A DNA stretch of 64,000 bases, taken from NCBI GenBank assembly GCA_017307505.1, contig JAFKEE010000018.1, positions 184,737 to 248,736 on the forward strand. The letters run 5' to 3'. Under the pieces are notes generated by a model. It was given only the letters and a program-made list of their open reading frames with translations, did not search any database and was not told where the DNA came from. A program made the translations under genes and the position numbers. This DNA comes from Acidobacteriota bacterium (lineage in GTDB: Bacteria > Acidobacteriota > Terriglobia > Bryobacterales > Bryobacteraceae). Below, one piece after another: positions 1-64,000 of the stretch (position 1 is its first letter; each line of letters begins with the position of its first letter).

Positions 1-691
1 GATTCACCAGCCGCGCCGTACCTCGGATCGACGGCATCGGCGGGTCGTCCGGATGCGCCGCCAGCCGCACACCCGCCTCCTCGGCCACCGGCACCACCGC
101 CTTCAGGAAATCTTCCAGCCGGCCCCATAGCTGCTCAGTGGTGACCGTCCCGACGGTCCCGGGCCCCGCTTCCGGATCATAGATCATGTTCCAGACCTGC
201 CCGTTCGGAATCGGCCGCTCCGCCGGGCCATCCGGCCCCAGGAACCCCACCGACGGAGCCCCGCCTCGCGCATACGGACCCTCCACATGGCCCCAGACCC
301 CGGCGATACTGAAGTTGTAGCCCATCACCGGGATGCCCGCTTTGCCCATGTTCCGGATGATCGTCTTGATGTCTTCCAGTTGCTGTTGCTTCTTCGGCCC
401 GTCCAACAGGATGTCGTACCAGTGCGAAGGGTCGAAGTTCTCAATGGCCGCCAGTTCCAGACCCTCGGCATGGACCGCTTGCTTCAGCGCGGCTAACTCC
501 TCATAGGTCCACAGCTTCCCGCGATTGTCGCTGACGCCCCAACATGTATCGCTGTCAGTCTCCGGGATCCTCGGGCCATGACTGAAGTAGTCCACCCAGT
601 GCGCCACGATGTGCGTCGCTCCGGCCTGTTTCGCAAACCGGAAATTGTCTGCCGTCAGCATGTGTCGATAGAGCCCGAGTCCCAGTTTCAT
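1..691 (-). CDS. uxuA: Mannonate dehydratase, N-terminal part (truncated by window edge)
   Basis: Mannonate dehydratase converts D-mannonate to 2-keto-3-deoxygluconate in hexuronate breakdown, in the cytoplasm. I translated the reverse strand from the ATG at 691 and it stays open to position 1 (about 230 codons), so the C-terminal part lies outside the window. The start MKLGLGLYRHML and the late blocks WNMIYDPEAG, AAHPDDPP and RGTARL are typical of UxuA, including the conserved HPDDPP metal and substrate region. AGGAA lies about 6 bases upstream of the ATG. It is divergent from the small gene at 757. Family assignment is confident; full length and C-terminal catalytic residues cannot be checked here. 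Confidence 0.9.
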   Translation of the reverse strand, partial: MKLGLGLYRHMLTADNFRFAKQAGATHIVAHWVDYFSHGPRIPETDSDTCWGVSDNRGKLWTYEELAALKQAVHAEGLELAAIENFDPSHWYDILLDGPKKQQQLEDIKTIIRNMGKAGIPVMGYNFSIAGVWGHVEGPYARGGAPSVGFLGPDGPAERPIPNGQVWNMIYDPEAGPGTVGTVTTEQLWGRLEDFLKAVVPVAEEAGVRLAAHPDDPPMPSIRGTARLVN

Positions 692-756
692 AACCGTTCC
701 TTAGTGTATAGCGGCCTCATGTCACACTGGCAATCAGGAAGGGACCGCCCGCGACC

Positions 757-951
757 TTGACGACACCGCCCAATGGTCTGTGCGAAGTCTGCGCATGGGT
801 GCGGCGCATCGAGAACGACCGCGGCGCCGTCTTCCTGCTTTGCCGGCGCGCTCTGACTGACCCCTCTTATCCGAAGTACCCCCGCCTGCCGGTCCTCCGT
901 TGCCTGGGCTACGAACCTGCTCCTCCACCGCCCAGCCCTACAGGGAAGTGA
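757..951 (+). CDS. Small Cys-containing protein of unknown function
   Basis: A 64-residue protein with a TTG start; AGGAAGG lies about 14 bases upstream, which is a long spacing, so the start is uncertain. It has a CxxC pair near the N-terminus (Cys9, Cys12), a later Cys in FLLCRR and another in LRCLGY, followed by a Pro-rich tail. The core SYPKYPRLPVLRCLGYEP looks like conserved protein rather than a random frame, and the four Cys residues would suit a small metal site. It is divergent from uxuA and 52 bases upstream of the DUF192 gene. I recall similar unnamed short proteins in Acidobacteria but cannot name a family. Function is unknown. Confidence 0.55.
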   Translation: MTTPPNGLCEVCAWVRRIENDRGAVFLLCRRALTDPSYPKYPRLPVLRCLGYEPAPPPPSPTGK

Positions 952-1003
952 AGAAAAAGTCGATAAACTCAGTGTTGTCCGCCGGTTCCAGGCACCAGCA
1001 AAA

Positions 1004-1363
1004 ATGAAGATCCGAGTCCACAACCGAACCAAAGACACGCTGGTGGCCGACGCCGCCGACGTAGCCAACTCCAGCGAAACCCGCCGCGAAGGATTGCTGA
1101 AGCGCACCGGCCTCACCCCGGGCGAAGGTCTCTGGATCACCCCTTGCGAGGCGGTTCACTGTTTCTTCATGAAGTTCACCATCGACATCGTCTTCCTGAA
1201 CAAGGCAAAGCAGGTGGTGAAGGTGAGCCCGTCGGTAAAGCCCTGGCGCATCGCGGGTTGTCTGCGAGCCCACTCCGTCCTGGAGCTTCCGGAAGGCCAG
1301 ATCCGCGCCACCGGCACCATGCCAGGCGACCAGCTCGAAATCGAGAAGCTTACCGTCGCCTGA
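1004..1363 (+). CDS. DUF192 family protein
   Basis: A 119-residue protein covering the whole DUF192 fold. Visible family features are the ETRREGLLKR segment near residue 30, the GEGLWITPCEAVHCFFMKF block (DUF192 proteins usually have a W-M-K-N-T-like run here), the FLN turn and the C-terminal PEGQIRATGTMPGD segment. No signal peptide is present, whereas many DUF192 proteins are exported, so this copy is probably cytoplasmic. The biochemical role of the family is not established. The ATG start follows an unremarkable ribosome site. The gene is followed by tRNA-Leu on the same strand and does not look like part of a larger operon. Confidence 0.85.
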   Translation: MKIRVHNRTKDTLVADAADVANSSETRREGLLKRTGLTPGEGLWITPCEAVHCFFMKFTIDIVFLNKAKQVVKVSPSVKPWRIAGCLRAHSVLELPEGQIRATGTMPGDQLEIEKLTVA

Positions 1364-1503
1364 CAGCCTGAAACTCCTTTGCATTCAGGCGCAAGCCGCT
1401 GCAAACGCAGCATCTCTTCCCGGCTTTCTTCGTTTTTCGCCCCGTTGCTGGAGCCGCTCCCGCGCCCAATGCTATATTGGAGGACGGCCCTGCCCACCCT
1501 TCA

Positions 1504-1592
1504 GCCGGAGTGGCGGAACTGGCAGACGCACGGGACTCAAAATCCCGCGACCTTCACTGGTCATGTGGGTTCGACCCCCACCTCCGGCACCA
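1504..1592 (+). tRNA. tRNA-Leu (anticodon CAA)
   Basis: Class II tRNA of 89 bases including an encoded CCA end. The acceptor arm GCCGGAG (1504-1510) pairs with CTCCGGC (1582-1588), followed by discriminator A and CCA. The anticodon stem is CGGGA (1531-1535) with TCCCG (1543-1547) around a seven-base loop; the anticodon at 1538-1540 is CAA, which reads UUG leucine codons. A long variable arm and a T-arm with GGTTCGACCCC follow, as expected for tRNA-Leu. A TATATT box at 1473-1478 could be the -10 element, but I see no good -35 partner. Confidence 0.95.
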
Positions 1593-1625
1593 CCCTCGAT
1601 TCCTGCCCGCCAGTCCCGTTCAGCC

Positions 1626-2114
1626 TCAAAAGTCCAGGTCGAAAGGCTTCAGCAGTTCCGGCTTCGTCAGCGCCCAGTGCGTGTGCACAATCTTCCACTG
1701 GCCGTTCTTCCGCCGGTAGACCTCTGTCGTGTTCCAACGCACCGTCTGCCCCTTGGTGTGACTGGCAAAATTGAAAGTCAGTACCCCCATGTCGCCCGAG
1801 ACCATCACCCTCGGATTGATCATCTCCCACCGGTCGACCTGCACCTTTCCCTGCATCTTGCTGTACAGGGCGCGCAGCGCCGGCAGGCCCACCAGCCGGG
1901 TCTCGAGAAATGGGTCGAAGTAATCCACCTCCGGATCGGATGCCTCCAGGAACCCTTCCAGGTCGCCTTTTGCCCAGCGCTCAAAGGCGGCGCGTTCCAC
2001 CGCCAGGATCGCCTGCGCATCCTTGTCGGCCTGCGTCGCTGGACTCTCTGAACCGCCGCCCTCTCCCGTCTCCGCGCAAAGGAAAAGAAGGGGGAGTACT
2101 GCAAATCTGGTCAT
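1626..2114 (-). CDS. Exported NTF2-like (SnoaL/DUF4440-type) protein
   Basis: A 162-residue protein with an N-terminal hydrophobic stretch (FAVLPLLFLC) that is probably a signal peptide; the Cys at residue 13 is not in a clean lipobox. The mature part is a cone-shaped NTF2-like domain: a helix with AILAVERAAFERWAKGDLEGFLEA, then DPEVDYFDPF, and a C-terminal sheet ending WKIVHTHWAL. Such domains act as small ligand pockets or as catalytic folds; no catalytic set is evident, so the role is unknown. AAGGAGAA lies upstream of the ATG. It is one of three NTF2-like genes in this window (others at 7228 and 38124). Confidence 0.75.
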   Translation of the reverse strand: MTRFAVLPLLFLCAETGEGGGSESPATQADKDAQAILAVERAAFERWAKGDLEGFLEASDPEVDYFDPFLETRLVGLPALRALYSKMQGKVQVDRWEMINPRVMVSGDMGVLTFNFASHTKGQTVRWNTTEVYRRKNGQWKIVHTHWALTKPELLKPFDLDF

Positions 2115-2173
2115 AAAAAGTTCTCCTTACCCGGTGTGACTCTCACTCGCCTGGCAGTGTGACAATCCGCGAA

Positions 2174-3046
2174 TCAAATAGGTGGCTCCAGGGAGACGCT
2201 GGCCAGCGCCCGGCGCACCAGTTCCGGTGGCGGCTCGGAGAACGGTTGATCCTGGTAAAGCGCTGCATACAGCCGGTCCGAGGCCTCAATCAACTCACTC
2301 CCGCGGCTGGAGGCGACCTCGCGCACTTTGCGGAGATGCCCCGTCGCAAACTGCAGACTGTCAGGTTTCAGATAGCCGCGCTCCATGAAGCCGCGGATCT
2401 TCTTTGGGCAGCGGCACGGATTCGACTCGTTGACCAACCCGCATTTCCCGTCCAGGAACGCATAGAGATCCCGCCGGGTCCGTGCCAGGATCTGCCGGAA
2501 ATTGGCCGGTGTGACTCCCGCCACCTCCGCGCCCACGGAATCGCTGACTCCGAAGATCTCGCCGAGCGTGAAGACCAGCCGCTGGCGCCCGTCCAGGCAC
2601 AGCAGCATCGCTGCCGTGCACGACATCTTGGCTTCCTCGATCAGCACCTCCACGGGAACCGGCACGGTCCGCGGATCAGGCAGTTCGCAAAGTCCGGTGC
2701 CATCCAGGTCGCCGGCGAACCAGTCGAACGAATAGGCCGGATCGGACGCGGCCCACTTCCGCTGAAAGCTGAGAATCTGGTTGGTGGCCAACCGGTAGAG
2801 CCACGTGCGAAACTTGCTCTCGCCGTGGAAGGTGTGGAGGCCTCGCAGTAATCGGATCAGAATCTCCTGCGTCGCGTCTTCCGCATTCTCCCGGGTATAC
2901 AGCATCCGAAGCGCGATGTTGTAAATCCAGGGTTGGTGGCGGGTGACCAGTTCCTCCAGCGACTGCCGGTCGCCGGCCTGGGCCCGCGCTACCAGTTCGC
3001 GATCCGTATCCTCCACATAATGATCAGAAAGAGGTCTGGATATCAC
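2174..3046 (-). CDS. ECF-type RNA polymerase sigma factor with Cys-containing C-terminal extension
   Basis: A sigma-70 family factor that directs RNA polymerase to alternative promoters. Region 2 is clear near residues 24-70 (SLEELVTRHQPWIYNIALRM, then NAEDATQEILIRLLRGL), followed by the region 2.3-2.4 block FRTWLYRLATNQILSFQRK. Region 4 spans roughly 140-200, with GRQRLVFTLGEIFGV and NFRQILARTRRDLYAFL. An extension of about 90 residues follows with NPCRCPKKI and no clear anti-sigma gene beside it. The reading frame extends further upstream to a TTG at 3109. I chose the GTG at 3046, which sits inside a 22-base inverted repeat; an alternative GTG lies ten codons downstream. The start is therefore uncertain. 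Target genes are unknown. Confidence 0.8.
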   Translation of the reverse strand: MISRPLSDHYVEDTDRELVARAQAGDRQSLEELVTRHQPWIYNIALRMLYTRENAEDATQEILIRLLRGLHTFHGESKFRTWLYRLATNQILSFQRKWAASDPAYSFDWFAGDLDGTGLCELPDPRTVPVPVEVLIEEAKMSCTAAMLLCLDGRQRLVFTLGEIFGVSDSVGAEVAGVTPANFRQILARTRRDLYAFLDGKCGLVNESNPCRCPKKIRGFMERGYLKPDSLQFATGHLRKVREVASSRGSELIEASDRLYAALYQDQPFSEPPPELVRRALASVSLEPPI

Positions 3047-3056
3047 GTTATCCAGA
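3035..3056. promoter_or_regulatory. Inverted repeat at the sigma-factor start
   Basis: TCTGGATA and TATCCAGA form perfect 8-base arms around a 6-base spacer (TCACGT). The element covers the proposed GTG start of the ECF sigma gene. It could be an operator for an autoregulator, or a hairpin in the 5' end of the mRNA. No matching second copy was seen in the window. Confidence 0.4.
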
Positions 3057-3105
3057 ATGTAGCACGCGCTGTTCGAGCAGGAAACGGTGCTGCCGGATCC
3101 CCCCC

Positions 3106-3148
3106 GCAAAAAGCGGATGGGCAGGATCCCTCGGCGCGGGTCCTGCCC
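3106..3148 (-). terminator. Putative terminator after the secreted protease
   Basis: Read on the minus strand, just past the protease stop at 3167, GGGCAGGA (3141-3148 complement) pairs with TCCTGCCC (3119-3126 complement). The stem has further G-C pairs below the loop, and five T residues follow (complement of 3108-3112). The T run is short and sits in a second small GC hairpin, so this is a plausible but imperfect intrinsic terminator between the protease and sigma genes. Confidence 0.4.
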
Positions 3149-3166
3149 GGTAATGCGATTGACGGG

Positions 3167-5185
3167 CTACTCCCCGTCCGGCGTCAGCGGCAGCAACTTC
3201 GTCGTCGCCTTGGCGCTCCAGCGCGCCCCCGTCGTCGGAGAGAAGCCGCTCAATTCGATAAAACGGTCCGCCTGCGACGGCTGCAGCTTCGCCCGGATCG
3301 TCGCCTGGATCGACCCGTTGGCCGCCAGGTCCGTGGTGCCCAGCAAATCCTTGATGTGATCGGAATACACCACGCCGTCGATCTTCAGCGAACTGATCCG
3401 TACGGCGAAGCCGGCTTTCTCTTCCACCTGCAGCTGGAACTCGAAGTTCGTGCCATCCCGGTCCGGCGTATGCTCCACCACGGGATTGGGCAGTACCGAC
3501 GCGGAAACCACCGGCTTGCGCGATGTCACCGTCACCGTGGCCGCCACCGAAACCGGAGTCACGGGCATCGAACCAGCCGTCACCGGACCCATCGTCACAG
3601 TTGCCGTGGTATTGAACGTCCCTGGGACCGGCAGCGCCGGCGGAGCCGCAAAGAACTCCACTGTCACCGGTTCATCCGCGCTCACCGTGCCAGTCCATAC
3701 CGACGGAGTCAGCCACGCCGCGCCTGTTTTGATCTGGAAGCCGCGCGGTGTCGGCGAATCCGTGGTGATTACCACCGCCTGCCGCGAGGGCTCCTGAGCC
3801 ACTCCGTCCGCCACCGCGAAGCTCAGCTTGGCTTTGCTTGCCTTCAGGGACGGTGCCGGAACCTCCTCCAGAAACTCCCGGATTACCGGGTAGATCAATG
3901 AGAACTTGCCATACGCCGCCGCGCCTGTAATGTCACAGTAGCTGCCGCCATCCGTCGGGACATACCCATAAGACAGGACACCCACCACCTGCTGGCTTTC
4001 ATTCAGCAGCGGGGATCCGGACGAGCCCTGTTGCACCCGGCCGCTTGTCTCGGAAAACTGCAGGAAGTTCTCCAGCGGGAACAACGCCGCGTCCAGGTAC
4101 ATCGCGCCCTTCTGATCGACGTCCCGCGTCCCGAATGCAATTCTCTTCCAGTTGGTCGGAGGCGGACCCGGATGGTGGATCGCCGTCACCTTCGCTCCGA
4201 CAGCCGGATCCGTAGCGCTCCACCCGAGTTGAAATGCGCCCGCCGGCGCCTTCGGCAACTGGATCAGAGTGAAATCCCCGCCGATCGCGGAGTAGCTCGA
4301 CAGCAGTGTTCCGCCGCTGATCTGCGCCGATGCCGCCCGGTCCGGCGCCGGACCCTCACACTTGGAAGTCTGATAGTTCCAATAGGTCACCATCGACCGC
4401 ACTTCCGTCTCCGTGCTCATGCAGTGATTCGCCGTCAGGAACAGCGGCGCGAACGCTGACCGCTTCGTGTTCACCAGTTCGCCCGTGCAGAGGTACACGC
4501 CGCCGTCGTCGGCCACAAAGTCCAGATTCGCCACAGCCTTGGCGGCGTTCGAAAACTCCGAGTAGCACGACACATCCAGCTGGCAGTACATCGGATCATC
4601 ACTGCCCGAGGCCAGCGGCCACTGATGCGACACCCGGTCGATGCGGAACTCCGGCTGGTCGTCCTGTCCGCCCACCCATTCCACCTGCAGTTGAGACCCT
4701 TCCGCCGGTTCCGACCAGAAATCGCCGTCCCCGTACGGGCCTTTTCCCGTATAGGGACCCCCTGCGACGGTTCCATCCCCGCGCCGCAGCCACACCTCAC
4801 CCTGCCCGGCGTCAAAGTTCACGAAATGCACGCGCACCTTCACCGCGCCGGCCGACTCCACCAGCAGACGGCCATCCTGACGGCCGTCGGCCAGCACGGT
4901 CCAGTCCAGCTTCGCCGGATCCAGCCCGTCCACCGCCCGCACCACGCCCGATTGCCGGGCAAACCCGCGCGGCTTCACCGCCTGCTCCTCGGCCGACAGA
5001 ATGTTCAGCCGCAAGGCGCTCCGCTCCGCCGGAGGCGCAGACAAAGCAGCCGGAGCCGTCGCGGCCCGCGCCTGGCGCGATCCGCCGGCTTTCTCAGACA
5101 CCAAGGCGCCCGGCATACTCTGCCCGCAGAGCATCGAAAGCGTTCCGCAGGCAACAGACATCAGGGCAAGATGGAAAACGCGCAT
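3167..5185 (-). CDS. Secreted trypsin-like serine protease (lysyl endopeptidase-like) with C-terminal repeat domains
   Basis: A 672-residue exported endopeptidase. Residues 1-22 form a signal peptide. A propeptide and jelly-roll-like region follows to about residue 195. The chymotrypsin-fold domain spans about 195-440, with the triad visible as His254 in LTANHC, Asp304 in GGDFTLI and Ser389 in QGSSGSP. The order, the CTG and NHC cysteines and the GSSGSP serine loop resemble bacterial lysyl endopeptidases of family S1. From about 445 the protein carries two beta-rich segments (LSFAVADGVAQ...AWLTPS, BACON-like) that probably bind surfaces or substrate. It is followed by a terminator-like hairpin. 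The specificity pocket cannot be assigned from inspection. Confidence 0.85.
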   Translation of the reverse strand: MRVFHLALMSVACGTLSMLCGQSMPGALVSEKAGGSRQARAATAPAALSAPPAERSALRLNILSAEEQAVKPRGFARQSGVVRAVDGLDPAKLDWTVLADGRQDGRLLVESAGAVKVRVHFVNFDAGQGEVWLRRGDGTVAGGPYTGKGPYGDGDFWSEPAEGSQLQVEWVGGQDDQPEFRIDRVSHQWPLASGSDDPMYCQLDVSCYSEFSNAAKAVANLDFVADDGGVYLCTGELVNTKRSAFAPLFLTANHCMSTETEVRSMVTYWNYQTSKCEGPAPDRAASAQISGGTLLSSYSAIGGDFTLIQLPKAPAGAFQLGWSATDPAVGAKVTAIHHPGPPPTNWKRIAFGTRDVDQKGAMYLDAALFPLENFLQFSETSGRVQQGSSGSPLLNESQQVVGVLSYGYVPTDGGSYCDITGAAAYGKFSLIYPVIREFLEEVPAPSLKASKAKLSFAVADGVAQEPSRQAVVITTDSPTPRGFQIKTGAAWLTPSVWTGTVSADEPVTVEFFAAPPALPVPGTFNTTATVTMGPVTAGSMPVTPVSVAATVTVTSRKPVVSASVLPNPVVEHTPDRDGTNFEFQLQVEEKAGFAVRISSLKIDGVVYSDHIKDLLGTTDLAANGSIQATIRAKLQPSQADRFIELSGFSPTTGARWSAKATTKLLPLTPDGE

Positions 5186-5313
5186 GTCTGTCCATCGTCC
5201 AGACTATGTAGGTCCTCCACGGACGCCGACACAATTCCAGGCCGGATCAGGTGTTTGCCTGAGCAGCCAGGGCCGCTCAACCTCAGCGAAAGCGGCCCGG
5301 CGTCACAATTCAG

Positions 5314-5847
5314 TTACTTCACTCGTTTGGCGAGAAACTCGCCCTCCAGCCGCCAGTTCTCGCCGTCGGCCAGCAGAGCCTCGCCCAGCCAGTGAAAGGA
5401 ATCCGCTGTGATCTCTGTAAACCGCCAGCGTGTCACCGTTCCGTCCGACCGGATCCCCATCTGCACCACGTCCCGGCCGCTCCTCCGCCCGATCTGCTCC
5501 TGGAAATGATCGTGCACCGGATTCTTCCACGAGATGCGCCACGCCTGGATCGAAGCATCCCAAACCCGCAGCGTGGTCCCATACATGTTGTTCACCCGGT
5601 CCGCCGAGGCCCGCTCCCCCAAACCGGGCATGATCCACACATCCTGAACAGCCCGGCCTTCCAGCACCCATCCGAAGTGCGCCTCGCCCAAAATGGACAC
5701 GGGCACACCCCGATACCGCACGCACTCCAGGTTCCAACTGCCCACCAGCCACCCGTACGCATCGGCCTCCTCGGGGATCTCAGGCGACCGGCCAGGAGCG
5801 CTCAACAGGCTCAGGAAGTTCTTCCCCAATTCGACTGTCATCGCCAT
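5314..5847 (-). CDS. Uncharacterised protein (DUF1579-like fold suspected)
   Basis: A 177-residue protein without signal peptide or membrane segment. It opens with DAYGWLVGSWNLECVRYRG near residue 28 and continues with alternating short strands (HFGWVLEGRAVQDVWIM, RVWDASIQAWRISWKNP, RWRFTEITADSFHW). This is the pattern of small lipocalin-like beta-barrel families such as DUF1579, but I cannot confirm the family. It starts nine bases after the DinB gene stop on the same strand, so the two are probably co-transcribed. A second in-frame ATG two codons later (5841) is also possible. Function unknown. Confidence 0.7.
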   Translation of the reverse strand: MAMTVELGKNFLSLLSAPGRSPEIPEEADAYGWLVGSWNLECVRYRGVPVSILGEAHFGWVLEGRAVQDVWIMPGLGERASADRVNNMYGTTLRVWDASIQAWRISWKNPVHDHFQEQIGRRSGRDVVQMGIRSDGTVTRWRFTEITADSFHWLGEALLADGENWRLEGEFLAKRVK

Positions 5848-5856
5848 ATGCGCCCC

Positions 5857-6309
5857 CTAGCCCCGCGATGCTGGCGGCACGACTCCGGCCAGCCGAGCGT
5901 ATACCGCCAGTTGCCCGTAGTGCTCGCAGATATGCTCGACGATCCCCTCGGCGTGCGCTGCCTTCTCCGCATCCAGTCCGCCATTCAGCTCACGCAGTGC
6001 CGCCACTGCGTCACTCGTGCTCTCCGTCAGGGCCCGGATCGCCAGCGCCTTCGTCCCGTATTGCGCCTTCGGCAGTTCGTTGGCCGACCCGTCTGCCTTC
6101 TGTCCCCGTACCGTCTCAGCCAGGTAATGATTCCAGAACGCCACATGCCGCAGCACGTCTCCGAAGGTGCGAATCCCTGCGCCGGGCGCAGTCTCGAACC
6201 TGGCTTCCGGATACGCCCGGGCCAGTGCGGCCAGCTTCTCGCCGTTCTCTGCCAGCCGGCTGGTCAACAGCACAGCTACAGCCTGTTTCTCGGTGTTTTT
6301 GACTGTCAT
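5857..6309 (-). CDS. DinB family protein
   Basis: A 150-residue four-helix-bundle protein of the DinB/YfiT type. The conserved first metal-ligand region appears as TFGDVLRHVAFWNHYLAE and the last as EHICEHYGQLAVYARL, each with a His (HVAFWNH, EHYGQ) expected to bind a divalent metal. I chose the ATG at 6309 (MTVKNTEK); the frame continues upstream but would run into the divergent AraC gene. The family includes thiol transferases and many proteins of unknown substrate. It is transcribed away from the AraC-type regulator at 6344 and is a likely target of it, together with the gene at 5314. Confidence 0.8.
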   Translation of the reverse strand: MTVKNTEKQAVAVLLTSRLAENGEKLAALARAYPEARFETAPGAGIRTFGDVLRHVAFWNHYLAETVRGQKADGSANELPKAQYGTKALAIRALTESTSDAVAALRELNGGLDAEKAAHAEGIVEHICEHYGQLAVYARLAGVVPPASRG

Positions 6310-6343
6310 ACTAGTGTTGTAAGGCGGCAGAGGGAGCCGGATC

Positions 6344-7201
6344 TTGGCGAAAATTGCGGTGAAAACCAGTCCCGCCATCACCCCACCCCAGGCACAGGTT
6401 CTCGCCTGTGGCGACGGCTGGTCTGTCTCCGAGGTCGTCTGCAAGCTGGGCCCCCGCGATCGCCCCTTTGAAGAACGGCACTCCTCCGTCTCCATCGCCA
6501 TCGTCGCCGCGGGCAGCTTCCTCTACCGTGCCCACGCCGGCCGCGAATTGCTCACACCCGGCTCCCTCATGCTTGGCAGTGCCGGCGGCAGCTTTGAATG
6601 CAGCCACGAACACGGCACAGGCGACCGCTGTATCTCGTTTTCCTATTCGCCCGACCGCTTCGACCGTCTCGACGCCGATCCGCGATTCCGCTCCCTGCGT
6701 CTGCCGCCAGTCCGCCCGCTCTCCCCGCTCATCGCCCAAGCCTCTGCCAATCTGGCCGGTGCCGCTGGACCCTCCTGGGAAGAGTTGAGCATCGAACTCG
6801 CGGCCCATGCCGTCCAGTTGGACCGCGGCCAGTCCAGCTTGCCCGGCAGCGCAGGCCCGGGCGCCATCGCTCGTGTCGCCCGGGTCCTCCGGACCATTGA
6901 GAACAATCCCGACGCGCCGCATGACCTCACCACCCTGGCCGGCGGCGCACGACTCAGCCCGTTCCACTTCCTCCGGACATTTCAGGAGGTCGCCGGAGTC
7001 ACCCCGCACCAGTTCCTGCTCCGGCAGCGTCTCCGCCGTGCCGCCCTCCGCCTCACCACCGAGCCTGCCAAGGTGGTCGACATCGCCCTAGAGTGCGGCT
7101 TTGGTGATGTCTCGAACTTCAACCGCAACTTCCGGGCGGAATTCGGCATGAGCCCCCGAGCCTGGCGCAGGCAGGGATCCTCAGCCCGGCAGGCCGGCTG
7201 A
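6344..7201 (+). CDS. AraC family transcriptional regulator
   Basis: A 285-residue DNA-binding regulator. The N-terminal part (about 15-100) looks like a small cupin-type sensor (SVSIAIVAAGSFLYRAHAGR, LLTPGSLMLG). The C-terminal 100 residues contain the double helix-turn-helix of AraC/XylS proteins: HDLTTLAGGARLSPFHFLRTFQEVAG for the first and VVDIALECGFGDVSNFNRNFRAEFGMSPRAWR for the second, with the family signature FGDVSNFNRNFR. The start is TTG, supported by AGGGAG eight bases upstream. It is divergent from the DinB gene with only 34 bases between starts, so one control region probably serves both. The effector is unknown. Confidence 0.85.
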   Translation: MAKIAVKTSPAITPPQAQVLACGDGWSVSEVVCKLGPRDRPFEERHSSVSIAIVAAGSFLYRAHAGRELLTPGSLMLGSAGGSFECSHEHGTGDRCISFSYSPDRFDRLDADPRFRSLRLPPVRPLSPLIAQASANLAGAAGPSWEELSIELAAHAVQLDRGQSSLPGSAGPGAIARVARVLRTIENNPDAPHDLTTLAGGARLSPFHFLRTFQEVAGVTPHQFLLRQRLRRAALRLTTEPAKVVDIALECGFGDVSNFNRNFRAEFGMSPRAWRRQGSSARQAG

Positions 7202-7227
7202 ACTTTCAGTCCGCCGCTGGCAGTCTG

Positions 7228-7752
7228 TTACTTCTTCGCCGGTTCCGGCCCTGGCAGAGGCAGATCCGAGTTGTACGTATCCGCCACGGCCTTCCACTGC
7301 CCGTCCGCCTGCTTCTTCCAGACTTCCAGCAGCTTCCCCTGATCCTCAATCGGCTTGCCCTGCGGATCCTTCATGGAGAGTTTGTACGCGCCCACCAGGT
7401 AGACTAACTCCCCTGATTGCGCGGCTTCCACCTTGCTCACTTTCCACGACACCTTCACGCCCGGACCCAGCAGTGAGGCCCACGACGCCCGGATCGCCTT
7501 CTTGTCCGTGGCCAGCGGTGCATTCGGCGGCAGCAGGTACGCGTCCTCCGCGTAGTAGGAAACCGTCCGTTCCAGGTCGTTCGCTTCCGCCGCCTTCGAC
7601 CACTCCTCGTCCAGCGCCTTCACCTGCGCCTCGGCCAAGGCCTTGGCCTCATTGCCCCCCGCCGGTTTTTGACACCCTGCGGTGCCCAGCACGAGGGCTA
7701 GGCTCATACTCGCGGCCGCCAATCGGGGCCTGCTCAGAAACGAACACGTCAT
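7228..7752 (-). CDS. NTF2-like (DUF4440) lipoprotein
   Basis: A 174-residue lipoprotein. The signal peptide ends in a good lipobox, LGTAGC, so Cys27 should be lipidated and the protein anchored in a membrane facing the periplasm. The mature domain is DUF4440/SnoaL-like: KALDEEWSKAAEANDLERTVSYYAEDAYLLPPNAP is a close match to the family's start, followed by DKKAIRASWASLL and a closing sheet WKAVADTYNSD. Members of this group rarely have known substrates. It is convergent with the AraC regulator at 6344 and upstream of nothing obvious. Confidence 0.8.
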   Translation of the reverse strand: MTCSFLSRPRLAAASMSLALVLGTAGCQKPAGGNEAKALAEAQVKALDEEWSKAAEANDLERTVSYYAEDAYLLPPNAPLATDKKAIRASWASLLGPGVKVSWKVSKVEAAQSGELVYLVGAYKLSMKDPQGKPIEDQGKLLEVWKKQADGQWKAVADTYNSDLPLPGPEPAKK

Positions 7753-7823
7753 GGATGGTACCTCCCAGTCTGGCCGTACATCCTACCATGACGTGCTCGC
7801 CCCGAGTAGTTCGCTCGCCGGCC

Positions 7824-8774
7824 CTACCGAGCCACTTCCACCGGCCGCCACGGAGCCACGGCCATCTCATACTCCGTCGGGCAGCCGAACCCTTCCACCT
7901 TCACGCCCAGATCCCGCAGCATGCCCAGCGCCGAAAGACGCCGGTACGTGTTGAAGGTGATTACATGTGCGAACATGCCGCCAAACGTGAACGTCTCTGC
8001 CGGCTCGCACAACGCGTCGATGAAGGTATCGTCCCAGCCGCCCCGGCTCCGCACTTCCGCCAGCGCTCGCAGGAAGTCACCGTCTGCCTTCTCAAATCGA
8101 GCCTGCAGCGCCGCCGGGGTCAGGTCCTCCGCACTCTTCTTCTCCTCAGGCATCTCTCCACCCAGCAGCGCTGCCGCCCAAACCTCTTTGGTGTACACCA
8201 GCCGCTCTAATACCGCCCGCAGGCTCTCCGGTTCCTTCTCCCACGGCAGCAGCTTTGCCGGATGCCCCAGCCGCTTGTCCAACTGCGCGTCCGTCAACGT
8301 CGCTGCCGCCTCCAGCAGTTTCCTCGTATGCCACGTATCTGTACCCGAGAATCGATCGAACAGGTCCATTGCCAGTGCTCCTTCAGATTTGGATCCCGGC
8401 GCCCAGAAATGAAATCCATTCGGCGCCGGCAGGTGAATCGGTTGCGCCCCCATCCGCCGGTACAGGCTCGGCGAAACACGAAACGCTTTGCGAAAGGCCC
8501 GCGTGAACGCCTCCAGTGAGCCGTAGCTGGCTTCCAGGGCGATCTCCGTTACTGAGAGCCTCGTCCGGCTCAACTGCCATGCCGCCCGCTCCAGCAACAG
8601 CCGCCTTCTCATCGCCTCCGGTGTCTCTTCGATGAGCGCCCGGAACAGACGATAGAATTGCGTCCTGCTGCGAAGCGCGCGCCGCGGCAACTGGCCACGC
8701 ACGCTCTCTTCATCCAGGGATTCCAGAACGACGGCGGACAGACGTTTCGCTTCGCCTTTGTCTCTCTCGGCCAT
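7824..8774 (-). CDS. AraC-type helix-turn-helix protein fused to a DinB domain
   Basis: A 316-residue fusion. Residues 30-135 are an AraC DNA-binding domain (RAFRKAFRVSPSLYRRM is the second helix-turn-helix signature). From about 160 to the end lies a DinB-like four-helix domain: MDLFDRFSGTDTWHTRKLLEAAATLTDAQLD, then VLERLVYTKEVWAAALL and GGMFAHVITFNTYRRL, with His residues in helix ends as in metal-binding DinB proteins. I chose the ATG at 8774, preceded by AGAGGGA; the frame stays open for 42 more codons upstream. This order (regulator first, DinB second) suggests a sensor-regulator whose ligand domain is a DinB fold. Confidence 0.8.
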   Translation of the reverse strand: MAERDKGEAKRLSAVVLESLDEESVRGQLPRRALRSRTQFYRLFRALIEETPEAMRRRLLLERAAWQLSRTRLSVTEIALEASYGSLEAFTRAFRKAFRVSPSLYRRMGAQPIHLPAPNGFHFWAPGSKSEGALAMDLFDRFSGTDTWHTRKLLEAAATLTDAQLDKRLGHPAKLLPWEKEPESLRAVLERLVYTKEVWAAALLGGEMPEEKKSAEDLTPAALQARFEKADGDFLRALAEVRSRGGWDDTFIDALCEPAETFTFGGMFAHVITFNTYRRLSALGMLRDLGVKVEGFGCPTEYEMAVAPWRPVEVAR

Positions 8775-8871
8775 CGCTGCAAGTCCCTCTCTGAGGAGAA
8801 ATCTAGCATTCAGGGTAACTGCAAAACCTGATCGCCAGTCCCAATCTTGCAGGAGTTTACCTGCGCGGCCG

Positions 8872-9546
8872 CTACTCCGCCGGACCCCTGGCCCGCCCAA
8901 ACCACTTCTTCAGCATCACGTGCGTCGGCCACCACACCAGCACGGGCAGGCCAATCATCAGCAGCGCAAACCACGCCCGCTCCGGCATCCATGTCTGCAC
9001 CTTCGTCTCGCTGGGGCCATAGACGTAATTGATATTCACCGGAGTCAGTGGCGTCGGCAGCGGATCCCCTGGTTTCGGCATCACGAAATAGCACAGCAGC
9101 ATCAGCACCCAGGCCAGCGAGCACCAATACGCCAATGCCTTGCGGTCATAGCCCAACCGGTAGACCAGATACACCAGCAGGAACGGCAGCCACCCGTGGA
9201 ACAGTGACAGGCCGCGTAGGAACAGGGAATGCCCCGCGTCGAACATGTAGTCCGTCATGCCCACCACCGACAGCCCCACAAAATGGCCCGCGAAGTCCGC
9301 CACCCACACCACCTGCGGCAGCAGGATCCCCACCGTCGGGATGCTCACCAGCAGCGCATTCTCCATCCACATGCCTGCCAGGGCAAAGAACAGGCACATG
9401 TCGCAGAAGTAGAGGAAGTTCGTAGGCCCATAGTCGTGCCAGTAGACAGGCACCAGCACAGCCAGGAAGGCGGTATACACGATCTTCAGCCACATCGGGA
9501 TGCGTGTCCCGCGCGCGGTCGACGAGGATAGTGTGGCAGTTGTCAT
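8872..9546 (-). CDS. Multi-pass membrane protein of unknown function
   Basis: A 224-residue polytopic membrane protein with about six hydrophobic segments, for example IVYTAFLAVLVPVYW near residue 20, FLYFCDMCLFFALAGMW, VGILLPQVVWVADFAG, WLPFLLVYLVYRLGY, YWCSLAWVLMLLCYF and WFALLMIGLPVLVWWP near the end. Aromatic and Cys residues in the second segment (YFCDMC) are notable. I chose the ATG at 9546; a TTG fourteen codons upstream is the alternative, and neither has a strong ribosome site. No catalytic motif is recognised. The neighbours give no clue to its job. Confidence 0.7.
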   Translation of the reverse strand: MTTATLSSSTARGTRIPMWLKIVYTAFLAVLVPVYWHDYGPTNFLYFCDMCLFFALAGMWMENALLVSIPTVGILLPQVVWVADFAGHFVGLSVVGMTDYMFDAGHSLFLRGLSLFHGWLPFLLVYLVYRLGYDRKALAYWCSLAWVLMLLCYFVMPKPGDPLPTPLTPVNINYVYGPSETKVQTWMPERAWFALLMIGLPVLVWWPTHVMLKKWFGRARGPAE

Positions 9547-9678
9547 CGGAAGCCCCAATCCGGCCTGCAGCGCCGCTGAATGGGCCAATCATAGCAGCAC
9601 CAAGCTCAATCCACCGCTTGGTGCCACGGAACAGTTGGTGCCACGGAACCGCCGCCGCGCTCCAACCTTGCACCCCAT

Positions 9679-9719
9679 TGTGGGGTGAGCTTTAGCTTGC
9701 AAAGGGCTTCAGCCCGCCC
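9679..9719. repeat. Short dispersed repeat, copy 1
   Basis: A 41-base element containing GGGCTTCAGCCC as a small hairpin and a GCTTTAGC half. It matches the copy at 12995-13035 except for a few bases. It lies between two minus-strand genes. Just upstream, TTGGTGCCACGGAAC occurs twice almost in tandem (about 9617-9650). Confidence 0.7.
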
Positions 9720-9721
9720 CT

Positions 9722-10450
9722 TCAAAACCGGATGAAGAGGGCATTCGCCCCGGCACCCACTCTGACCCACCGCCCCTTCCCGTCAAACTCGGCAACTTCG
9801 GAGGTGGCCCGCTCCCGGTCGACCGCAACAATCACGCCGCCCTCCGCCGTCGCCCGGGATTGAGTCCTGTCCACAACCACGCTCCGCGCCAGAACCGTCA
9901 CCAGATCGAAGCTCAACATCACCCTGCCGCCGGAATACTCGACTCGATCACCAGCCACTCGCTTCCTGCCGTAGCGAATCACAATCGGAAACTCGTCCTC
10001 TGCGCCGCCAATGGACACACTGTCGAACGCGGCCACAGGATCGTCCAGTCTCCGGTCACCCGAGGTAGTCAACGCAATCCCGCCACGAAAGACCGGCCAC
10101 AGATCCAGTTCATGCTCGCCTCCGTCCAGCCGAAATGCGGCCCGCCGATACGGCAGCACGCTCCGGGTATTCTCCAGGGAGACGGAGTAGACTCCGGCGG
10201 GCAGGCACGCCCGGTACCGCCCTTCAGCATTCAACACCGCCCGCGTCACCGACCGGCCCGACCCCGCCTCCGCGATCACCACCGCGTTCTCCACCACCCG
10301 CGCGCCATTCGGATCAAGGACATGCCCCGTCAGCAGACAGCCGTTTCCACAGCCGGACACCTCCGCAACCGGTTCGGCCCGCAGAGCATCCAGGGACACA
10401 CCCGCAAGAAGCCCCTGCAACAGGCCACGCCGGGAGCAATTGCGCTTCAC
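9722..10450 (-). CDS. Exported protein with a carboxypeptidase-regulatory-like domain
   Basis: A 242-residue protein with a probable Tat signal (CSRRGLLQGLLAG near the start). Residues 40-110 form a carboxypeptidase regulatory-like Ig fold: GCLLTGHVLDPNGARVVENAVVIAE, then EGRYRACLPAGVYSVSL, which is the hallmark of this domain. The C-terminal half is beta-rich and not recognised. I chose the GTG at 10450, with AGGAGAG seven bases upstream, over a longer frame. Such domains often sit on cell-surface or TonB-associated proteins in this phylum. No partner gene is adjacent, so a precise role cannot be given. Confidence 0.7.
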   Translation of the reverse strand: MKRNCSRRGLLQGLLAGVSLDALRAEPVAEVSGCGNGCLLTGHVLDPNGARVVENAVVIAEAGSGRSVTRAVLNAEGRYRACLPAGVYSVSLENTRSVLPYRRAAFRLDGGEHELDLWPVFRGGIALTTSGDRRLDDPVAAFDSVSIGGAEDEFPIVIRYGRKRVAGDRVEYSGGRVMLSFDLVTVLARSVVVDRTQSRATAEGGVIVAVDRERATSEVAEFDGKGRWVRVGAGANALFIRF

Positions 10451-10565
10451 AACCAACTCTCCTGCATCATCCCCAGTAAACGTCCTCTTCCAGCGCGGAG
10501 GCAACTACTTGCAGTCGGTCTCCGCCCGGCATGCCAGACATCCGCTCCACAATCCATTCCCCCGC

Positions 10566-10594
10566 TTGACAGCGCAGGGCCCAGCCGCAATACT
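10566..10594 (+). promoter_or_regulatory. Putative sigma-70 promoter upstream of the ankyrin gene
   Basis: TTGACA at 10566-10571 and AATACT at 10589-10594 are separated by exactly 17 bases. The direction fits the ankyrin-type gene at 10732, giving a leader of about 130 bases. Nothing else was seen in the gap 10451-10731. Confidence 0.4.
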
Positions 10595-10731
10595 AGCGGC
10601 AGCGTGCGACAGGGCACCACCGGCCCGCGGCAAGGGAATCACTCCCACCTGCTTCCGATTCAGCCTGCGTGTGTTGAATCTTCTTTCAGCCTGTATCAGC
10701 GGGTCACAGGCGCGCATGAAAGGAGATCGTT

Positions 10732-12339
10732 ATGTCCGCCCCCGAGTTGCCCGCTCGTCCCTCCCTCGAATTTCTGCGGAAACAGGCAAAGAAACTCGCC
10801 CGCGACATCGCCGCCGGCAATCCGGCCGCCATAGCCCGCGCCCACACGCAGTTACCGCATGCGCAATGCCCCCTGTCCCAGCGAGATGCCCAGTTGGTGC
10901 TCGCCCGCGAGTACGGCTTCGCAGGCTGGCTGGATCTGCGGAAAGAAGTGGCTCGCCGCCTGGGCCGAGGACTCGAATGGGCCGCCGCCGAGGCCCGCCG
11001 CATCATCCATAACAACGACCTGGAAGCCCTGCGGCAGCTCTTGTCGGAACACCCTGCCCTCTTGGCCTGGACCACGGAGGAGGACGATGGCGGCCTCCTC
11101 GGCATGGCGGCCGGATCCTTTGGCGACAGCATGGATCCAGTCAACGAGGAGCACTTCACTCGTCTCGCTTGTGCCGAACTCCTGCTCGATGCCGGCGCAG
11201 TCGTCGCACCCTCGGTCTGCGAAGGCCTCATCAAGGCCCGCGCCCTCCGCTTGATCGAACTCTTCCACCGCAGAGGTCTGTTCCCTCCAACGCTCAAATA
11301 CCTCGCAGCCCTCGGCGACGTCCAGGGAGTTCGCGCAGCCCTGGCAGGCAACGCCGGGGACCAGGCCGCCGTGAACGAAGCCTTCAAGTACGCCTGCCAT
11401 CTCAGGCACACGGAAGCGGCGGCACTGCTATTGGATCGCGCTATCGCTCTTGACGCAGAGCTGGGCCGGCAAATCGACAGTGGGCCCGGACGAGCCGCCT
11501 TTGTCCAATACTTCATCGAGAACAAACCGGAAGTCCACACTCACGACCCATTTGAGCCATGGAAGGATTACGTCCGGCAACAGGTGGAACACGCGATGCG
11601 TGACGGCGACAGGTCAACTTTCCTGGAGATCCTGAATCGCGAACCCTGGCTGCTGTCCACGGCGAACCTGCCGTTCCAGGCGCGCTGGATCGAGGTGGCC
11701 GTACTCAACGACCGCGCCGCACTCTTGAACGGCCTCTTGGACCTCGATCCCGCCATCCTGCACGCCCCCGTTCCGCCGCCCTCGCAGGCCATCGAGTTCG
11801 CCTTCACCTACGTCAAGACGCACCTGCTCCCCCTCCTCCTTCGCATCTGGCCGATGCCTGGCGATCTGCCACACGCCGCCGGCAATGGAGATTTGGATCG
11901 AGTGAAACGCTGGTTCGACCCGGAGGGCAAACTCGCCCTGGGCAACCTCTCAGACCATTTCCCCGCGAACACCAGCCGCTATCGGGGAGATCTTCGCTCC
12001 TGGTTCGGCAGCAGTGAGCCCGGTGCACAGCGGATTCTCGACACCGCCCTCGCTTGGGCCGTCCTCAACAATCACTTCGAGGTGGCGGACTTCCTCCTCG
12101 CGCACGGAGCCGACATCAACACGAACTGGTGCTCCCACGAGCCGGCTAGCATCCTCCATGAGCTGGTCTGGCACAGGAACTACGAAGCCATGCAGTTCCT
12201 CATCGATCGCGGTATCGACATGACCATCCGCGATTTCCGCTGGAACGCCACCGCCGAGGGTTGGGCCCGCCACGCCGCCCACGACGAAAGGCTCGCTCAA
12301 TGGCTGAGCGACGCCCGGCAGAAACGCGAACAGACCTAA
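10732..12339 (+). CDS. Ankyrin-repeat protein
   Basis: A 535-residue cytoplasmic protein without signal peptide. An N-terminal segment (residues 8-75, LEFLRKQAKKLARDIAAGNPAA...AREYGFAGW) matches the helical start common to bacterial ankyrin proteins of this type. Degenerate ankyrin units follow, for example NNDLEALRQLLSEHPALL near residue 95 and, best preserved, NNHFEVADFLLAHGADINT followed by HRNYEAMQFLIDRGIDMTI near the C-terminus. Ankyrin arrays mediate protein binding; the partner is unknown. AAGGAGATCG directly upstream of the ATG is a strong ribosome site. It stands alone between convergent or divergent neighbours. Confidence 0.85.
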   Translation: MSAPELPARPSLEFLRKQAKKLARDIAAGNPAAIARAHTQLPHAQCPLSQRDAQLVLAREYGFAGWLDLRKEVARRLGRGLEWAAAEARRIIHNNDLEALRQLLSEHPALLAWTTEEDDGGLLGMAAGSFGDSMDPVNEEHFTRLACAELLLDAGAVVAPSVCEGLIKARALRLIELFHRRGLFPPTLKYLAALGDVQGVRAALAGNAGDQAAVNEAFKYACHLRHTEAAALLLDRAIALDAELGRQIDSGPGRAAFVQYFIENKPEVHTHDPFEPWKDYVRQQVEHAMRDGDRSTFLEILNREPWLLSTANLPFQARWIEVAVLNDRAALLNGLLDLDPAILHAPVPPPSQAIEFAFTYVKTHLLPLLLRIWPMPGDLPHAAGNGDLDRVKRWFDPEGKLALGNLSDHFPANTSRYRGDLRSWFGSSEPGAQRILDTALAWAVLNNHFEVADFLLAHGADINTNWCSHEPASILHELVWHRNYEAMQFLIDRGIDMTIRDFRWNATAEGWARHAAHDERLAQWLSDARQKREQT

Positions 12340-12461
12340 CACGCGGCCGCACAGTCTTTGCTTTCCCGGGACGGTCGAGCTCGAGATCCACCATGGGCCG
12401 GTGCGTCATTGCCCCGGCACGCAGCCCGTCCCACGTTCTTACGAGCAGCGCCGCCGCCGGC

Positions 12462-12866
12462 TCACTGCCCCTTCGCCCCAAGCAGAATCGGCTCCGTCTC
12501 CAGCAGCTTGAGAGACTTCACCATGCCCTGCGTGGCCGCCTTGTACTTCTTGAAATGCGGAGTCTCCAAGTGCGCTTTGTAGGCCTCCGCGTGCGCGTAA
12601 GTTTCGAGGATTCTCACGTGATTGGGCTGATCCTTGAGAGCGACCGCGTACAGAGTGAGAACGCCCGGCTCCAGGCGAAGGGAGGCCTCGATTTCTTCCC
12701 GTAAGGCGGCCTTGTAACTCTCGATCTGAGCTGGATCGATCTCCAGTTCCGCCAGTCGGACGATGCGGCGTTGCATAGGTTCCTGGGCTGCGGCGCGCCA
12801 GCCTGCAGTGAGCAAACCAAGCAGTAACACCAACGTTGCAACGGATAAGACGCGGCGAGCGTTCAC
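12462..12866 (-). CDS. Exported antibiotic biosynthesis monooxygenase (ABM)-like protein
   Basis: A 134-residue protein with a signal peptide (residues 1-28, hydrophobic core VATLVLLLGLLTAG, cleavage near AAAQE). The rest is a single ABM ferredoxin-like domain: IVRLAELEIDPAQIESYKAALREEIEASLRLEPGV gives the first strand and helix, then HVRILETYAHAEAYKAHLETPHFKKYK, which closely matches the family's second half. Cytoplasmic relatives such as YgiN are quinol monooxygenases; an exported version may act on periplasmic quinones or aldehydes, but that is inference. It is convergent with the ankyrin gene. Confidence 0.8.
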   Translation of the reverse strand: MNARRVLSVATLVLLLGLLTAGWRAAAQEPMQRRIVRLAELEIDPAQIESYKAALREEIEASLRLEPGVLTLYAVALKDQPNHVRILETYAHAEAYKAHLETPHFKKYKAATQGMVKSLKLLETEPILLGAKGQ

Positions 12867-12994
12867 GGGGCCCTCTTCCTTTCTTCGGTCCCAGTCTAAC
12901 GGTGTCCGGAGCGGTTTGCGGCAGGGTGCTACAGCTCCACGCTCACAAAGAGCCGTCGCACTCTCACAGCCGCCCGGACATTTGGATCAATCCA

Positions 12995-13035
12995 TGTGGG
13001 GTACGCTTTAGCGTGCAAAGGGCTTCAGCCCGCCC
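12995..13035. repeat. Short dispersed repeat, copy 2
   Basis: This element matches the one at 9679-9719, sharing GCAAAGGGCTTCAGCCCGCC and differing mainly in compensating changes around GCTTTAGC. It lies in the gap between the ABM-like gene and arfB (12867-13142), where nothing else was recognised. Confidence 0.7.
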
Positions 13036-13142
13036 AAGCGCGGCAAATCGGTGGCCAGGAAACCCGCAGCAACTTCCCGGGCCACCTCGGTCGACTTCGA
13101 CTGGATTGAACGGCTATTCTGGCGCGAACCGATCAACCTCGC

Positions 13143-13547
13143 TCAGTCTTCCTCAGCCCGGCCGCGCAGCTTCTTGGCCGAGGATCGTTGTGCCTTTTCC
13201 GTGAGCCGGCGGATCTTGGATCCCAGCGTCGGCCGGCTGGGCCGCCGCATCTTCGGCACAACCTGAGCGCGGGCAACCAGTTCATCTAGCCGCGCCCGCG
13301 CCTCCGCTCGATTCGCCTCCTGCGTCCGGTGCACACGGCACGTGATGATGATCACGCCGTCCTGCGTGGCCCGGTGGCCCGCTAAGGCCAGTAGTCGCTG
13401 CCGGATAACGGCGGGCAGCGAGGCAGAGCGGCCGGCATCGAAGCGCAGTTCGACGGCAGTGGATACCTTGTTGACGTTCTGGCCGCCAGGACCGGAGGCC
13501 CGAACAAAGGTCATGGTCACTTCGGAGTCTGGAATGACGATCGGCAA
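13143..13547 (-). CDS. arfB: Peptidyl-tRNA hydrolase ArfB (ribosome rescue)
   Basis: ArfB enters stalled ribosomes lacking a stop codon and hydrolyses the peptidyl-tRNA. The 134-residue protein has the catalytic GGQ at 21-23 within the signature RASGPGGQNVNKVST. It also has the family's short release-factor-like domain and the basic C-terminal tail (KIRRLTEKAQRSSAKKLRGR) that fits the mRNA channel. The start is TTG with GAGGT seven bases upstream. Length and order match E. coli ArfB (YaeJ). It is divergent from the PadR gene at 13689. Confidence 0.9.
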   Translation of the reverse strand: MPIVIPDSEVTMTFVRASGPGGQNVNKVSTAVELRFDAGRSASLPAVIRQRLLALAGHRATQDGVIIITCRVHRTQEANRAEARARLDELVARAQVVPKMRRPSRPTLGSKIRRLTEKAQRSSAKKLRGRAEED

Positions 13548-13642
13548 AGCTACCTCTAGAGTAGCCCGTGAGACCTCGGCATTTGCGCAGCCTGGACCGC
13601 CGCCGCCCGCGGCACCGGCGCCCCCGGCTCCGAACAGTTTAC

Positions 13643-13681
13643 TTGACCCGCTGGATATTCCTGACTACGATATGTGGCATA
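13643..13681 (+). promoter_or_regulatory. Promoter and probable operator of PadR-ADOP pair 1
   Basis: TTGACC (13643-13648) and TACGAT (13666-13671) are 17 bases apart, a good sigma-70 promoter. TATG-TGG-CATA (13671-13681) overlaps the expected transcription start, and ATATGTGGCA is partly repeated as ATATATGGCA over the PadR start codon. The placement suits autorepression by PadR. The predicted mRNA leader is only about 10 bases. Confidence 0.55.
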
Positions 13682-13688
13682 GCAATAT

Positions 13689-14033
13689 ATGGCAACTAAA
13701 TCGATCGATGCCGAGTGGAAGAAAGGCAGTGCCGAGCTGCTCATCCTCTCCTTACTGGAGGCCATGCCCCGTCATGGCTACGAAATCAGCAAGCTCATTG
13801 AGCATCGATCCGAAGGCGGCATCCGCTTCCATGCGGCCTCGCTCTACCCCCTGCTGTATCGCTTGGAGAAGCGAGGCTGGATTCAGGGACGCTGGGTCGA
13901 AAAGAGCGGGCAGCGCCGCCGCCGCTATTACCAGTTAACTCCGAGCGGCGTGAAAGTGCTGGCCGCCCAGCGCGAAGGTTGGCAGGCGTTTGTCGAGGCA
14001 ATCAGCCGGATCACGGGGGCCGAAAATGCGTGA
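13689..14033 (+). CDS. PadR family transcriptional regulator (pair 1)
   Basis: A 114-residue winged-helix repressor. The PadR core spans residues 14-95: AELLILSLLEAMPRHGYEISKLIE, then FHAASLYPLLYRLEKRGWIQGRW and the wing RRRRYYQLTPSG. PadR proteins of this short type regulate the permease gene they overlap with in Acidobacteria. The gene ends inside the start of the ADOP permease (8-base overlap), so the two are translationally coupled. No Shine-Dalgarno sequence precedes the ATG, which fits the very short leader predicted from the promoter just upstream. Confidence 0.9.
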   Translation: MATKSIDAEWKKGSAELLILSLLEAMPRHGYEISKLIEHRSEGGIRFHAASLYPLLYRLEKRGWIQGRWVEKSGQRRRRYYQLTPSGVKVLAAQREGWQAFVEAISRITGAENA

Positions 14034-16734
14034 TTGGGGCCAGTTGATTCGAAAAGAGGTGGCAGGCCTGAACCTCCAGCCCGAGCGCGAGGAGGAGATC
14101 GTCGAGGAGTTCTCGCAGCACGCCGAGGATCGCTTCCAGGAACTCCTGAACACTGGGCACGACGAGGCCGAGGCCGTCCGCGTCACGCTCGCCGAGATCT
14201 GTGACCGGGAGGTATTGACGAGCGGACTCCAGGAAGTAGTACGTCGCGACGACCCCGGCCGTGTGCTGCCCGGAAACGGCCTCTGGCGGGATGTGCGCTA
14301 TGGCTTCCGCAGCCTGCGCACCAACCTGGGGTTCAGCTTGATCGTGATCGCTGTCCTCGGCATCGGAATTGGCGCGAATGTGGCCATGTTCACCGTCGTG
14401 GATGCGGCCTTCCTCCGGCCCTTACGTTTACCCGAGCCCGATCGGTTGGTCCAACTGCAGGAAACACCGTCCGCGGGCGGCAGCATGCCGGTCGCCTATC
14501 CGAACTTCGTGGATTGGCAGAAGCAGAGCCAGTCGTTCGAATCGATGGCGATCGGCGGCACATTCCAGGAGACGCTCCGCCAAAGCGGCGGCTACGAACG
14601 GATTCGCGTTGGCTATGTGTCGTCCGCGTTTCACAAGACCTATGGCGTGCCTCCTTCGGTTGGTCGCGGTTTCTCCGAAAGTGACGACAGGCCGGGTGCC
14701 GAGCCGGCCGCGATCCTGTCCTACCGGTTCTGGCAGACGCACTTTGCCGGCGATCCCAAGGTTGTTGGACGTACGCTCCAGGTCGACGACCAGTTGTGGA
14801 CGATCGTCGGGGTAGCGGGGTCGTTTCAATGGCATCGGGACGCCGATGTCTTTGTGCCCATCGCGTTCGGCCAAAGCAAATATGGCCTGAATATGCGGGA
14901 GAATCACAGCTCCACCGGTGTGATTGCGCGGCTGAAGCCTGGGGTGAGCGTGACCCAGGCGCGGACAGAGATGCAGCAGATCGCCGCCCAACTGGCCAAA
15001 CAGTATCCAGGCGCCAACGGAGGCAACAGCGCCAGCGTCGTTCCGTTACGGGAATTCATGAGCGGCGGCATCCGTCAACCGGCGATGCTCATGTTCGGAG
15101 CCGTGGGCCTGTTGCTGTTGATTGCCTGCGCGAATGTGGCGGGGCTGCTGCTGGCGCGCGCCGCAGTCCGCCAGCGCGAAATCGCCATTCGAACCGCACT
15201 GGGTGCGAGCCGTCTGGAACTGGTCAGGCAACTCCTCACCGAAAGCCTGTTGCTGGCTCTGGGGAGCGCGCTCACCGGGCTGGGCGTGGCGCGCTTGAGC
15301 TTCGAGTGGCTGAGGACCGTGTTTCCAGAGGCCGAGGACCTGGGCGGAATCGGACTGGACCTGCGCGTGCTCGTTTTCTCGGTGGCGGCGGCAGGCCTGA
15401 CGGCGGTTCTCTTCGGGCTGGTGCCGGCAATCCAGTCGACGAGGCTGAATGTGGCGCAGGCAATTCGAACAGGGGGCAGGGCCTCGCGCGGTGGTGCCGT
15501 ACGAGGCCGCACGCGCAAGCTGCTGGTGGTCGGCCAGGTTGCCATGGCGGTGGTGCTGTCGATTGGCGCGGGCCTGCTGGTGCGCAGCCTGTTGGCGGCG
15601 TTCCAGGCGGATCCCGGTTTCCGGCCGGAGCACGTGGTGGCCGTGCCGGTTCAGCCGCCCGATCGCAAGACCGCGGATCTTTCCGAGAATTCACGCCTGT
15701 TGCGGGCCGTGACGGAACGTCTGGCGGCAACTCCTGGTGTGCTGGCCGTGGGGGCCATCGATCAGATGCCCTTCCGGAATGTCGATTCCTACGGTGATTT
15801 CTATCGCGACGACCGGCCAATTCCCGCTCCGGCCGCCATCCCCAACGCAATGAAGGCTGCGGCGACCACCGGGTACTTTGCGGCCATGGGGATTCCCCTG
15901 CTGAAAGGGCGTTTGTTCGTCCCGGCGGACGGACGCTTGCCGTCATTGCCCCGCGATCTGGCCCGGGTGCTGGCGTATCTGCGGACTGTCGAGATGGCGG
16001 CGGTGATCAACCAGACGATGGCGCGCCGCTATTGGCCCGGGGAGGATCCGGTAGGCAAGACCTTCCGCTTTGGACCACCCTCGCTGAAGGGACCGCGCGT
16101 CAGAATCGTTGGGGTTGTTGGCGATTCGCGGCAGCACGCGTTGGATCAGCCAGTTGAACCGCAATACTATTTCTCGTCGGACCTGTTTCCGGTTTTCACG
16201 GCCACGTTTGTGGTGCGGACTACACGGGAGCCGGCCGAAGTCGGGTCCCTGGTGCGCGCCATCGTGACCGAGAACCAGCCGGATGCGCTGGTCACACAGG
16301 TGGAGACGTTGGAAACCATGATGGATCGAAGCCTCTCCGGCCGGCGGAACAATGTCCTGCTTCTGGGCCTGTTCTCCGCGATCGCCTTGCTCCTGGCGGC
16401 ATTCGGCCTGTACGCCACCATGGCCTACACCGTAGCCCAGCGCACCCAGGAGATGGGCTTGCGCATGGCGCTCGGCGCGGCGGCGGTGGATGTCCAGGGA
16501 CTGGTAGTGCGGGAAGGTTTGCTGCTGGCGGTCGCCGGCGTGGCCGTAGGCCTTGTGGCAGCAGCAGCAGGCGCCCGGGTTCTGTCGAGCATGCTCTACG
16601 GGATCACCACCACGGATGTCATGACCTATGCCGGCTCGGCGAGCCTGATGGTGGTCATCACCCTGCTGGCGAGTTACGTGCCCGCCTGGCGCGCAAGCCG
16701 TGTGGATCCAATGACGGCATTGCGCTGCGAGTGA
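14026..16734 (+). CDS. ABC transporter permease, ADOP family (pair 1)
   Basis: A 902-residue MacB/FtsX-type permease without its own ATPase gene nearby. Residues 1-75 form the small helical prefix domain of ADOP proteins. The first membrane segment (GFSLIVIAVLGIGIGANVAMFTVVDA) starts near residue 105 and is followed by a MacB periplasmic core domain. The first FtsX domain is near 350-470 (LMFGAVGLLLLIACANVAGLLLARAAVRQREIAIRTALGA). A second core and FtsX domain end with MALGAAAVDVQGLVVREG and YVPAWRASRVDPMTALR. I chose the ATG at 14026, which overlaps the PadR stop. The exported substrate is unknown; MacB relatives handle toxins, peptides or lipoproteins. Confidence 0.9.
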   Translation: MRDWGQLIRKEVAGLNLQPEREEEIVEEFSQHAEDRFQELLNTGHDEAEAVRVTLAEICDREVLTSGLQEVVRRDDPGRVLPGNGLWRDVRYGFRSLRTNLGFSLIVIAVLGIGIGANVAMFTVVDAAFLRPLRLPEPDRLVQLQETPSAGGSMPVAYPNFVDWQKQSQSFESMAIGGTFQETLRQSGGYERIRVGYVSSAFHKTYGVPPSVGRGFSESDDRPGAEPAAILSYRFWQTHFAGDPKVVGRTLQVDDQLWTIVGVAGSFQWHRDADVFVPIAFGQSKYGLNMRENHSSTGVIARLKPGVSVTQARTEMQQIAAQLAKQYPGANGGNSASVVPLREFMSGGIRQPAMLMFGAVGLLLLIACANVAGLLLARAAVRQREIAIRTALGASRLELVRQLLTESLLLALGSALTGLGVARLSFEWLRTVFPEAEDLGGIGLDLRVLVFSVAAAGLTAVLFGLVPAIQSTRLNVAQAIRTGGRASRGGAVRGRTRKLLVVGQVAMAVVLSIGAGLLVRSLLAAFQADPGFRPEHVVAVPVQPPDRKTADLSENSRLLRAVTERLAATPGVLAVGAIDQMPFRNVDSYGDFYRDDRPIPAPAAIPNAMKAAATTGYFAAMGIPLLKGRLFVPADGRLPSLPRDLARVLAYLRTVEMAAVINQTMARRYWPGEDPVGKTFRFGPPSLKGPRVRIVGVVGDSRQHALDQPVEPQYYFSSDLFPVFTATFVVRTTREPAEVGSLVRAIVTENQPDALVTQVETLETMMDRSLSGRRNNVLLLGLFSAIALLLAAFGLYATMAYTVAQRTQEMGLRMALGAAAVDVQGLVVREGLLLAVAGVAVGLVAAAAGARVLSSMLYGITTTDVMTYAGSASLMVVITLLASYVPAWRASRVDPMTALRCE

Positions 16735-16795
16735 GTCGCGGCCGAACCACCAGCGACAGGCGCCCCAATGGAGCCCGGCTGTCAACGCGTCCCAC

Positions 16796-17290
16796 ATGGC
16801 CCTGTGGCCCGCCAAACCGGAAGAACCCGCCACGAACCCCCACCGTGAGGGAGGGGTCCCCCGCGCTGCGAACCGCGCACGTTAGTAAGCGGGCGCCCGT
16901 TCCCCAGCGTCATCACCGGAGCCCCACAGCCCTGCGGGCCGCGAAACCGCAGGAAAGCCCCGCTAGAGCGGCCCAAACGGTAAGGCGGACCCCCTGGTCT
17001 GCGGTCGACCCCCAGGTCGACCACGCGGAGCCGCATCGTCGCCTCAGCGGCCTGACTTTCTATCGAATCCGCATGGCCCTGCGGTCCGCCAAATTCGATT
17101 AAAGCCTCATGGCCACTCCCGTTGGGAAGGCGGACCCCTGGTCCGCAGTCGACCCCCTGGTCGACTACCCGGCTGTAGACCCGTCGCCGCCGCCTCTGAC
17201 GTTCACCGGAATCCCGCATGGCCCTGCGGGCTGCCAAGCGAGAGGCATTTGCGGCCCAAGCCCCAGTCCCAGAGCGATAGCGACGGGCTA
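16796..17290. repeat. Modular repeat block, degenerate 145-base tandem units (non-coding)
   Basis: The 745 bases between the ADOP gene and the WG-repeat gene (16735-17479) hold no convincing gene. ATGGCCCTG(C)GG-type units followed by CCGCCAAA-like sequence recur near 16796, 16926, 17073 and 17218 (spacings 130, 147, 145). GGCGGACCCC..GGTCCGC plus a GTCGACC..GGTCGAC hairpin recur at 16984-17028 and 17129-17170 (145 apart). An upstream module near 16840-16880 contains GTGAGGGAGGGGTCCCC and GCTGCGAACCGCG. A downstream module at 17262-17290 contains CCCAGTCCCAGAGCG and AGCGACGGGCT. The same modules, in the same order and orientation, occur at 25376-26132. Confidence 0.75.
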
Positions 17291-17479
17291 GCTCGGGCGT
17301 CTTCACCGGAGTGGCCCACGGACACCCACCCGACCTCCGCAATGCAGGCAACACCCGAAAAGAACCCTAAAACCAGCCAAACCCAACCCCCAACCCCGGA
17401 GCCGCGCCGATCCGATCACCGCACTCCCCCGTAAGTGCCCAGGGGAACTTACCCTCCATCGCGGGTGTCAGATTCAGAG

Positions 17480-18667
17480 ATGATCAGCCGGATCATTACC
17501 CTCGCGATATGGGCCGTCGCCGCCTGTTGGGCCTGCTCGGTCAGCCCCGACCTCGCAAGACGCCCCGGAGCCGGCCCGCTCTTCAAAATCTATCGCGCGG
17601 GCAAGTTCGGCTTCATGGACAACCACGGCAACGTCGTCATTGAACCCCGCTTCGACGAGGCGCGCGACTTCTTTCACGGGCGCGCCGCCGTTCACTGGAA
17701 AGGCAAGGTCGGTTTCGTGAACGAGCAGGGTCAGATGGCGATCCCGGCCCGCTTCGACGACGCGCGCGATTTCCTGGAGGAACTGGCGCCGGTCCGCCTC
17801 GGACGCCTCTGGGGCTACATCGACACGAACGGCACGATGGTCATCCAGCCGCAATTCCAGGCGGCCGCGGAGTTCCGCGAGGGATTGGCACGGTTCTATG
17901 TCTGGAACACCATCACCCTCAACCATCGCGGAAGCAAAACCAAATTCACCAGGGACACCGCGCCCGAGTACGCCTTCCAGCCGCCCCATGAGGATCCCTG
18001 CGGTTCCCCTCGCGGCGACGACGGAAGGTTCGGGTTCATCGACAAGCGCGGCGCCGTCGTGATCCAGCCCAACTTCAGCGACGCCGGCGAATTCCACGAA
18101 GGCTTGGCCACCGTCTGTCTGCCAGAGTCTCGTGACTCCGCCTCGCCCAGGTGCACAGTCATCGACCGGCGGGGGAACCTGGTCTTCCCCATCACCACGC
18201 GGGCCGTCGGAGAATTCTCCGAGGGGCTCGCCACATTCACGGTGGGCAAGTACCACGGCTTTCTCGACAGAACCGGGCGTGTCGCAATTGAGCCGCAATA
18301 CGAGTTCGCGGGGGACTTCCACGATGGTCTGGCCCGCGTGAGACAGGAATGGAAGTGGGGTTATATCGACACCAGAGGGCAGCAGGTGATCCCTCTTCAG
18401 TATCGGAGCGCGTGGGATTTTTCGGAAGGAATCGGCGTGGCCTGCAATTCCGTCTGCACGTACATCGACCGCACGGGCAGCCGGGTGTTCCCGATATTCG
18501 GCAGCACATTCTGGGGTTTTTCTGGTGGTCTGGCGCCAGTCATGGAGAACCAGTTGTTCACCTGGCAGGGTCTGTGGATGCAACTTCGAAACCGCCTCCT
18601 CCGCCAGGAGCCTGGAGTGGTCTACATCGATAAATCCGGCAGCATCGTAGGCTTCTACGGACGATAG
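17480..18667 (+). CDS. WG-repeat lipoprotein
   Basis: A 395-residue exported protein made of WG (KWG-type) repeats, each about 40-50 residues with a WGYID or FGFID turn: KFGFMDNHGNVVIEPRFDEA, VGFVNEQGQMAIPARFD, WGYIDTNGTMVIQPQFQ, FGFIDKRGAVVIQPNF, HGFLDRTGRVAIEPQYE and WGYIDTRGQQVIPLQY. The repeats build a beta-structure presumed to bind other molecules. The N-terminus has a hydrophobic signal with VAAC at residue 15, a probable lipobox. I chose the ATG at 17480; a GTG fifteen codons upstream is possible, and neither has a strong ribosome site. Function is not known for most family members. Confidence 0.85.
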   Translation: MISRIITLAIWAVAACWACSVSPDLARRPGAGPLFKIYRAGKFGFMDNHGNVVIEPRFDEARDFFHGRAAVHWKGKVGFVNEQGQMAIPARFDDARDFLEELAPVRLGRLWGYIDTNGTMVIQPQFQAAAEFREGLARFYVWNTITLNHRGSKTKFTRDTAPEYAFQPPHEDPCGSPRGDDGRFGFIDKRGAVVIQPNFSDAGEFHEGLATVCLPESRDSASPRCTVIDRRGNLVFPITTRAVGEFSEGLATFTVGKYHGFLDRTGRVAIEPQYEFAGDFHDGLARVRQEWKWGYIDTRGQQVIPLQYRSAWDFSEGIGVACNSVCTYIDRTGSRVFPIFGSTFWGFSGGLAPVMENQLFTWQGLWMQLRNRLLRQEPGVVYIDKSGSIVGFYGR

Positions 18668-18744
18668 GTCACGCTGCTCCGCTGCGAAAACCAGCCCGCT
18701 GCGCCCCGCTGTCCGCAACCCCTCGGGTATGCTACTTTGCCCAC

Positions 18745-19836
18745 ATGGCGACCGGCACGGCCAATCCGATCACCAAAGCCGAGAAGTTCCGCGCGCGGGT
18801 CATCCACTCCGCCGAACAGGCGCTGGCCGCCCACGGCTACGTCGCGCCCCTGGACGTCTTCCTGGGGACCGGACTCCTGGTGCCGTCCCACATCGATGCC
18901 TGGCGCAAGGGCCGCATCGACAATCTGGAGTCGCTGGTCCAGGGCAGCGCGCAGAAACAAATGTTCCTGCGCCAGACCCTCGAGGCTTGGGCTCGCGAGT
19001 ACAGCCTCGTCGCCACCGAGACCCGCTATACGCGGTCCTCCCGCGATGGCGGCACGGAACTGCGCTTCTCCATCGATGGCGATCCGGAGGAGGAGAGGTT
19101 TATACGCACCCACTACCTGCCCGCTGCGACGTCGGAGAAGCAAAAGGAGAAGGTCACCGCGAAACTCAACCGGGTGGAGCCGCCGGTGGTGTTCCAGATC
19201 CTGCGCGACTCCGAGTGTTCGGAGTGTGGCGCTAAAGTGGACTCCGGCTCGCTGCTCTTCATGGAGGCCCAGCAGCCTCTCTGCCTGGCCTGCGCCAAGC
19301 TGGACGAACTGGAATACCTGGAAGCTGGAGACGCGGCCCTCACGCGGCGTTCCACAAAGTACAGCAACTGCACTGCCGTCGTCGTCCGCTTCAGCCGCTC
19401 CCGCGGCCGCTATGAACGGCAGGGGATCCTCGTCGAGCCCGCCGCTCTGGAACGCGCCGAACAGGAGTGTGCCGCCGATGCCGGTCAGCGCGCCAAAGCC
19501 CGCGCCGCCGGAGCCGTGCAGCGCGAGAAAGAGGACCACGATTTCGTCCAGCGCCTCACCCGGCAGATCCTCGTCCTCTTCCCCGGTTGCCCGCCCCGCG
19601 AGGCTGAACGCATCGCCGCCCATACCGCCGTCCGGGGCAGCGGCCGCGTGGGCCGCACCGCCGCCGCCCGCAACTTGGACGATCGCGCCCTGCACGCTGC
19701 CGTCGCGGCCGCCGTTCGTCACAACCATACCGATTACGACGAGCGCCTCTCCGCCGGCGCCGACCGTGAGTCTGCGCGTGCAATCGTCGGCCCGCAGATC
19801 CAACGGATCCTGGACGCGTGGCGCGGCGCGGACTAG
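18745..19836 (+). CDS. DUF2293 domain protein
   Basis: A 363-residue cytoplasmic protein. The last 90 residues (FPGCPPREAERIAAHTAVRGSGRVGRT and NLDDRALHAAVAAAVRHNHTDYDERL) match DUF2293, a domain found widely with unknown activity. A central zinc-ribbon-like pair is visible as CSECG (about residue 155) and CLACA (about 178), so a bound metal is likely. The N-terminal part is helical (AEKFRARVIHSAEQALAAHGYVAPLDVFLGTGLLVP) and resembles domains that bind DNA or RNA only loosely. The gene is convergent with ADOP pair 2; the gap 19837-20000 shows nothing recognisable. Confidence 0.8.
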   Translation: MATGTANPITKAEKFRARVIHSAEQALAAHGYVAPLDVFLGTGLLVPSHIDAWRKGRIDNLESLVQGSAQKQMFLRQTLEAWAREYSLVATETRYTRSSRDGGTELRFSIDGDPEEERFIRTHYLPAATSEKQKEKVTAKLNRVEPPVVFQILRDSECSECGAKVDSGSLLFMEAQQPLCLACAKLDELEYLEAGDAALTRRSTKYSNCTAVVVRFSRSRGRYERQGILVEPAALERAEQECAADAGQRAKARAAGAVQREKEDHDFVQRLTRQILVLFPGCPPREAERIAAHTAVRGSGRVGRTAAARNLDDRALHAAVAAAVRHNHTDYDERLSAGADRESARAIVGPQIQRILDAWRGAD

Positions 19837-20000
19837 CCGCAGCCACAAGCCGCTTGCCTTCCCTCTCACGGCGCCGCAATGCTTCAGGGTCAGGAGGCCG
19901 CGCACCTCAACACACACAGAGTTCCATCCTCAAAGCCTGAGGCGGTTGCGCGCTGTGGATGGCATCATCCACCTGGTTACCCGGCAATCCGGCACACGGG

Positions 20001-22667
20001 TCACTCCCAGCGCAGCGTCTTCATCGGCTCGATCCGCGTGGCCCGCCGCGCCGGAGCCCAGCAAGCCAGTAGAGCCACTCCCACGAACAACACCGCCACG
20101 GCGATGAGCGTCCCCGGGTCGTTCGGCTCCACCTCGTACAAAAAGGATCGCAGCACCCGCGAGAACGCCAGCGCTCCGGCCAGACCTGCCGCCAGGCCGC
20201 CCGCGATCAGGCGCAGGCCGTCGGACAGAATCAGCGACCGGATTTCGCCTCGGCCGGCCCCCACCGCGGTCCGAATCGCAATCTCATGCCGGCGCGAGGC
20301 TACCGACAACGACAGCACGCCGTAGATGCCGACCAGCGTCAGCAGACAGCCAACCCCGGCGAAGCCAATCAGCAACCTCATGGCGAACGTGCGGCTCGCC
20401 AGCGAATCGTCGCGGATCTGGTCGAGCGTCTGGATGTGCTCCACCGCGGCATTCGGATTGACCGCGCGGAGGGCGGACCGGACAGCGGACGCCATCGCCA
20501 GCGGCTCGGTCTTGGTGCGAATCAGCAGATGTTTGGAGTAGGCGGAGTACTGCCAGAACGAGCCGTAGATCTCCGGCGCCGCGTGCAGCGTCAGGTCGTC
20601 CGTGCGGCCGTTCGCCACAACACCGACGATCGTGTTGGCCGGCTTATCCGGCCCGTTCATCCAGATTCTCTTGCCCAGAGCGGCCGTGCCGGGGAAGTAA
20701 CGGTCGGTGAAAGCCTGGTTGACGATCGCGACCGGCGGTGCCTGACCGTCGTCGTTCGAGCGGAAATCACGACCCTCCACCAGCGGCAGGCCGAGCATGG
20801 CGAAATAGCCCGGTGTGATCGAACGCAGCGGAAGCTCGGTCGCCTCCTTCGCACTGGCCGGCAGCGGCTGGCCTTCAATGATCACGCGCATCGGCCAGTT
20901 GTTACCGGTCAGCGGAACGCCCCAGGCATAGGCGGCCTGCTCCACGCCCGGCAATGCCTGCACGCGCGCCAGCGAACTCCGGTGAAAGTCGTCGGCTTTC
21001 ATCTGCACCGAAGTGACGCTCATGGTGAGAATGCGCGCGGTGTCGTAGCCGGAAGCCGTGTGCGCAATGTTGAGCATGGTGCGGATCAGCAGCCCCGCGC
21101 CGGCCAGCAGGACCAGCGTCAACGCCGTCTGCGCCATCGTCACCCCTCGCAGCAGCCTGCGTTCGCCGCGGCCCGCGGTGGCCTTGGGGCCCGCGCCCTT
21201 CAGCACTTCGTTCGGATCCAGGCGCGAGGCGCGCCATGCGGGGAAGAGGCCGGCGAGTAGGGCCGCCAGCAGCGCCAGGCCCAGGCCGAAGAGAAGCACC
21301 GGCCAGCCCGTGGTCACGGCGTCGAGCCTCGGCACCGCGTGTCCGCCGATCAGCTGGAACGTGCGCACCGCGCCAAACGCGAGGCCCGCTCCAAGAGTTC
21401 CGCCGGCCAGCGCAAGCACAAGGCATTCTGTAGAGGCCTGGCGGAAGAGCCCGGCCCGGCCGCCGCCCAGGGCGGCGCGCACCGCATACTCCCGCTGGCG
21501 CCCCAAACCGCGCAGCAGCAGCAGGGCCGCTACGTTTCCGCAGGCAATCAGCAGCACCAGCGCCGCGGCCCCGAAGAGCGGCAGCAGGATGCGCTCGCCA
21601 TCGCGATTGTACTCGGAGGTGAGCGATTGAACGTTCGGCGTGAAGCCCGCGAAGTCGGGGTTCGTCTGGGCCTGCTGCTCGGTCAGCAGGGTGAGTTCGG
21701 CCTGCGCCTGCGCCGCTTGGAACCCCGGAGCCAGGCGGGCGACGATATTCCATCGCGGCCGTTTGAGTTCTTCCGCCTCCGAGCTGGGCGCGTACGGTGC
21801 CCAAATGTCCACCAGTCCGTTCTCGTCGTAGTTCGGCTCCTGCGCCACGTCGGGCGCAGGCAGGAATCGGACACCCGGCGGCATGACGCCGATGATCTGA
21901 ACCGGAGCCTTCTGGCGGTTGATGCGGACGGTTTGCCCCAGGATGTTGGGATCGCCGCCGAACCGGCGCTGCCACAGCTGATAGCCGATCAGCACGACCG
22001 GCGTGGCCGAGGGGCTGGCGTCCGAAGCAGCGAACTTGCGGCCGAGCATCGGTTCTATGCCTGCGACCGCGAAGTACTCGGGCGTCACCACCATACCTTG
22101 AAAGGACTCCGCGCCATCCGGCAGGATCAGGAAGTCGAAGACCCAGCGGTAAGCGGCAATGGACTGGATCGACTGCGCCGAGCGCTGCCACTCCAGCCAC
22201 TGCGCCGCGGCCCAGGGCCGCGCCCGCTCCTGCTGCTGGCCGTCTGTGCGCGCGGACGGGATGAGGACCAGCCGAGCCGCCTCGCGGTAGGGCGGCGGCG
22301 TGAGCAGGACGCCCCGGATCAGGCTGAAGACCGCCGCCGTTGCCCCGATCCCGATGGCCAGCGTCAACACGGTCACGGCCACAAAGCCCGGTGTGCGGGC
22401 TAGCGTCCGCGCGGCAATCCGGAAGTCGCGCGCCGCCGTCTCGATCCACTGCACGCTTCTCCGGTCCCGGTGTTCTTCTTTCATCTGCTCAATGCCTCCG
22501 AATCTCTGCCGTGCCGCCCAGCGGGCCTCTTCCGCCGGCAGTCCCGACGCCCGTGCATCCAGCTCTGCCATCTCCAGGTGCGCTTCGAGCTCTGCTTCCA
22601 GGTCCTGGTCTAGCCTCCGCCGCCGGACATGGGCCAGCACCCGCTCGATTCGGCCGCGCCAACTCAC
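20001..22667 (-). CDS. ABC transporter permease, ADOP family (pair 2)
   Basis: An 888-residue permease with the same plan as the other two ADOP proteins here: helical prefix (LDQDLEAELEAHLEMAELDARASG), first membrane segment (FVAVTVLTLAIGIGATAAVFSLIRG), MacB core, and an FtsX domain beginning LLPLFGAAALVLLIACGNVAALLLLRGLGRQREYAVRAALGG. A second core and FtsX domain end at ACWAPARRATRIEPMKTLRWE. I chose the GTG at 22667, whose GTGA overlaps the stop of the upstream PadR gene, implying coupled translation; the frame stays open further but has no better start. No ATPase gene is adjacent. The substrate is unknown. Confidence 0.9.
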   Translation of the reverse strand: MSWRGRIERVLAHVRRRRLDQDLEAELEAHLEMAELDARASGLPAEEARWAARQRFGGIEQMKEEHRDRRSVQWIETAARDFRIAARTLARTPGFVAVTVLTLAIGIGATAAVFSLIRGVLLTPPPYREAARLVLIPSARTDGQQQERARPWAAAQWLEWQRSAQSIQSIAAYRWVFDFLILPDGAESFQGMVVTPEYFAVAGIEPMLGRKFAASDASPSATPVVLIGYQLWQRRFGGDPNILGQTVRINRQKAPVQIIGVMPPGVRFLPAPDVAQEPNYDENGLVDIWAPYAPSSEAEELKRPRWNIVARLAPGFQAAQAQAELTLLTEQQAQTNPDFAGFTPNVQSLTSEYNRDGERILLPLFGAAALVLLIACGNVAALLLLRGLGRQREYAVRAALGGGRAGLFRQASTECLVLALAGGTLGAGLAFGAVRTFQLIGGHAVPRLDAVTTGWPVLLFGLGLALLAALLAGLFPAWRASRLDPNEVLKGAGPKATAGRGERRLLRGVTMAQTALTLVLLAGAGLLIRTMLNIAHTASGYDTARILTMSVTSVQMKADDFHRSSLARVQALPGVEQAAYAWGVPLTGNNWPMRVIIEGQPLPASAKEATELPLRSITPGYFAMLGLPLVEGRDFRSNDDGQAPPVAIVNQAFTDRYFPGTAALGKRIWMNGPDKPANTIVGVVANGRTDDLTLHAAPEIYGSFWQYSAYSKHLLIRTKTEPLAMASAVRSALRAVNPNAAVEHIQTLDQIRDDSLASRTFAMRLLIGFAGVGCLLTLVGIYGVLSLSVASRRHEIAIRTAVGAGRGEIRSLILSDGLRLIAGGLAAGLAGALAFSRVLRSFLYEVEPNDPGTLIAVAVLFVGVALLACWAPARRATRIEPMKTLRWE

Positions 22668-23017
22668 GGAGCCGCCTCCAGGAACCGCGCCACCAGCGCG
22701 TTGGCCTCCTCCCATTTCCGGACTTCGGCAGCCAACTGCTTCCCGCCGGCCTTGGTCAGGGAATAGAACTTCACCTTCCGGTTCGTCTCCGACAGGCCCC
22801 ACTCGGCCCGGATCCAGCCCTCCTGCTCCAGCCGGATCAACGCCGGATAGATGGCGCCCTGGCTTAACTTCAGCGCGTCGCCGGATACCTGCTCAATCCG
22901 CCGGGCGATGCGATAGCCGTTCATTGTCCCCATCGTCTCGAGGGTCTTCAGGACGAGCAGGTCCAGGGTTCCATAGGGAACTTCATTCCGTTGCTTAGAC
23001 ATGTCTACGTTAGACAT
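22664..23017 (-). CDS. PadR family transcriptional regulator (pair 2)
   Basis: A 117-residue PadR repressor: YGTLDLLVLKTLETMGTMNGYRIARRIEQ gives the first helices, LKLSQGAIYPALIRLEQEGWI the recognition part, and NRKVKFYSLTKAG the wing. It overlaps the permease gene by four bases. Two in-frame ATGs (23017 and 23002) lie in tandem copies of a 12-base palindrome. I chose the upstream one because it coincides with the predicted transcription start of the promoter at 23025-23053, which would make the message leaderless; no Shine-Dalgarno sequence is present. Autoregulation of the pair is strongly suggested. Confidence 0.88.
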   Translation of the reverse strand: MSNVDMSKQRNEVPYGTLDLLVLKTLETMGTMNGYRIARRIEQVSGDALKLSQGAIYPALIRLEQEGWIRAEWGLSETNRKVKFYSLTKAGGKQLAAEVRKWEEANALVARFLEAAP

Positions 23018-23053
23018 GTCTACAAATATGTGGCAACCCTTCCGGTCTGTCAA
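22996..23053 (-). promoter_or_regulatory. Promoter with tandem palindromic operator of PadR-ADOP pair 2
   Basis: TAGACATGTCTA is a perfect 12-base palindrome present twice, at 22996-23007 and 23011-23022, separated by three bases, so the centres are 15 bases apart. Directly upstream on the minus strand, TTGACA (complement of 23048-23053) and CATATT (complement of 23025-23030) are 17 bases apart. The palindromes therefore cover the transcription start and the first codons. Confidence 0.7.
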
Positions 23054-23147
23054 TGCTGTCGATAGAACCCGGGAGTCGTGTTTACCTGGGATAAACGCAG
23101 CGGGGGCTTTCGATCCTCCCCTTCGTCGGAGCCCGCCCCGGAACCGG

Positions 23148-24041
23148 TCAAAACACAGGAAATTCCGGCGGCAATGCTGCCTCCAGGTGGATGGGCTTCC
23201 CCGTAACGGGGTGACTGAACTTCAGAAACTGGGCGTGCAGGAAGTATCCGCCATCGCCGGGAAGGCCGGGCAGGTCTTCCAGGGGTTGGCCGGTTGCCCC
23301 GTACAACGGATCGCCAACCAGCGGATGGCCGATGGAGGCCAGATGGATCCGGATCTGGTGCGGGCGGCCCGAGTTCAGGCTCACGGCAAAAGTGGTCGCG
23401 TTGGCACTGCGGCCGATCACCTTGGCCACGGACTTCGACGCTTTCCCGCCTGCGTCGGCGGCCCACACGAGGCCCAGGCGCGGGTGCGGCACGAGCCCGA
23501 TCGGCGTGACGATCACATACTCATCTTCTTGCGCAATCCCTTGAGCCAGCGCCCGGTAGGTCTTCTCCACCTTGGGGCTATTCCAGTCCGCGGAGAGCCG
23601 CGAGGCCGCCTGCGAGGTCTTGGCGAACAGGACGATCCCCGTGGTACCCCGGCCCAACCGGTGGACCGGATTGGCAGCAGGGACCCGCTCCTGCACGAGG
23701 CGGAGGAGGGTGTTCTCCACAAAGCCGCCACCGGGCAGGGTAGGCAGCCCGCCGGGTTTGCTCACCGCCAGCACATGCGCGTCTTCATAGAGGACCTCAA
23801 ACGTCCGTGGACAGTCAGGCTCAACCCAAGGGGGCCGGTTCCAGACAAGCGTCTGTCCGGATTCGACTCGTTCCCTCCCGCTGGCAGGGATGCCGTTGAG
23901 AATCACTTCGCCTTGATTCAGTCTTTCCTGCCACACCTCCGCGGTGGAGTGGCTGTAAAGGCTGGCCAGGTGGGAGAGCAGGGTTTGCCCGTGATGCCGG
24001 CTGTCGATGACAGAGGTATAGGCATAACCCCGGTTGAGCAT
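23148..24041 (-). CDS. RluA-family pseudouridine synthase, usual catalytic Asp replaced by Gly
   Basis: A 297-residue homologue of RluA/RluD enzymes, which isomerise uridine in RNA. An S4-like start (QERLNQGEVILNG) is followed by the catalytic fold: EVLYEDAHVLAVSKPGGLPTLPGG near 82-104, then VHRLGRGTTGIVLFAK at 126-141, and GRPHQIRIHLASIGHPLVGDPLYG near 225. The usual motif is HRLD with the catalytic Asp; here residue 130 is Gly, encoded GGC. I recall plant PUS5-like relatives with HRLGRGTSG, so it may be a real subgroup rather than a decayed gene; the frame is otherwise intact. Activity is uncertain. Confidence 0.8.
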   Translation of the reverse strand: MLNRGYAYTSVIDSRHHGQTLLSHLASLYSHSTAEVWQERLNQGEVILNGIPASGRERVESGQTLVWNRPPWVEPDCPRTFEVLYEDAHVLAVSKPGGLPTLPGGGFVENTLLRLVQERVPAANPVHRLGRGTTGIVLFAKTSQAASRLSADWNSPKVEKTYRALAQGIAQEDEYVIVTPIGLVPHPRLGLVWAADAGGKASKSVAKVIGRSANATTFAVSLNSGRPHQIRIHLASIGHPLVGDPLYGATGQPLEDLPGLPGDGGYFLHAQFLKFSHPVTGKPIHLEAALPPEFPVF

Positions 24042-24172
24042 TCAGTTTGAGTGTAAGCCACAGCCTCTGCTGATGGCGGCCAAACGGAGGCAGCGGCCAG
24101 GATGCTGCAGCAAGCGGTGAAGTCCGAACAGGAGCAAGTGCAAAGAAAACTTCGACGGCGAGGTGGAATTCG

Positions 24173-24316
24173 CTACTCCTGCAGAATCCGCCCGTAAAGA
24201 TCTGGTTGTTTTTGGCTGAGTTCTGCGAGACGGTCACATGCTTTCAAAATAAAGCTAAATATCCCGTAAGCATTTGATAAGGAATGATTTGTGGACAGGT
24301 CACGATGCACCCACAT
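24173..24316 (-). CDS. Possible small protein or gene remnant (47 residues)
   Basis: This ATG-to-TAG frame lies in an AT-richer stretch of the 24042-24526 gap. The protein is MWVHRDLSTNHSLSN followed by a helix-like segment (NAYGIFSFILKACDRLAELS) and QKQPDLYGRILQE. AGGGG lies two bases before the ATG, which is too close for a good ribosome site. The composition looks protein-like and the codon use is AT-richer than its neighbours, so it may be the tail of a decayed or transferred gene. No family was recognised. Confidence 0.3.
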   Translation of the reverse strand: MWVHRDLSTNHSLSNAYGIFSFILKACDRLAELSQKQPDLYGRILQE

Positions 24317-24365
24317 GGCCCCTGATTTGGAGCTCGCCCACTATAATCCCGGCCCAAGGAGATTT

Positions 24366-24503
24366 ATGGAACGAAGCACAGGATCAGATCAGGCTCGAAC
24401 GAACGGACTAGTTGAGGGTCTACCCATCACCCCCGCAGCCAACGCGCACGCTTGGTGTTGCAGTCGTGCCGCACGCCAGGCCCTCAGGAGCACACCCCGC
24501 TGA
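24366..24503 (+). CDS. Possible leader peptide or small protein upstream of the repeat-tailed gene
   Basis: A 45-residue frame (starts MERSTGSDQARTNG, ends RQALRSTPR) with unusually good expression signals: TATAAT at 24342-24347 and AAGGAG at 24356-24361, four bases before the ATG. It ends 23 bases before the start of the larger gene at 24527, which lacks a clear ribosome site of its own. It could be a short upstream gene, a translated leader, or the surviving start of a disrupted gene. No family was recognised and no -35 element is convincing. Confidence 0.35.
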   Translation: MERSTGSDQARTNGLVEGLPITPAANAHAWCCSRAARQALRSTPR

Positions 24504-24526
24504 GCCGGGCCCACGGACCGTCTACC

Positions 24527-26185
24527 ATGACGAAGCAACCCATCTCCCAGCGCCGCCTCGCCGCCAACCGCGCCAACGCCCAAAAATCGACTGGGCCCCG
24601 CACCGCCGAAGGCAAGCGCCGCGTCTCCCAAAACGCGCGCCGCCACAACCTGTATTCGAAGCTCCATCAACTGCCCGAGGGAATCGCGGACCTCCTCTAC
24701 CGCAAAGCTTTGGAGGAAACCGCAGACATCGCCGATCCGCGCTTCCGGGCCCTGTTCGTCCATCGCCTCATGCTCCGCGGTCACGAACGCCGCCTCTTCC
24801 AACTCGAAGGCAAACTCTGGGCCGAAGCCCTTCGCGTCAACAGCGGAATCATCCCTTACGCCTCTCTCTGGATCCGCGAAAACCACGCCGAAGTGATCCA
24901 GGCCCTGGGCCGCTATCACGCCTGGATCTGCGTCCGCATCCGCGCCATCCAGAAGTCGATCTTCCCCTACATCATCGGAGACGAAGCGCACCAGACCGGC
25001 ATCCCCGCCAGAACCCAAGCCCTCCTGGCCTCGGCTGCCGGCTCCAGTCGCGCCATCATGCTGGTAGCCTCTGCGGGCACAAAACTCAGCCCGGACAACC
25101 GTTTTGCATCCCTCGGATCATGGAGCCCCAGCCCTTCCGGCCGCCCGGACGAAGCCAGTTCAACCTCTTCCGCCGTCTCCATCAATCAGAATCTGCCGCC
25201 AGCCGGAGGCCTGTCCGGCGTATTGACCGCCCGAGGCGGCTTCCGCCCGGTCCGTCCCGTCCCGGCGCCGCAGGCCGTCAAGGCAATCCGGCCCCCCACA
25301 GTCCCCGGCCTCAGCTTGCGCTTCCTAAACCGGTCCCGCAAACCAACCAATCCCACCAAAGCGAAGTCCTCCACAAAGAACCACGACCGTCAGGGAGTGG
25401 TCCCCACCCCGCTGCGAACCGCGACTGGGAAGGAGCGGGCCACGGGCCTCCAAACCCCCAAATCGAAGCCAATCCCCAGCCAACCAACAACACGAGGAGG
25501 GCGGACCCCCAGGTCCGCGGTTGGCCCCCTGGCCAACCACCCGGAGGCGCATCCGAGCGTACCGGCCGGGCGCTCACTGGAGCGGGTCACATCCACCCAA
25601 TCCACTCTCCACGAGCGAACAAACCCAACGCAGCCACACCCACCCGCCCTCTGCCCGGAACCAATCCCACCGGCCACTCCCGGCCCAGTCCCAGAGCGCC
25701 AGCGACGGGCTGGAACCCTGTCCTCCACACAGCAACGCAACCAACAAGGCGCGATGCCAACCCAACCCGTACAATTCCCCCGCTACGAGCGAACAAACCC
25801 AATGCCGGGATCGATGCCCGTCCCCCACCCGACCCCAATCTGCCCGGCCACTCCCGGCCCAGTCCCAGAGCGCCAGCGACGGGCTGGAACCCTGTCCTCC
25901 ACACAGCAACGCAACCAACGAGGCGCGATGCCAACCCAACCCGTACAATTCCCTCGCTACGAGCGAACAAACCCAACGCCGGGATCGATGCCCGTCCCCC
26001 ACCCGACTCCAATCCGCCCGGCCACCCCCGGCCCAGTCCCAGAGCGCCAGCGACGGGCTAAAACCCGGTCCTCCCCGCACCCAAGACAACACCAAAACGC
26101 CAACCAACCCGCCCATTCCACTCTCCGCGAGCGAACAAACCCAACCCCGGCAGCCACCCTCGGCCTGCCCCTACCCGTCACGTAA
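24527..26185 (+). CDS. Uncharacterised protein with conserved N-terminus and repeat-derived C-terminal half
   Basis: A 552-residue frame. The first 170 residues look genuine: SQRRLAANRANAQKSTGPRT then AEGKRRVSQNARRHNLYS, a basic motif I recall at the start of many unnamed acidobacterial proteins, followed by helical sequence (FVHRLMLRGHERRLFQLEGKLWAEALR, and YHAWICVRIRAIQKSIFPYII). From about residue 210 the sequence turns Pro/Arg/Thr-rich and is encoded by the same dispersed modules found at 16.8-17.3 kb, then by three 174-base tandem units (58 residues each, in frame). Other frames are also open across this tail, so it is probably not under protein selection. The N-terminal function is unknown; the start lacks a clear ribosome site. 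Confidence 0.6.
   Translation: MTKQPISQRRLAANRANAQKSTGPRTAEGKRRVSQNARRHNLYSKLHQLPEGIADLLYRKALEETADIADPRFRALFVHRLMLRGHERRLFQLEGKLWAEALRVNSGIIPYASLWIRENHAEVIQALGRYHAWICVRIRAIQKSIFPYIIGDEAHQTGIPARTQALLASAAGSSRAIMLVASAGTKLSPDNRFASLGSWSPSPSGRPDEASSTSSAVSINQNLPPAGGLSGVLTARGGFRPVRPVPAPQAVKAIRPPTVPGLSLRFLNRSRKPTNPTKAKSSTKNHDRQGVVPTPLRTATGKERATGLQTPKSKPIPSQPTTRGGRTPRSAVGPLANHPEAHPSVPAGRSLERVTSTQSTLHERTNPTQPHPPALCPEPIPPATPGPVPERQRRAGTLSSTQQRNQQGAMPTQPVQFPRYERTNPMPGSMPVPHPTPICPATPGPVPERQRRAGTLSSTQQRNQRGAMPTQPVQFPRYERTNPTPGSMPVPHPTPIRPATPGPVPERQRRAKTRSSPHPRQHQNANQPAHSTLRERTNPTPAATLGLPLPVT
25376..25544. repeat. Dispersed repeat modules shared with the 17 kb block
   Basis: Two modules lie inside the 3' half of the gene at 24527. 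One, around 25385-25430, has CCGTCAGGGAGTGGTCCCC followed by GCTGCGAACCGCG and corresponds to 16840-16880. The other, at 25500-25544, has GGCGGACCCCCAGGTCCGC followed by a GGTTGGCC..GGCCAACC hairpin and corresponds to 16984-17028 and 17129-17170. Confidence 0.75.
25611..26132 (+). repeat. 174-base tandem repeat, three units
   Basis: ACGAGCGAACAAACCCAA begins units at 25611, 25785 and 25959, and a partial fourth begins near 26127 (168 bases on). CGGCCCAGTCCCAGAGCGCC recurs at 25681, 25855 and 26029, again 174 apart. Because 174 is divisible by three, the frame of the gene at 24527 stays open. The CCCAGTCCCAGAGCG..AGCGACGGGCT core also occurs once at 17262-17290. Confidence 0.9.
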
Positions 26186-26272
26186 GCAGCACTAGCCCAC
26201 CGACCTTTAGCCCGTCTACCCAGCCGTTCCCAAACGGCCATGCTCTTTGACATTCAAACCGCACCTCCTGCA

Positions 26273-26299
26273 GGCGCCGCCCGCCCGGGTGGCGGCGCC
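26273..26299. other. Perfect GC hairpin upstream of the ethanolamine operon
   Basis: GGCGCCGCC (26273-26281) and GGCGGCGCC (26291-26299) form a perfect 9-base stem with a 9-base loop. It lies in the 202-base gap between the repeat-tailed gene and the permease. There is no T run after it on either strand, so it is not a standard terminator; it may stop the upstream transcript or structure the operon leader. Confidence 0.4.
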
Positions 26300-26387
26300 C
26301 ACCCCTTAGGCCCGCCGCCCCCACCGTTCCGCTATCCTAATCGCAAGTCCTTTGCACCGCGACGTGCCGTCGTTTCTGGGAGCGCCT

Positions 26388-27797
26388 TTGAAAACCACTT
26401 ATACGGCCGCCGACGCGGCCTATCTGGAACAACGCCAACTCCGCCGCCACGCGCGCGTCCTTCACCTCTGGGCGCTCGGCGTCGGCGCCGTCATCTCCGG
26501 CGACTTCTTCGGCTGGAACTTCGGACTCGCCGCGGGTGGCTTCGGCGGCATGCTCGTCGCCGTCCTCATCGTCACCCTGATGTACTCCGGACTCTGCTTC
26601 TCCATCGCGGAGATGTCTCCAGCCCTCCCCCACACCGGTGGAGCCTACTCCTTCGCCCGCACCGCCATGGGCCCCTGGGGCGGCTACATCACCGGACTCG
26701 CCGAGAACATGGAGTACATCCTCACCCCCGCCGTCATCGTCGTCGGCATCGGGGGCTACCTCGGCGCCATCTTCGGAACCCCGCGCGAATACGCACCTCT
26801 GTGGTGGCTCGCCTGCTACGCCGTCTTCGTCGCCCTCAACGTCTGGGGCGTCGAGCTCTCCTTCCGCTTCTCGGTCGTCATCACCCTCGCCGCCCTGGCC
26901 GTCCTTCTCGTCTTCTGGATCGGAGCCATCCCCCACTTCGACCTCACCCGCTGGTCCGGAGACTGGTTCCCCACGGGCTCCGCCGGTGTCTTATCGGCTA
27001 TGCCCTTCGCGCTCTGGTTCTATCTCGCCATCGAGCAACTGCCGCTGGCCGCCGAAGAGAGCCACGACCCCAAGCGCGACATGCCCCGCGGACTCCTCTG
27101 GGGCCTCGCCACCCTCATCCTCTGCGCCTTCCTCACCCTCTTCCTCAGCGCCGGCATCGCCCCCGGAGCCAAGGCCGTCGGCGCCTCCAGCGAGCCGCTC
27201 TTCCTTGGCTTCCAGACCATCTTCGGCCGCGGAGCCGGCACCCGCGTCCTCTCCCTCGTCGCCTGCACCGGCCTCATTGCCAGTTTTCACACGATCATCT
27301 TTGCCTACGGACGCCAGATCTACTCGCTCTCCCGCGCCGGCTACTTCCCGCGCTGGCTCTCCGTCACGCACGGCCAGCGCCGCACACCCCATCGCGCCCT
27401 CGTTGCCGGAGCCGCCCTCGGCTTCTGCGCCGCCCTCGCCATCCACCTCACGCCGCAGAACAGCCCCGTCGGCGCCATCCTCCTCAACATGGCCGTCTTC
27501 GGAGCGGTACTCGCCTACATCCTCCAGATGGTCTCCTTCCTCATGCTCCGTGCGAAATTCCCGCTGCTGGAGCGCCCCTACCTGAGCCCCCTCGGCCGCT
27601 TTGGCGCCATCCTCGCCATGCTCATCGCCGCCGTCACCCTCCTGGCCCTGTTCTTCAATTCGGAGTACAACAAAGGCGTGTGGGGCGCCGCCATCTGGTT
27701 CTTCCTGGGCATCCTCTACTTCTGGCTGCACGCCCGTCATCGCCTGATCCTGGCCCCGGAGGAGGAGTTCGCGGCCCAGGCCGGAGAGGAAGCATGA
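26388..27797 (+). CDS. APC-family permease, probable ethanolamine transporter
   Basis: A 469-residue inner-membrane transporter with about twelve hydrophobic segments. The start of the APC fold is clear (HLWALGVGAVISGDFFGWNFGLAAGGFGGML, with the GxG-type unwound first helix), as is the sixth-helix region PFALWFYLAIEQLPLAAEES and the loop FHTIIFAYGRQIYSLSRAGYFP typical of ethanolamine permeases. It is followed by eutB with an ATGA overlap, which supports ethanolamine as substrate. I chose the TTG at 26388 with GGGAG five bases upstream; a TTG twelve codons earlier is the alternative. The gene begins a three-gene operon. Confidence 0.85.
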   Translation: MKTTYTAADAAYLEQRQLRRHARVLHLWALGVGAVISGDFFGWNFGLAAGGFGGMLVAVLIVTLMYSGLCFSIAEMSPALPHTGGAYSFARTAMGPWGGYITGLAENMEYILTPAVIVVGIGGYLGAIFGTPREYAPLWWLACYAVFVALNVWGVELSFRFSVVITLAALAVLLVFWIGAIPHFDLTRWSGDWFPTGSAGVLSAMPFALWFYLAIEQLPLAAEESHDPKRDMPRGLLWGLATLILCAFLTLFLSAGIAPGAKAVGASSEPLFLGFQTIFGRGAGTRVLSLVACTGLIASFHTIIFAYGRQIYSLSRAGYFPRWLSVTHGQRRTPHRALVAGAALGFCAALAIHLTPQNSPVGAILLNMAVFGAVLAYILQMVSFLMLRAKFPLLERPYLSPLGRFGAILAMLIAAVTLLALFFNSEYNKGVWGAAIWFFLGILYFWLHARHRLILAPEEEFAAQAGEEA

Positions 27798-29083
27798 ACC
27801 TCAGGGAACTGCTGGCCAAGGCATCGCCGCTCCGCTCCGGCGACCAACTGGCCGGCCTGGCCGCCGAAACCGCGGAACAGCGCGTCCGGGCTCAGATGCA
27901 GCTCGCCGAGGTCCCCCTCCAGCGCTTTCTGAACGAGCCCGTCATCCCATACGAATCCGACGAGGTCACCCGCCTCATCGTCGACACCCACGACGCCGCG
28001 TCCTTCGCCCCCATCGCCCACTTGACGGTCGGTGGTCTTCGCGACTGGCTTCTCTCCGAGGCCGCCGATGGACAGACCCTCGCGGCCCTCTCGCCCGGCC
28101 TCACGCCCGAGATGGTCGCCGCCGTCTCCAAGATCATGCGGCTCCAGGATCTCGTCAGCGTCGCTGCCCGCCGCCGCGTTGTCACCCGCTTCCGCACCAC
28201 CATCGGCCTCCCCGGGCGCCTCGCCACCCGCCTCCAGCCCAACCACCCGACGGACGATCCCAGGGGCATCGCCGCCAGCGTGCTCGATGGCCTCTCCTAT
28301 GGGAACGGCGACGCCGTCATCGGCATCAATCCAGCCACCGACAACGTGACCGTCGTGCACAATCTGCTGCGCCTGCTGGACGACATGCGCCAGGCCTACG
28401 CCATCCCCACGCAAAACTGCGTCCTGGCCCACGTCACTACGCAGCTGCAGGCTCTTCAGCGCGGAGCCCCCATTGATCTCGTCTTCCAGTCCATCGCCGG
28501 CACCGAGGCCGCCAACACCAGCTTCGGCGTGAACCTCGCGCTGCTCGACGAAGCCTGGCAGGCCGCCCGCGAGCTGCGGCGCGGCGAGAACGTCATGTAC
28601 TTCGAAACAGGGCAGGGCAGCGCCCTCTCCGCCAACGCCCACCACGGTGTCGACCAGCTCACCTGCGAGGCCCGCGCCTACGCCGTCGCCCGCCGCTACG
28701 AGCCCCTGCTCGTCAATACCGTTGTCGGCTTCATCGGCCCCGAGTACCTCTACGACGGCAAGCAGATCCTCCGCGCCGGACTCGAAGACCACTTCTGCGG
28801 CAAGCTCCTGGGCCTGCCCATGGGCTGCGACATCTGCTACACCAACCATGCCGAAGCCGATCAGGACGACATGGATGCCCTCTTAACCATGCTCGGCGTT
28901 GCCGGCGTCAACTACATCATGGGCGTGCCCGGCGCCGACGACATCATGCTCCACTACCAGAGCACCAGCTTTCACGACGCCCTCTACCTCCGCTCCACCC
29001 TGGGTCTGAAACCGGCGCCCGAGTTCGAAGCCTGGCTGGACTCGCAGCCAGCCCTCTCTCCAAACCAATGGCTATTGACCTGA
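27794..29083 (+). CDS. eutB: Ethanolamine ammonia-lyase large subunit
   Basis: With EutC this adenosylcobalamin enzyme splits ethanolamine into acetaldehyde and ammonia. The 429-residue protein shows the expected conserved blocks: [16 protein letters not shown] near residue 45, [18 protein letters not shown] near 165, [15 protein letters not shown] near 235, [18 protein letters not shown] near 270, and [24 protein letters not shown] near 340, followed by [17 protein letters not shown]. It starts inside the permease stop codon and ends 16 bases into eutC, so the three are coupled. No shell, reactivase (EutA) or aldehyde dehydrogenase gene is nearby, as in simple non-microcompartment systems. 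Confidence 0.95.
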
Positions 29084-29751
29084 GAGCCTTCACCAACGCG
29101 CGCGTCGCTCTCGGCCGGGCCGGTCACAGCCTGCCCACGGCGGAACTCCTGCGCTTCCAACTCGACCATGCCCGCGCGCGCGACGCCGTCCACCACTCTC
29201 TGGACCCCCGCCACCTGCCACCGCATGTCCTGCTCCACAGCGCCGCGCCCGATCGCGCCACTTACCTGCGCCGCCCCGACCTCGGCCGCCGCCTCAGCGC
29301 CGATTCCGCGGCCCTGCTCGCGCCCGGTGACTACGACGCCGCCCTGGTCGTAGCCGACGGCCTCTCCGCCCTGGCCGTTGAACGGCACGCTCCGCCTTTG
29401 CTGGACGCCCTTCTGCCCAGGCTCGAGGGCTGGCGTCTCCCCCAACTCCATGTCGTCCTCCAGGGCCGGGTAGCCGTGGGCGACGAGATCGGCCAGCGCC
29501 TCGGCGCAGCACTGGTCGTCCTCCTCATCGGCGAACGTCCCGGCCTCACGTCGCCCGACAGCCTTGGCCTCTATCTCACCTGGGCCCCCCGGCCCGGACG
29601 CACCGACGCCGAACGCAACTGCATCTCCAACGTCCGCCCCGAAGGGCTCGACTATGCCCTCGCCGCCCACAAGCTCCATTTCCTCATGCAGGAAGCCCGC
29701 GCCCGCCGTCTCTCGGGTGTAGCTCTCAAGGAGGACGCCCTCCTGTTGTGA
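29068..29751 (+). CDS. eutC: Ethanolamine ammonia-lyase small subunit
   Basis: The small subunit helps form the cobalamin and substrate site of the ethanolamine ammonia-lyase. The 227-residue protein has the family blocks [34 protein letters not shown] at the start, [12 protein letters not shown], the long [24 protein letters not shown] stretch, and near the end [25 protein letters not shown] and [22 protein letters not shown]. It overlaps eutB by 16 bases. At 227 residues it is somewhat shorter than the E. coli protein, whose N-terminus is extended. The next gene begins 47 bases on. Confidence 0.95.
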
Positions 29752-29798
29752 CACCGAGGCGCGACTCTGATAGATTCCCCCTGGAGTCATTTTTTCTC

Positions 29799-31865
29799 AT
29801 GGATCGCAGGAAATTCTTGACTATTTCGGCAATAACCGCGGCAACCGCCGCGGCCGCCGACGGACCGAAGCTCGGTGTCTGGAAGACATTGGGCAAGTTG
29901 GGTGAGGAAGATGGAACCACGCCGGTCGATGGCGCAAAATGGTACTCCGCGGAAGCCGTCGGCGACGGCATGGCCTTTGAGTTCAAACCAGGCACGCTTG
30001 CCCGCCAGCGTTGCCTCACCGCCGACATGCTGCTGGACGGCCGGGAACTCGCCGTTTTCCAGATTACCCTCGGCGAAGGCCCCAAAGGGCGCCAGCTCAC
30101 CTTCCGCTTCGGCGCCCTCAATCAGTGCTCCTTCCGCATGCGGCTGGACTTGGCTCTCGTCGACCAGAGCCAGTGGATGTCCGATCGCGATGGCGCCTTC
30201 CTCAAGCCCACCTTTGGCGGCGATCGCGTCGATCTCGCCAAGGTCGATCGTCTCGCCTTTACCATCCTGCGCAAGGGGCCCAAACCCGTTCGCTGGTGCA
30301 TGACCGACCTGCGCATCCTGCCCACCCTTGCCCCCAAGCTCACCGAACCGGTGCTTCCCAAGGGCGTCCTCCTTGACGAGTTTGGCCAGAGCGCCCTGCT
30401 CGAATGGCCGGCCAAGACGCGGTCCGCCGAAGAGCTGAAGGCCCGCATCAAGGGCCAGTTCGATGCCGCGCCCGGGCAGGCCTGGCCGGAAGGCTTCTCC
30501 AAATGGGGCGGCTGGAAAGCCCGCAAACTCACTGAGCCCACCGGTTGGTTCCGCACCAAACAGCAGGACGGCCGCTGGTGGCTGGTCGATCCCGACGGTT
30601 ATGCCTTCTGGTCCGCCGGCATCGACTGCGTTCGCGTCGATGTCGACGCCCGCGTCGACGGCATCCAGGCCGCCCTCAAGTGGCTGCCGGAACTGCCCGA
30701 ATACGCCGACGCCGTGCGTACAGGAGACCGTCCGCGCCCCTCATCGAAGTCCGTCAACTTCCTGGCTGCGAACATGATCCGCGCTCTCGGTCGCGAGGGC
30801 TGGCGCGACAAGTGGGCCCGCATCACCCTCGCCGAACTGAAGCGCCTGCGCTTCAACACGGTCGGCAACTGGAGCGATTGGGAGTTCGCCTCCAAAGCGG
30901 CCTTCCCTTATGTCCGGCCCATGAGCTTCCGCGGCACACGCTGCGGCATGGTCTACCGCGATTTCCCCGACATCTTCCACGCCGCCTTCGAACAGGATGC
31001 GGCCGACTATGCCGCCGACCTGAAGAGCACCGCCAACGACCCTGCCCTCATCGGCTACTTCCTCATGAATGAGCCCACCTGGGCCTTCTCCTCGGAGCTC
31101 CCCGCCGTGGGCATGCTCTACAACGCCAGCATCTGCGCCACGCGCCAGGAGCTGGTTCGTTTCCTCCGCAGGAAGTATGATGGCGACGCCGCCCTCGCCA
31201 AGGCCTGGAACACCGCCGCGACCTTTGACAGGATCGCCCAGGGTAAGTGGCAGGGCGTCCTGCCGCCCGAAGCCATGCCGGACCTCCGCGAGTTCAGCGC
31301 CGTCATGGTCGAGCGCTACTTCCAGACGATCTCCAAAGCCTGTAAGCAGGTGGATCCGAACCACCTGAACCTCGGCATGCGCTGGCAGGGCGTGCCGGAA
31401 GACTGGGCCGTGCCGGGCATGAAGTCGTTCGACGTCTTCAGCATGAACTGCTATCAGGAAAAGGTGCCCGCCGCCACGGTGGACAAGATCCACAGCCTGG
31501 TGAAGATGCCCGTCATGGTGGGCGAATGGCACTTCGGCGCGCTGGACGTCGGCCTGCCGGCCTCTGGCATCGGACACCTGAAGAATCAGGAAGACCGCGG
31601 CAAGGCCTATCGCTTCTACCTGGAAGATGCTGCCGCGCAACCCAACTGCGTGGGCGTCCACTGGTTCACCCTATACGACGAAAGCGCCCTGGGGCGCTTC
31701 GATGGGGAGAACTACAATATCGGCTTCCTGGACGTCTGCAACCGCGCCTATGAGGAGTTGGGGCGGGCGGCCATCAGCAGTCACGAACGGATGTATACCG
31801 TGGCGGCCGGCCAGGACAAGCCCTTTGCCGGCGCACCGCGCCATCTGCCCAAACTGTTCCTCTAA
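29799..31865 (+). CDS. Tat-exported glycoside hydrolase, clan GH-A (GH50/agarase-like)
   Basis: A 688-residue secreted enzyme. The N-terminus MDRRKFLTIS followed by an Ala-rich stretch is a Tat signal. Residues 45-175 form a beta-sandwich domain. The TIM-barrel part begins with GRWWLVDPDGYAFWSAGIDCV (259-279), a motif shared with GH50 beta-agarases and related galactosidases. The likely acid/base is Glu425 in FLMNEPTW and the nucleophile Glu576 in VGEWHFG. The substrate is probably a galactose-rich or similar polysaccharide, but inspection cannot fix it. I chose the ATG at 29799 because the Tat motif starts there. It follows the eut operon but need not be part of it. Confidence 0.75.
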   Translation: MDRRKFLTISAITAATAAAADGPKLGVWKTLGKLGEEDGTTPVDGAKWYSAEAVGDGMAFEFKPGTLARQRCLTADMLLDGRELAVFQITLGEGPKGRQLTFRFGALNQCSFRMRLDLALVDQSQWMSDRDGAFLKPTFGGDRVDLAKVDRLAFTILRKGPKPVRWCMTDLRILPTLAPKLTEPVLPKGVLLDEFGQSALLEWPAKTRSAEELKARIKGQFDAAPGQAWPEGFSKWGGWKARKLTEPTGWFRTKQQDGRWWLVDPDGYAFWSAGIDCVRVDVDARVDGIQAALKWLPELPEYADAVRTGDRPRPSSKSVNFLAANMIRALGREGWRDKWARITLAELKRLRFNTVGNWSDWEFASKAAFPYVRPMSFRGTRCGMVYRDFPDIFHAAFEQDAADYAADLKSTANDPALIGYFLMNEPTWAFSSELPAVGMLYNASICATRQELVRFLRRKYDGDAALAKAWNTAATFDRIAQGKWQGVLPPEAMPDLREFSAVMVERYFQTISKACKQVDPNHLNLGMRWQGVPEDWAVPGMKSFDVFSMNCYQEKVPAATVDKIHSLVKMPVMVGEWHFGALDVGLPASGIGHLKNQEDRGKAYRFYLEDAAAQPNCVGVHWFTLYDESALGRFDGENYNIGFLDVCNRAYEELGRAAISSHERMYTVAAGQDKPFAGAPRHLPKLFL

Positions 31866-31880
31866 CCGCCCGCTGGAGAA

Positions 31881-32282
31881 TTACTTGAGGGCCTTCTTGG
31901 CCTTCTTCACGTCGTCGTCGGCCACCTGGATCAGGACGGCGAACTTGCCGTCGCCCGTGCTCAGGGCCTGGGCGGCGCGAACGGCGATGCCTGCCGCGGC
32001 CAGCTTCGATAGCGCCTCGGCCACGCTCCCGGGCTGGTCGGCGCCCGAGACATAGAGCGAACTCTGCTTGGCGCTGATCTCCAGCCCCAGCTTCTTCGCC
32101 GCTTTGGTGAACGCCTTCGGTTCGGTGGGCGCGATGTCCAACTGGGCCTTCTTGCCCTTCACCGGGTAGCCCCAGAAGCCCAGCATGTTGACGCCGGCGT
32201 CCTTGAGGGAGGTCAGAATCTTGGCCCCTTCACCGGTCTTGTTCGGAACGGTGAGGGAGAAGTAGGTTACGATCTCTGCCAT
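31881..32282 (-). CDS. ACT-like domain protein
   Basis: A 133-residue cytoplasmic protein with two ACT-like beta-alpha-beta units. The first is EIVTYFSLTVPNKTGEGAKILTSLKDAGVNMLGFWGYP and the second SLYVSGADQPGSVAEALSKLAAAGIAVRAAQAL, each beginning with a strand and a PxxxG-like turn as in ACT domains that bind amino acids. The ATG at 32282 has AAGGA seven bases upstream; the frame extends 16 codons further without a better site. It lies 44 bases after the antiporter gene on the same strand. The bound ligand is unknown. Confidence 0.75.
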   Translation of the reverse strand: MAEIVTYFSLTVPNKTGEGAKILTSLKDAGVNMLGFWGYPVKGKKAQLDIAPTEPKAFTKAAKKLGLEISAKQSSLYVSGADQPGSVAEALSKLAAAGIAVRAAQALSTGDGKFAVLIQVADDDVKKAKKALK

Positions 32283-32326
32283 GGTAAATCCTTTGAAATG
32301 AGACTTCGACGATTGTAGCGCTTTGT

Positions 32327-33559
32327 TCATCCCAGGCGGACGCGCGTCTCGTCATCGTCCCCGTCAGCTTCCGCAGGCACCAGGTCCCGGTATGCGTAAC
32401 TCAACATCGGCGGAGCCACGATGGTCGTCATCACAGCCATAAAGACGGCGATGCCATAGACCTCCTGGCTGATGTTGCCCTTGCTCAGGCCCACCTGTGC
32501 CACCACCATTCCGACTTCGCCTCGAGGCACCATCCCCAGGCCAATCCGGGTCGCATCCTTCAAGCCCAGGCTGTGGGATCCAAGGCCGCAGCCCACCGCC
32601 TTGGAAACGATGGCGGCCAGCAGGATCACCACCGCCAACCCCAGCGTCGATGCGCTGGAAAAGATCCGCAAGTCCATCTGAAGACCAATCGAGGCGAGGA
32701 AGAACGGGATCATCAGCTCCCCGGCGCCATGAACCAGCGTGTGCAGCCGGTGGGAGGCGATCTCTGCCAGCGCCATGCCCGCCAGGAACGCTCCCACGAT
32801 GGCCGCGACTCCGGAGTAGGTCGCCAGCAGCGCCATGATGAACAGGAAACAGACCGCGATGGCGAACTCCCCTTCCTGCACGCGTGCCTTCTCCATCATC
32901 TTGGGGAGCACGATGTTGACGGTCTTCGTCCCGAACTTGGCCACCGCCACCACGAACCCGATGGAGACCAGGGCCGTCGTAACCAGGCCCAGGAAGTCGA
33001 TGCCCCTGCCCTCGCCCATCGACGAGACCACGGCCAGCACCAGCAGCCCCAGTACATCGTCGATCACCGCTGCCGCCAGGATGATCTGGGCGGTTCGATG
33101 CTTCAGTAAACCCTTGCCTGCCAGCACTTGGGCGGTGATGCCGACGCTGGTCGCCACCATCGCGGCGCCCATAAAGATCGACTCCAGGTGGGGGTGCCCG
33201 GCGCCCAGCATAATCGTCCAGCCCAGGAGGAAAGGCAGGATGACCCCCAGCATGGCCACGATCATCGCCGTCTTGCCCGCCCGCATCAGTTCGGTCGCCT
33301 TCACCTCCAGGCCGACCTGGAAGAGCAGGAACATTACGCCCAGCTCAGCCAGCGCATGCAGCAGGCCGTCGTACTGGATCCAGCCCAGCGCCGAGGGACC
33401 AATCAGGATGCCCGCCAGCAGGCCGCCCACGATTCCGGGCATCCGCAGCCGCTCCGCCAGTTCCGCCAGCAGCTTCGCAGAGCCGAAAACGATGAGCATC
33501 TGCAGCGGCAAATGCGCCGCCTCGGCCATGCCCGACGGGACTGCGGAAGGGGTATTCAT
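32327..33559 (-). CDS. Cation:proton antiporter (Kef/CPA2 family)
   Basis: A 410-residue inner-membrane antiporter that exchanges Na+ or K+ for protons. It has about twelve hydrophobic segments. The family's conserved parts are visible: MPGIVGGLLAGILIGPSALGW near residue 40, LGVMFLLFQVGLEV near 72, the ion-binding stretch AAAVIDDVLGLLVLAVV with the Asp-Asp pair near 165, IPFFLASIGLQMDL near 285, and MVPRGEVGMVVAQVGL near 345. There is no C-terminal RCK/TrkA nucleotide-binding domain, unlike KefB/C. The downstream ACT-like gene may supply a regulatory role, but that is inference. Confidence 0.9.
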   Translation of the reverse strand: MNTPSAVPSGMAEAAHLPLQMLIVFGSAKLLAELAERLRMPGIVGGLLAGILIGPSALGWIQYDGLLHALAELGVMFLLFQVGLEVKATELMRAGKTAMIVAMLGVILPFLLGWTIMLGAGHPHLESIFMGAAMVATSVGITAQVLAGKGLLKHRTAQIILAAAVIDDVLGLLVLAVVSSMGEGRGIDFLGLVTTALVSIGFVVAVAKFGTKTVNIVLPKMMEKARVQEGEFAIAVCFLFIMALLATYSGVAAIVGAFLAGMALAEIASHRLHTLVHGAGELMIPFFLASIGLQMDLRIFSSASTLGLAVVILLAAIVSKAVGCGLGSHSLGLKDATRIGLGMVPRGEVGMVVAQVGLSKGNISQEVYGIAVFMAVMTTIVAPPMLSYAYRDLVPAEADGDDDETRVRLG

Positions 33560-33690
33560 CTGCCTACTATCTTACGGTTATGCGTCTTGGGCCGCACACT
33601 TCTATCCCTCTGAAATCAGGCAATAAAAATTTTCACTGACCTTCAGAAGATTTATCTGTTAGTCAGCCCATGTGCCGCAGTGTACGATGA

Positions 33691-33714
33691 GAAACCAAAC
33701 CCCCGTCTGGTTTC
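33691..33714. promoter_or_regulatory. Hairpin in the leader region of amtB
   Basis: GAAACCA (33691-33697) and TGGTTTC (33708-33714) form a perfect 7-base stem with a 10-base loop, about 140 bases upstream of the amtB start. No T run follows. I saw no convincing sigma-54 promoter (TGGCAC-N5-TTGCA) in 33560-33855, so the nitrogen-control site of this operon remains unidentified. Confidence 0.35.
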
Positions 33715-33855
33715 CCTGGCCGACTCCCGTACCGTTTCACCCATTGATGTCTCTTTCAATGCCGTCCGTGGGTGAGGCTGTTCGCGACGCCCCAAGTTCG
33801 AGCACCGCTAAACCGTGTCCACTCCAGCGAGTGGTACGAGAGGAGAAGTGAAATA

Positions 33856-35247
33856 GTGTTCAGAAAGATCCTGTTGGGCGCATCTGCCCTCGCCCTTTCC
33901 ACTGGCCTCGCGCTGGCTCAAGCGCCTGCGAGTGTCGATCAGAAACTAGAAGCTCTGGATGCCGCGGTCAAGTCGGCGCAGACGTCCGGAGACAACGCTT
34001 GGATGCTGGTCAGTTGTGCCCTCGTCCTGTTGATGACCGGGCCCGGACTGGCGCTCTTTTACGGCGGGTTGGTCAGAAGCAAAAACGTCCTGGGCACGAT
34101 GATGCATAGCTTCATCCTGATGGCCCTGGCAACCGTGCTGTGGGCCGTCGTGGGCTACAGCCTGGCCTTTAGCGAAGGAAATGCTTTTGTCGGCGGGTTC
34201 AAGTACTTATTCCTGCATGGTGTAGGCGTGGATCCAAACCCGGACTACGCGGCCACCATCCCGCAGTTGACGTTCATGGCGTTCCAGTTGATGTTCGCCA
34301 TCATTACTCCCGCGCTCATCTCCGGCGCCTATGCGGAACGCATCAAGTTCAGTGCGATGCTGGTCTACACCACCCTGTGGCTGCTCATCGTCTACTTCCC
34401 CATGGCGCACATGGTCTGGGGGAAGGGTGGCCTGTTGAACGCCTTCCTGGGTGGCAAAATACCCTGCTTTGATTTCGCCGGCGGCACGGTGGTGCACATT
34501 ACCTCGGGCATCTCGGCCCTGGTGGCGGCGATCTACCTCAAGCCCAGAGAGGGCTATCAGGTGGAACCGATGCGGCCGCACAGCCTGGTGCTGAGCTTCA
34601 TCGGCGCCTGCCTGCTGTGGTTCGGCTGGTTTGGTTTCAACGCCGGCTCTGCGCTGGGCGCGGGCGGCCTGGCCACCTCCGCTTTCGTGGCGACTCACTT
34701 CGGCGCTGCGGCGGCCGCGGTCGGCTGGCTGCTGGCGGAATGGTTCCGGTCCGGCAAGCCTTCCGTCCTGGGCGGTATCTCCGGTTGCGTCGCGGGCCTG
34801 GTCGCCATCACCCCGGCTTCCGGTTTCGTGGATCCCATGTCGGCGCTCATCATCGGCTTCATCGCCGGCGTGTTCTGCTACTTCATGGTGGTCGTCGTGA
34901 AGAACAAGTTCGGCTACGACGACTCCCTGGATGCCTTCGGCGTGCACGGCGCCGGTGGAACCCTGGGTGCCCTGCTGACGGGCGTCTTCGCCACGAACGC
35001 GGTGAACAACGCGCTGAAGGATCCTTCCGGTAAGGCTCTCCCGCTCGGTCTGGTCGACGGCAACGGTGGCCAGATCCTGAATCAGGCGATCGGCGTCGCG
35101 ATCGCTCTGGTGCTGGGCGCCGTGGGCAGCTACATCTGTTTGAAGATTGCCGATTTGACGTGCGGCCTGCGAGCCACTCCTGATCAGGAAGTCGAAGGGC
35201 TTGATCTTTCGATGCACGGCGAAGAAGGCTACAATCTGGAGGCCTAG
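33856..35247 (+). CDS. amtB: Ammonium transporter
   Basis: A 463-residue inner-membrane channel that imports ammonium. Residues 1-22 form a signal peptide (LGASALALSTGLALAQA), as in many bacterial Amt proteins. Eleven membrane segments follow. The twin pore histidines are His214 in TVVHITSG and His364 in AFGVHGAGG, and the signature GAYAERIKF is at 157-164. I chose the GTG at 33856, with AGGAGA nine bases upstream, rather than the longer frame. glnB follows 11 bases later, so the PII protein can gate the channel in the usual way. Confidence 0.95.
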   Translation: MFRKILLGASALALSTGLALAQAPASVDQKLEALDAAVKSAQTSGDNAWMLVSCALVLLMTGPGLALFYGGLVRSKNVLGTMMHSFILMALATVLWAVVGYSLAFSEGNAFVGGFKYLFLHGVGVDPNPDYAATIPQLTFMAFQLMFAIITPALISGAYAERIKFSAMLVYTTLWLLIVYFPMAHMVWGKGGLLNAFLGGKIPCFDFAGGTVVHITSGISALVAAIYLKPREGYQVEPMRPHSLVLSFIGACLLWFGWFGFNAGSALGAGGLATSAFVATHFGAAAAAVGWLLAEWFRSGKPSVLGGISGCVAGLVAITPASGFVDPMSALIIGFIAGVFCYFMVVVVKNKFGYDDSLDAFGVHGAGGTLGALLTGVFATNAVNNALKDPSGKALPLGLVDGNGGQILNQAIGVAIALVLGAVGSYICLKIADLTCGLRATPDQEVEGLDLSMHGEEGYNLEA

Positions 35248-35255
35248 AGAGGTAA

Positions 35256-38061
<2,806 letters not shown>

Positions 38062-38123
38062 TCCGGCTGGCCCTTGACACCGGCTGAACCGGTGCCCATG
38101 CTTCAGGCAAGGAGGGGACCCTG

Positions 38124-38528
38124 ATGCCTGGAACCATGGCCCTGGATCCCACCGTCCGCGACCTGCAGTCGCTGGACGAGGACTTAATGCGGAGTGTGCG
38201 ACAGCGCGACTCCGATCGGCTGGTTGAGCTATTCTATGCCGAGGATGCGCAGCTCCTTATGGCTGGACGTCCTGCAATTCAAGGAAAGGAAGCCATCCAC
38301 GAATTCTGGGTGGCGCTGTTCCGGTCGGGCCTGGTGGACGTGAAGCTGGAGACTTCGCGGATCGAGGTGGACCGGAATTTCGCCTATGGAGTGGGGCGCT
38401 ATGCGCTGACAATGGAGACCCACCCGGGTTTGCTGCAAACGGAACCAGGCAAGTACCTCGTGGTTTATCGCAGGCTGGCGGATGGCCGCTGGCGTGTGAT
38501 GGCAGGCTGCTTTTCTTCTCTCTCGTAA
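38124..38528 (+). CDS. Cytoplasmic NTF2-like (DUF4440) protein
   Basis: A 134-residue protein without a signal peptide. SLDEDLMRSVRQRDSDRLVELFYAEDAQLLMAGRPAIQGKEAIHEFW is a textbook DUF4440 start: first helix, the ED..L turn and the G-x-E helix. It ends in a sheet with YLVVYRRLADGRWRVMAGCF. AAGGAGG lies just upstream of the ATG, a strong ribosome site. It sits between glnD and the Rieske gene without overlap. The family covers ligand-binding and enzymatic roles; none can be assigned here. Confidence 0.8.
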   Translation: MPGTMALDPTVRDLQSLDEDLMRSVRQRDSDRLVELFYAEDAQLLMAGRPAIQGKEAIHEFWVALFRSGLVDVKLETSRIEVDRNFAYGVGRYALTMETHPGLLQTEPGKYLVVYRRLADGRWRVMAGCFSSLS

Positions 38529-38600
38529 GTCCGCCTGTTCCGTCCGCCAAGCCCGTGTGTCTCAATTACCGTCCGCGCAGCGCGCGGCTATGGTCTAGAG

Positions 38601-39101
38601 ATGCAGTACAACACGGATAACCAAGGACGTCGCGGATTCCTCGTCCGCGCGACGCAGGCGCTGAGTGCGCTGATTGGAGGGGCGCTGGGCATTCCCGCCT
38701 TCGTCTACCTCTTCACCCCGGCGAAGAGCCGTTCCACGGGCGGCTGGGTGGACGCCGGCGACATCAGCCAGCTCAAGCTCAACGCCCCGGAGGAGTTGCC
38801 GTTCCGGCGCGTCCGCATGGACGGTTGGAAGATCATCACCGAAAAGTCCACGGCCTGGGTGGTGAGGCTCTCTGAGAAAGAGGTGGTCGCCTATACGCCG
38901 CAGTGCACCCACCTGGGCTGCGCCTACCACTGGGAAGAGTCGAAAGGGCAGTTTCTGTGCCCGTGCCACACGTCGAACTTCTCGATTGACGGCAAGGTGT
39001 TGAATGGCCCGGCGCCCCGGCCGCTGGACCGCTATCTGGTCAAAGTGGAGGGCGATCGCCTGCTGATCGGTCCCGAGCAATCGAAGGCGAAGGGAGCCTA
39101 G
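38601..39101 (+). CDS. Rieske iron-sulfur protein of a cytochrome bc complex
   Basis: A 166-residue subunit that takes electrons from quinol and passes them to cytochrome c. The Tat-like start NQGRRGFLVRATQ and one membrane anchor (ALSALIGGALGIPAFVYLF) come first. The Rieske cluster ligands are Cys102 and His104 in CTHLGC and Cys120 and His123 in CPCHTS, with Cys107 and Cys122 placed for the disulfide. The closing GPAPRPLDRYLVKVEGDRL is standard. The cytochrome b gene begins two bases after its stop, so the two form one operon. Confidence 0.95.
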   Translation: MQYNTDNQGRRGFLVRATQALSALIGGALGIPAFVYLFTPAKSRSTGGWVDAGDISQLKLNAPEELPFRRVRMDGWKIITEKSTAWVVRLSEKEVVAYTPQCTHLGCAYHWEESKGQFLCPCHTSNFSIDGKVLNGPAPRPLDRYLVKVEGDRLLIGPEQSKAKGA

Positions 39102-39103
39102 CG

Positions 39104-40723
39104 ATGCGCGCCATCCTCGCTTGGTTGGAAGAACGCACGGGTGCGCCTTCGGCCATCCAGCATTTCCTGGACGAAGAGATTCCCGCGTCGGCCGGCTGGC
39201 ACCAGGTGTTCGGCTCGGTGGCAATGTTCCTCTTCCTCACCCAGGTCTTCACCGGCATCATGCTGGCTTTGAACTATGCGCCAACGCCGGGTGAGGCCTA
39301 CAACAGCCTGCGCTACATCATGACGGAACTTACCGGTGGAGCGCTCATCCGCGGGCTGCACCACTGGGGCGCTTCCATGATGGTGATCATCGTGGTGCTG
39401 CACATGGTGCAGGTGTTCCTGTGGGGCGCGTACAAAAAGCCCCGCGAGGCTACCTGGATGATGGGCGTCATTCTGCTGCTGGTGACGCTGGCTTTCGCCC
39501 TCACCGGCTACCTGCTGCCGTGGGACAACCGGGCCTACTGGGGCACGGTGGTGACGACGCAGATTTCGGCCAGCGCTCCGGGCGCGGGTCCTTATGTGCT
39601 GCGGCTGATGGGCGCCGAGAACGGCGTGGGCGTGGTGACGTTTGCGCGGTTCTATGCCGTACACGTACTGGTGCTGCCGCCGTTGACCATGCTGCTGATT
39701 CTGCTGCACGTCTACCTGGTAAGGCGGCACGGTGTGGCGCCGGCTCCGGGCGATGAGGTGAAGCCGAAGCAGAAGTTCTATCCGCGACAGGTGTTCAAGG
39801 ATACGGCGGCCATCTCGCTGGCGTTTATCATCCTGTTTTCGCTGGCGGTGGTGGCGAAGGCTCCGCTGGGGCGGTTGGCCGACCCGACGGATACGACCTT
39901 CATTCCCCGGCCCGAGTGGTATTTTCTGTTCCTTTTCCAGTTGCTGAAGTACTGTGAGGGGCCGCTGGAGATCCTGGCCAGCGTGGTACTGCCGACGTTG
40001 GGGGTCGGCCTGTTGTTCCTGGTGCCGTTCCTGGACCGCGCGCCGGTGATCCGGGTGACGAAGCGCACGACCGCGTTCGCCATCGTGATTCTGGCGGCGA
40101 TTACCTGGAGCGGCCTGACGGCCGCGGCGGTGCGGTCTACCCCGCCCGAGGCGTTCGCGGCCGACCGCGAAGGGCCGATGGAGTGGCGCGACCTGACTCC
40201 TGAGGAACTGGCCGGCGTGTCTTATTTCAAATCGGAAAGCTGCGGCACCTGCCACACGCTGGGGCTGCGTCAGGAAGGTAAGCCGGGTCCCAACCTGGGG
40301 GCCGGGGGTGCGGCTCGCGACGCCGCGTGGATGATCGCTCACTTCAAGCAGCCGGCGTCGATGGTGCCCGGCAGCCAGATGCCCTCGGTGTCGTTGAGCG
40401 ACTCGCAACTGAACGCGCTGGCGGCGTTCCTGCTTAAGCTGACGCCCCAGAACGCCATGAAAATGCAGGACATCCCGCAGTATGTGCTGGACGGCGCCGC
40501 GCTTTACCAGAAGAACCGCTGCAACCTGTGCCACCAGGTGAATGGCGTTGGCATGAAGACCGGACCGCCCCTGAACGGCCTGGCTCACCGCCGCGACGCG
40601 ACCTGGGTGAAAGGCCACTTCCTGGATCCCCAGAAGTTCTCGAAGGATTCGATGATGCCGGCCTATCCGTTCACTCCACAGCAGAACGAGGCGATCACGA
40701 AGTATCTGATGTCACTTCCATAG
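39104..40723 (+). CDS. Cytochrome b (b6-spaced) fused to a diheme cytochrome c
   Basis: A 539-residue membrane protein that combines three usual subunits of a quinol-oxidising complex. Residues 1-210 are cytochrome b with heme ligands His86 and His100, and His187 and His202: the second pair is 15 apart, the cytochrome b6 spacing (bc1 has 14). Residues 220-345 resemble subunit IV, with PEWYFL at 270-275 (PEWY quinol site). From about 350 a soluble domain carries two CxxCH heme c sites, CGTCH at 380-384 and CNLCH at 473-477. No Cys is at position 35, where b6 binds its extra heme. It pairs with the Rieske gene just upstream; no separate c1 gene is present. Confidence 0.92.
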   Translation: MRAILAWLEERTGAPSAIQHFLDEEIPASAGWHQVFGSVAMFLFLTQVFTGIMLALNYAPTPGEAYNSLRYIMTELTGGALIRGLHHWGASMMVIIVVLHMVQVFLWGAYKKPREATWMMGVILLLVTLAFALTGYLLPWDNRAYWGTVVTTQISASAPGAGPYVLRLMGAENGVGVVTFARFYAVHVLVLPPLTMLLILLHVYLVRRHGVAPAPGDEVKPKQKFYPRQVFKDTAAISLAFIILFSLAVVAKAPLGRLADPTDTTFIPRPEWYFLFLFQLLKYCEGPLEILASVVLPTLGVGLLFLVPFLDRAPVIRVTKRTTAFAIVILAAITWSGLTAAAVRSTPPEAFAADREGPMEWRDLTPEELAGVSYFKSESCGTCHTLGLRQEGKPGPNLGAGGAARDAAWMIAHFKQPASMVPGSQMPSVSLSDSQLNALAAFLLKLTPQNAMKMQDIPQYVLDGAALYQKNRCNLCHQVNGVGMKTGPPLNGLAHRRDATWVKGHFLDPQKFSKDSMMPAYPFTPQQNEAITKYLMSLP

Positions 40724-40792
40724 GGTTTGGGGCCATGCTCGACGACCGGGCACGATACAATGTAGAGATACTCGAAGTTCGCAGTCTCTAGC

Positions 40793-42583
40793 ATGGCTCA
40801 ACAAGTTCCTTTGGATTTTCTCGGCGACCTGCGCCGCACCCACTCGTGCGGAGCACTCCGCGCGGCCAACGAAGGCCAGCGCGTCGTTTTGATGGGGTGG
40901 GTCTACCGCCGGCGCGACCTGGGAGGTGTGATCTTTATCCACCTGCGCGACCGGGAAGGAGTCACCCAAGTAGTCTTCCGCGCCGAATGTGACGGCAATC
41001 TGCATGGCAAGGCCGAGATGTTGCGGTCGGAGTACGTCATCGCGGTGGAAGGCCTGGTGGAGGCCCGCACGGCGGAGAACATCAATCCGAACATCCCCAC
41101 TGGCGAAGTGGAGATCGTGGCGGAGAAGATGTGGATGCTGAACACCAGCGAGACTCCTCCGTTCCCGATGGAAGAGCATGTGGACGTCAACGAAGACATG
41201 CGGTTGAAGTACCGCTATGTCGACCTGCGGCGGCCGCACATGCAGCGCAACGTGATGCTGCGCTCCAAGATCTCGCTGGAAGTGCGCAACGAGCTGTCCA
41301 GCCAGGGCTTCCTGGAGATCGAAACGCCCTTCATGACGAAGTCGACGCCGGAAGGCGCGCGCGACTTCCTGGTGCCTTCGCGCATCCAGCCGGGCAATTT
41401 CTACGCGTTGCCGCAGTCGCCCCAGATCTTCAAGCAGCTGCTGATGATCAGCGGGTATGACAAGTATTTCCAGATCGTACGTTGCTTCCGCGACGAGGAC
41501 CTGCGCGCCGACCGGCAGTATGAGTTCACGCAGATCGATCTGGAGATGTCCTTCCCGCAGGAAGAGCAGATCTTCCAGACGATTGAACCTCTGCTGGAGA
41601 AGGTGTGCGCGGCGGCGGGTTATACGGTGAAGGCTCCGTTCCCGCGGATGACCTATGCCGAGGCGATGCAGGGCTATGGCATCGACAAGCCGGATCTGCG
41701 CCTGCCGCGGTTCTGGCCGGTGGAGGACCTCTTCCCGGCCGATGCGGGCCTGACCCGAGAGGGTCTGCCGCTGGTGGCGATCCACATCCCGGGCACTGGC
41801 GTGCTGAGCCGTAAGGAGCGCGACGAACTGAAGGACTATGGCCGCGAACGCGGCCTGACGGTCTACGACGATCCGAAGCGCCTGGAGCGGGACTTCCCGG
41901 GCGTCATCGAGAAGGTTCGCGAGCGGACCGGCGCCGGCGAGAACGACCTGCTGCTGCTGGCCGGCTGGCGCGACGAGCCCAAGGGCCAGCGTCCGGAAGA
42001 GACGGTGTACCAGGCGTGCGGCCAGCTGCGGCTGTTTGCGGGCCAGAAGTACAACGACCGGCACAAGCTGCTGGACCCGAAAGACTTCCGCTTCCTGTGG
42101 GTGCTCGACTTCCCGATGTTCGAATGGAACGACGAGGACGAGCGCTGGGTTGCGGCGCATCATCCTTTCACGTCGCCGAAAGACGAGGATCTGGAGAAGC
42201 TGACGACGAACCCGGCGCGATGCCGGGCGCGCAGCTACGACATTGTGCTGAACGGTGTGGAGCTGGGCAGCGGCTCGATCCGTATCCACCGGCAGGACAT
42301 CCAATCGCAGGTCTTCTCGGCGGTTGGGTTCTCGCAGGAAGAGGCGCAGGCGCGGTTCGGCTACCTGCTGGACGCGCTGACCTACGGCGCTCCGCCGCAT
42401 GGCGGCATTGCGCTGGGCCTGGACCGGCTGGTGATGATCCTGGCGGGCGAGACTTCGATCCGTGAGGTGATTCCGTTCCCGAAGACGGCGAAGGGGACCG
42501 ACCTGATGTCGGAGGCTCCGGCGCCGGCGAACGAGCGGCAGCTGCGCGAACTGGGGATCCAGTTGCGCCGTCCGCAGGGCTAA
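40793..42583 (+). CDS. aspS: Aspartyl-tRNA synthetase
   Basis: Charges tRNA-Asp with aspartate. The 596-residue protein is the bacterial type: an OB-fold anticodon domain (GQRVVLMGWVYRRRDLGGVIFIHLRDREG) at 28-60, class II motif 1 with the ETPFMTKSTPEGARDFLVPSR block near 185, motif 2 FRDEDLRADRQYEFTQIDLEMSF near 225, the inserted GAD domain around 290-420, and motif 3 GIALGLDRLVMIL near 545. Whether it also charges tRNA-Asn cannot be decided by inspection. TACAAT at 40756-40761 may be a -10 element. It is followed by the GDPD gene. Confidence 0.97.
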   Translation: MAQQVPLDFLGDLRRTHSCGALRAANEGQRVVLMGWVYRRRDLGGVIFIHLRDREGVTQVVFRAECDGNLHGKAEMLRSEYVIAVEGLVEARTAENINPNIPTGEVEIVAEKMWMLNTSETPPFPMEEHVDVNEDMRLKYRYVDLRRPHMQRNVMLRSKISLEVRNELSSQGFLEIETPFMTKSTPEGARDFLVPSRIQPGNFYALPQSPQIFKQLLMISGYDKYFQIVRCFRDEDLRADRQYEFTQIDLEMSFPQEEQIFQTIEPLLEKVCAAAGYTVKAPFPRMTYAEAMQGYGIDKPDLRLPRFWPVEDLFPADAGLTREGLPLVAIHIPGTGVLSRKERDELKDYGRERGLTVYDDPKRLERDFPGVIEKVRERTGAGENDLLLLAGWRDEPKGQRPEETVYQACGQLRLFAGQKYNDRHKLLDPKDFRFLWVLDFPMFEWNDEDERWVAAHHPFTSPKDEDLEKLTTNPARCRARSYDIVLNGVELGSGSIRIHRQDIQSQVFSAVGFSQEEAQARFGYLLDALTYGAPPHGGIALGLDRLVMILAGETSIREVIPFPKTAKGTDLMSEAPAPANERQLRELGIQLRRPQG

Positions 42584-42610
42584 GACCGGCCGCCGCTGAG
42601 GAACGCAATC

Positions 42611-43246
42611 GTGGACTCAGGGATCAAGGTGATCGCCCACCGTGGCGCGCACGAACAACAACCTCAGAACTCTTTGGCCGCCTATTCGGCGGCCATTGCG
42701 TTAGGGTGCGACTTGATTGAGATCGACCTGCGGACCGCGCCCGATGGGAAGATGCTGATCAAGCACGATCCGCTGAAGCCCGGGGAAGAGCTGCCGACGT
42801 TCGACGAGGTGCTCGACCTGGCGAAGGGCAAGATCCGCATCTACCTGGACGTGAAGCAGGCGATGCCTGCTTCGATCATCGCCAAGGTGGAGGCGCATGG
42901 GATGCGCGAATCCATCTACACCTATGGCAGCCAGGCACTGCTGCGGGAACTGGTGCAGTTGCGGCCGGGTTGGCCGTGCATGCCGGAGTCAGTGGGCGTC
43001 GAGGTGCTGCGCGACAACCTGAAGCAGCTGAAGCCCGTGGCGGTGGCATTCAGCGATTGGGATTTCAAGCCGGAACTGGTGGCGCTGGCCCGCGAGGCCG
43101 GGTGTGAGGTGTTCCTGGACCGGCAGGGCAAGACCGACTTGCCGGAGTTCTGGCAGGATGCTATCGACAAAGGCGTGACCGGGATCCAGACGGACCGGCC
43201 ATCGGCGCTGGTGCCGTGGCTGCGAGAAGCGAAACGCCATGCCTGA
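42611..43246 (+). CDS. Glycerophosphodiester phosphodiesterase family protein
   Basis: A 211-residue cytoplasmic enzyme expected to cleave glycerophosphodiesters to glycerol 3-phosphate and an alcohol. The GDPD start is complete: IAHRGAHEQQPQNSLAAYSAAIALGCDLIEIDLRTAPDG, with His9-Arg10, the Glu-x-Asp metal pair, and KHDP. The C-terminus has GVTGIQTDRPSAL as expected. It is slightly short for the family, lacking part of the usual insert. The start is GTG with GAGGAACG upstream. It overlaps the fpg gene by eight bases and follows aspS, so they are likely co-transcribed. Confidence 0.85.
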   Translation: MDSGIKVIAHRGAHEQQPQNSLAAYSAAIALGCDLIEIDLRTAPDGKMLIKHDPLKPGEELPTFDEVLDLAKGKIRIYLDVKQAMPASIIAKVEAHGMRESIYTYGSQALLRELVQLRPGWPCMPESVGVEVLRDNLKQLKPVAVAFSDWDFKPELVALAREAGCEVFLDRQGKTDLPEFWQDAIDKGVTGIQTDRPSALVPWLREAKRHA

Positions 43247-44108
43247 ACTACCGGACATTCAGGTGTACATCGAGGCGCTGGAGGCTCGGGTCCTGAATGA
43301 ACGGTTGGAGCGGGTGGAGTTCAAGACCCCGTTTTTATTGAGGACCGTGACGCCGCCGGTTAAGGCGGTAGAGGGGCAGACCGTGCGGCGGCTGCGGCGT
43401 GTGGGCAAGCGCATCGCGTTCGGGTTTGAGAACGATGTGTGGATGGTGCTGCACCTGATGATCGCGGGCCGGCTGCACTGGCAGCGCAAGGCGGGCAAGG
43501 TGCTGGCGTCGTTTGTGTTCTCGAGCGGCACGTTGAACCTCACCGAGGCGGGTACGCAGCACCGGGCGTCGCTGCATATGGCGCAGGGCGAGGAGGGCGT
43601 GCGAGCGCTGGATCCGGGCGGGCTGGAGCCGCTGGAGTGCACGCTGGCCGAGTTCATGGCCGCGCTGCGGCGTGAGAATCATACCCTGAAGCGGTCATTG
43701 ACGGATCCGCACCTGTTCAGCGGAATCGGCAATGCCTACTCCGATGAGATCCTGCAGAAGGCCCGGCTATCGCCGGTGGCTCTGTCGCAGAAGCTGAGCG
43801 ACGCTGACCTGGAGAGGCTGTACGAAGCGACGAAGGCGACTCTTGTCTGGTGGACCGAGCGGCTGCGGGCCGAGGCGGGCACCGGGTTTCCCGAGAAGGT
43901 GACGGCGTTCCGCGAGGAGATGGCCGTGCATGGCAAGTTCAAGAAGCCCTGCCCGGAGTGCGGCACGACGGTGCAGCGGATCCGCTATGCCTCGAACGAA
44001 ACGAACTACTGCCCGCGCTGCCAGACCGGCGGTCGGCTGCTGGCGGACCGGTCGTTGTCGCGGCTGCTGGGATCCGACTGGCCCAAGTCGATCGACGACC
44101 TGCCCTGA
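43239..44108 (+). CDS. Formamidopyrimidine-DNA glycosylase family enzyme
   Basis: A base-excision repair glycosylase/lyase that removes oxidised bases. The N-terminus is MPELPD, giving the catalytic Pro and Glu after Met removal, and Lys57 sits in VGKRIAFGF as in E. coli Fpg. The helix-two-turn-helix is visible as HLFSGIGNAYSDEIL, and the protein ends with a zinc finger: CPECG, then NETNYCPRCQTGG. Length is 289 residues, with a short tail after the finger. Whether it is Fpg- or Nei-like in specificity is open. Its last 103 bases overlap the convergent gene at 44006. Confidence 0.88.
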   Translation: MPELPDIQVYIEALEARVLNERLERVEFKTPFLLRTVTPPVKAVEGQTVRRLRRVGKRIAFGFENDVWMVLHLMIAGRLHWQRKAGKVLASFVFSSGTLNLTEAGTQHRASLHMAQGEEGVRALDPGGLEPLECTLAEFMAALRRENHTLKRSLTDPHLFSGIGNAYSDEILQKARLSPVALSQKLSDADLERLYEATKATLVWWTERLRAEAGTGFPEKVTAFREEMAVHGKFKKPCPECGTTVQRIRYASNETNYCPRCQTGGRLLADRSLSRLLGSDWPKSIDDLP

Positions 44109-45004
44109 CGATCCTTTTCCGATACATCGCGAATGTGGTCGAGCACCCGCTGATGGATGCGGTGGATGATGGCGTCTGTCCACATGGACCAGTAGGGTTC
44201 CGGTTGGAGGCGCTGGGTGTACCAGGTGGTGCCGTGAAGGCGGGTGTCGCCGTTGGGCAGGGGCTCGAGGCGGAACTGGCCGCGCCTGGAGTCGAACCAG
44301 CCGTGCAGGTGGGCGGGATGGATGTCGTAGGGCGAGAGCTCGCGCATGGGTTCGGGGTTGCTGGTGACGCGGAAGGCGAGGAGGCGGGGTTCGTCCCAGG
44401 TGGTGATGGGTTCGACGAAGGGTCCGGTGGAGAACTCGCAGTAGCGGATGGCGCCGGGTCCGCGGCCTTCGATGCGGGCTCGGAGGGGGTAGGCGATGCC
44501 GGCCTGGAAGTACCATTCGCGGGGTTGTGGGAGGTCGGGGAATTCGATCACGTGCCGCCAGACGGTTTCGGGCGGGGCCTGGATGTCGACTACGGTTTCG
44601 ACGGAGCGGAGGGCGGGGTGGCTGGGGAGTTGGGTTTCCACGCCGCCGAGGAGGGGGGCCAGGAGCAGGGCGGGGGCCAGGGCGTGTTTGGGACTATGAA
44701 TCCTATTCCCGAGGACCACGCCGAGGGCGGTCAAAGGAACGACGATGGGGACGGCCATTGTCACGCACATGATGCCTTCGATCCGGATGGCCACCACGAC
44801 GACCGCGACCACTAGCAGAGTGAGGAAGGCGGCGGACTTCGCACGTCGCTGCTCGTCGAACCGGTTGGCCAGCAAAGTGGCGACGAGGCCGATGCAGACC
44901 GGCAGTACGACAAAGAGGCCCAGCGCATATTCCCGGAATACTAAGACGCTGAGGGCCGTGGCGATGACTGTGAAGAGCGTGGTTAGGGCGATGCTACGCC
45001 ACAT
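44006..45004 (-). CDS. Membrane-anchored SRPBCC-domain protein
   Basis: A 332-residue protein. The first 110 residues hold three or four membrane segments (ALTTLFTVIATALSVLVF, LGLFVVLPVCIGLVATLLA, AAFLTLLVVAVVVVAIRI and GIMCVTMAVPIVVPLTALGVVL). Residues 135-290 form an SRPBCC/START-like ligand pocket: VETVVDIQAPPETVWRHVIEFPDLP is the standard entry, followed by IRYCEFSTGPFVEPITTWDEPRLLAFRV. Such domains bind hydrophobic ligands or act as cyclases. The tail after about residue 295 overlaps fpg on the other strand by 103 bases, so it is probably less conserved. The role is unknown. Confidence 0.8.
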   Translation of the reverse strand: MWRSIALTTLFTVIATALSVLVFREYALGLFVVLPVCIGLVATLLANRFDEQRRAKSAAFLTLLVVAVVVVAIRIEGIMCVTMAVPIVVPLTALGVVLGNRIHSPKHALAPALLLAPLLGGVETQLPSHPALRSVETVVDIQAPPETVWRHVIEFPDLPQPREWYFQAGIAYPLRARIEGRGPGAIRYCEFSTGPFVEPITTWDEPRLLAFRVTSNPEPMRELSPYDIHPAHLHGWFDSRRGQFRLEPLPNGDTRLHGTTWYTQRLQPEPYWSMWTDAIIHRIHQRVLDHIRDVSEKDRQGRSSIDLGQSDPSSRDNDRSASSRPPVWQRGQ

Positions 45005-45067
45005 GGGTCCTCCTGGGACAGTTGGGGTTGGTTGAGTTGGTCGAAGAGGCAGGGGCAGGGGACCCTG

Positions 45068-45087
45068 CGCGGACCTGGGGGTCCGCC
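45068..45087 (-). repeat. Dispersed GGCGGACCCC repeat, inverted copy
   Basis: CGCGGACCTGGGGGTCCGCC is the exact reverse complement of the module at 25500-25519, and the match continues into CTCC. It forms a GCGGACC..GGTCCGC hairpin in the gap 45005-45154 between two minus-strand genes. Confidence 0.75.
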
Positions 45088-45154
45088 CTCCCGGAATTGG
45101 GAGTAGCTGTACCGGTTTAGGGGGATGCCTTGCCGGTTGGTGATGCGACTGGCG

Positions 45155-45688
45155 TCAGGATGCGGTGGAGAAGAGGCGCCGGAGCTGGCCTTTGAAGCGC
45201 AGGAGCTGGCGCAGGGCTCCGCCGGGCAGGCGGCGGAACTCGTCGTAGAGGGAGCTGGTTTCCTCGAAGAAGTTGAGCATCTCGCGGATGCGCTTGCGGG
45301 CCTCGCGGTCTTCGGGGGTACTCTCGCCGGCGGCCATGGCGCACTCCTTGAGAAGGGCCAGAGTGGGGTCGATCTCGCGGCGCTTGCGCTCATCCAGGAT
45401 CACGTAGAAGAGCTCCCAGACGTCCTTGAGAGATTCAAAGTGGTCGCGGCGATCGCCGAGGACGTGGACGACCTTGACGATGCCCCAGGCCTGGAGTTCG
45501 CGGAGGCTGTTGCTGACGTTGGAGCGGGCGACGGAGAGCAGGCGGGCGATCTCGTCGGCCGGCAGGGGTTGCGGCGAGATGTAGAGCAGGGCATGGATCT
45601 GGGCCACGGTGCGGTTGAGACCCCAGCGAGTGCCGAGCTCCCCCCAATGAAGGATGAAGCGTTCCGAAGTTGGGCTTAGCTTTTCCAT
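45155..45688 (-). CDS. GbsR/MarR-family transcriptional regulator
   Basis: A 177-residue winged-helix regulator. LGTRWGLNRTVAQIHALLYISPQPLPADEIARLLSVARSNVSNSLRELQAWGIVKVVHV matches the GbsR subgroup of MarR proteins, which commonly control osmoprotectant or transport genes. A helical dimerisation part follows (FESLKDVWELFYVILDERKRREI). I chose the ATG at 45688 (MEKLSPTS). A 14-base perfect palindrome ends directly before this ATG and another half-site lies further up, in the region shared with the divergent peptidase gene at 45785. Autoregulation and control of that gene are likely inferences. Confidence 0.85.
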   Translation of the reverse strand: MEKLSPTSERFILHWGELGTRWGLNRTVAQIHALLYISPQPLPADEIARLLSVARSNVSNSLRELQAWGIVKVVHVLGDRRDHFESLKDVWELFYVILDERKRREIDPTLALLKECAMAAGESTPEDREARKRIREMLNFFEETSSLYDEFRRLPGGALRQLLRFKGQLRRLFSTAS

Positions 45689-45739
45689 ACAGAAATTTCT
45701 GTCTAAACAGAAATTACAGGAAAGTAGGATCCGAGTCAA
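45689..45739 (-). promoter_or_regulatory. Promoter and palindromic operator of the GbsR-like gene
   Basis: ACAGAAATTTCTGT (45689-45702) is a perfect 14-base palindrome, and ACAGAAATT recurs as a half-site at 45707-45715. On the minus strand TTGACT (complement of 45734-45739) and TAATTT (complement of 45711-45716) are 17 bases apart, so the operator covers the -10 box and the transcription start. The 97-base gap to the divergent peptidase gene is AT-rich for this genome. Confidence 0.65.
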
Positions 45740-45784
45740 GGGGTTTTGCGCGGGCCGCCTGTGGAGTGGAATACACTACCCATC

Positions 45785-47575
45785 ATGGATCGCCGAATTG
45801 CGCTTATTCCTATTGCCCTGATCCTCGCCGCGTGCGGCAACCAGCCGACGGCCGAGGACGCGAAGAAGTTTGTCGAGGATGCGGAAGCGAAGCTGTTCGC
45901 CGCCACGAATGAGGCCGGGCAGGCCCAGTGGGTGCAGCAGAATTTCATTACGCAGGACACAGAGGCCATCAATGCCAAGGCGAGCGAACGTCTCACCGCG
46001 CTGCAGGTGCAATACGCGAAAGAGGCGGCCAAGTACGACGCCGTGAAGGTGGACGATGTCCTGCGGCGCAAGCTGCTGTTGCTGAAGCTGTCGCTGACGC
46101 TGCCGGCGCCGGCGGATCCGAAGGAAGCGGCGGAAACGGCGAAGCTGGCTGCGTCGCTGGATGCAGCCTACGGCAAGGGCAAGTACTGCCCGGGCGGCGA
46201 CCAGTCGAAGTGCATGACGATCGACGACATCACGAAGATCATGGCGACCAGCCGGGATCCGAAACAGTTGCTGGACGCGTGGAGTGGCTGGCATAGTATC
46301 TCTCCGCCGATGAAGAAGGACTTCGTACGGCTGGTGGAACTGGCCAACAAGGGATCCAAGGAGATTGGGTTTGCCGACACAGGAGCGCTGTGGCGCTCGC
46401 AGTACGACATGCCGCCGGACGAGTTCGCGAAAGAGCTGGACCGTCTGTGGGAGCAGGTGAAGCCGCTGTACCTGCAATTGCACGCCTACACCCGCTGGAA
46501 GCTGCGGGAGAAGTACGGCAAGGACGCGGTGCCGGAGAGCGGACCGATTCCGGCTCACCTGCTGGGTAACATCTGGGCGCAGCAATGGAACAACGTGTAT
46601 CCGCTGCTGGCCCCGAAGGACGCGGATGTCGGGTACGACCTGAACGCGATTCTGAAGGCGAAAAAGACCGACGCCCTGCAGATGGTGAAGTACGGCGAAG
46701 GGTTCTTCACTTCGCTGGGCTTTGCGCCGCTGCCGCCGACGTTCTGGGAGCGGTCGTTGTTTGTGCGGCCCAAGGATCGCGATGTGGTGTGCCATGCCAG
46801 CGCGTGGGATGTGGACAACGACAACGATCTGCGCGTGAAGATGTGCATCGATATCACGGAAGAGGACTTCGACACCATCCACCACGAGCTGGGCCACAAC
46901 TTCTACCAGCGGGCCTACAACAAACAGCCGTTCCTGTTCCGCAATTCCGCCAACGATGGGTTCCATGAAGCGATTGGCGACACGATCGCGTTGTCGCTGA
47001 CGCCGGATTACCTGATCAAGCTGGGCATGATCAACAAGGCTCCGGACGCGTCCAAGGACATCGGCCTGCTGTTGCAGAAGGCGCTGGACAAGGTGGCGTT
47101 TCTGCCGTTCGGGCTGCTGATCGATCAATGGCGCTGGAAGGTGTACTCGGGGCAGGTGCCGCCGGATAAGTATAACCAGGCGTGGTGGGAGCTGAGGCAG
47201 AAATACCAGGGTGTGGCCCCGGCATCGGCGCGCGGGGAGGAGTTCTTCGATCCGGGCGCGAAGTATCACGTGCCGGGGAACGTGCCGTATACGCGGTATT
47301 TCCTGGCGCACATCCTGCAGTTCCAGTTCCACAAGGCGTTGAGCGAGACGGCGGGCTGCAAGGATCCAGTGAATCGTTGCTCGATCTATGGCAATAAGGA
47401 AGCGGGCAAGCGGCTGGCCGATGGCCTGGAGTTGGGCATCAGCAAGCCGTGGCCGGATGCGCTGGAGAAGCTGACCGGGTCGCGTCAAATGGACGGCAAC
47501 GCGGTGCGGGCGTATTTCGCCCCGCTGGAGAAGTGGCTGATCGAACAGAACAAAGGAAAGCCGGTGGGCTGGTAA
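45785..47575 (+). CDS. M2-family (ACE-like) peptidyl-dipeptidase lipoprotein
   Basis: A 596-residue zinc peptidase that removes C-terminal dipeptides. The signal peptide ends in LILAAC, so Cys17 should be lipidated and the enzyme held in the cell envelope. The zinc motif HHELGH is at 366-371 (His367, Glu368, His371), with the third ligand Glu395 in DGFHEAIGD. Other ACE blocks are WNNVYPLLAP near 269, GDQSKCMTID near 138, and RYFLAHILQFQFHKAL toward the end, where chloride and substrate residues lie. I chose the ATG at 45785. It is divergent from the GbsR-like regulator and followed two bases later by an oxidoreductase gene. Confidence 0.92.
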   Translation: MDRRIALIPIALILAACGNQPTAEDAKKFVEDAEAKLFAATNEAGQAQWVQQNFITQDTEAINAKASERLTALQVQYAKEAAKYDAVKVDDVLRRKLLLLKLSLTLPAPADPKEAAETAKLAASLDAAYGKGKYCPGGDQSKCMTIDDITKIMATSRDPKQLLDAWSGWHSISPPMKKDFVRLVELANKGSKEIGFADTGALWRSQYDMPPDEFAKELDRLWEQVKPLYLQLHAYTRWKLREKYGKDAVPESGPIPAHLLGNIWAQQWNNVYPLLAPKDADVGYDLNAILKAKKTDALQMVKYGEGFFTSLGFAPLPPTFWERSLFVRPKDRDVVCHASAWDVDNDNDLRVKMCIDITEEDFDTIHHELGHNFYQRAYNKQPFLFRNSANDGFHEAIGDTIALSLTPDYLIKLGMINKAPDASKDIGLLLQKALDKVAFLPFGLLIDQWRWKVYSGQVPPDKYNQAWWELRQKYQGVAPASARGEEFFDPGAKYHVPGNVPYTRYFLAHILQFQFHKALSETAGCKDPVNRCSIYGNKEAGKRLADGLELGISKPWPDALEKLTGSRQMDGNAVRAYFAPLEKWLIEQNKGKPVGW

Positions 47576-47577
47576 CG

Positions 47578-48927
47578 ATGAACAGAAGAACCTTCCTGGC
47601 GACTCCGGCCGTGGCGGCCGCGGCGACGACTGAGGCGGTGGCGGCCAACGACAAGATCGGTGTGGCGGTGATCGGCTGCGGCGGCATGGGCCGCAGCGAT
47701 CTGGCCGATTTCCAGAAGCAGCCGGAGGTGGAGATCCGGGCGCTTTGCGATGTGTACCGGCCGAACGCCGAGACCGCCGCGAAGATGCTCACCGGGAAGG
47801 CGGACATCTACAACGACTACCGGCGCATTCTGGAGCGCAAGGACGTGGATGCGGTGGTTGTGGCCACGCCGGACCACTGGCATCCGCTGATCGCGATCCA
47901 GGCCTGTGAGGCGGGGAAAGATGTCTATGTGGAGAAGCCCATCTCGCACAACGTGCGGGAAGGGCGGCTGATGGTGGAGGCGGCGCGGCGGCACAAGCGG
48001 GTGATGCAGGTGGGCATCCAGCAAAGGTCGGGCGCGCACTTCCAGAGGGCCGTGGCGGCCGTGAAAGATGGTCGGATCGGCAAGGTCCACTTCGCGCAGT
48101 GCTGGAATCACGGGTTCTCGGCTTCGAATAAAGGCATGGGGCATCCGGCGGATGCTCCGGTGCCGGAGGGGCTGGATTGGGATTTGTGGCTGGGTCCGGC
48201 GCCGAAGATTCCGTACAATCCAGCGCGGCGGAATTTCCGGGCGTTCTGGGATTATGCGGGCGGAGAGCTGACGAATTGGTGCGTCCACCTGATTGATGTC
48301 GTGCATTGGGCTTTGGACGTGGATACTCCGCTGACGGTGACGAGTTCGGGCGGCAAGTGGTTTTACGACGATTGCCGCGATTGCGCGGACACACAGGAGG
48401 TGATCTGGGAGTATCCAGGCAACCTGCTGGTGCGGTACTCCACGCTGGTCCATAACAGCTTTGGGCCGAACGGGCATCCCGGCAACAAGAGCTTTGGGAG
48501 CTACGGCATCATGCTGCAGGGGACCAAAGGGACGCTGTTCATCGACCGGGCGGGCTACGAGATCATTCCGCAGATGGAGATGCACTCGGAGAAGGTGACG
48601 CAGGGGTCGAGGGAAGCGTACGACGATCTGAACGGCCTGGGCCAGTTCTTCACGGGCCTGACTACGGCGGAGCGTGCGACCACGTCGTTCCAGCATCAGC
48701 CGCATGTGCGGAACTTCGTCGATTGCCTGAAGACGCGTGAGAAGCCCGCGGGTGACATCGAGATCGGGCACCACAGCACGGCGACGTGCCTGATCGGCAA
48801 CATTGCGCTACGCACGGGCGAGAAGCTGCAATGGGATGGCGCAAAGGAGCAGTTCAAGAACAGCGCCAAGGCCAACGAGATGTTGCGGCGGGAGTACCGC
48901 AAGCCGTGGACTCTGGCCGGGTTGTAG
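47578..48927 (+). CDS. Tat-exported Gfo/Idh/MocA oxidoreductase
   Basis: A 449-residue NAD(P)-binding sugar-type oxidoreductase. The start MNRRTFLATPAVAAAAT is a Tat signal, common for this group in Acidobacteria and related phyla. The Rossmann part has VAVIGCGGMGRSDL near 29 and [37 protein letters not shown] near 95-130, with the EKP motif that supplies the conserved Lys. The C-terminal half includes WDYAGGELTNWCVHLIDVVHWAL, the usual substrate-side Asp and His. It starts two bases after the peptidase gene, so the two share an operon. The substrate is unknown. Confidence 0.9.
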   Translation: MNRRTFLATPAVAAAATTEAVAANDKIGVAVIGCGGMGRSDLADFQKQPEVEIRALCDVYRPNAETAAKMLTGKADIYNDYRRILERKDVDAVVVATPDHWHPLIAIQACEAGKDVYVEKPISHNVREGRLMVEAARRHKRVMQVGIQQRSGAHFQRAVAAVKDGRIGKVHFAQCWNHGFSASNKGMGHPADAPVPEGLDWDLWLGPAPKIPYNPARRNFRAFWDYAGGELTNWCVHLIDVVHWALDVDTPLTVTSSGGKWFYDDCRDCADTQEVIWEYPGNLLVRYSTLVHNSFGPNGHPGNKSFGSYGIMLQGTKGTLFIDRAGYEIIPQMEMHSEKVTQGSREAYDDLNGLGQFFTGLTTAERATTSFQHQPHVRNFVDCLKTREKPAGDIEIGHHSTATCLIGNIALRTGEKLQWDGAKEQFKNSAKANEMLRREYRKPWTLAGL

Positions 48928-48928
48928 A

Positions 48929-51556
48929 TTACTCCTGGCGCAGAACGACAACGGGTTGGATAGTGGCAGCGCGGCGGGCCGGCAGGAACGTCGCGAGGAG
49001 GGCGGCGCTCAGTAGGATGGCCGTCATCGCGAGGTGGGCTGCCGGGTCGAGCGGACTAAGCCCATAGAGGAACTCCCTCAAAGCGGAAGCGGCGGCTACG
49101 GAGGCGGCCATGCCGATGAGGGAACCCGCCACGACAACGCGGAGACTCTGGCGGAGCAGAAGAAGTAGGACGTCCCGACGCTGTGCTCCGAGTGCCATGC
49201 GGATGCCGATTTCGCGGAAACGTTGCTGGACGACGAAGGACGTGACGCCGTAGATCCCGACGCAGGCGAGAAGGAGGGCGAGGAAGCCCAGGCTGCCGCC
49301 AATGGAAGTGGCCATGCGTGCGCCGTGAAGCTGCGATTGGATGGAGTCCTCCATGAGTCGCAAGCGGGGACGGACGGCCCGATCGAGTTGGGAGGGCAGG
49401 GCGGTCAGTTCGGATAGCGGCGCGTTCTGGGTGTCCCGGAAACGAATGACGAGCTGGCTGCTGGACGAGCCGTGGGAGAGGGAGTAGTAGTAAGGTTCGG
49501 TCGCCCTGCCCAGTTGTGTTTCCTGGGCATTTCGACTAACTCCGATGACTTCATAGGCGAGGTCTGAAGTGAAAGTCCGGCCCACCGGATTGAGGCCAGG
49601 CCAGAAGCGCTGAGCCATGGCCTGATTGATGATGGCGACTTTGCGGCCCTGATCCTGAGTCTGAAACGAGCGTCCCCGAGTGATGGGGATGCGCAGTGTC
49701 TCGAGAAAACCGGGGGACACTTCGTTGAAAGTGACGTTGTTGAGCCCGTTTTTGGCTAATGCCTCCTGCCCATTAACGGTGACGCTGGTCCGCATTCTCG
49801 CGTTGCCCAAAGGTGCGATGACGGCGGTGGAAACAGAGGTGACTCCGGGCAGCGCGGAGACACGGGCTGTGAGGCGGCGGAGGAAGTCCTGGGCGCGTGC
49901 GGCGTCGTAGTCAAGCAGGCCCAGGTCGAGTGCCATCAGGACCACGCCGCGGGTATCAAATCCGGGATCGATGCGGGCGGCGCGTTGAAGGCCGCGGACC
50001 AGGAGTCCGGTGGAGGCCAACAGGACGAGGCTAAGGGCGACCTGCGCGCCGAGTAGGGAGGTTCTCAACCATGAGGGCCGGCCCGTCTTGCCGCCGGCGC
50101 CTTTCATAGTGGTGTGGAGGTCGGTGCGGGTGGTGTGGAAGGCCGGGATGAGCCCGCAGGTGACGCTGGCGAGAATCGAGATGAAGAGAGTGTAGAGCAG
50201 GACGCGGTAATCGGGCTGCAGATCGAGAGCGAGGGGTTCGTCGGCGAGACGGTTGAGTACGAAGCCGGGCAGAACGAAGCTGATGCCGATGCCGATGGCG
50301 CCCCCGAGCAGGCCGAGGGAGAGGCTCTCAGTGAGCAGTTGGCGGATGATGCGGAGGCGGCTGGCTCCGAGGGAGAGGCGGACGCCGATTTCGTGCCGGC
50401 GGGCTGCGCCGCGAGCGAGCAGGAGATTGGCGACATTCGCGCAGGCGATGAGCAGCACCAGGCTGACGGCCAGGGAGAGCAGCAGCAGGCCGGGTATGAT
50501 CTTCTTCTGGCGCTCGGGCGTAACGACGATGCTTGCCCTGGTGAGGAAGATCGCGTTGGCCGGGCGGTTGAATCGTTCAGCGGCCTGACGCTGGATGGCA
50601 GTGAGTTCGTCGCGCGCCTGGGCGCGGTCCACATTCGGGGCAAGGCGGCCGAAGACGGCCATGCAGCATTGGTCGACGCTACTGAGTTCGGTGCTGCGGG
50701 GCTGCAGGATCTTGATGGCTGCCAAAGGCGTCCAGAGGTCTGGGCCGACCATGTCGGTGCCTTTGAAGTTTTCCGGGAGGACTCCCAGCACGACGAACGG
50801 TTTGTAGTTGAGCGAGATTGTCCGGCCGACGATTGAGCGATCCGAACCAAACTGGCTCACCCAGACCGCATGGCTGAGCACCAGGACGGCACTGGGATCG
50901 GCGAGTTGGTCTTCTTCCCGCGTGAAGGTGCGGCCCCAGGCAGCATCAATGCCGAGCACCTGGAAGTAGTCCCCTGAGACATAGTTGACACTGAGGCGCG
51001 AGGAGGCTCCGGGGTCGGTCCGCATCTGCGGGCCGCCCTGGCTCAGGGCCACCAGGCCGGCCATCTGCTTCGTCTGGTCACGCAGGATCGTGAACTCCGG
51101 GTAGGACATGCCGCGATACCGGATTTCGCCCGAAGGTGTCTTGTGCACCGTAAAGACTCCTGCCACGCGGCCGGGATCGCGGACGTCCCAGGGGCGGAAC
51201 ACCATGGCGTTGAATCCCGTGAAGAGGCTGGTGTTGACGCCGATGCCGAGGGCCAGGGTGAGGACGGCGGTGAGAGTGAAGCCGCGGTGGCGGGCGAGTC
51301 CGCGCAGGCCGTAGGTGAAGTCCTGCCAGAGGGTTTCCAGGCTGTGCCAGAGCCAGATGCCGCGGGCGTCTTCGGTTGCCAGGGCCAGGTTGCCCATGCG
51401 ACGGCGGGCGGCATCACGGCTCTCAGGTTCGGTGAGGCCGGCGGACTGGAGCTCTTCCTGTTTGAGCTGGCGATGGAATTCGAGTTCCTCGGCGAGTTCG
51501 GCGTCGAACTGTTTGCGATGGCGGAACCATTGCAGGCGTTTCCAGAGGCGGCGCAT
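48929..51556 (-). CDS. ABC transporter permease, ADOP family (pair 3)
   Basis: An 875-residue permease built like the other two: a helical prefix (QFDAELAEELEFHRQLKQEEL), first membrane segment (GFTLTAVLTLALGIGVNTSLFTGFNA), MacB core, FtsX domain starting LLLLSLAVSLVLLIACANVANLLLARGAARRHEIGVRLSLGA, and a second core plus FtsX part ending FLPARRAATIQPVVVLRQE. It begins three bases after the stop of the PadR gene at 51560. It is the shortest of the three and its sequence is clearly distinct, so the pairs are old paralogues rather than recent duplicates. No ATPase gene lies nearby; the substrate is unknown. Confidence 0.9.
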   Translation of the reverse strand: MRRLWKRLQWFRHRKQFDAELAEELEFHRQLKQEELQSAGLTEPESRDAARRRMGNLALATEDARGIWLWHSLETLWQDFTYGLRGLARHRGFTLTAVLTLALGIGVNTSLFTGFNAMVFRPWDVRDPGRVAGVFTVHKTPSGEIRYRGMSYPEFTILRDQTKQMAGLVALSQGGPQMRTDPGASSRLSVNYVSGDYFQVLGIDAAWGRTFTREEDQLADPSAVLVLSHAVWVSQFGSDRSIVGRTISLNYKPFVVLGVLPENFKGTDMVGPDLWTPLAAIKILQPRSTELSSVDQCCMAVFGRLAPNVDRAQARDELTAIQRQAAERFNRPANAIFLTRASIVVTPERQKKIIPGLLLLSLAVSLVLLIACANVANLLLARGAARRHEIGVRLSLGASRLRIIRQLLTESLSLGLLGGAIGIGISFVLPGFVLNRLADEPLALDLQPDYRVLLYTLFISILASVTCGLIPAFHTTRTDLHTTMKGAGGKTGRPSWLRTSLLGAQVALSLVLLASTGLLVRGLQRAARIDPGFDTRGVVLMALDLGLLDYDAARAQDFLRRLTARVSALPGVTSVSTAVIAPLGNARMRTSVTVNGQEALAKNGLNNVTFNEVSPGFLETLRIPITRGRSFQTQDQGRKVAIINQAMAQRFWPGLNPVGRTFTSDLAYEVIGVSRNAQETQLGRATEPYYYSLSHGSSSSQLVIRFRDTQNAPLSELTALPSQLDRAVRPRLRLMEDSIQSQLHGARMATSIGGSLGFLALLLACVGIYGVTSFVVQQRFREIGIRMALGAQRRDVLLLLLRQSLRVVVAGSLIGMAASVAAASALREFLYGLSPLDPAAHLAMTAILLSAALLATFLPARRAATIQPVVVLRQE

Positions 51557-51559
51557 GGT

Positions 51560-51901
51560 TTAGACGGCCTCCATGATGCGGGCGATGGCGACGCTCATGC
51601 GGTCGTAGCCGGCGCGTTCCTGAGCGAGGCGGCGGCGGCCGGCGGCCGTGACGCGGTAGTAACGGGCTCGGCGGTTGTTCGCCGTGACGGCCCATTCGGC
51701 CTCGGCCCATTCATTCAGCAGCAGTCGCTGCAGGGCAGGGTAGAGGGAGCCTTCGCCGACCTGAAGGACGCCTTCCGAGAGCTGCTCCAGCCTTTGGGCG
51801 ATGCCGTAGCCGTGCATTGGCCCGTGGGTTAGGGTCTTCAGGATGAGCATTTCCAGCGTGCCGGGCACGAGGTCTGGCGGAGGTGCGGGTTTCTTTCCCA
51901 T
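51560..51901 (-). CDS. PadR family transcriptional regulator (pair 3)
   Basis: A 113-residue PadR repressor: VPGTLEMLILKTLTHGPMHGYGIAQRLEQ, then LQVGEGSLYPALQRLLLNEWAEAEW and the wing NRRARYYRVTAAGRRRL. Unlike pair 2 it has a Shine-Dalgarno sequence, AGGAG (complement of 51911-51915), nine bases before the ATG. An inverted repeat overlaps that site and probably binds the protein. Its stop is three bases before the permease start. Confidence 0.9.
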   Translation of the reverse strand: MGKKPAPPPDLVPGTLEMLILKTLTHGPMHGYGIAQRLEQLSEGVLQVGEGSLYPALQRLLLNEWAEAEWAVTANNRRARYYRVTAAGRRRLAQERAGYDRMSVAIARIMEAV

Positions 51902-51915
51902 CGATGGTCGCTCCT

Positions 51916-51928
51916 ATCGACTGTCGAT
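51916..51928 (-). promoter_or_regulatory. Probable PadR operator of pair 3
   Basis: ATCGAC-T-GTCGAT is a perfect 6-base inverted repeat around one base. It lies directly before the AGGAG ribosome site of the PadR gene. TTGACG (complement of 51956-51961) is a possible -35 box, but the matching -10 is weak. The position mirrors the operators of the other two pairs. Confidence 0.5.
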
Positions 51929-52051
51929 GGTAGTGTGGCCTGAAACGCCCGGATTCGTCAAGCGCGGCCGGTGTAAACAAATGGCGTGTCCGGAAACACG
52001 AAGGGCCGGAGCTTGCGGCCCCGGCCCTCGCGATTTGGATTGGACGGCTGG

Positions 52052-53389
52052 TTACGCCTTGACGGGCTTGTCGACGATCTTGAAGTTCTTCTCGTCGAAG
52101 TAGAGAACCTTGCCCTGGCGGTAGCTCTGCACGGCCATCGTGATGACGACCTGAGCGTGGCCGGCGGTTTCGACGTTGAGGGTCGGCTTCTGGCGGCTGT
52201 GGATGCAATCCAGGAAGTTGCCGATGTGCTCGAACATGATGTCCTTCTGTTCGACGTCGATCTTGACGACTTCCTCGCCGAACTTGGACTTGTAGTCGGC
52301 GCTCATCACGCGCTTTTCGGGCTTGACGGTGATGAAGGGCGTCGAGCTTTCGAACATGCCGTGCTCCACCATGATGATGGTGCCTTCGTGGCCGCGGATG
52401 AGGCCGGGGATGTGCTGGGAGTTGGCCATTGAGCTGGTGAGCACGACGGAGAAACCCTTGGCGTACTCGGCCATGAAGTGGAACGTATCCGGCACTTCGC
52501 GCTCATCCTTGAACTGGTAGATGCCGCCGCTGCCGGAGACCTTCACGGGGAACTGAGCTTCGCCCCAGCAGATGTTCATGGGCGCCATGACGTGGAAGAA
52601 CAGGTCGGTGGCGATGCCGCCGGAGTAATCCCAGTACTTGCGGAAGCGGAAGAAGCGGTCGGCGTCGAAGGAGCGCTTGGGCGCCTTGCCGAGCCACATC
52701 TTCCAGTCAATGAAGTCCTCGCCCTTGCCTTCGGGGCCGGCAGCAGGATCGATCTTCCAGTTCCATTCGCCCTCGGTGGAGTTGCGATGGTAGCTGCCCT
52801 GGCTCATGATCATCTTGCCGATGCGGCCTTCTTCGATGGCCTTACGAGCCTTCCACCACTGGTCGGCTGAGGTGGTCTGGGAGCCGACCTGCAGGACGCG
52901 GCCGGTTTCCTTGACGGTGGCCATCAACTGCTTGACCTCGTCTACCGTGTGGCACATGGGCTTTTCGAGGTAGACGTCCTTGCCGTTGTCCATGGCGGCG
53001 AGGGCGATGGGGGCGTGCCAGTGATCCGGGGTGGCGACGATGACCGCGTCGACGCCGGGATCGGAGATCAGTTCGCGGTAGTCGAGCGTGCCCTTGCACT
53101 TAAAGCGGTCTTTGGCGGCCGTGACGCGCTTCTGGTAGGTATCGCAGACGCCGACGATCTGGCAGGCGCCAGGTTTGACGGTCTGCGCGTACTTATCGAA
53201 CTTATCCGCCACGTAAGCGCCACGTCCGCCGACACCGATCACTGCAACATTGATCTTGTCGTTGGCACCGATCACGCGGGCGGGGGCCATTTTGTTCATT
53301 CCACCCGACTTCGCCATAGCCTGGGAGGCCAGCGTCAGGGCTGCCGCACCGGCTACGAATTGCCGGCGGTTCGTATTTTCGCTTGACAT
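52052..53389 (-). CDS. Tat-exported Gfo/Idh/MocA oxidoreductase
   Basis: A 445-residue oxidoreductase with a Tat signal ([22 protein letters not shown]). The NAD(P)-binding start is [20 protein letters not shown] near 44, followed by [39 protein letters not shown] near 115-150 with the conserved EKP. The substrate side has [24 protein letters not shown], where the Asp and His typical of the family are visible. It differs from the gene at 47578 in the C-terminal half, so the substrates probably differ. I chose the ATG at 53389 because the Tat motif begins there; the frame extends upstream without a signal. Confidence 0.9.
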
Positions 53390-53502
53390 GGTTTTACACA
53401 CCTCGAGAGGGTCAGAATCCTTAACTATCTTATCTCCGCGCGAGTGCCGACGCTCAGCCGTGCGATGCGTTATGATCTGCACACGAAGGAGATCCCTTCC
53501 GT

Positions 53503-53949
53503 ATGGGAAGTTACTTTATGACCTGGTGGGCGTGGCTGGTGATCGGCCTGCTGCTACTCGCCGGTGAAATCCTGACGCCTGGCGGCTTCTATCTGATTTT
53601 CTTTGGGGTCGCGGCCCTGCTGGTCGGGCTGGTGAAGATGCTCGGATTTGAACTCGGTCTGGCTATGGAAGGACTGCTGTTTGTGGTGGCCTCGGTCGCG
53701 GGCCTGATGTTTTTCCGCAAGCCTCTGCTGGAGCGGTTCCGCAAGCTTACCCCTGTGTCGGACGTCGATAATCTGACCAGTGAAATCGCCTCCGCCATGG
53801 AGGAGATTCCGGTGCAAGGCATCGGGAAGGTGGAACTGCGCGGCACATCCTGGAATGCGCGCAATGTGAGCGACGCGCCAATTCCGAAATCCACGCGGTG
53901 CCGTGTGGAGCGTGTGGATGGATTGACGCTGGAAGTGCGAAGTCTGTAG
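53503..53949 (+). CDS. NfeD family membrane protein
   Basis: A 148-residue short NfeD protein. Three hydrophobic segments come first ([38 protein letters not shown] and [15 protein letters not shown]), then a small OB-fold domain from about residue 100 ([15 protein letters not shown] and [16 protein letters not shown]). NfeD proteins pair with SPFH proteins to organise membrane microdomains. The next gene, 18 bases on, is exactly such a partner. AAGGAGATC lies about 12 bases upstream of the ATG; an internal ATG five codons later is also possible. Confidence 0.88.
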
Positions 53950-53967
53950 GTAAGTCCGGAGGAGATT

Positions 53968-54948
53968 ATGGAAATTGGTGCTCTGCTGGTCGTCCTCGTC
54001 CTCATTCTGCTGGTGCTTACGATCCTTGCGAAAACCGCGATCGTGGTACCTCAACAATCGGCATTTGTGGTGGAAAGGCTGGGCAAATACGCTGGAACGT
54101 TGCAGGCCGGGTTCCACATTCTCACGCCTTTCGTGGATGTCATTCGCTACCGGCATTCGTTGAAAGAGCAGGCGATCGATATTCCGGAGCAGGTGTGCAT
54201 CACCCGCGATAACGTGCAGGTGGCGGTGGATGGCATCTTATACCTGAAGGTTCTGAACCCGGAGCGGGCGTCCTACGGGATCTCGGATTTCGGTTTCGCG
54301 ATCCGGCAGTTGGCGCAGACCACGCTGCGTTCGGAGATCGGCAAGATCGACCTGGACCGGACGTTTGAGGAGCGGTCGAACATCAACGCGCTGGTCGTCA
54401 GCGAGCTGGACAAAGCGACCGAGCCCTGGGGCGTGAAGGTGTTGCGCTATGAGATCAAGAGCATCAATCCACCGCAGGACATCCTCTCGGCGATGGAGAA
54501 GCAGATGCGGGCCGAGCGCGAGAAACGCGCCACGATTCTGAACTCCGAAGCGGTGCGCGACGCGAATATCAATACGGCGGAGGGCGAGAAGCAGAAGGTG
54601 ATCAAGGCTTCGGAAGCGCGCAAGCAGCAGCAGATCAACGAAGCGGAAGGCCAGGCCTCGGCGATTCTTTCGATCGCGAGTGCCACGGCCGAGGGCCTGC
54701 GTCGCGTGGCCCAGGCGATCAATGAGCCGGGCGGGTTTGAGGCTGTTCAGTTGAGGGTGGCGGAGCAGTACGTTTCCGAGTTTGGCCGGATCGCCAAGGC
54801 GAGTTCGACGATTGTTGTGCCGTCGAATCTGAGCGATGTGGCGTCGGTGTTGAGTGTGGCCATGAATGTGATCCGCAAGCAAGGCCATACTGAAGGGGAT
54901 GCTCCAGTCCCAACCAGGCCAACCCCTGCCCCGCGAGACCGAGGTTAA
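53968..54948 (+). CDS. qmcA: SPFH (stomatin/paraslipin) protein, QmcA-like
   Basis: A 326-residue membrane scaffold protein. A single N-terminal membrane segment (LLVVLVLILLVLTILAKTAIVV) is followed by the SPFH domain (residues 25-200) with RLGKYAGTLQAGFHILTPFVDVIRYRHSLKEQAIDIPEQ and ALVVSELDKATEPWGVKVLRYEIKSINPP. A long helical part follows (QMRAEREKRATILNSEAVRD and INTAEGEKQKVIKASEARKQQQINEAEGQ). The family forms rings or rafts and works with NfeD, whose gene is next door. GGAGGAGA lies before the ATG. Its last 50 bases overlap the CYTH gene in another frame. Confidence 0.9.
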   Translation: MEIGALLVVLVLILLVLTILAKTAIVVPQQSAFVVERLGKYAGTLQAGFHILTPFVDVIRYRHSLKEQAIDIPEQVCITRDNVQVAVDGILYLKVLNPERASYGISDFGFAIRQLAQTTLRSEIGKIDLDRTFEERSNINALVVSELDKATEPWGVKVLRYEIKSINPPQDILSAMEKQMRAEREKRATILNSEAVRDANINTAEGEKQKVIKASEARKQQQINEAEGQASAILSIASATAEGLRRVAQAINEPGGFEAVQLRVAEQYVSEFGRIAKASSTIVVPSNLSDVASVLSVAMNVIRKQGHTEGDAPVPTRPTPAPRDRG

Positions 54949-55477
54949 GCTCGCCGTTTCCTCCGCGGAAGCGGCCCTACAGTTGCTGACGAAGGCGGGC
55001 TTCGCCGCCGCGCACGAGCGTGCGTTCGAAGCCAACATGCTGCTGGACACACCGGGCAGCGAACTGATGCACACGCGCCGGCTGCTGCGGCTGCGCGATT
55101 TTCGCGGCGAGACGATTCTTACATTCAAAGGGCCGCCGGAAGCTGGTCCGCACAAGACACGGCCTGAGGTGGAGACCCGTGTGGCGGATGCGAACGCGGC
55201 CCTGTCGATCCTGAACGGGCTTGGCTATGCGGTGTCGTTCCGTTATGAGAAATACCGCACAACCTTCTCGCGGCCCGGCGAGGCGGGCCATGCGGTGCTG
55301 GATGAGACGCCGATTGGTGTGTTTCTGGAGTTGGAGGGGGAAGCGGCCTGGATCGACAGCACTGCCAGGGAACTGGGCTTCACTCCCGGGCATTACATCC
55401 TTAGGAGCTATGGGAGCTTGTTCCGGGAGTACTGCGAACAGCACGGCTGGCACAGCCGGAACATGGTGTTTGCTTAG
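54899..55477 (+). CDS. CYTH-domain protein (class IV adenylyl cyclase / triphosphatase-like)
   Basis: A 192-residue triphosphate tunnel protein. The family's ExExK entry is ETEVKL (Glu13, Glu15, Lys17). Tunnel residues follow in RRLLRLRDFRGETILTFKGPP, RPEVETRV, SFRYEKYRTTF and LDETPIGVFLELEG. Such proteins make cAMP or hydrolyse thiamine or inorganic triphosphates; the specificity is unknown here. Only the ATG at 54899 gives the complete motif, so the 50-base overlap with the SPFH gene seems real, although the GAAGGGG stretch sits very close to the start. Confidence 0.85.
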   Translation: MLQSQPGQPLPRETEVKLAVSSAEAALQLLTKAGFAAAHERAFEANMLLDTPGSELMHTRRLLRLRDFRGETILTFKGPPEAGPHKTRPEVETRVADANAALSILNGLGYAVSFRYEKYRTTFSRPGEAGHAVLDETPIGVFLELEGEAAWIDSTARELGFTPGHYILRSYGSLFREYCEQHGWHSRNMVFA

Positions 55478-55484
55478 GCCGGGG

Positions 55485-55970
55485 TCAGGTGCGGCTGGCG
55501 AGGATTGACTGCAGTTCTTTTTCCGGCGCCGAGAACATGCCGCGGAACGGGGCCCATTTCGGCATGTAGTAAACGAGGGAACCGAAGGGCGTGGGCTGGT
55601 TGAAGCGGATGCGCACGAGCCGACCCCGGTACCACCAGACGGATTCCACGGCTTCGACCTGCTGGAATGGGATGGCTGCCTTCTTCCAGTAGTTGGCGAC
55701 GAGCAGGTAGCGGCCCTGGTAGCCCACCAATTGCAGATGAACCGAGAACCAGGAGAGCAGGACCGTGGCGACGGCGGCGAAGCCCGTGACGAAATAGAAG
55801 TCGCGCCCGAGGGCGATGCTGCCCGTCGTTGTGAGGATCCAGGCGGGCATGCCAATCGCGAAGCAGAGCCAGAGGGCGGGGACGATTACTTTATTGAGGA
55901 AGGTAAGAATCGGTCCCGAAAGCCAGGTGGCGGATTCGGTGTCGCCGGCGCAGTCAGACTGACTTTGCAT
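55485..55970 (-). CDS. Small membrane protein of unknown function
   Basis: A 161-residue protein with two close membrane segments (FLNKVIVPALWLCFAIGMPAWILTTTGSIAL, then FVTGFAAVATVLLSWFSVHL) followed by a soluble beta-rich domain: LVGYQGRYLLVANYWKKAAIPFQQVEAVESVWWYRGRLVRIRF. The soluble part resembles small PH-like domains, but I cannot confirm it. I chose the ATG at 55970; the frame stays open upstream into a region without membrane or conserved character. It is convergent with the CYTH gene and divergent from the DNA polymerase gene. Confidence 0.7.
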   Translation of the reverse strand: MQSQSDCAGDTESATWLSGPILTFLNKVIVPALWLCFAIGMPAWILTTTGSIALGRDFYFVTGFAAVATVLLSWFSVHLQLVGYQGRYLLVANYWKKAAIPFQQVEAVESVWWYRGRLVRIRFNQPTPFGSLVYYMPKWAPFRGMFSAPEKELQSILASRT

Positions 55971-56083
55971 GGCGCTATCGTAGCAGCGCGTGGGCAGGCG
56001 GCCAATGGGTCGAGGTGGAATGCGGCGGCAGGTAGAATGAAGCTGACGGCGGGGTTGGGCGTGCGGCGGGATGTTTGAATTCC

Positions 56084-58471
56084 ATGCAAAGTGATTCGCC
56101 ACAGCAGTGCGAGAATTCCGGCCCATCGCAGGACGAGTGGCTGTGGGGCTGGGATCCGGCTCCAGGCATCGTGTCGGTGTGGGCTGAGAACGACGGCTGG
56201 GCGGTGGTTTGGCGGCGTCTGCCGGAGACGGGCGAGTTAGTGCGGGAGCGAGAGCGATTCCGACCGTGGCTGCTGCTGGACCGGTTGGATGACCTGCTGC
56301 ACTTGGGCGATCAACTGGCGCCCGAAGACGAGCCGGGTGCGCTGGTGGCGTACCGCGCGCTGGATGGGCCGGGCGAGCTGCGATTCCTGGTATCGGCTGA
56401 GGATGGACGAACGCTGTCATCGGCGCTGCTGCACGGCGCGTCGGAGCGGCTGGGGAAGCGCGTCGGCCACTTGCGGGACCTGGGCCAGGATACGGTGCTG
56501 TCGCTGCCTCCCGAGGAGCAGTATCTCGTGTCCACCGGGCGGACGTATTTCCGCGACCTGCCGTTCGACAAGCTGCGGCGGATGCAGTTCGATCTCGAGA
56601 CGACGGGATTGTCCCCGGAGAGCAGCCGGGTGTTCATGATCTCGGTGCGGGCACCGTCCGGGGCGACGCAGGTGCTGGAGGCTCGGGACGACAGCGATGA
56701 GGCGGAAGCGGAGCTGATCCGGCAACTGGTGGCAGTGGTGCAGGCGGCGGATCCGGATGTGATCGAGAACCACAATCTGCACGGGTTCGATCTGCCGTTC
56801 CTGGATGTGCGGGCCGAGCGGTTGGGCGTGGTGCTGGCCCTGGGCCGGGTGGGGTCGGGCGGGTTGCGGCAGCGGGCGGCGCGGCGTGGGATCGCGAGTG
56901 AAGGGGATGCGCGGCGGAAGGTCCGTTTCATCGCTCCGGGCCGGGAGTTGATCGATACTTTGGACGCTGTGCTGCGCTACGACTTTGCGACGCGCGAACT
57001 GCCGGAGCACGGGCTGAAAGCGGTGGCCCGGCATCTGGGCATTGCCAAAGAGGATCGCGAGTACATTCCCGGCGACCGGATCTATGAGGTGTATAAGAGC
57101 GATCCGGAGCGGGTGCGGCGCTATGCGACTTCCGATGTGGAGGAGGTGGCGGAGGTGGCGCGGCTGCTCGGCGGGGCGGCGTTCGCGCTGGCGACGATGG
57201 CTCCGCGGCGGTATGAGCGCCTGGCGGATGCGGGCGCGGCCACGGGTGTACTGGATCCGCTGCTGGTGCGGGCTTACCTGCGGGCAGGCATGGCCCTGCC
57301 GGCTCACCAGCCGGGGGATGGGACTCCGCACCAGGGGGCGGCGCTGCATCTGTTCGCCAGCGGCGTGGCGCGCCGCATTGTGAAGGCGGATGTGGCGAGC
57401 CTGTATCCGTCGTTGATGCGGGCGTTCCGGATCGGGCCGAAGCGCGATCACCTGGGCGCACTGCTGGCGATTGTCGACCGGCTGGTGGAGCGAAGGCTGG
57501 CGGCGAAAGCGGCTGCAAAGGCAGCGGCGCCGGGCTCGGCCGAGCGATATACGCAGGAAGCTCTGTCGGCGGCAATGAAGCTGGTGGTGAATACGGCATA
57601 TGGCTACATGGCGGCGGGCGGGACCTTGACGCGATTCGCCGATGTTCATGCAGCCAACGAGGTGACCCGACGCGGCCGGGCGACGCTGGACCTGATGTGC
57701 CGGGAACTGGCGGCGCGCGGCGTGACGCTGCTGGAAGCGGATACGGATGGGGTGTACTTTGCCGTGCCGGAGAGCTGGACCGAAGCGGACGAGCGGCGGG
57801 CGGTGGATGAAGTCGCGGCGCTGTTGCCGCCGCTGGTCCACCTGGAATTCGAGGGACGCTACGCGGCGATGCTGTCGCATGAGCCGAAGAATTACGCGCT
57901 GCTGACGTATGAAGGAAAGCTGCTGCTGAAGGGCGTAGCGTTCCGGTCGAGCCGGGCGGAGCCGTATGGGGAGACGTTTCTGCGGCGTGCGATTGAGCGG
58001 CTGCTGGCGGGCGATATTCCGGGGGTCCGGGATGTGTACCTGGCGACGTTGGATGCGCTGCGGGCGCGGGAGTTGCCGACGTACGAAGTGTCCTCCTTCG
58101 TGCGCCTGACAAAGTCGCCAGCCAAGTATCTGGAGACGCGCGACAGCCGTCGGGAACTGGCCTACGAAGCCATGCTGGCGAGCGGGCGGACGACGTGGAG
58201 CGCGGGCGACAAGGTGCGGGTGTATCGCTCGAAGGGTGGCTCCGGCGGAGTGGTGGAGTCGCCGGAGCATGCAGCCTATGCGGTGAACGGGCCGGACCGC
58301 CGGGATTACGACGTGGATCACTATGCCCGGCTGCTGCGCGACACGTTTGCCTCGCGGCTGGCGCGGGCGTTCAGTCCGGCCGACTATGCCGCGGTGTTCG
58401 CGGATCCCGGGCAATTGTCCCTGTTCGCGCCGTCGCTGGACACAATCCACAGTGTGCTGAACAGGCAATAG
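56084..58471 (+). CDS. Family B DNA polymerase (Pol II-like) with intact proofreading motifs
   Basis: A 795-residue DNA polymerase. The N-terminal domain is followed by a 3'-5' exonuclease with motif I FDLETTG (Asp170, Glu172), motif II NHNLHGFDLPFL (Asp236) and motif III YATSDVEE (Asp351). The polymerase part has motif A VKADVASLYPSLM (Asp436), motif B KLVVNTAYGYM (Lys499, Asn503, Tyr506) and motif C EADTDGVYF (Asp553, Asp555). All residues needed for synthesis and proofreading are present. Family B enzymes in bacteria usually act in repair and translesion replication restart. I chose the ATG at 56084; a TTG three codons earlier is the alternative. No repair gene is adjacent. Confidence 0.9.
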   Translation: MQSDSPQQCENSGPSQDEWLWGWDPAPGIVSVWAENDGWAVVWRRLPETGELVRERERFRPWLLLDRLDDLLHLGDQLAPEDEPGALVAYRALDGPGELRFLVSAEDGRTLSSALLHGASERLGKRVGHLRDLGQDTVLSLPPEEQYLVSTGRTYFRDLPFDKLRRMQFDLETTGLSPESSRVFMISVRAPSGATQVLEARDDSDEAEAELIRQLVAVVQAADPDVIENHNLHGFDLPFLDVRAERLGVVLALGRVGSGGLRQRAARRGIASEGDARRKVRFIAPGRELIDTLDAVLRYDFATRELPEHGLKAVARHLGIAKEDREYIPGDRIYEVYKSDPERVRRYATSDVEEVAEVARLLGGAAFALATMAPRRYERLADAGAATGVLDPLLVRAYLRAGMALPAHQPGDGTPHQGAALHLFASGVARRIVKADVASLYPSLMRAFRIGPKRDHLGALLAIVDRLVERRLAAKAAAKAAAPGSAERYTQEALSAAMKLVVNTAYGYMAAGGTLTRFADVHAANEVTRRGRATLDLMCRELAARGVTLLEADTDGVYFAVPESWTEADERRAVDEVAALLPPLVHLEFEGRYAAMLSHEPKNYALLTYEGKLLLKGVAFRSSRAEPYGETFLRRAIERLLAGDIPGVRDVYLATLDALRARELPTYEVSSFVRLTKSPAKYLETRDSRRELAYEAMLASGRTTWSAGDKVRVYRSKGGSGGVVESPEHAAYAVNGPDRRDYDVDHYARLLRDTFASRLARAFSPADYAAVFADPGQLSLFAPSLDTIHSVLNRQ

Positions 58472-58474
58472 CGC

Positions 58475-59731
58475 TCAGGCGTGCGAGTGCGACAGGTAGT
58501 GCTGGCGCAGCAGGTCCTTGCCGTAGTCGTTGCCATTAGGGGTCCTAACCACGCAGTGGATGTGCTGGCGCGTGGGCATGCTCGGGTCCTTGGCGAATTT
58601 GCGCAGGTTCGCGGGCTGCTGGTGATCGAATTCGATGAGGATCACCGGGCTGTGGATTCGGTAGTAGTAGACCGAGGAATCGTCCGAGCCGCCGATCCAC
58701 GCGAAAGAGGTGCGCTCGATATGCTTCTTCACCTCGTCCATGCGGACCTTGGCGTGGCCTTCGTCCATGTTGCCGACATAGAGATCGACCAGGTCGAGCA
58801 ACTGCCTGCGCTGGGGTTGGGTGAATGAGGCGGCGCGGGTTCCGGCATAGTCGAGGACGATGTTGTCCCGGAAGGCTTCGGTCAGGTTGTAATTCTTCGT
58901 TTTCTCGGGATTGAGGACGGCCTTGGCCTGCTGGGCCTTGTCGAGATGCCGCAGCATCTCCAGGCCGCGGCTCTGTTCGTCCTGCAGGATCGAGATGCCT
59001 TTGTATTTGCCGGAGGTGGCGGTGACTGGTTCCGAGCCGGCGAAGAAGGGCGTCATCACGACCTGATCACCGAGGACGAAGTAGTTGATGATGATGTGGT
59101 GGCCGTCGAGCTGGAAGCCCCAGGGTTCGGTGGCTGAGGGCTTCCCCATGACGGTGATGTGGTAGCGCCATTCGCCCAGGAACTCGTGGTCGTTGCTGAG
59201 TTCGGCCAGGGTCTCGTTGAGGCGCATGATGTCGCGGGTGAGCTTGAGGCCGCGGGCGCTGAGCGCGGTTTCCAGCACTCCAAACGCGGCGTCACGCTGG
59301 GTGCCAGACATCTCCTGGAAGCTCACGCCCTGCCGCACGTAGAAGTGCTGGTTCATCCACTTGCGCCACTCGGGGTCGTCCACAGGGAACATGGTGCGAG
59401 CGCGCTGCTCGTTGGTGAGGCTTGCCAGGAAGCGCTCAACGGCCGTGCGGACGGGGGCGGTGGAGACACCGGTGGACTGCAGATTGAAGAGCCCGGGTTC
59501 GATGGTGCCGTTGGCTGTGATGCCTTTGAACGGGTCCGCGAGTCCCTTGCTCTCAGCCTCGGCGGACCTGCGGCGGAAGGCCTCCGCCATCTCCGACGCG
59601 TTCTGAGGGAAGGCATTCGGAGCGAGAATCGCGCCCGGGATCAGGGTGGAGAACAGCAGGCGGCGCGACAGGCGCGGCGGATGGTGGTGATGGGGCGCGT
59701 GCTTCTTTGACGGAGGGTGAGGCGTTTTCAT
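58475..59731 (-). CDS. DUF3500 exported protein
   Basis: A 418-residue protein with a His/Pro-rich start and an export signal (SRRLLFSTLIPGAILAPNAFPQN, with a weak twin-Arg feature). The rest matches DUF3500: residues 85-130 RTAVERFLASLTNEQRARTMFPVDDPEWRKWMNQHFYVRQGVSFQEMS, then GKPSATEPWGFQLDGHHIIINYFVLGDQVVMTPFFAGSEP near 205, and toward the end FAWIGGSDDSSVYYYRIHSPVILIEFDHQQP. The HHIIINY and IEFDHQ stretches hold several His residues that may bind metal. The biochemical role is not known. It is convergent with the polymerase gene (stops four bases apart). Confidence 0.85.
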   Translation of the reverse strand: MKTPHPPSKKHAPHHHHPPRLSRRLLFSTLIPGAILAPNAFPQNASEMAEAFRRRSAEAESKGLADPFKGITANGTIEPGLFNLQSTGVSTAPVRTAVERFLASLTNEQRARTMFPVDDPEWRKWMNQHFYVRQGVSFQEMSGTQRDAAFGVLETALSARGLKLTRDIMRLNETLAELSNDHEFLGEWRYHITVMGKPSATEPWGFQLDGHHIIINYFVLGDQVVMTPFFAGSEPVTATSGKYKGISILQDEQSRGLEMLRHLDKAQQAKAVLNPEKTKNYNLTEAFRDNIVLDYAGTRAASFTQPQRRQLLDLVDLYVGNMDEGHAKVRMDEVKKHIERTSFAWIGGSDDSSVYYYRIHSPVILIEFDHQQPANLRKFAKDPSMPTRQHIHCVVRTPNGNDYGKDLLRQHYLSHSHA

Positions 59732-59809
59732 ACTGGATCCCAGGTGTGGGTCAGTATACAGCGGATGGCCTCGATTGCAGCCGCAAATACTGGAAGATAG
59801 CGCGGCGCG

Positions 59810-62800
59810 CTAGTACACGATCTTCATGGAAACCTGAATCTGGCGGGAGGAGCCGGCGGTCCGGCTGATGACTCCGAAGCCGGGGCCCAGCACCAGGTTG
59901 GAGGGCAGGCTGAAGTTGGTGATGTTGAAGGCGTTGAAGACCTCGAAGCGGAGCTGAAGGGCGATGCGCTCGGCGTTGCCTCGGGGGCCGATGGGGGTGT
60001 TCTTGATCAGCGAAAAGTCGAAGTTGTGGAAGGCGGGTCCGCGGAAGGTGTTGCGGCCCAGTGTGCCGAAGCGCCCCTGGTTGGGGCCTGTGCCGCCGGG
60101 CACGTTGATGGGGAGGGAGAAGTAGGAGCTGTTCTTCTCGCCGAGGCCGAAGTAGTCCTCCTTGACGGGGCGGTTGGTGGAGAGGATGGGTTTGCCTACG
60201 GCGTCGGGACGGTCGGCGTTGTTGGAACCTACGCCGGTCTGCTGAATGCCGGAGTAGACGCTGAACGGCGCGCCGCTCATGTGACTGGTCATGCCGAGGA
60301 ACTGCCAGCCGCTGGTAGCGCGGCGGGGCAGGGCAGGCAGCAGGCGGTTGAGCGGGAGTTCCTGGATGGCGCTGAGGGTGAAGGCGTGGGCGATATCGAA
60401 GGTGGAGGGACCCTTTTCGGCGGCGCGGTCACGGGGGTTCTGCGGAGAGGTCTGAAGCTGCGTGCCGGACGCCCCCCCGAGGAAGCCACCGAGCACGGCG
60501 CTGGTGTCGTCGATGGATTTGCTGTAGGTGTAACTGGCCTGGAAGCCGAGACCCGCTCGCAGAGATGTCTTGGAAGCGCCGGCCTGCATGGAATGGTAAG
60601 TGGAATGGGAGTGGCTGCTCACCGCCCAGACCGGGCCAAAGCCACCCTGCGCGCGGCCTTGCGCATCGAACAGGGTGAAGGGGGCGAAGCCGGGTTCAGC
60701 GCCGGGGTAGCCATTGGGACTTTCGATGCAACCCAGGCGGATGCCGGTGGTGGCTACATAGCTCAGGTTGGCGGCGATGTCACCGATGCGGCGTTCCAGA
60801 CCAGCGGTCCAGGCGCCGATGTAGCCGTTGCGGAAATCGGGCGACATGGACTGGACGCTGAGCGCACGGACCTGGCCGTCCGAGCTTAGTGCCGCCAGAT
60901 CACGCTCGTAGCGCAGGACATCCATCTCCGTATTGGGCGCGACATCGGTGGAGCGGCCTGTCGCGTAGATCTTCTGTCCGGAGATCGAGTAGGCGTCGGG
61001 CAGACGGACGCTGGTGACGGCGTTCTGGAAGGGGAGCGGCCGACCGGGTTCGGCGGTGGCATAGGGCGTCACCACGATGGGCAGGTTGGCTGTCACCATA
61101 TTCAACTGCCAGAGATTCATGAGTTGCGAAGTGATGGAACCGCCGGCGCGGAATACGGTCTTGGAGTCGAGATTCCAGTCGAGTGCGAGGCGCGGGCCCC
61201 AACCCGTCCAGTCGATGGGATAGTAGGGCTCGGGCCGGACCACAAAGCGTCCGCGGGCGCCGAGATTCATGGAGTGGATTTTGACGCCGGCCGCATTCTC
61301 CGTGATGAAGCCATTCACCTGTTGCTTGCCTTCAGTGACGGTGGAGTTCACCTCGTAACGCAGACCATAGCTGAGCGCGAGGCGGCTGGAGATCGTCCAG
61401 CGGTCCTGCAGAAACACGTTGTAGGCTTGCCGGTGAATCGCCGCGACCCCCATGTTTCGACCCTGGCCAAAGAGCGGCGGCGCGGCGCTGATGGTGTAGG
61501 AGAACGGGGTGGCCGTGAGGAATCCGGTGAGCGAATCGGGCAGCGGGTCACCCGGCTGGATGTCGTGCGAGCCGCTTCTCGAGCGGATGGCGTAAGGGGC
61601 GTAGGCGGTTCCGCCTCCGAACATGTAGGTTCCATTGGGCGAAACGCCGAAGACCGTCGTGTCGCGGTTGACGCGGATCTCTCCGCCGGCCTTCCAGGCA
61701 TGTTTGCCGCGCGTCCAGGCAACATTCTGGCGGAACTGAAAGAGGTTGCCGTAGGAGCCGATGGTGGAGCCGGCGGCTGAGTTGAAACCTTCATAGAGTC
61801 CGTCGCCGAAGGAGAGCGCCGGCTGGGTGCTGTTCGAGGTGGGGAAGTTCGGTGTCGACCGCACGAAGCCCAGGTAGGTCTCGAGGATGAGGTGCGGCGA
61901 GTGGGTACGGATATACGAGATGCCCGCGTTTCTCTGGTGATCGAAGAAGCGGATTCCGAAGGAGGGATCGATGGCGAGTTGGCCGGGATTGGTTTGGGGG
62001 CCGTCGACGTTATTCAGGTTGAAGCGTCCGAAGAGTTGCCCCTTGTCCGAGAGCTTGTGATCGAGCCGGATGGAGAACTGGTCTGTCACGGTGCGGACTT
62101 TGGAGGAAGTGGCATAAGTGCGCGCGCCGTAGGGGCCTTGGGGATCGTTCGGGAGCGGGTATCGGGCCAACACCTTGGCGATCTGCGGGTCCACCGGAAT
62201 GAATAGAGTGTCACCGGGAAAGGCTGTCGTGTTGAGGCCGTTGCGCTCGTCCGGCGTGGGTACGGGCAAGACCTGGGTAGTGCCCAACACCTGCCGGAAG
62301 CCCTGGTACTGGCCGAAGTAGTAGGTCCGGTTGCGGCCGTTGTAGAGGCCGGGAATGACGAGAGGACCTCCGTTGGTGAAGCCGAACTCATTGCGGACGA
62401 AGGGCGGAATGCGGCCGGGTTGGGCAATGCTCCGGCGGTCGAAGAAGTTGCGGGCGTCCAGCACCGCGTTGCGCAGGAACTCGAAGATGCTGCCATGCAG
62501 GTCGTTGGTGCCGGACTTGGAGACAACTTCGGTGTAGCCCGCGGCGCCATGCCCAATCTCGGCCGGCATCACACCGGCGCTGGACTTGATCTCCTGAATG
62601 GCGTCGACGTTGAAGTTGGAGAAGGTCGCGCCGCCCATCTCGGGATCCGTGGTGTCGATGCCGTCCATGGCGAAGACGGTGGCGCTGCCGCGCTGACCAT
62701 TGACGGTGAACTGCTGTGTGAAGTTCGCGGCGCCGTTGGTGTCAGTCTGCGTACCGGCGGCCAGCAGCAGCAACTGGCTGAAGTCGCGCTTGTTCAGAGG

Positions 62801-63001
62801 GAGAGCGGAGACCTGCTTGTCGGAGAGTTGCTCGCCGCCCGCAGCGATGGGTTCCTGGGCTGCTTTCTTCGCCTCTGCCGGCGGCTTGTCCAATTTGGGT
62901 TGATCCTGCGCAAAGGCAGTTGAGGCCAGCAAAAGGGCCGCCAGAAGGGCGAGCGAGCGCCTAGCAGATCCATACTCCGTGCCTGCATGGCGACGGGCCA
63001 T
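59810..63001 (-). CDS. TonB-dependent receptor (Oar-like) without the usual N-terminal regulatory domain
   Basis: A 1063-residue outer-membrane receptor. The signal peptide is in SLALLAALLLASTAFAQ. The plug domain begins at about residue 60 (SDKQVSALPLNKRDFSQLLLLAAGTQTD) and continues to FAMDGIDTTDPEMGG and IQEIKSSAGVMPAEIGHGAAGYTEVVSKSGTNDLHGSIFEFLRN. A long beta-barrel follows and ends with QIQVSMKIVY. Most acidobacterial relatives have a carboxypeptidase regulatory-like domain before the plug; here only about 30 linker residues remain. GGAAGAG precedes the ATG at 63001; a longer start at 63067 is possible. The transported substrate is unknown. Confidence 0.9.
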   Translation of the reverse strand: MARRHAGTEYGSARRSLALLAALLLASTAFAQDQPKLDKPPAEAKKAAQEPIAAGGEQLSDKQVSALPLNKRDFSQLLLLAAGTQTDTNGAANFTQQFTVNGQRGSATVFAMDGIDTTDPEMGGATFSNFNVDAIQEIKSSAGVMPAEIGHGAAGYTEVVSKSGTNDLHGSIFEFLRNAVLDARNFFDRRSIAQPGRIPPFVRNEFGFTNGGPLVIPGLYNGRNRTYYFGQYQGFRQVLGTTQVLPVPTPDERNGLNTTAFPGDTLFIPVDPQIAKVLARYPLPNDPQGPYGARTYATSSKVRTVTDQFSIRLDHKLSDKGQLFGRFNLNNVDGPQTNPGQLAIDPSFGIRFFDHQRNAGISYIRTHSPHLILETYLGFVRSTPNFPTSNSTQPALSFGDGLYEGFNSAAGSTIGSYGNLFQFRQNVAWTRGKHAWKAGGEIRVNRDTTVFGVSPNGTYMFGGGTAYAPYAIRSRSGSHDIQPGDPLPDSLTGFLTATPFSYTISAAPPLFGQGRNMGVAAIHRQAYNVFLQDRWTISSRLALSYGLRYEVNSTVTEGKQQVNGFITENAAGVKIHSMNLGARGRFVVRPEPYYPIDWTGWGPRLALDWNLDSKTVFRAGGSITSQLMNLWQLNMVTANLPIVVTPYATAEPGRPLPFQNAVTSVRLPDAYSISGQKIYATGRSTDVAPNTEMDVLRYERDLAALSSDGQVRALSVQSMSPDFRNGYIGAWTAGLERRIGDIAANLSYVATTGIRLGCIESPNGYPGAEPGFAPFTLFDAQGRAQGGFGPVWAVSSHSHSTYHSMQAGASKTSLRAGLGFQASYTYSKSIDDTSAVLGGFLGGASGTQLQTSPQNPRDRAAEKGPSTFDIAHAFTLSAIQELPLNRLLPALPRRATSGWQFLGMTSHMSGAPFSVYSGIQQTGVGSNNADRPDAVGKPILSTNRPVKEDYFGLGEKNSSYFSLPINVPGGTGPNQGRFGTLGRNTFRGPAFHNFDFSLIKNTPIGPRGNAERIALQLRFEVFNAFNITNFSLPSNLVLGPGFGVISRTAGSSRQIQVSMKIVY

Positions 63002-63129
63002 TCTCTTCCGGTCGGAGGAGGAGACGTGCACAAACACTGCGAGTACAGAGGAGGACCGGATCTGCATGACTCATTCTTTCGCGAACACGCCGATTTGGCA
63101 ATTCGAAGGGGCCCGCGCCGGATGGGAAA

Positions 63130-63933
63130 CTATGGCATCGCCCCGGCCAGGGTGCGCAGGATGGCCGCGGAGTCTTCATCGGCCGGGAAGAAGCTCTCGA
63201 TGGCGAGCTCAGAGAGTGTGATGTCCAGAGGGGTTCCAAAGACCATCGTGGTGCTGATCAGGGAGACGAGCCCGCCGGGCGTCTCAAGTTGCAACGGAAC
63301 GGCTACGCCGGAATACTGCTCGTTCGCGGGCATGCGGCGAGGGGGGCCCTCGGGCAGTGGGTAATTGCTGAGCTCCTTGTAAAGCGCCATCAGGATCTCG
63401 TCGGCGGTGGCATCGATCTGCTGCAGGAGCCGGTGCAGGATGTGTGCCTTCCATTCCGCGGCATTCCCGATGCGCGGCGCGAGACCGGCCGGGTGCAGGC
63501 TCAGCCGCAGGACATTCACCGGCGGTTGTAGCAGGGATGGATCGATCCCTTCGAGCAACGGGGCGACGGCCCGGTTCGCGGCCTTCAGCGTCCAGTGGCG
63601 ATCGACGGCCAGGGCGGGATAGGGCTCGTGGCCGTTGAGCACCAGTTCGACCGCCTTGAGACCGGCGGCAAGAGCCGGGTCATTGAGACTTCGCTCTGGA
63701 TAGACAGAGGCAAAACCGCCGGCAGCCAGGAGAGTGTTCTTCTCCCTGGATGGGATCCTCAGATGATCGGCAAGCTGCAGAATCATGCCGCGGCTGGGTT
63801 GCGAACGGCCGGTCTCAATGAAGCTCAGGTGCCGGCTGGAGATCTCTGCTTCGCAAGCCAGGTCGAGCTGGCTCATGCGGCGGCGCTGACGCCATTCCCG
63901 GAGTAATGCGCCCACGTGGGCTGTGTGCTCCAT
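63130..63933 (-). CDS. XRE-family regulator with MmyB-like ligand domain
   Basis: A 267-residue regulator. Residues 10-65 are a helix-turn-helix of the XRE type (LLREWRQRRRMSQLDLACEAEISSRHLSFIETGRSQPSRGMILQLADHL). The rest matches the MmyB-like ligand-binding domain that follows such N-termini in many bacteria: YPALAVDRHWTLKAANRAVAPLLEGI and NVLRLSLHPAGLAPRIGNAAEWKAHILHRLLQQ, then PLQLETPGGLVSLISTTMVFGTPLDITLSELAIESFFPAD. Proteins of this group often control a divergent oxidoreductase gene, which would lie beyond the window edge. A palindrome lies 36 bases upstream of its ATG. Confidence 0.9.
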   Translation of the reverse strand: MEHTAHVGALLREWRQRRRMSQLDLACEAEISSRHLSFIETGRSQPSRGMILQLADHLRIPSREKNTLLAAGGFASVYPERSLNDPALAAGLKAVELVLNGHEPYPALAVDRHWTLKAANRAVAPLLEGIDPSLLQPPVNVLRLSLHPAGLAPRIGNAAEWKAHILHRLLQQIDATADEILMALYKELSNYPLPEGPPRRMPANEQYSGVAVPLQLETPGGLVSLISTTMVFGTPLDITLSELAIESFFPADEDSAAILRTLAGAMP

Positions 63934-63968
63934 AGGCCCAAGATAGCGAACGGCGCGGTCCCGGCTCC

Positions 63969-63985
63969 ATTACCTGTGAGGTAAT
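63969..63985. promoter_or_regulatory. Probable operator of the XRE/MmyB-like regulator
   Basis: ATTACCT and AGGTAAT are perfect 7-base arms around a 3-base spacer (GTG). The site lies 36 bases upstream of the regulator's start and would also face a divergent gene past position 64000. I recall similar TTACCT-n3-AGGTAA sites for this regulator group, but cannot verify it here. Confidence 0.6.
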
Positions 63986-64000
63986 TGAGAACCCGCTCGC

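Follow-up and report, generated by a model that had tools for sequence, protein, structure and literature searches.

Two in-frame ATGs, each set in the middle of the same palindrome, head a PadR-family regulator gene of a soil Acidobacteriota bacterium; they raise the question of what the palindromic element does and which of the two codons begins the protein. The gene lies in a 64,000-nt stretch of contig JAFKEE010000018.1, here called the window, on whose minus strand it overlaps the gene for an ADOP permease. Comparison with related loci indicates that the element is very probably the autoregulatory operator of PadR, heading a PadR-ADOP operon and predicted to lie over both the transcription start and the start codon.

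Both proteins score above the curated cut-offs of the acidobacterial families, 129.5 bits against 101.8 for PadR (TIGR03433, padR_acidobact) and 809.8 bits against 622.3 for the adjacent permease (TIGR03434), and within this one operon the PadR stop and the permease GTG start share 4 nt. Nearly all relatives have a GGAG or GGAGG ahead of the permease gene, which suggests translational coupling of the two genes. A sequence search for solved structures returned only PadR-family structures as relatives of the PadR protein. TIGR03433 has 53 matches in the 9,385,101-base assembly, of which 46 exceed the cut-off; the closest paralogue (C34:65063) is 75% identical to the regulator considered here, and two more PadR genes of this family lie in the window, at 13722-14018 (+) and 51569-51865 (-).

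Read along the minus strand from 23053 to 22996, the start region has the form TTGACA-17-CATATT-7-ATG(TCTAACGTAGAC)ATG, with each ATG mid-TAGACATGTCTA (Table 1). A sequence-only reading had described two copies of TAGACATGTCTA 15 bases apart, each with an in-frame PadR ATG, and a promoter ending 7 bases before ATG1. The copies are indeed exact, form a direct repeat and have no other exact counterpart in the assembly; both ATGs (ATG2 at 23002-23000) are in the PadR frame. The promoter is likewise borne out by the sequence and by a promoter search, in which TTGACA-17-CATATT was the sole promoter-like match in 22900-23250 (shuffles, mean 0.0). The TTG at 23053, the gene start in a mechanical list of open reading frames, is the -35 box itself. 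Among inverted repeats of the start region the best one reaches p = 0.01, the lowest value that 100 shuffles allow, and ATGT-CTAACGTAG-ACAT at 23017-23001 places PadR-consensus half-sites in a dyad with a spacing of 9.

Table 1. Features of the PadR-ADOP locus (positions in the window)
Feature	Positions	Strand	Basis or comment
-35 box TTGACA	23048..23053	-	promoter search and relatives
-10 box CATATT	23025..23030	-	17-bp spacer; 7 nt before ATG1
Palindrome TAGACATGTCTA with ATG1	23011..23022	-	complete in few lineages only
Palindrome TAGACATGTCTA with ATG2	22996..23007	-	GACATGTC conserved in nearly all relatives
Conserved operator core ANNTGTCKNNNNNMGACANNT (predicted)	22999..23019	-	dyad axis midway between the ATGs; footprint, arm covariation, exclusivity
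Third half-site TGTCTA (relatives: TGTCKA)	22996..23001	-	overlaps ATG2 and the Ser codon
ATG1, facultative start upstream of ATG2 (N-terminal extension MSNVD)	23015..23017	-	at the predicted transcription start
PadR-family regulator gene (TIGR03433)	22664..23002	-	112 aa counted from ATG2
Recognition-helix Ser codon (KLSQGAIYPAL)	22862..22864	-	predicted reader of the fourth half-site base
ADOP permease gene (TIGR03434)	20001..22667	-	GTG start, GGAGG ahead

Relatives were drawn from whole genomes and 84,980 species representatives and aligned on ATG2 without gaps; the footprint set comprises 29 loci whose proteins are 63-100% identical, and 31 other loci entered the overall comparison. Counting from ATG2, the invariant or nearly invariant positions of the 29 loci are A-17, TGTC from -14 to -11 (one position 27/29) and G/T at -10 upstream; C/A at -4, GAC from -3 to -1 (one position 28/29) and ATGTC from 0 to +4 on the right; and G/T at +5 and A at +6 (28/29) downstream. 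The spacer between the promoter boxes drifts almost at random across the same loci. The conserved unit is a single inverted repeat between the ATGs, TGTCK-N5-MGACA (here ATGT-N9-ACAT), with its axis at -7; nearly every close relative keeps it, and the TGT-N9-ACA spacing is free of indels across the PadR subfamily. A third half-site, reaching from ATG2 into the Ser codon, is conserved together with the repeat, although the M-S codons account for part of the conservation over ATG2 and Ser. That Ser codon is TCG or TCT in all 29 loci, these two making up 40% of the other Ser codons. The four-half-site arrangement is found with no mismatch in G000, G005, G041 and G064 only, among 237 family genomes, and with one mismatch at L163/L108.

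The arms also change together. The -10/-4 pairs of 32 loci are G/C in 22, T/A in five, G/A in three and T/C in two (Fisher p = 0.005, uncorrected for shared ancestry), and two loci, L152 and L154, carry TGTTG-N5-CAACA, with both arms altered. L106 and L115 are PadR copies, 80-90% identical along part of the sequence, whose upstream regions lack operator and ATG2; they are possibly rearranged or decayed copies. A subfamily member with an operator near-match (L109) sits in a metagenome-assembled genome labelled Cyanobacteria, by mis-binning or transfer.

Arm sequence follows the protein. In the recognition helix xL[S/N]QG, Ser accompanies TGTCK at 27 of 27 loci and Asn accompanies TGTTG at ten of ten, with zero exceptions, the loci not being phylogenetically independent; among operator near-matches, Ser goes mostly with C and Asn mostly with T or A. 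In its own genome the extended site, allowing at most one mismatch, occurs only at the present PadR gene and at the start of the closest paralogue, and the 21-bp core without mismatch falls at the same two places (reversed control, two matches), so that neither search added a regulon member. Across 250 relatives, 18 of 21 distinct sites lie at starts of the PadR subfamily, and the reversed pattern gives five hits; stray sites in three relatives (G083 C200, G036 and G239) lie away from PadR starts, fall within this reversed-control background and were set aside.

Three TGTTG-type loci (L062, L071, L075) have two operator-like repeats upstream of padR, one of them over the -35 TTGACA and the other with a Shine-Dalgarno sequence in its right arm (CAACAGGAG). 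Inspection by eye of the PadR subfamily treated here found no second operator of this kind over the -35 box.

The operator reading is preferred because conservation, arm covariation, helix-operator coupling and genome-wide exclusivity agree. The same four lines uphold the earlier proposal of a repressor site over the promoter start and start codon, with one amendment: the unit is not two independent palindromes but the inverted repeat between the ATGs. A PadR dimer would read TGTCK-N5-MGACA, centred 7 bp upstream of ATG2; once bound, it would block RNA polymerase and shut off both padR and the ADOP gene, because the operator overlaps the predicted transcription start. With the third half-site over ATG2 and, in the clade of this locus, a fourth upstream of ATG1, a second dimer could probably bind; the extra half-sites suggest a likeness to LmrR, which places two dimers on one site. 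PadR binding, repression, the transcription start, the ATG used and the inducer are all things that we infer; that the system behaves as an ordinary autorepressor, basically a familiar self-repression switch, is well supported.

Known PadR operators share this plan. The consensus is an ATGT/ACAT dyad, with N8 in PadR-s1 and N10 in LmrR/lmrCD (PMC3506622, PMC5428041, PMC5050560), and the present site resembles both in its half-sites, in a dyad placed at the promoter and in its predicted autoregulation. It differs in a spacing of 9, neither the canonical N8 nor the N10 of LmrR, in half-sites extended to TGTCK/MGACA, and in that its right arm, and often its left, is a start codon of the regulator's own gene. 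A literature search, with most subscription journals outside its scope, found no paper describing operators of TIGR03433 regulators.

Many of the 46 paralogues of the genome have inverted repeats at their start: the repeat is significant in 23, compared with 8, 4 and 1 of 46 in control intervals. At L010, L016, L027, L033, L040 and other paralogues the repeats include the gene's own start codon; the L010 repeat reads CTCCCATAA-N5-TTATGGGAG. Short leaders look general as well, since each of the 26 TTGAC boxes found within 110 nt is 37-74 nt upstream of its gene's start, the starts being assigned by rule and the individual leader lengths thus approximate.

TTGACA or a one-base variant stands 36-46 nt before ATG2 in 26 of the 29 relatives, at 45-46 nt in a four-species clade that includes the present locus and mostly at 42-43 nt in the rest. 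With standard spacing, the predicted start in the clade coincides with ATG1 or adjoins it; elsewhere it would fall a few bases inside the operator, giving a leader of about 12-16 nt to ATG2. Because ATG1 is here the predicted point of transcription initiation, a leaderless or nearly leaderless message is probable. Complementarity to the Shine-Dalgarno sequence averages -2.4 kcal/mol at the PadR start and -8.2 kcal/mol (GGAGG) at the ADOP start of the same operons, with +0.3 kcal/mol before ATG2 of the present PadR gene. With little Shine-Dalgarno sequence before PadR and a strong one before ADOP, it seems that the ribosome site at the PadR start has given way to the operator.

It is about an even chance that transcription and translation both begin at ATG1, yielding a PadR of 117 aa from a leaderless message whose operator covers the promoter start and the start codon together. 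The promoter geometry fits, and the four closest loci keep ATG1 despite scrambled codons 3-4, at 7, 7, 7 and 6 nt from the -10 box; neither ATG is preceded by a Shine-Dalgarno sequence. The prediction that 9.7-19.4% of acidobacterial genes are leaderless (PMC3160421) gives it a setting, and the operon acuR-acuI-dddL of Rhodobacter sphaeroides, a leaderless autorepressor operon (PMC3017554), a precedent. Against it, 19 of 32 loci have CTG and three have GTG in place of ATG1; the geometry fits four species only; at L108 ATG1 is followed by an in-frame TAA; at L060 and L099 the -35 box is about 3 nt closer, and transcription would begin inside ATG1; and a predicted 5' hairpin lies over ATG1.

The AcuR operon is the closest parallel in layout: the repressor is the first gene, an operator inverted repeat overlaps the promoter, a Shine-Dalgarno sequence is lacking before the repressor and the downstream genes are better translated. 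AcuR, however, belongs to the TetR family, its operator TAATAGAC-N6-GTCTATTA lies upstream of the ATG rather than over it, and its leaderlessness is proven, whereas that of PadR is predicted. Lambda cI and Tn1721 tetR, which the same paper cites (PMC3017554), are also repressors with the start codon at +1, from families unrelated to PadR. Some E. coli mRNAs carry a 5'-terminal upstream AUG and a second start downstream (PMC4965119), as predicted here; in those, a Shine-Dalgarno sequence precedes the second start, whereas in the PadR message both ATGs lack one and the 5' AUG shares the reading frame of the gene.

The reading in which ATG1 is never used, and ATG2, as in most of the subfamily, begins the translation of a message with a leader of about 12-16 nt and no Shine-Dalgarno sequence, has a chance just short of even. 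ATG2 is the universal start of the PadR subfamily, with MSK as its common N terminus, and ATG1 is facultative: at position -15, where ATG1 has its A, 16 of the 29 loci have C, 10 have A and 3 have G, which identifies the operator, and not ATG1, as what is conserved. The closest paralogue, with CTG in that place, starts at MSKQ, and the stop between the ATGs at L108 points the same way. This account has to accept a PadR gene without a Shine-Dalgarno sequence before ATG2 and, in the clade, a predicted transcript start on ATG1, whose 5'-terminal AUG would compete. The open frame between the ATGs was rejected as a sign of ATG1 use: two codons are free, and the operator forbids most stops. A regulated choice between the two ATGs, as the sequence-only reading had suggested, loses its footing with ATG1 absent from most relatives and dead at L108.

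ATG1 is probably a by-product of operator symmetry, because a symmetric operator that contains ATG2 must carry ATGT 15 bp upstream: ATG2 would supply the right-hand ACAT, and full symmetry would demand the ATGT that creates an in-frame ATG1. It is unlikely that, in the clade, one element serves as operator, as transcription start and as both start codons, the first of them leaderless, with both ATGs read, two PadR N termini made and a 5' hairpin of this palindrome keeping synthesis of the repressor low.

Very unlikely is a palindrome that acts purely as a 5' mRNA hairpin hiding the start codons, with no protein operator. The predicted fold does contain a 7-bp hairpin that pairs ATG1 with the AU of ATG2, and changes in both arms would also keep a stem; but the advantage of the fold over shuffles is weak (z -1.9 here, +0.6 for paralogue C34), no such hairpin occurs in the lowest-energy fold of L058, and the invariant A-17, the third half-site and the Ser/Asn recognition-helix coupling are left unexplained. 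A 15-bp tandem duplication that carried an ATG by luck, its conservation owed to the protein N terminus, would account for the direct repeat and for MSK as the common N terminus but is extremely improbable and already largely ruled out by the footprint, coding constraint being rejected on the ground that the left arm stays conserved even when noncoding (in several relatives CTG directly follows an in-frame TAG), while the residues encoded between the arms vary freely, the Ser codon is limited to two forms and the site is exclusive in 9.39 Mb.

The autoregulatory operator thus predicted serves one branch of an acidobacterial regulator family with 46 copies in this genome. It comes with a predicted one-residue specificity rule, by which, at the fourth half-site base, Ser would read C and Asn would read T. 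That an extra start codon can arise from operator symmetry calls for caution in start-site annotation, and the locus offers a compact, testable example of a repressor whose start codon is predicted to form part of its own operator.
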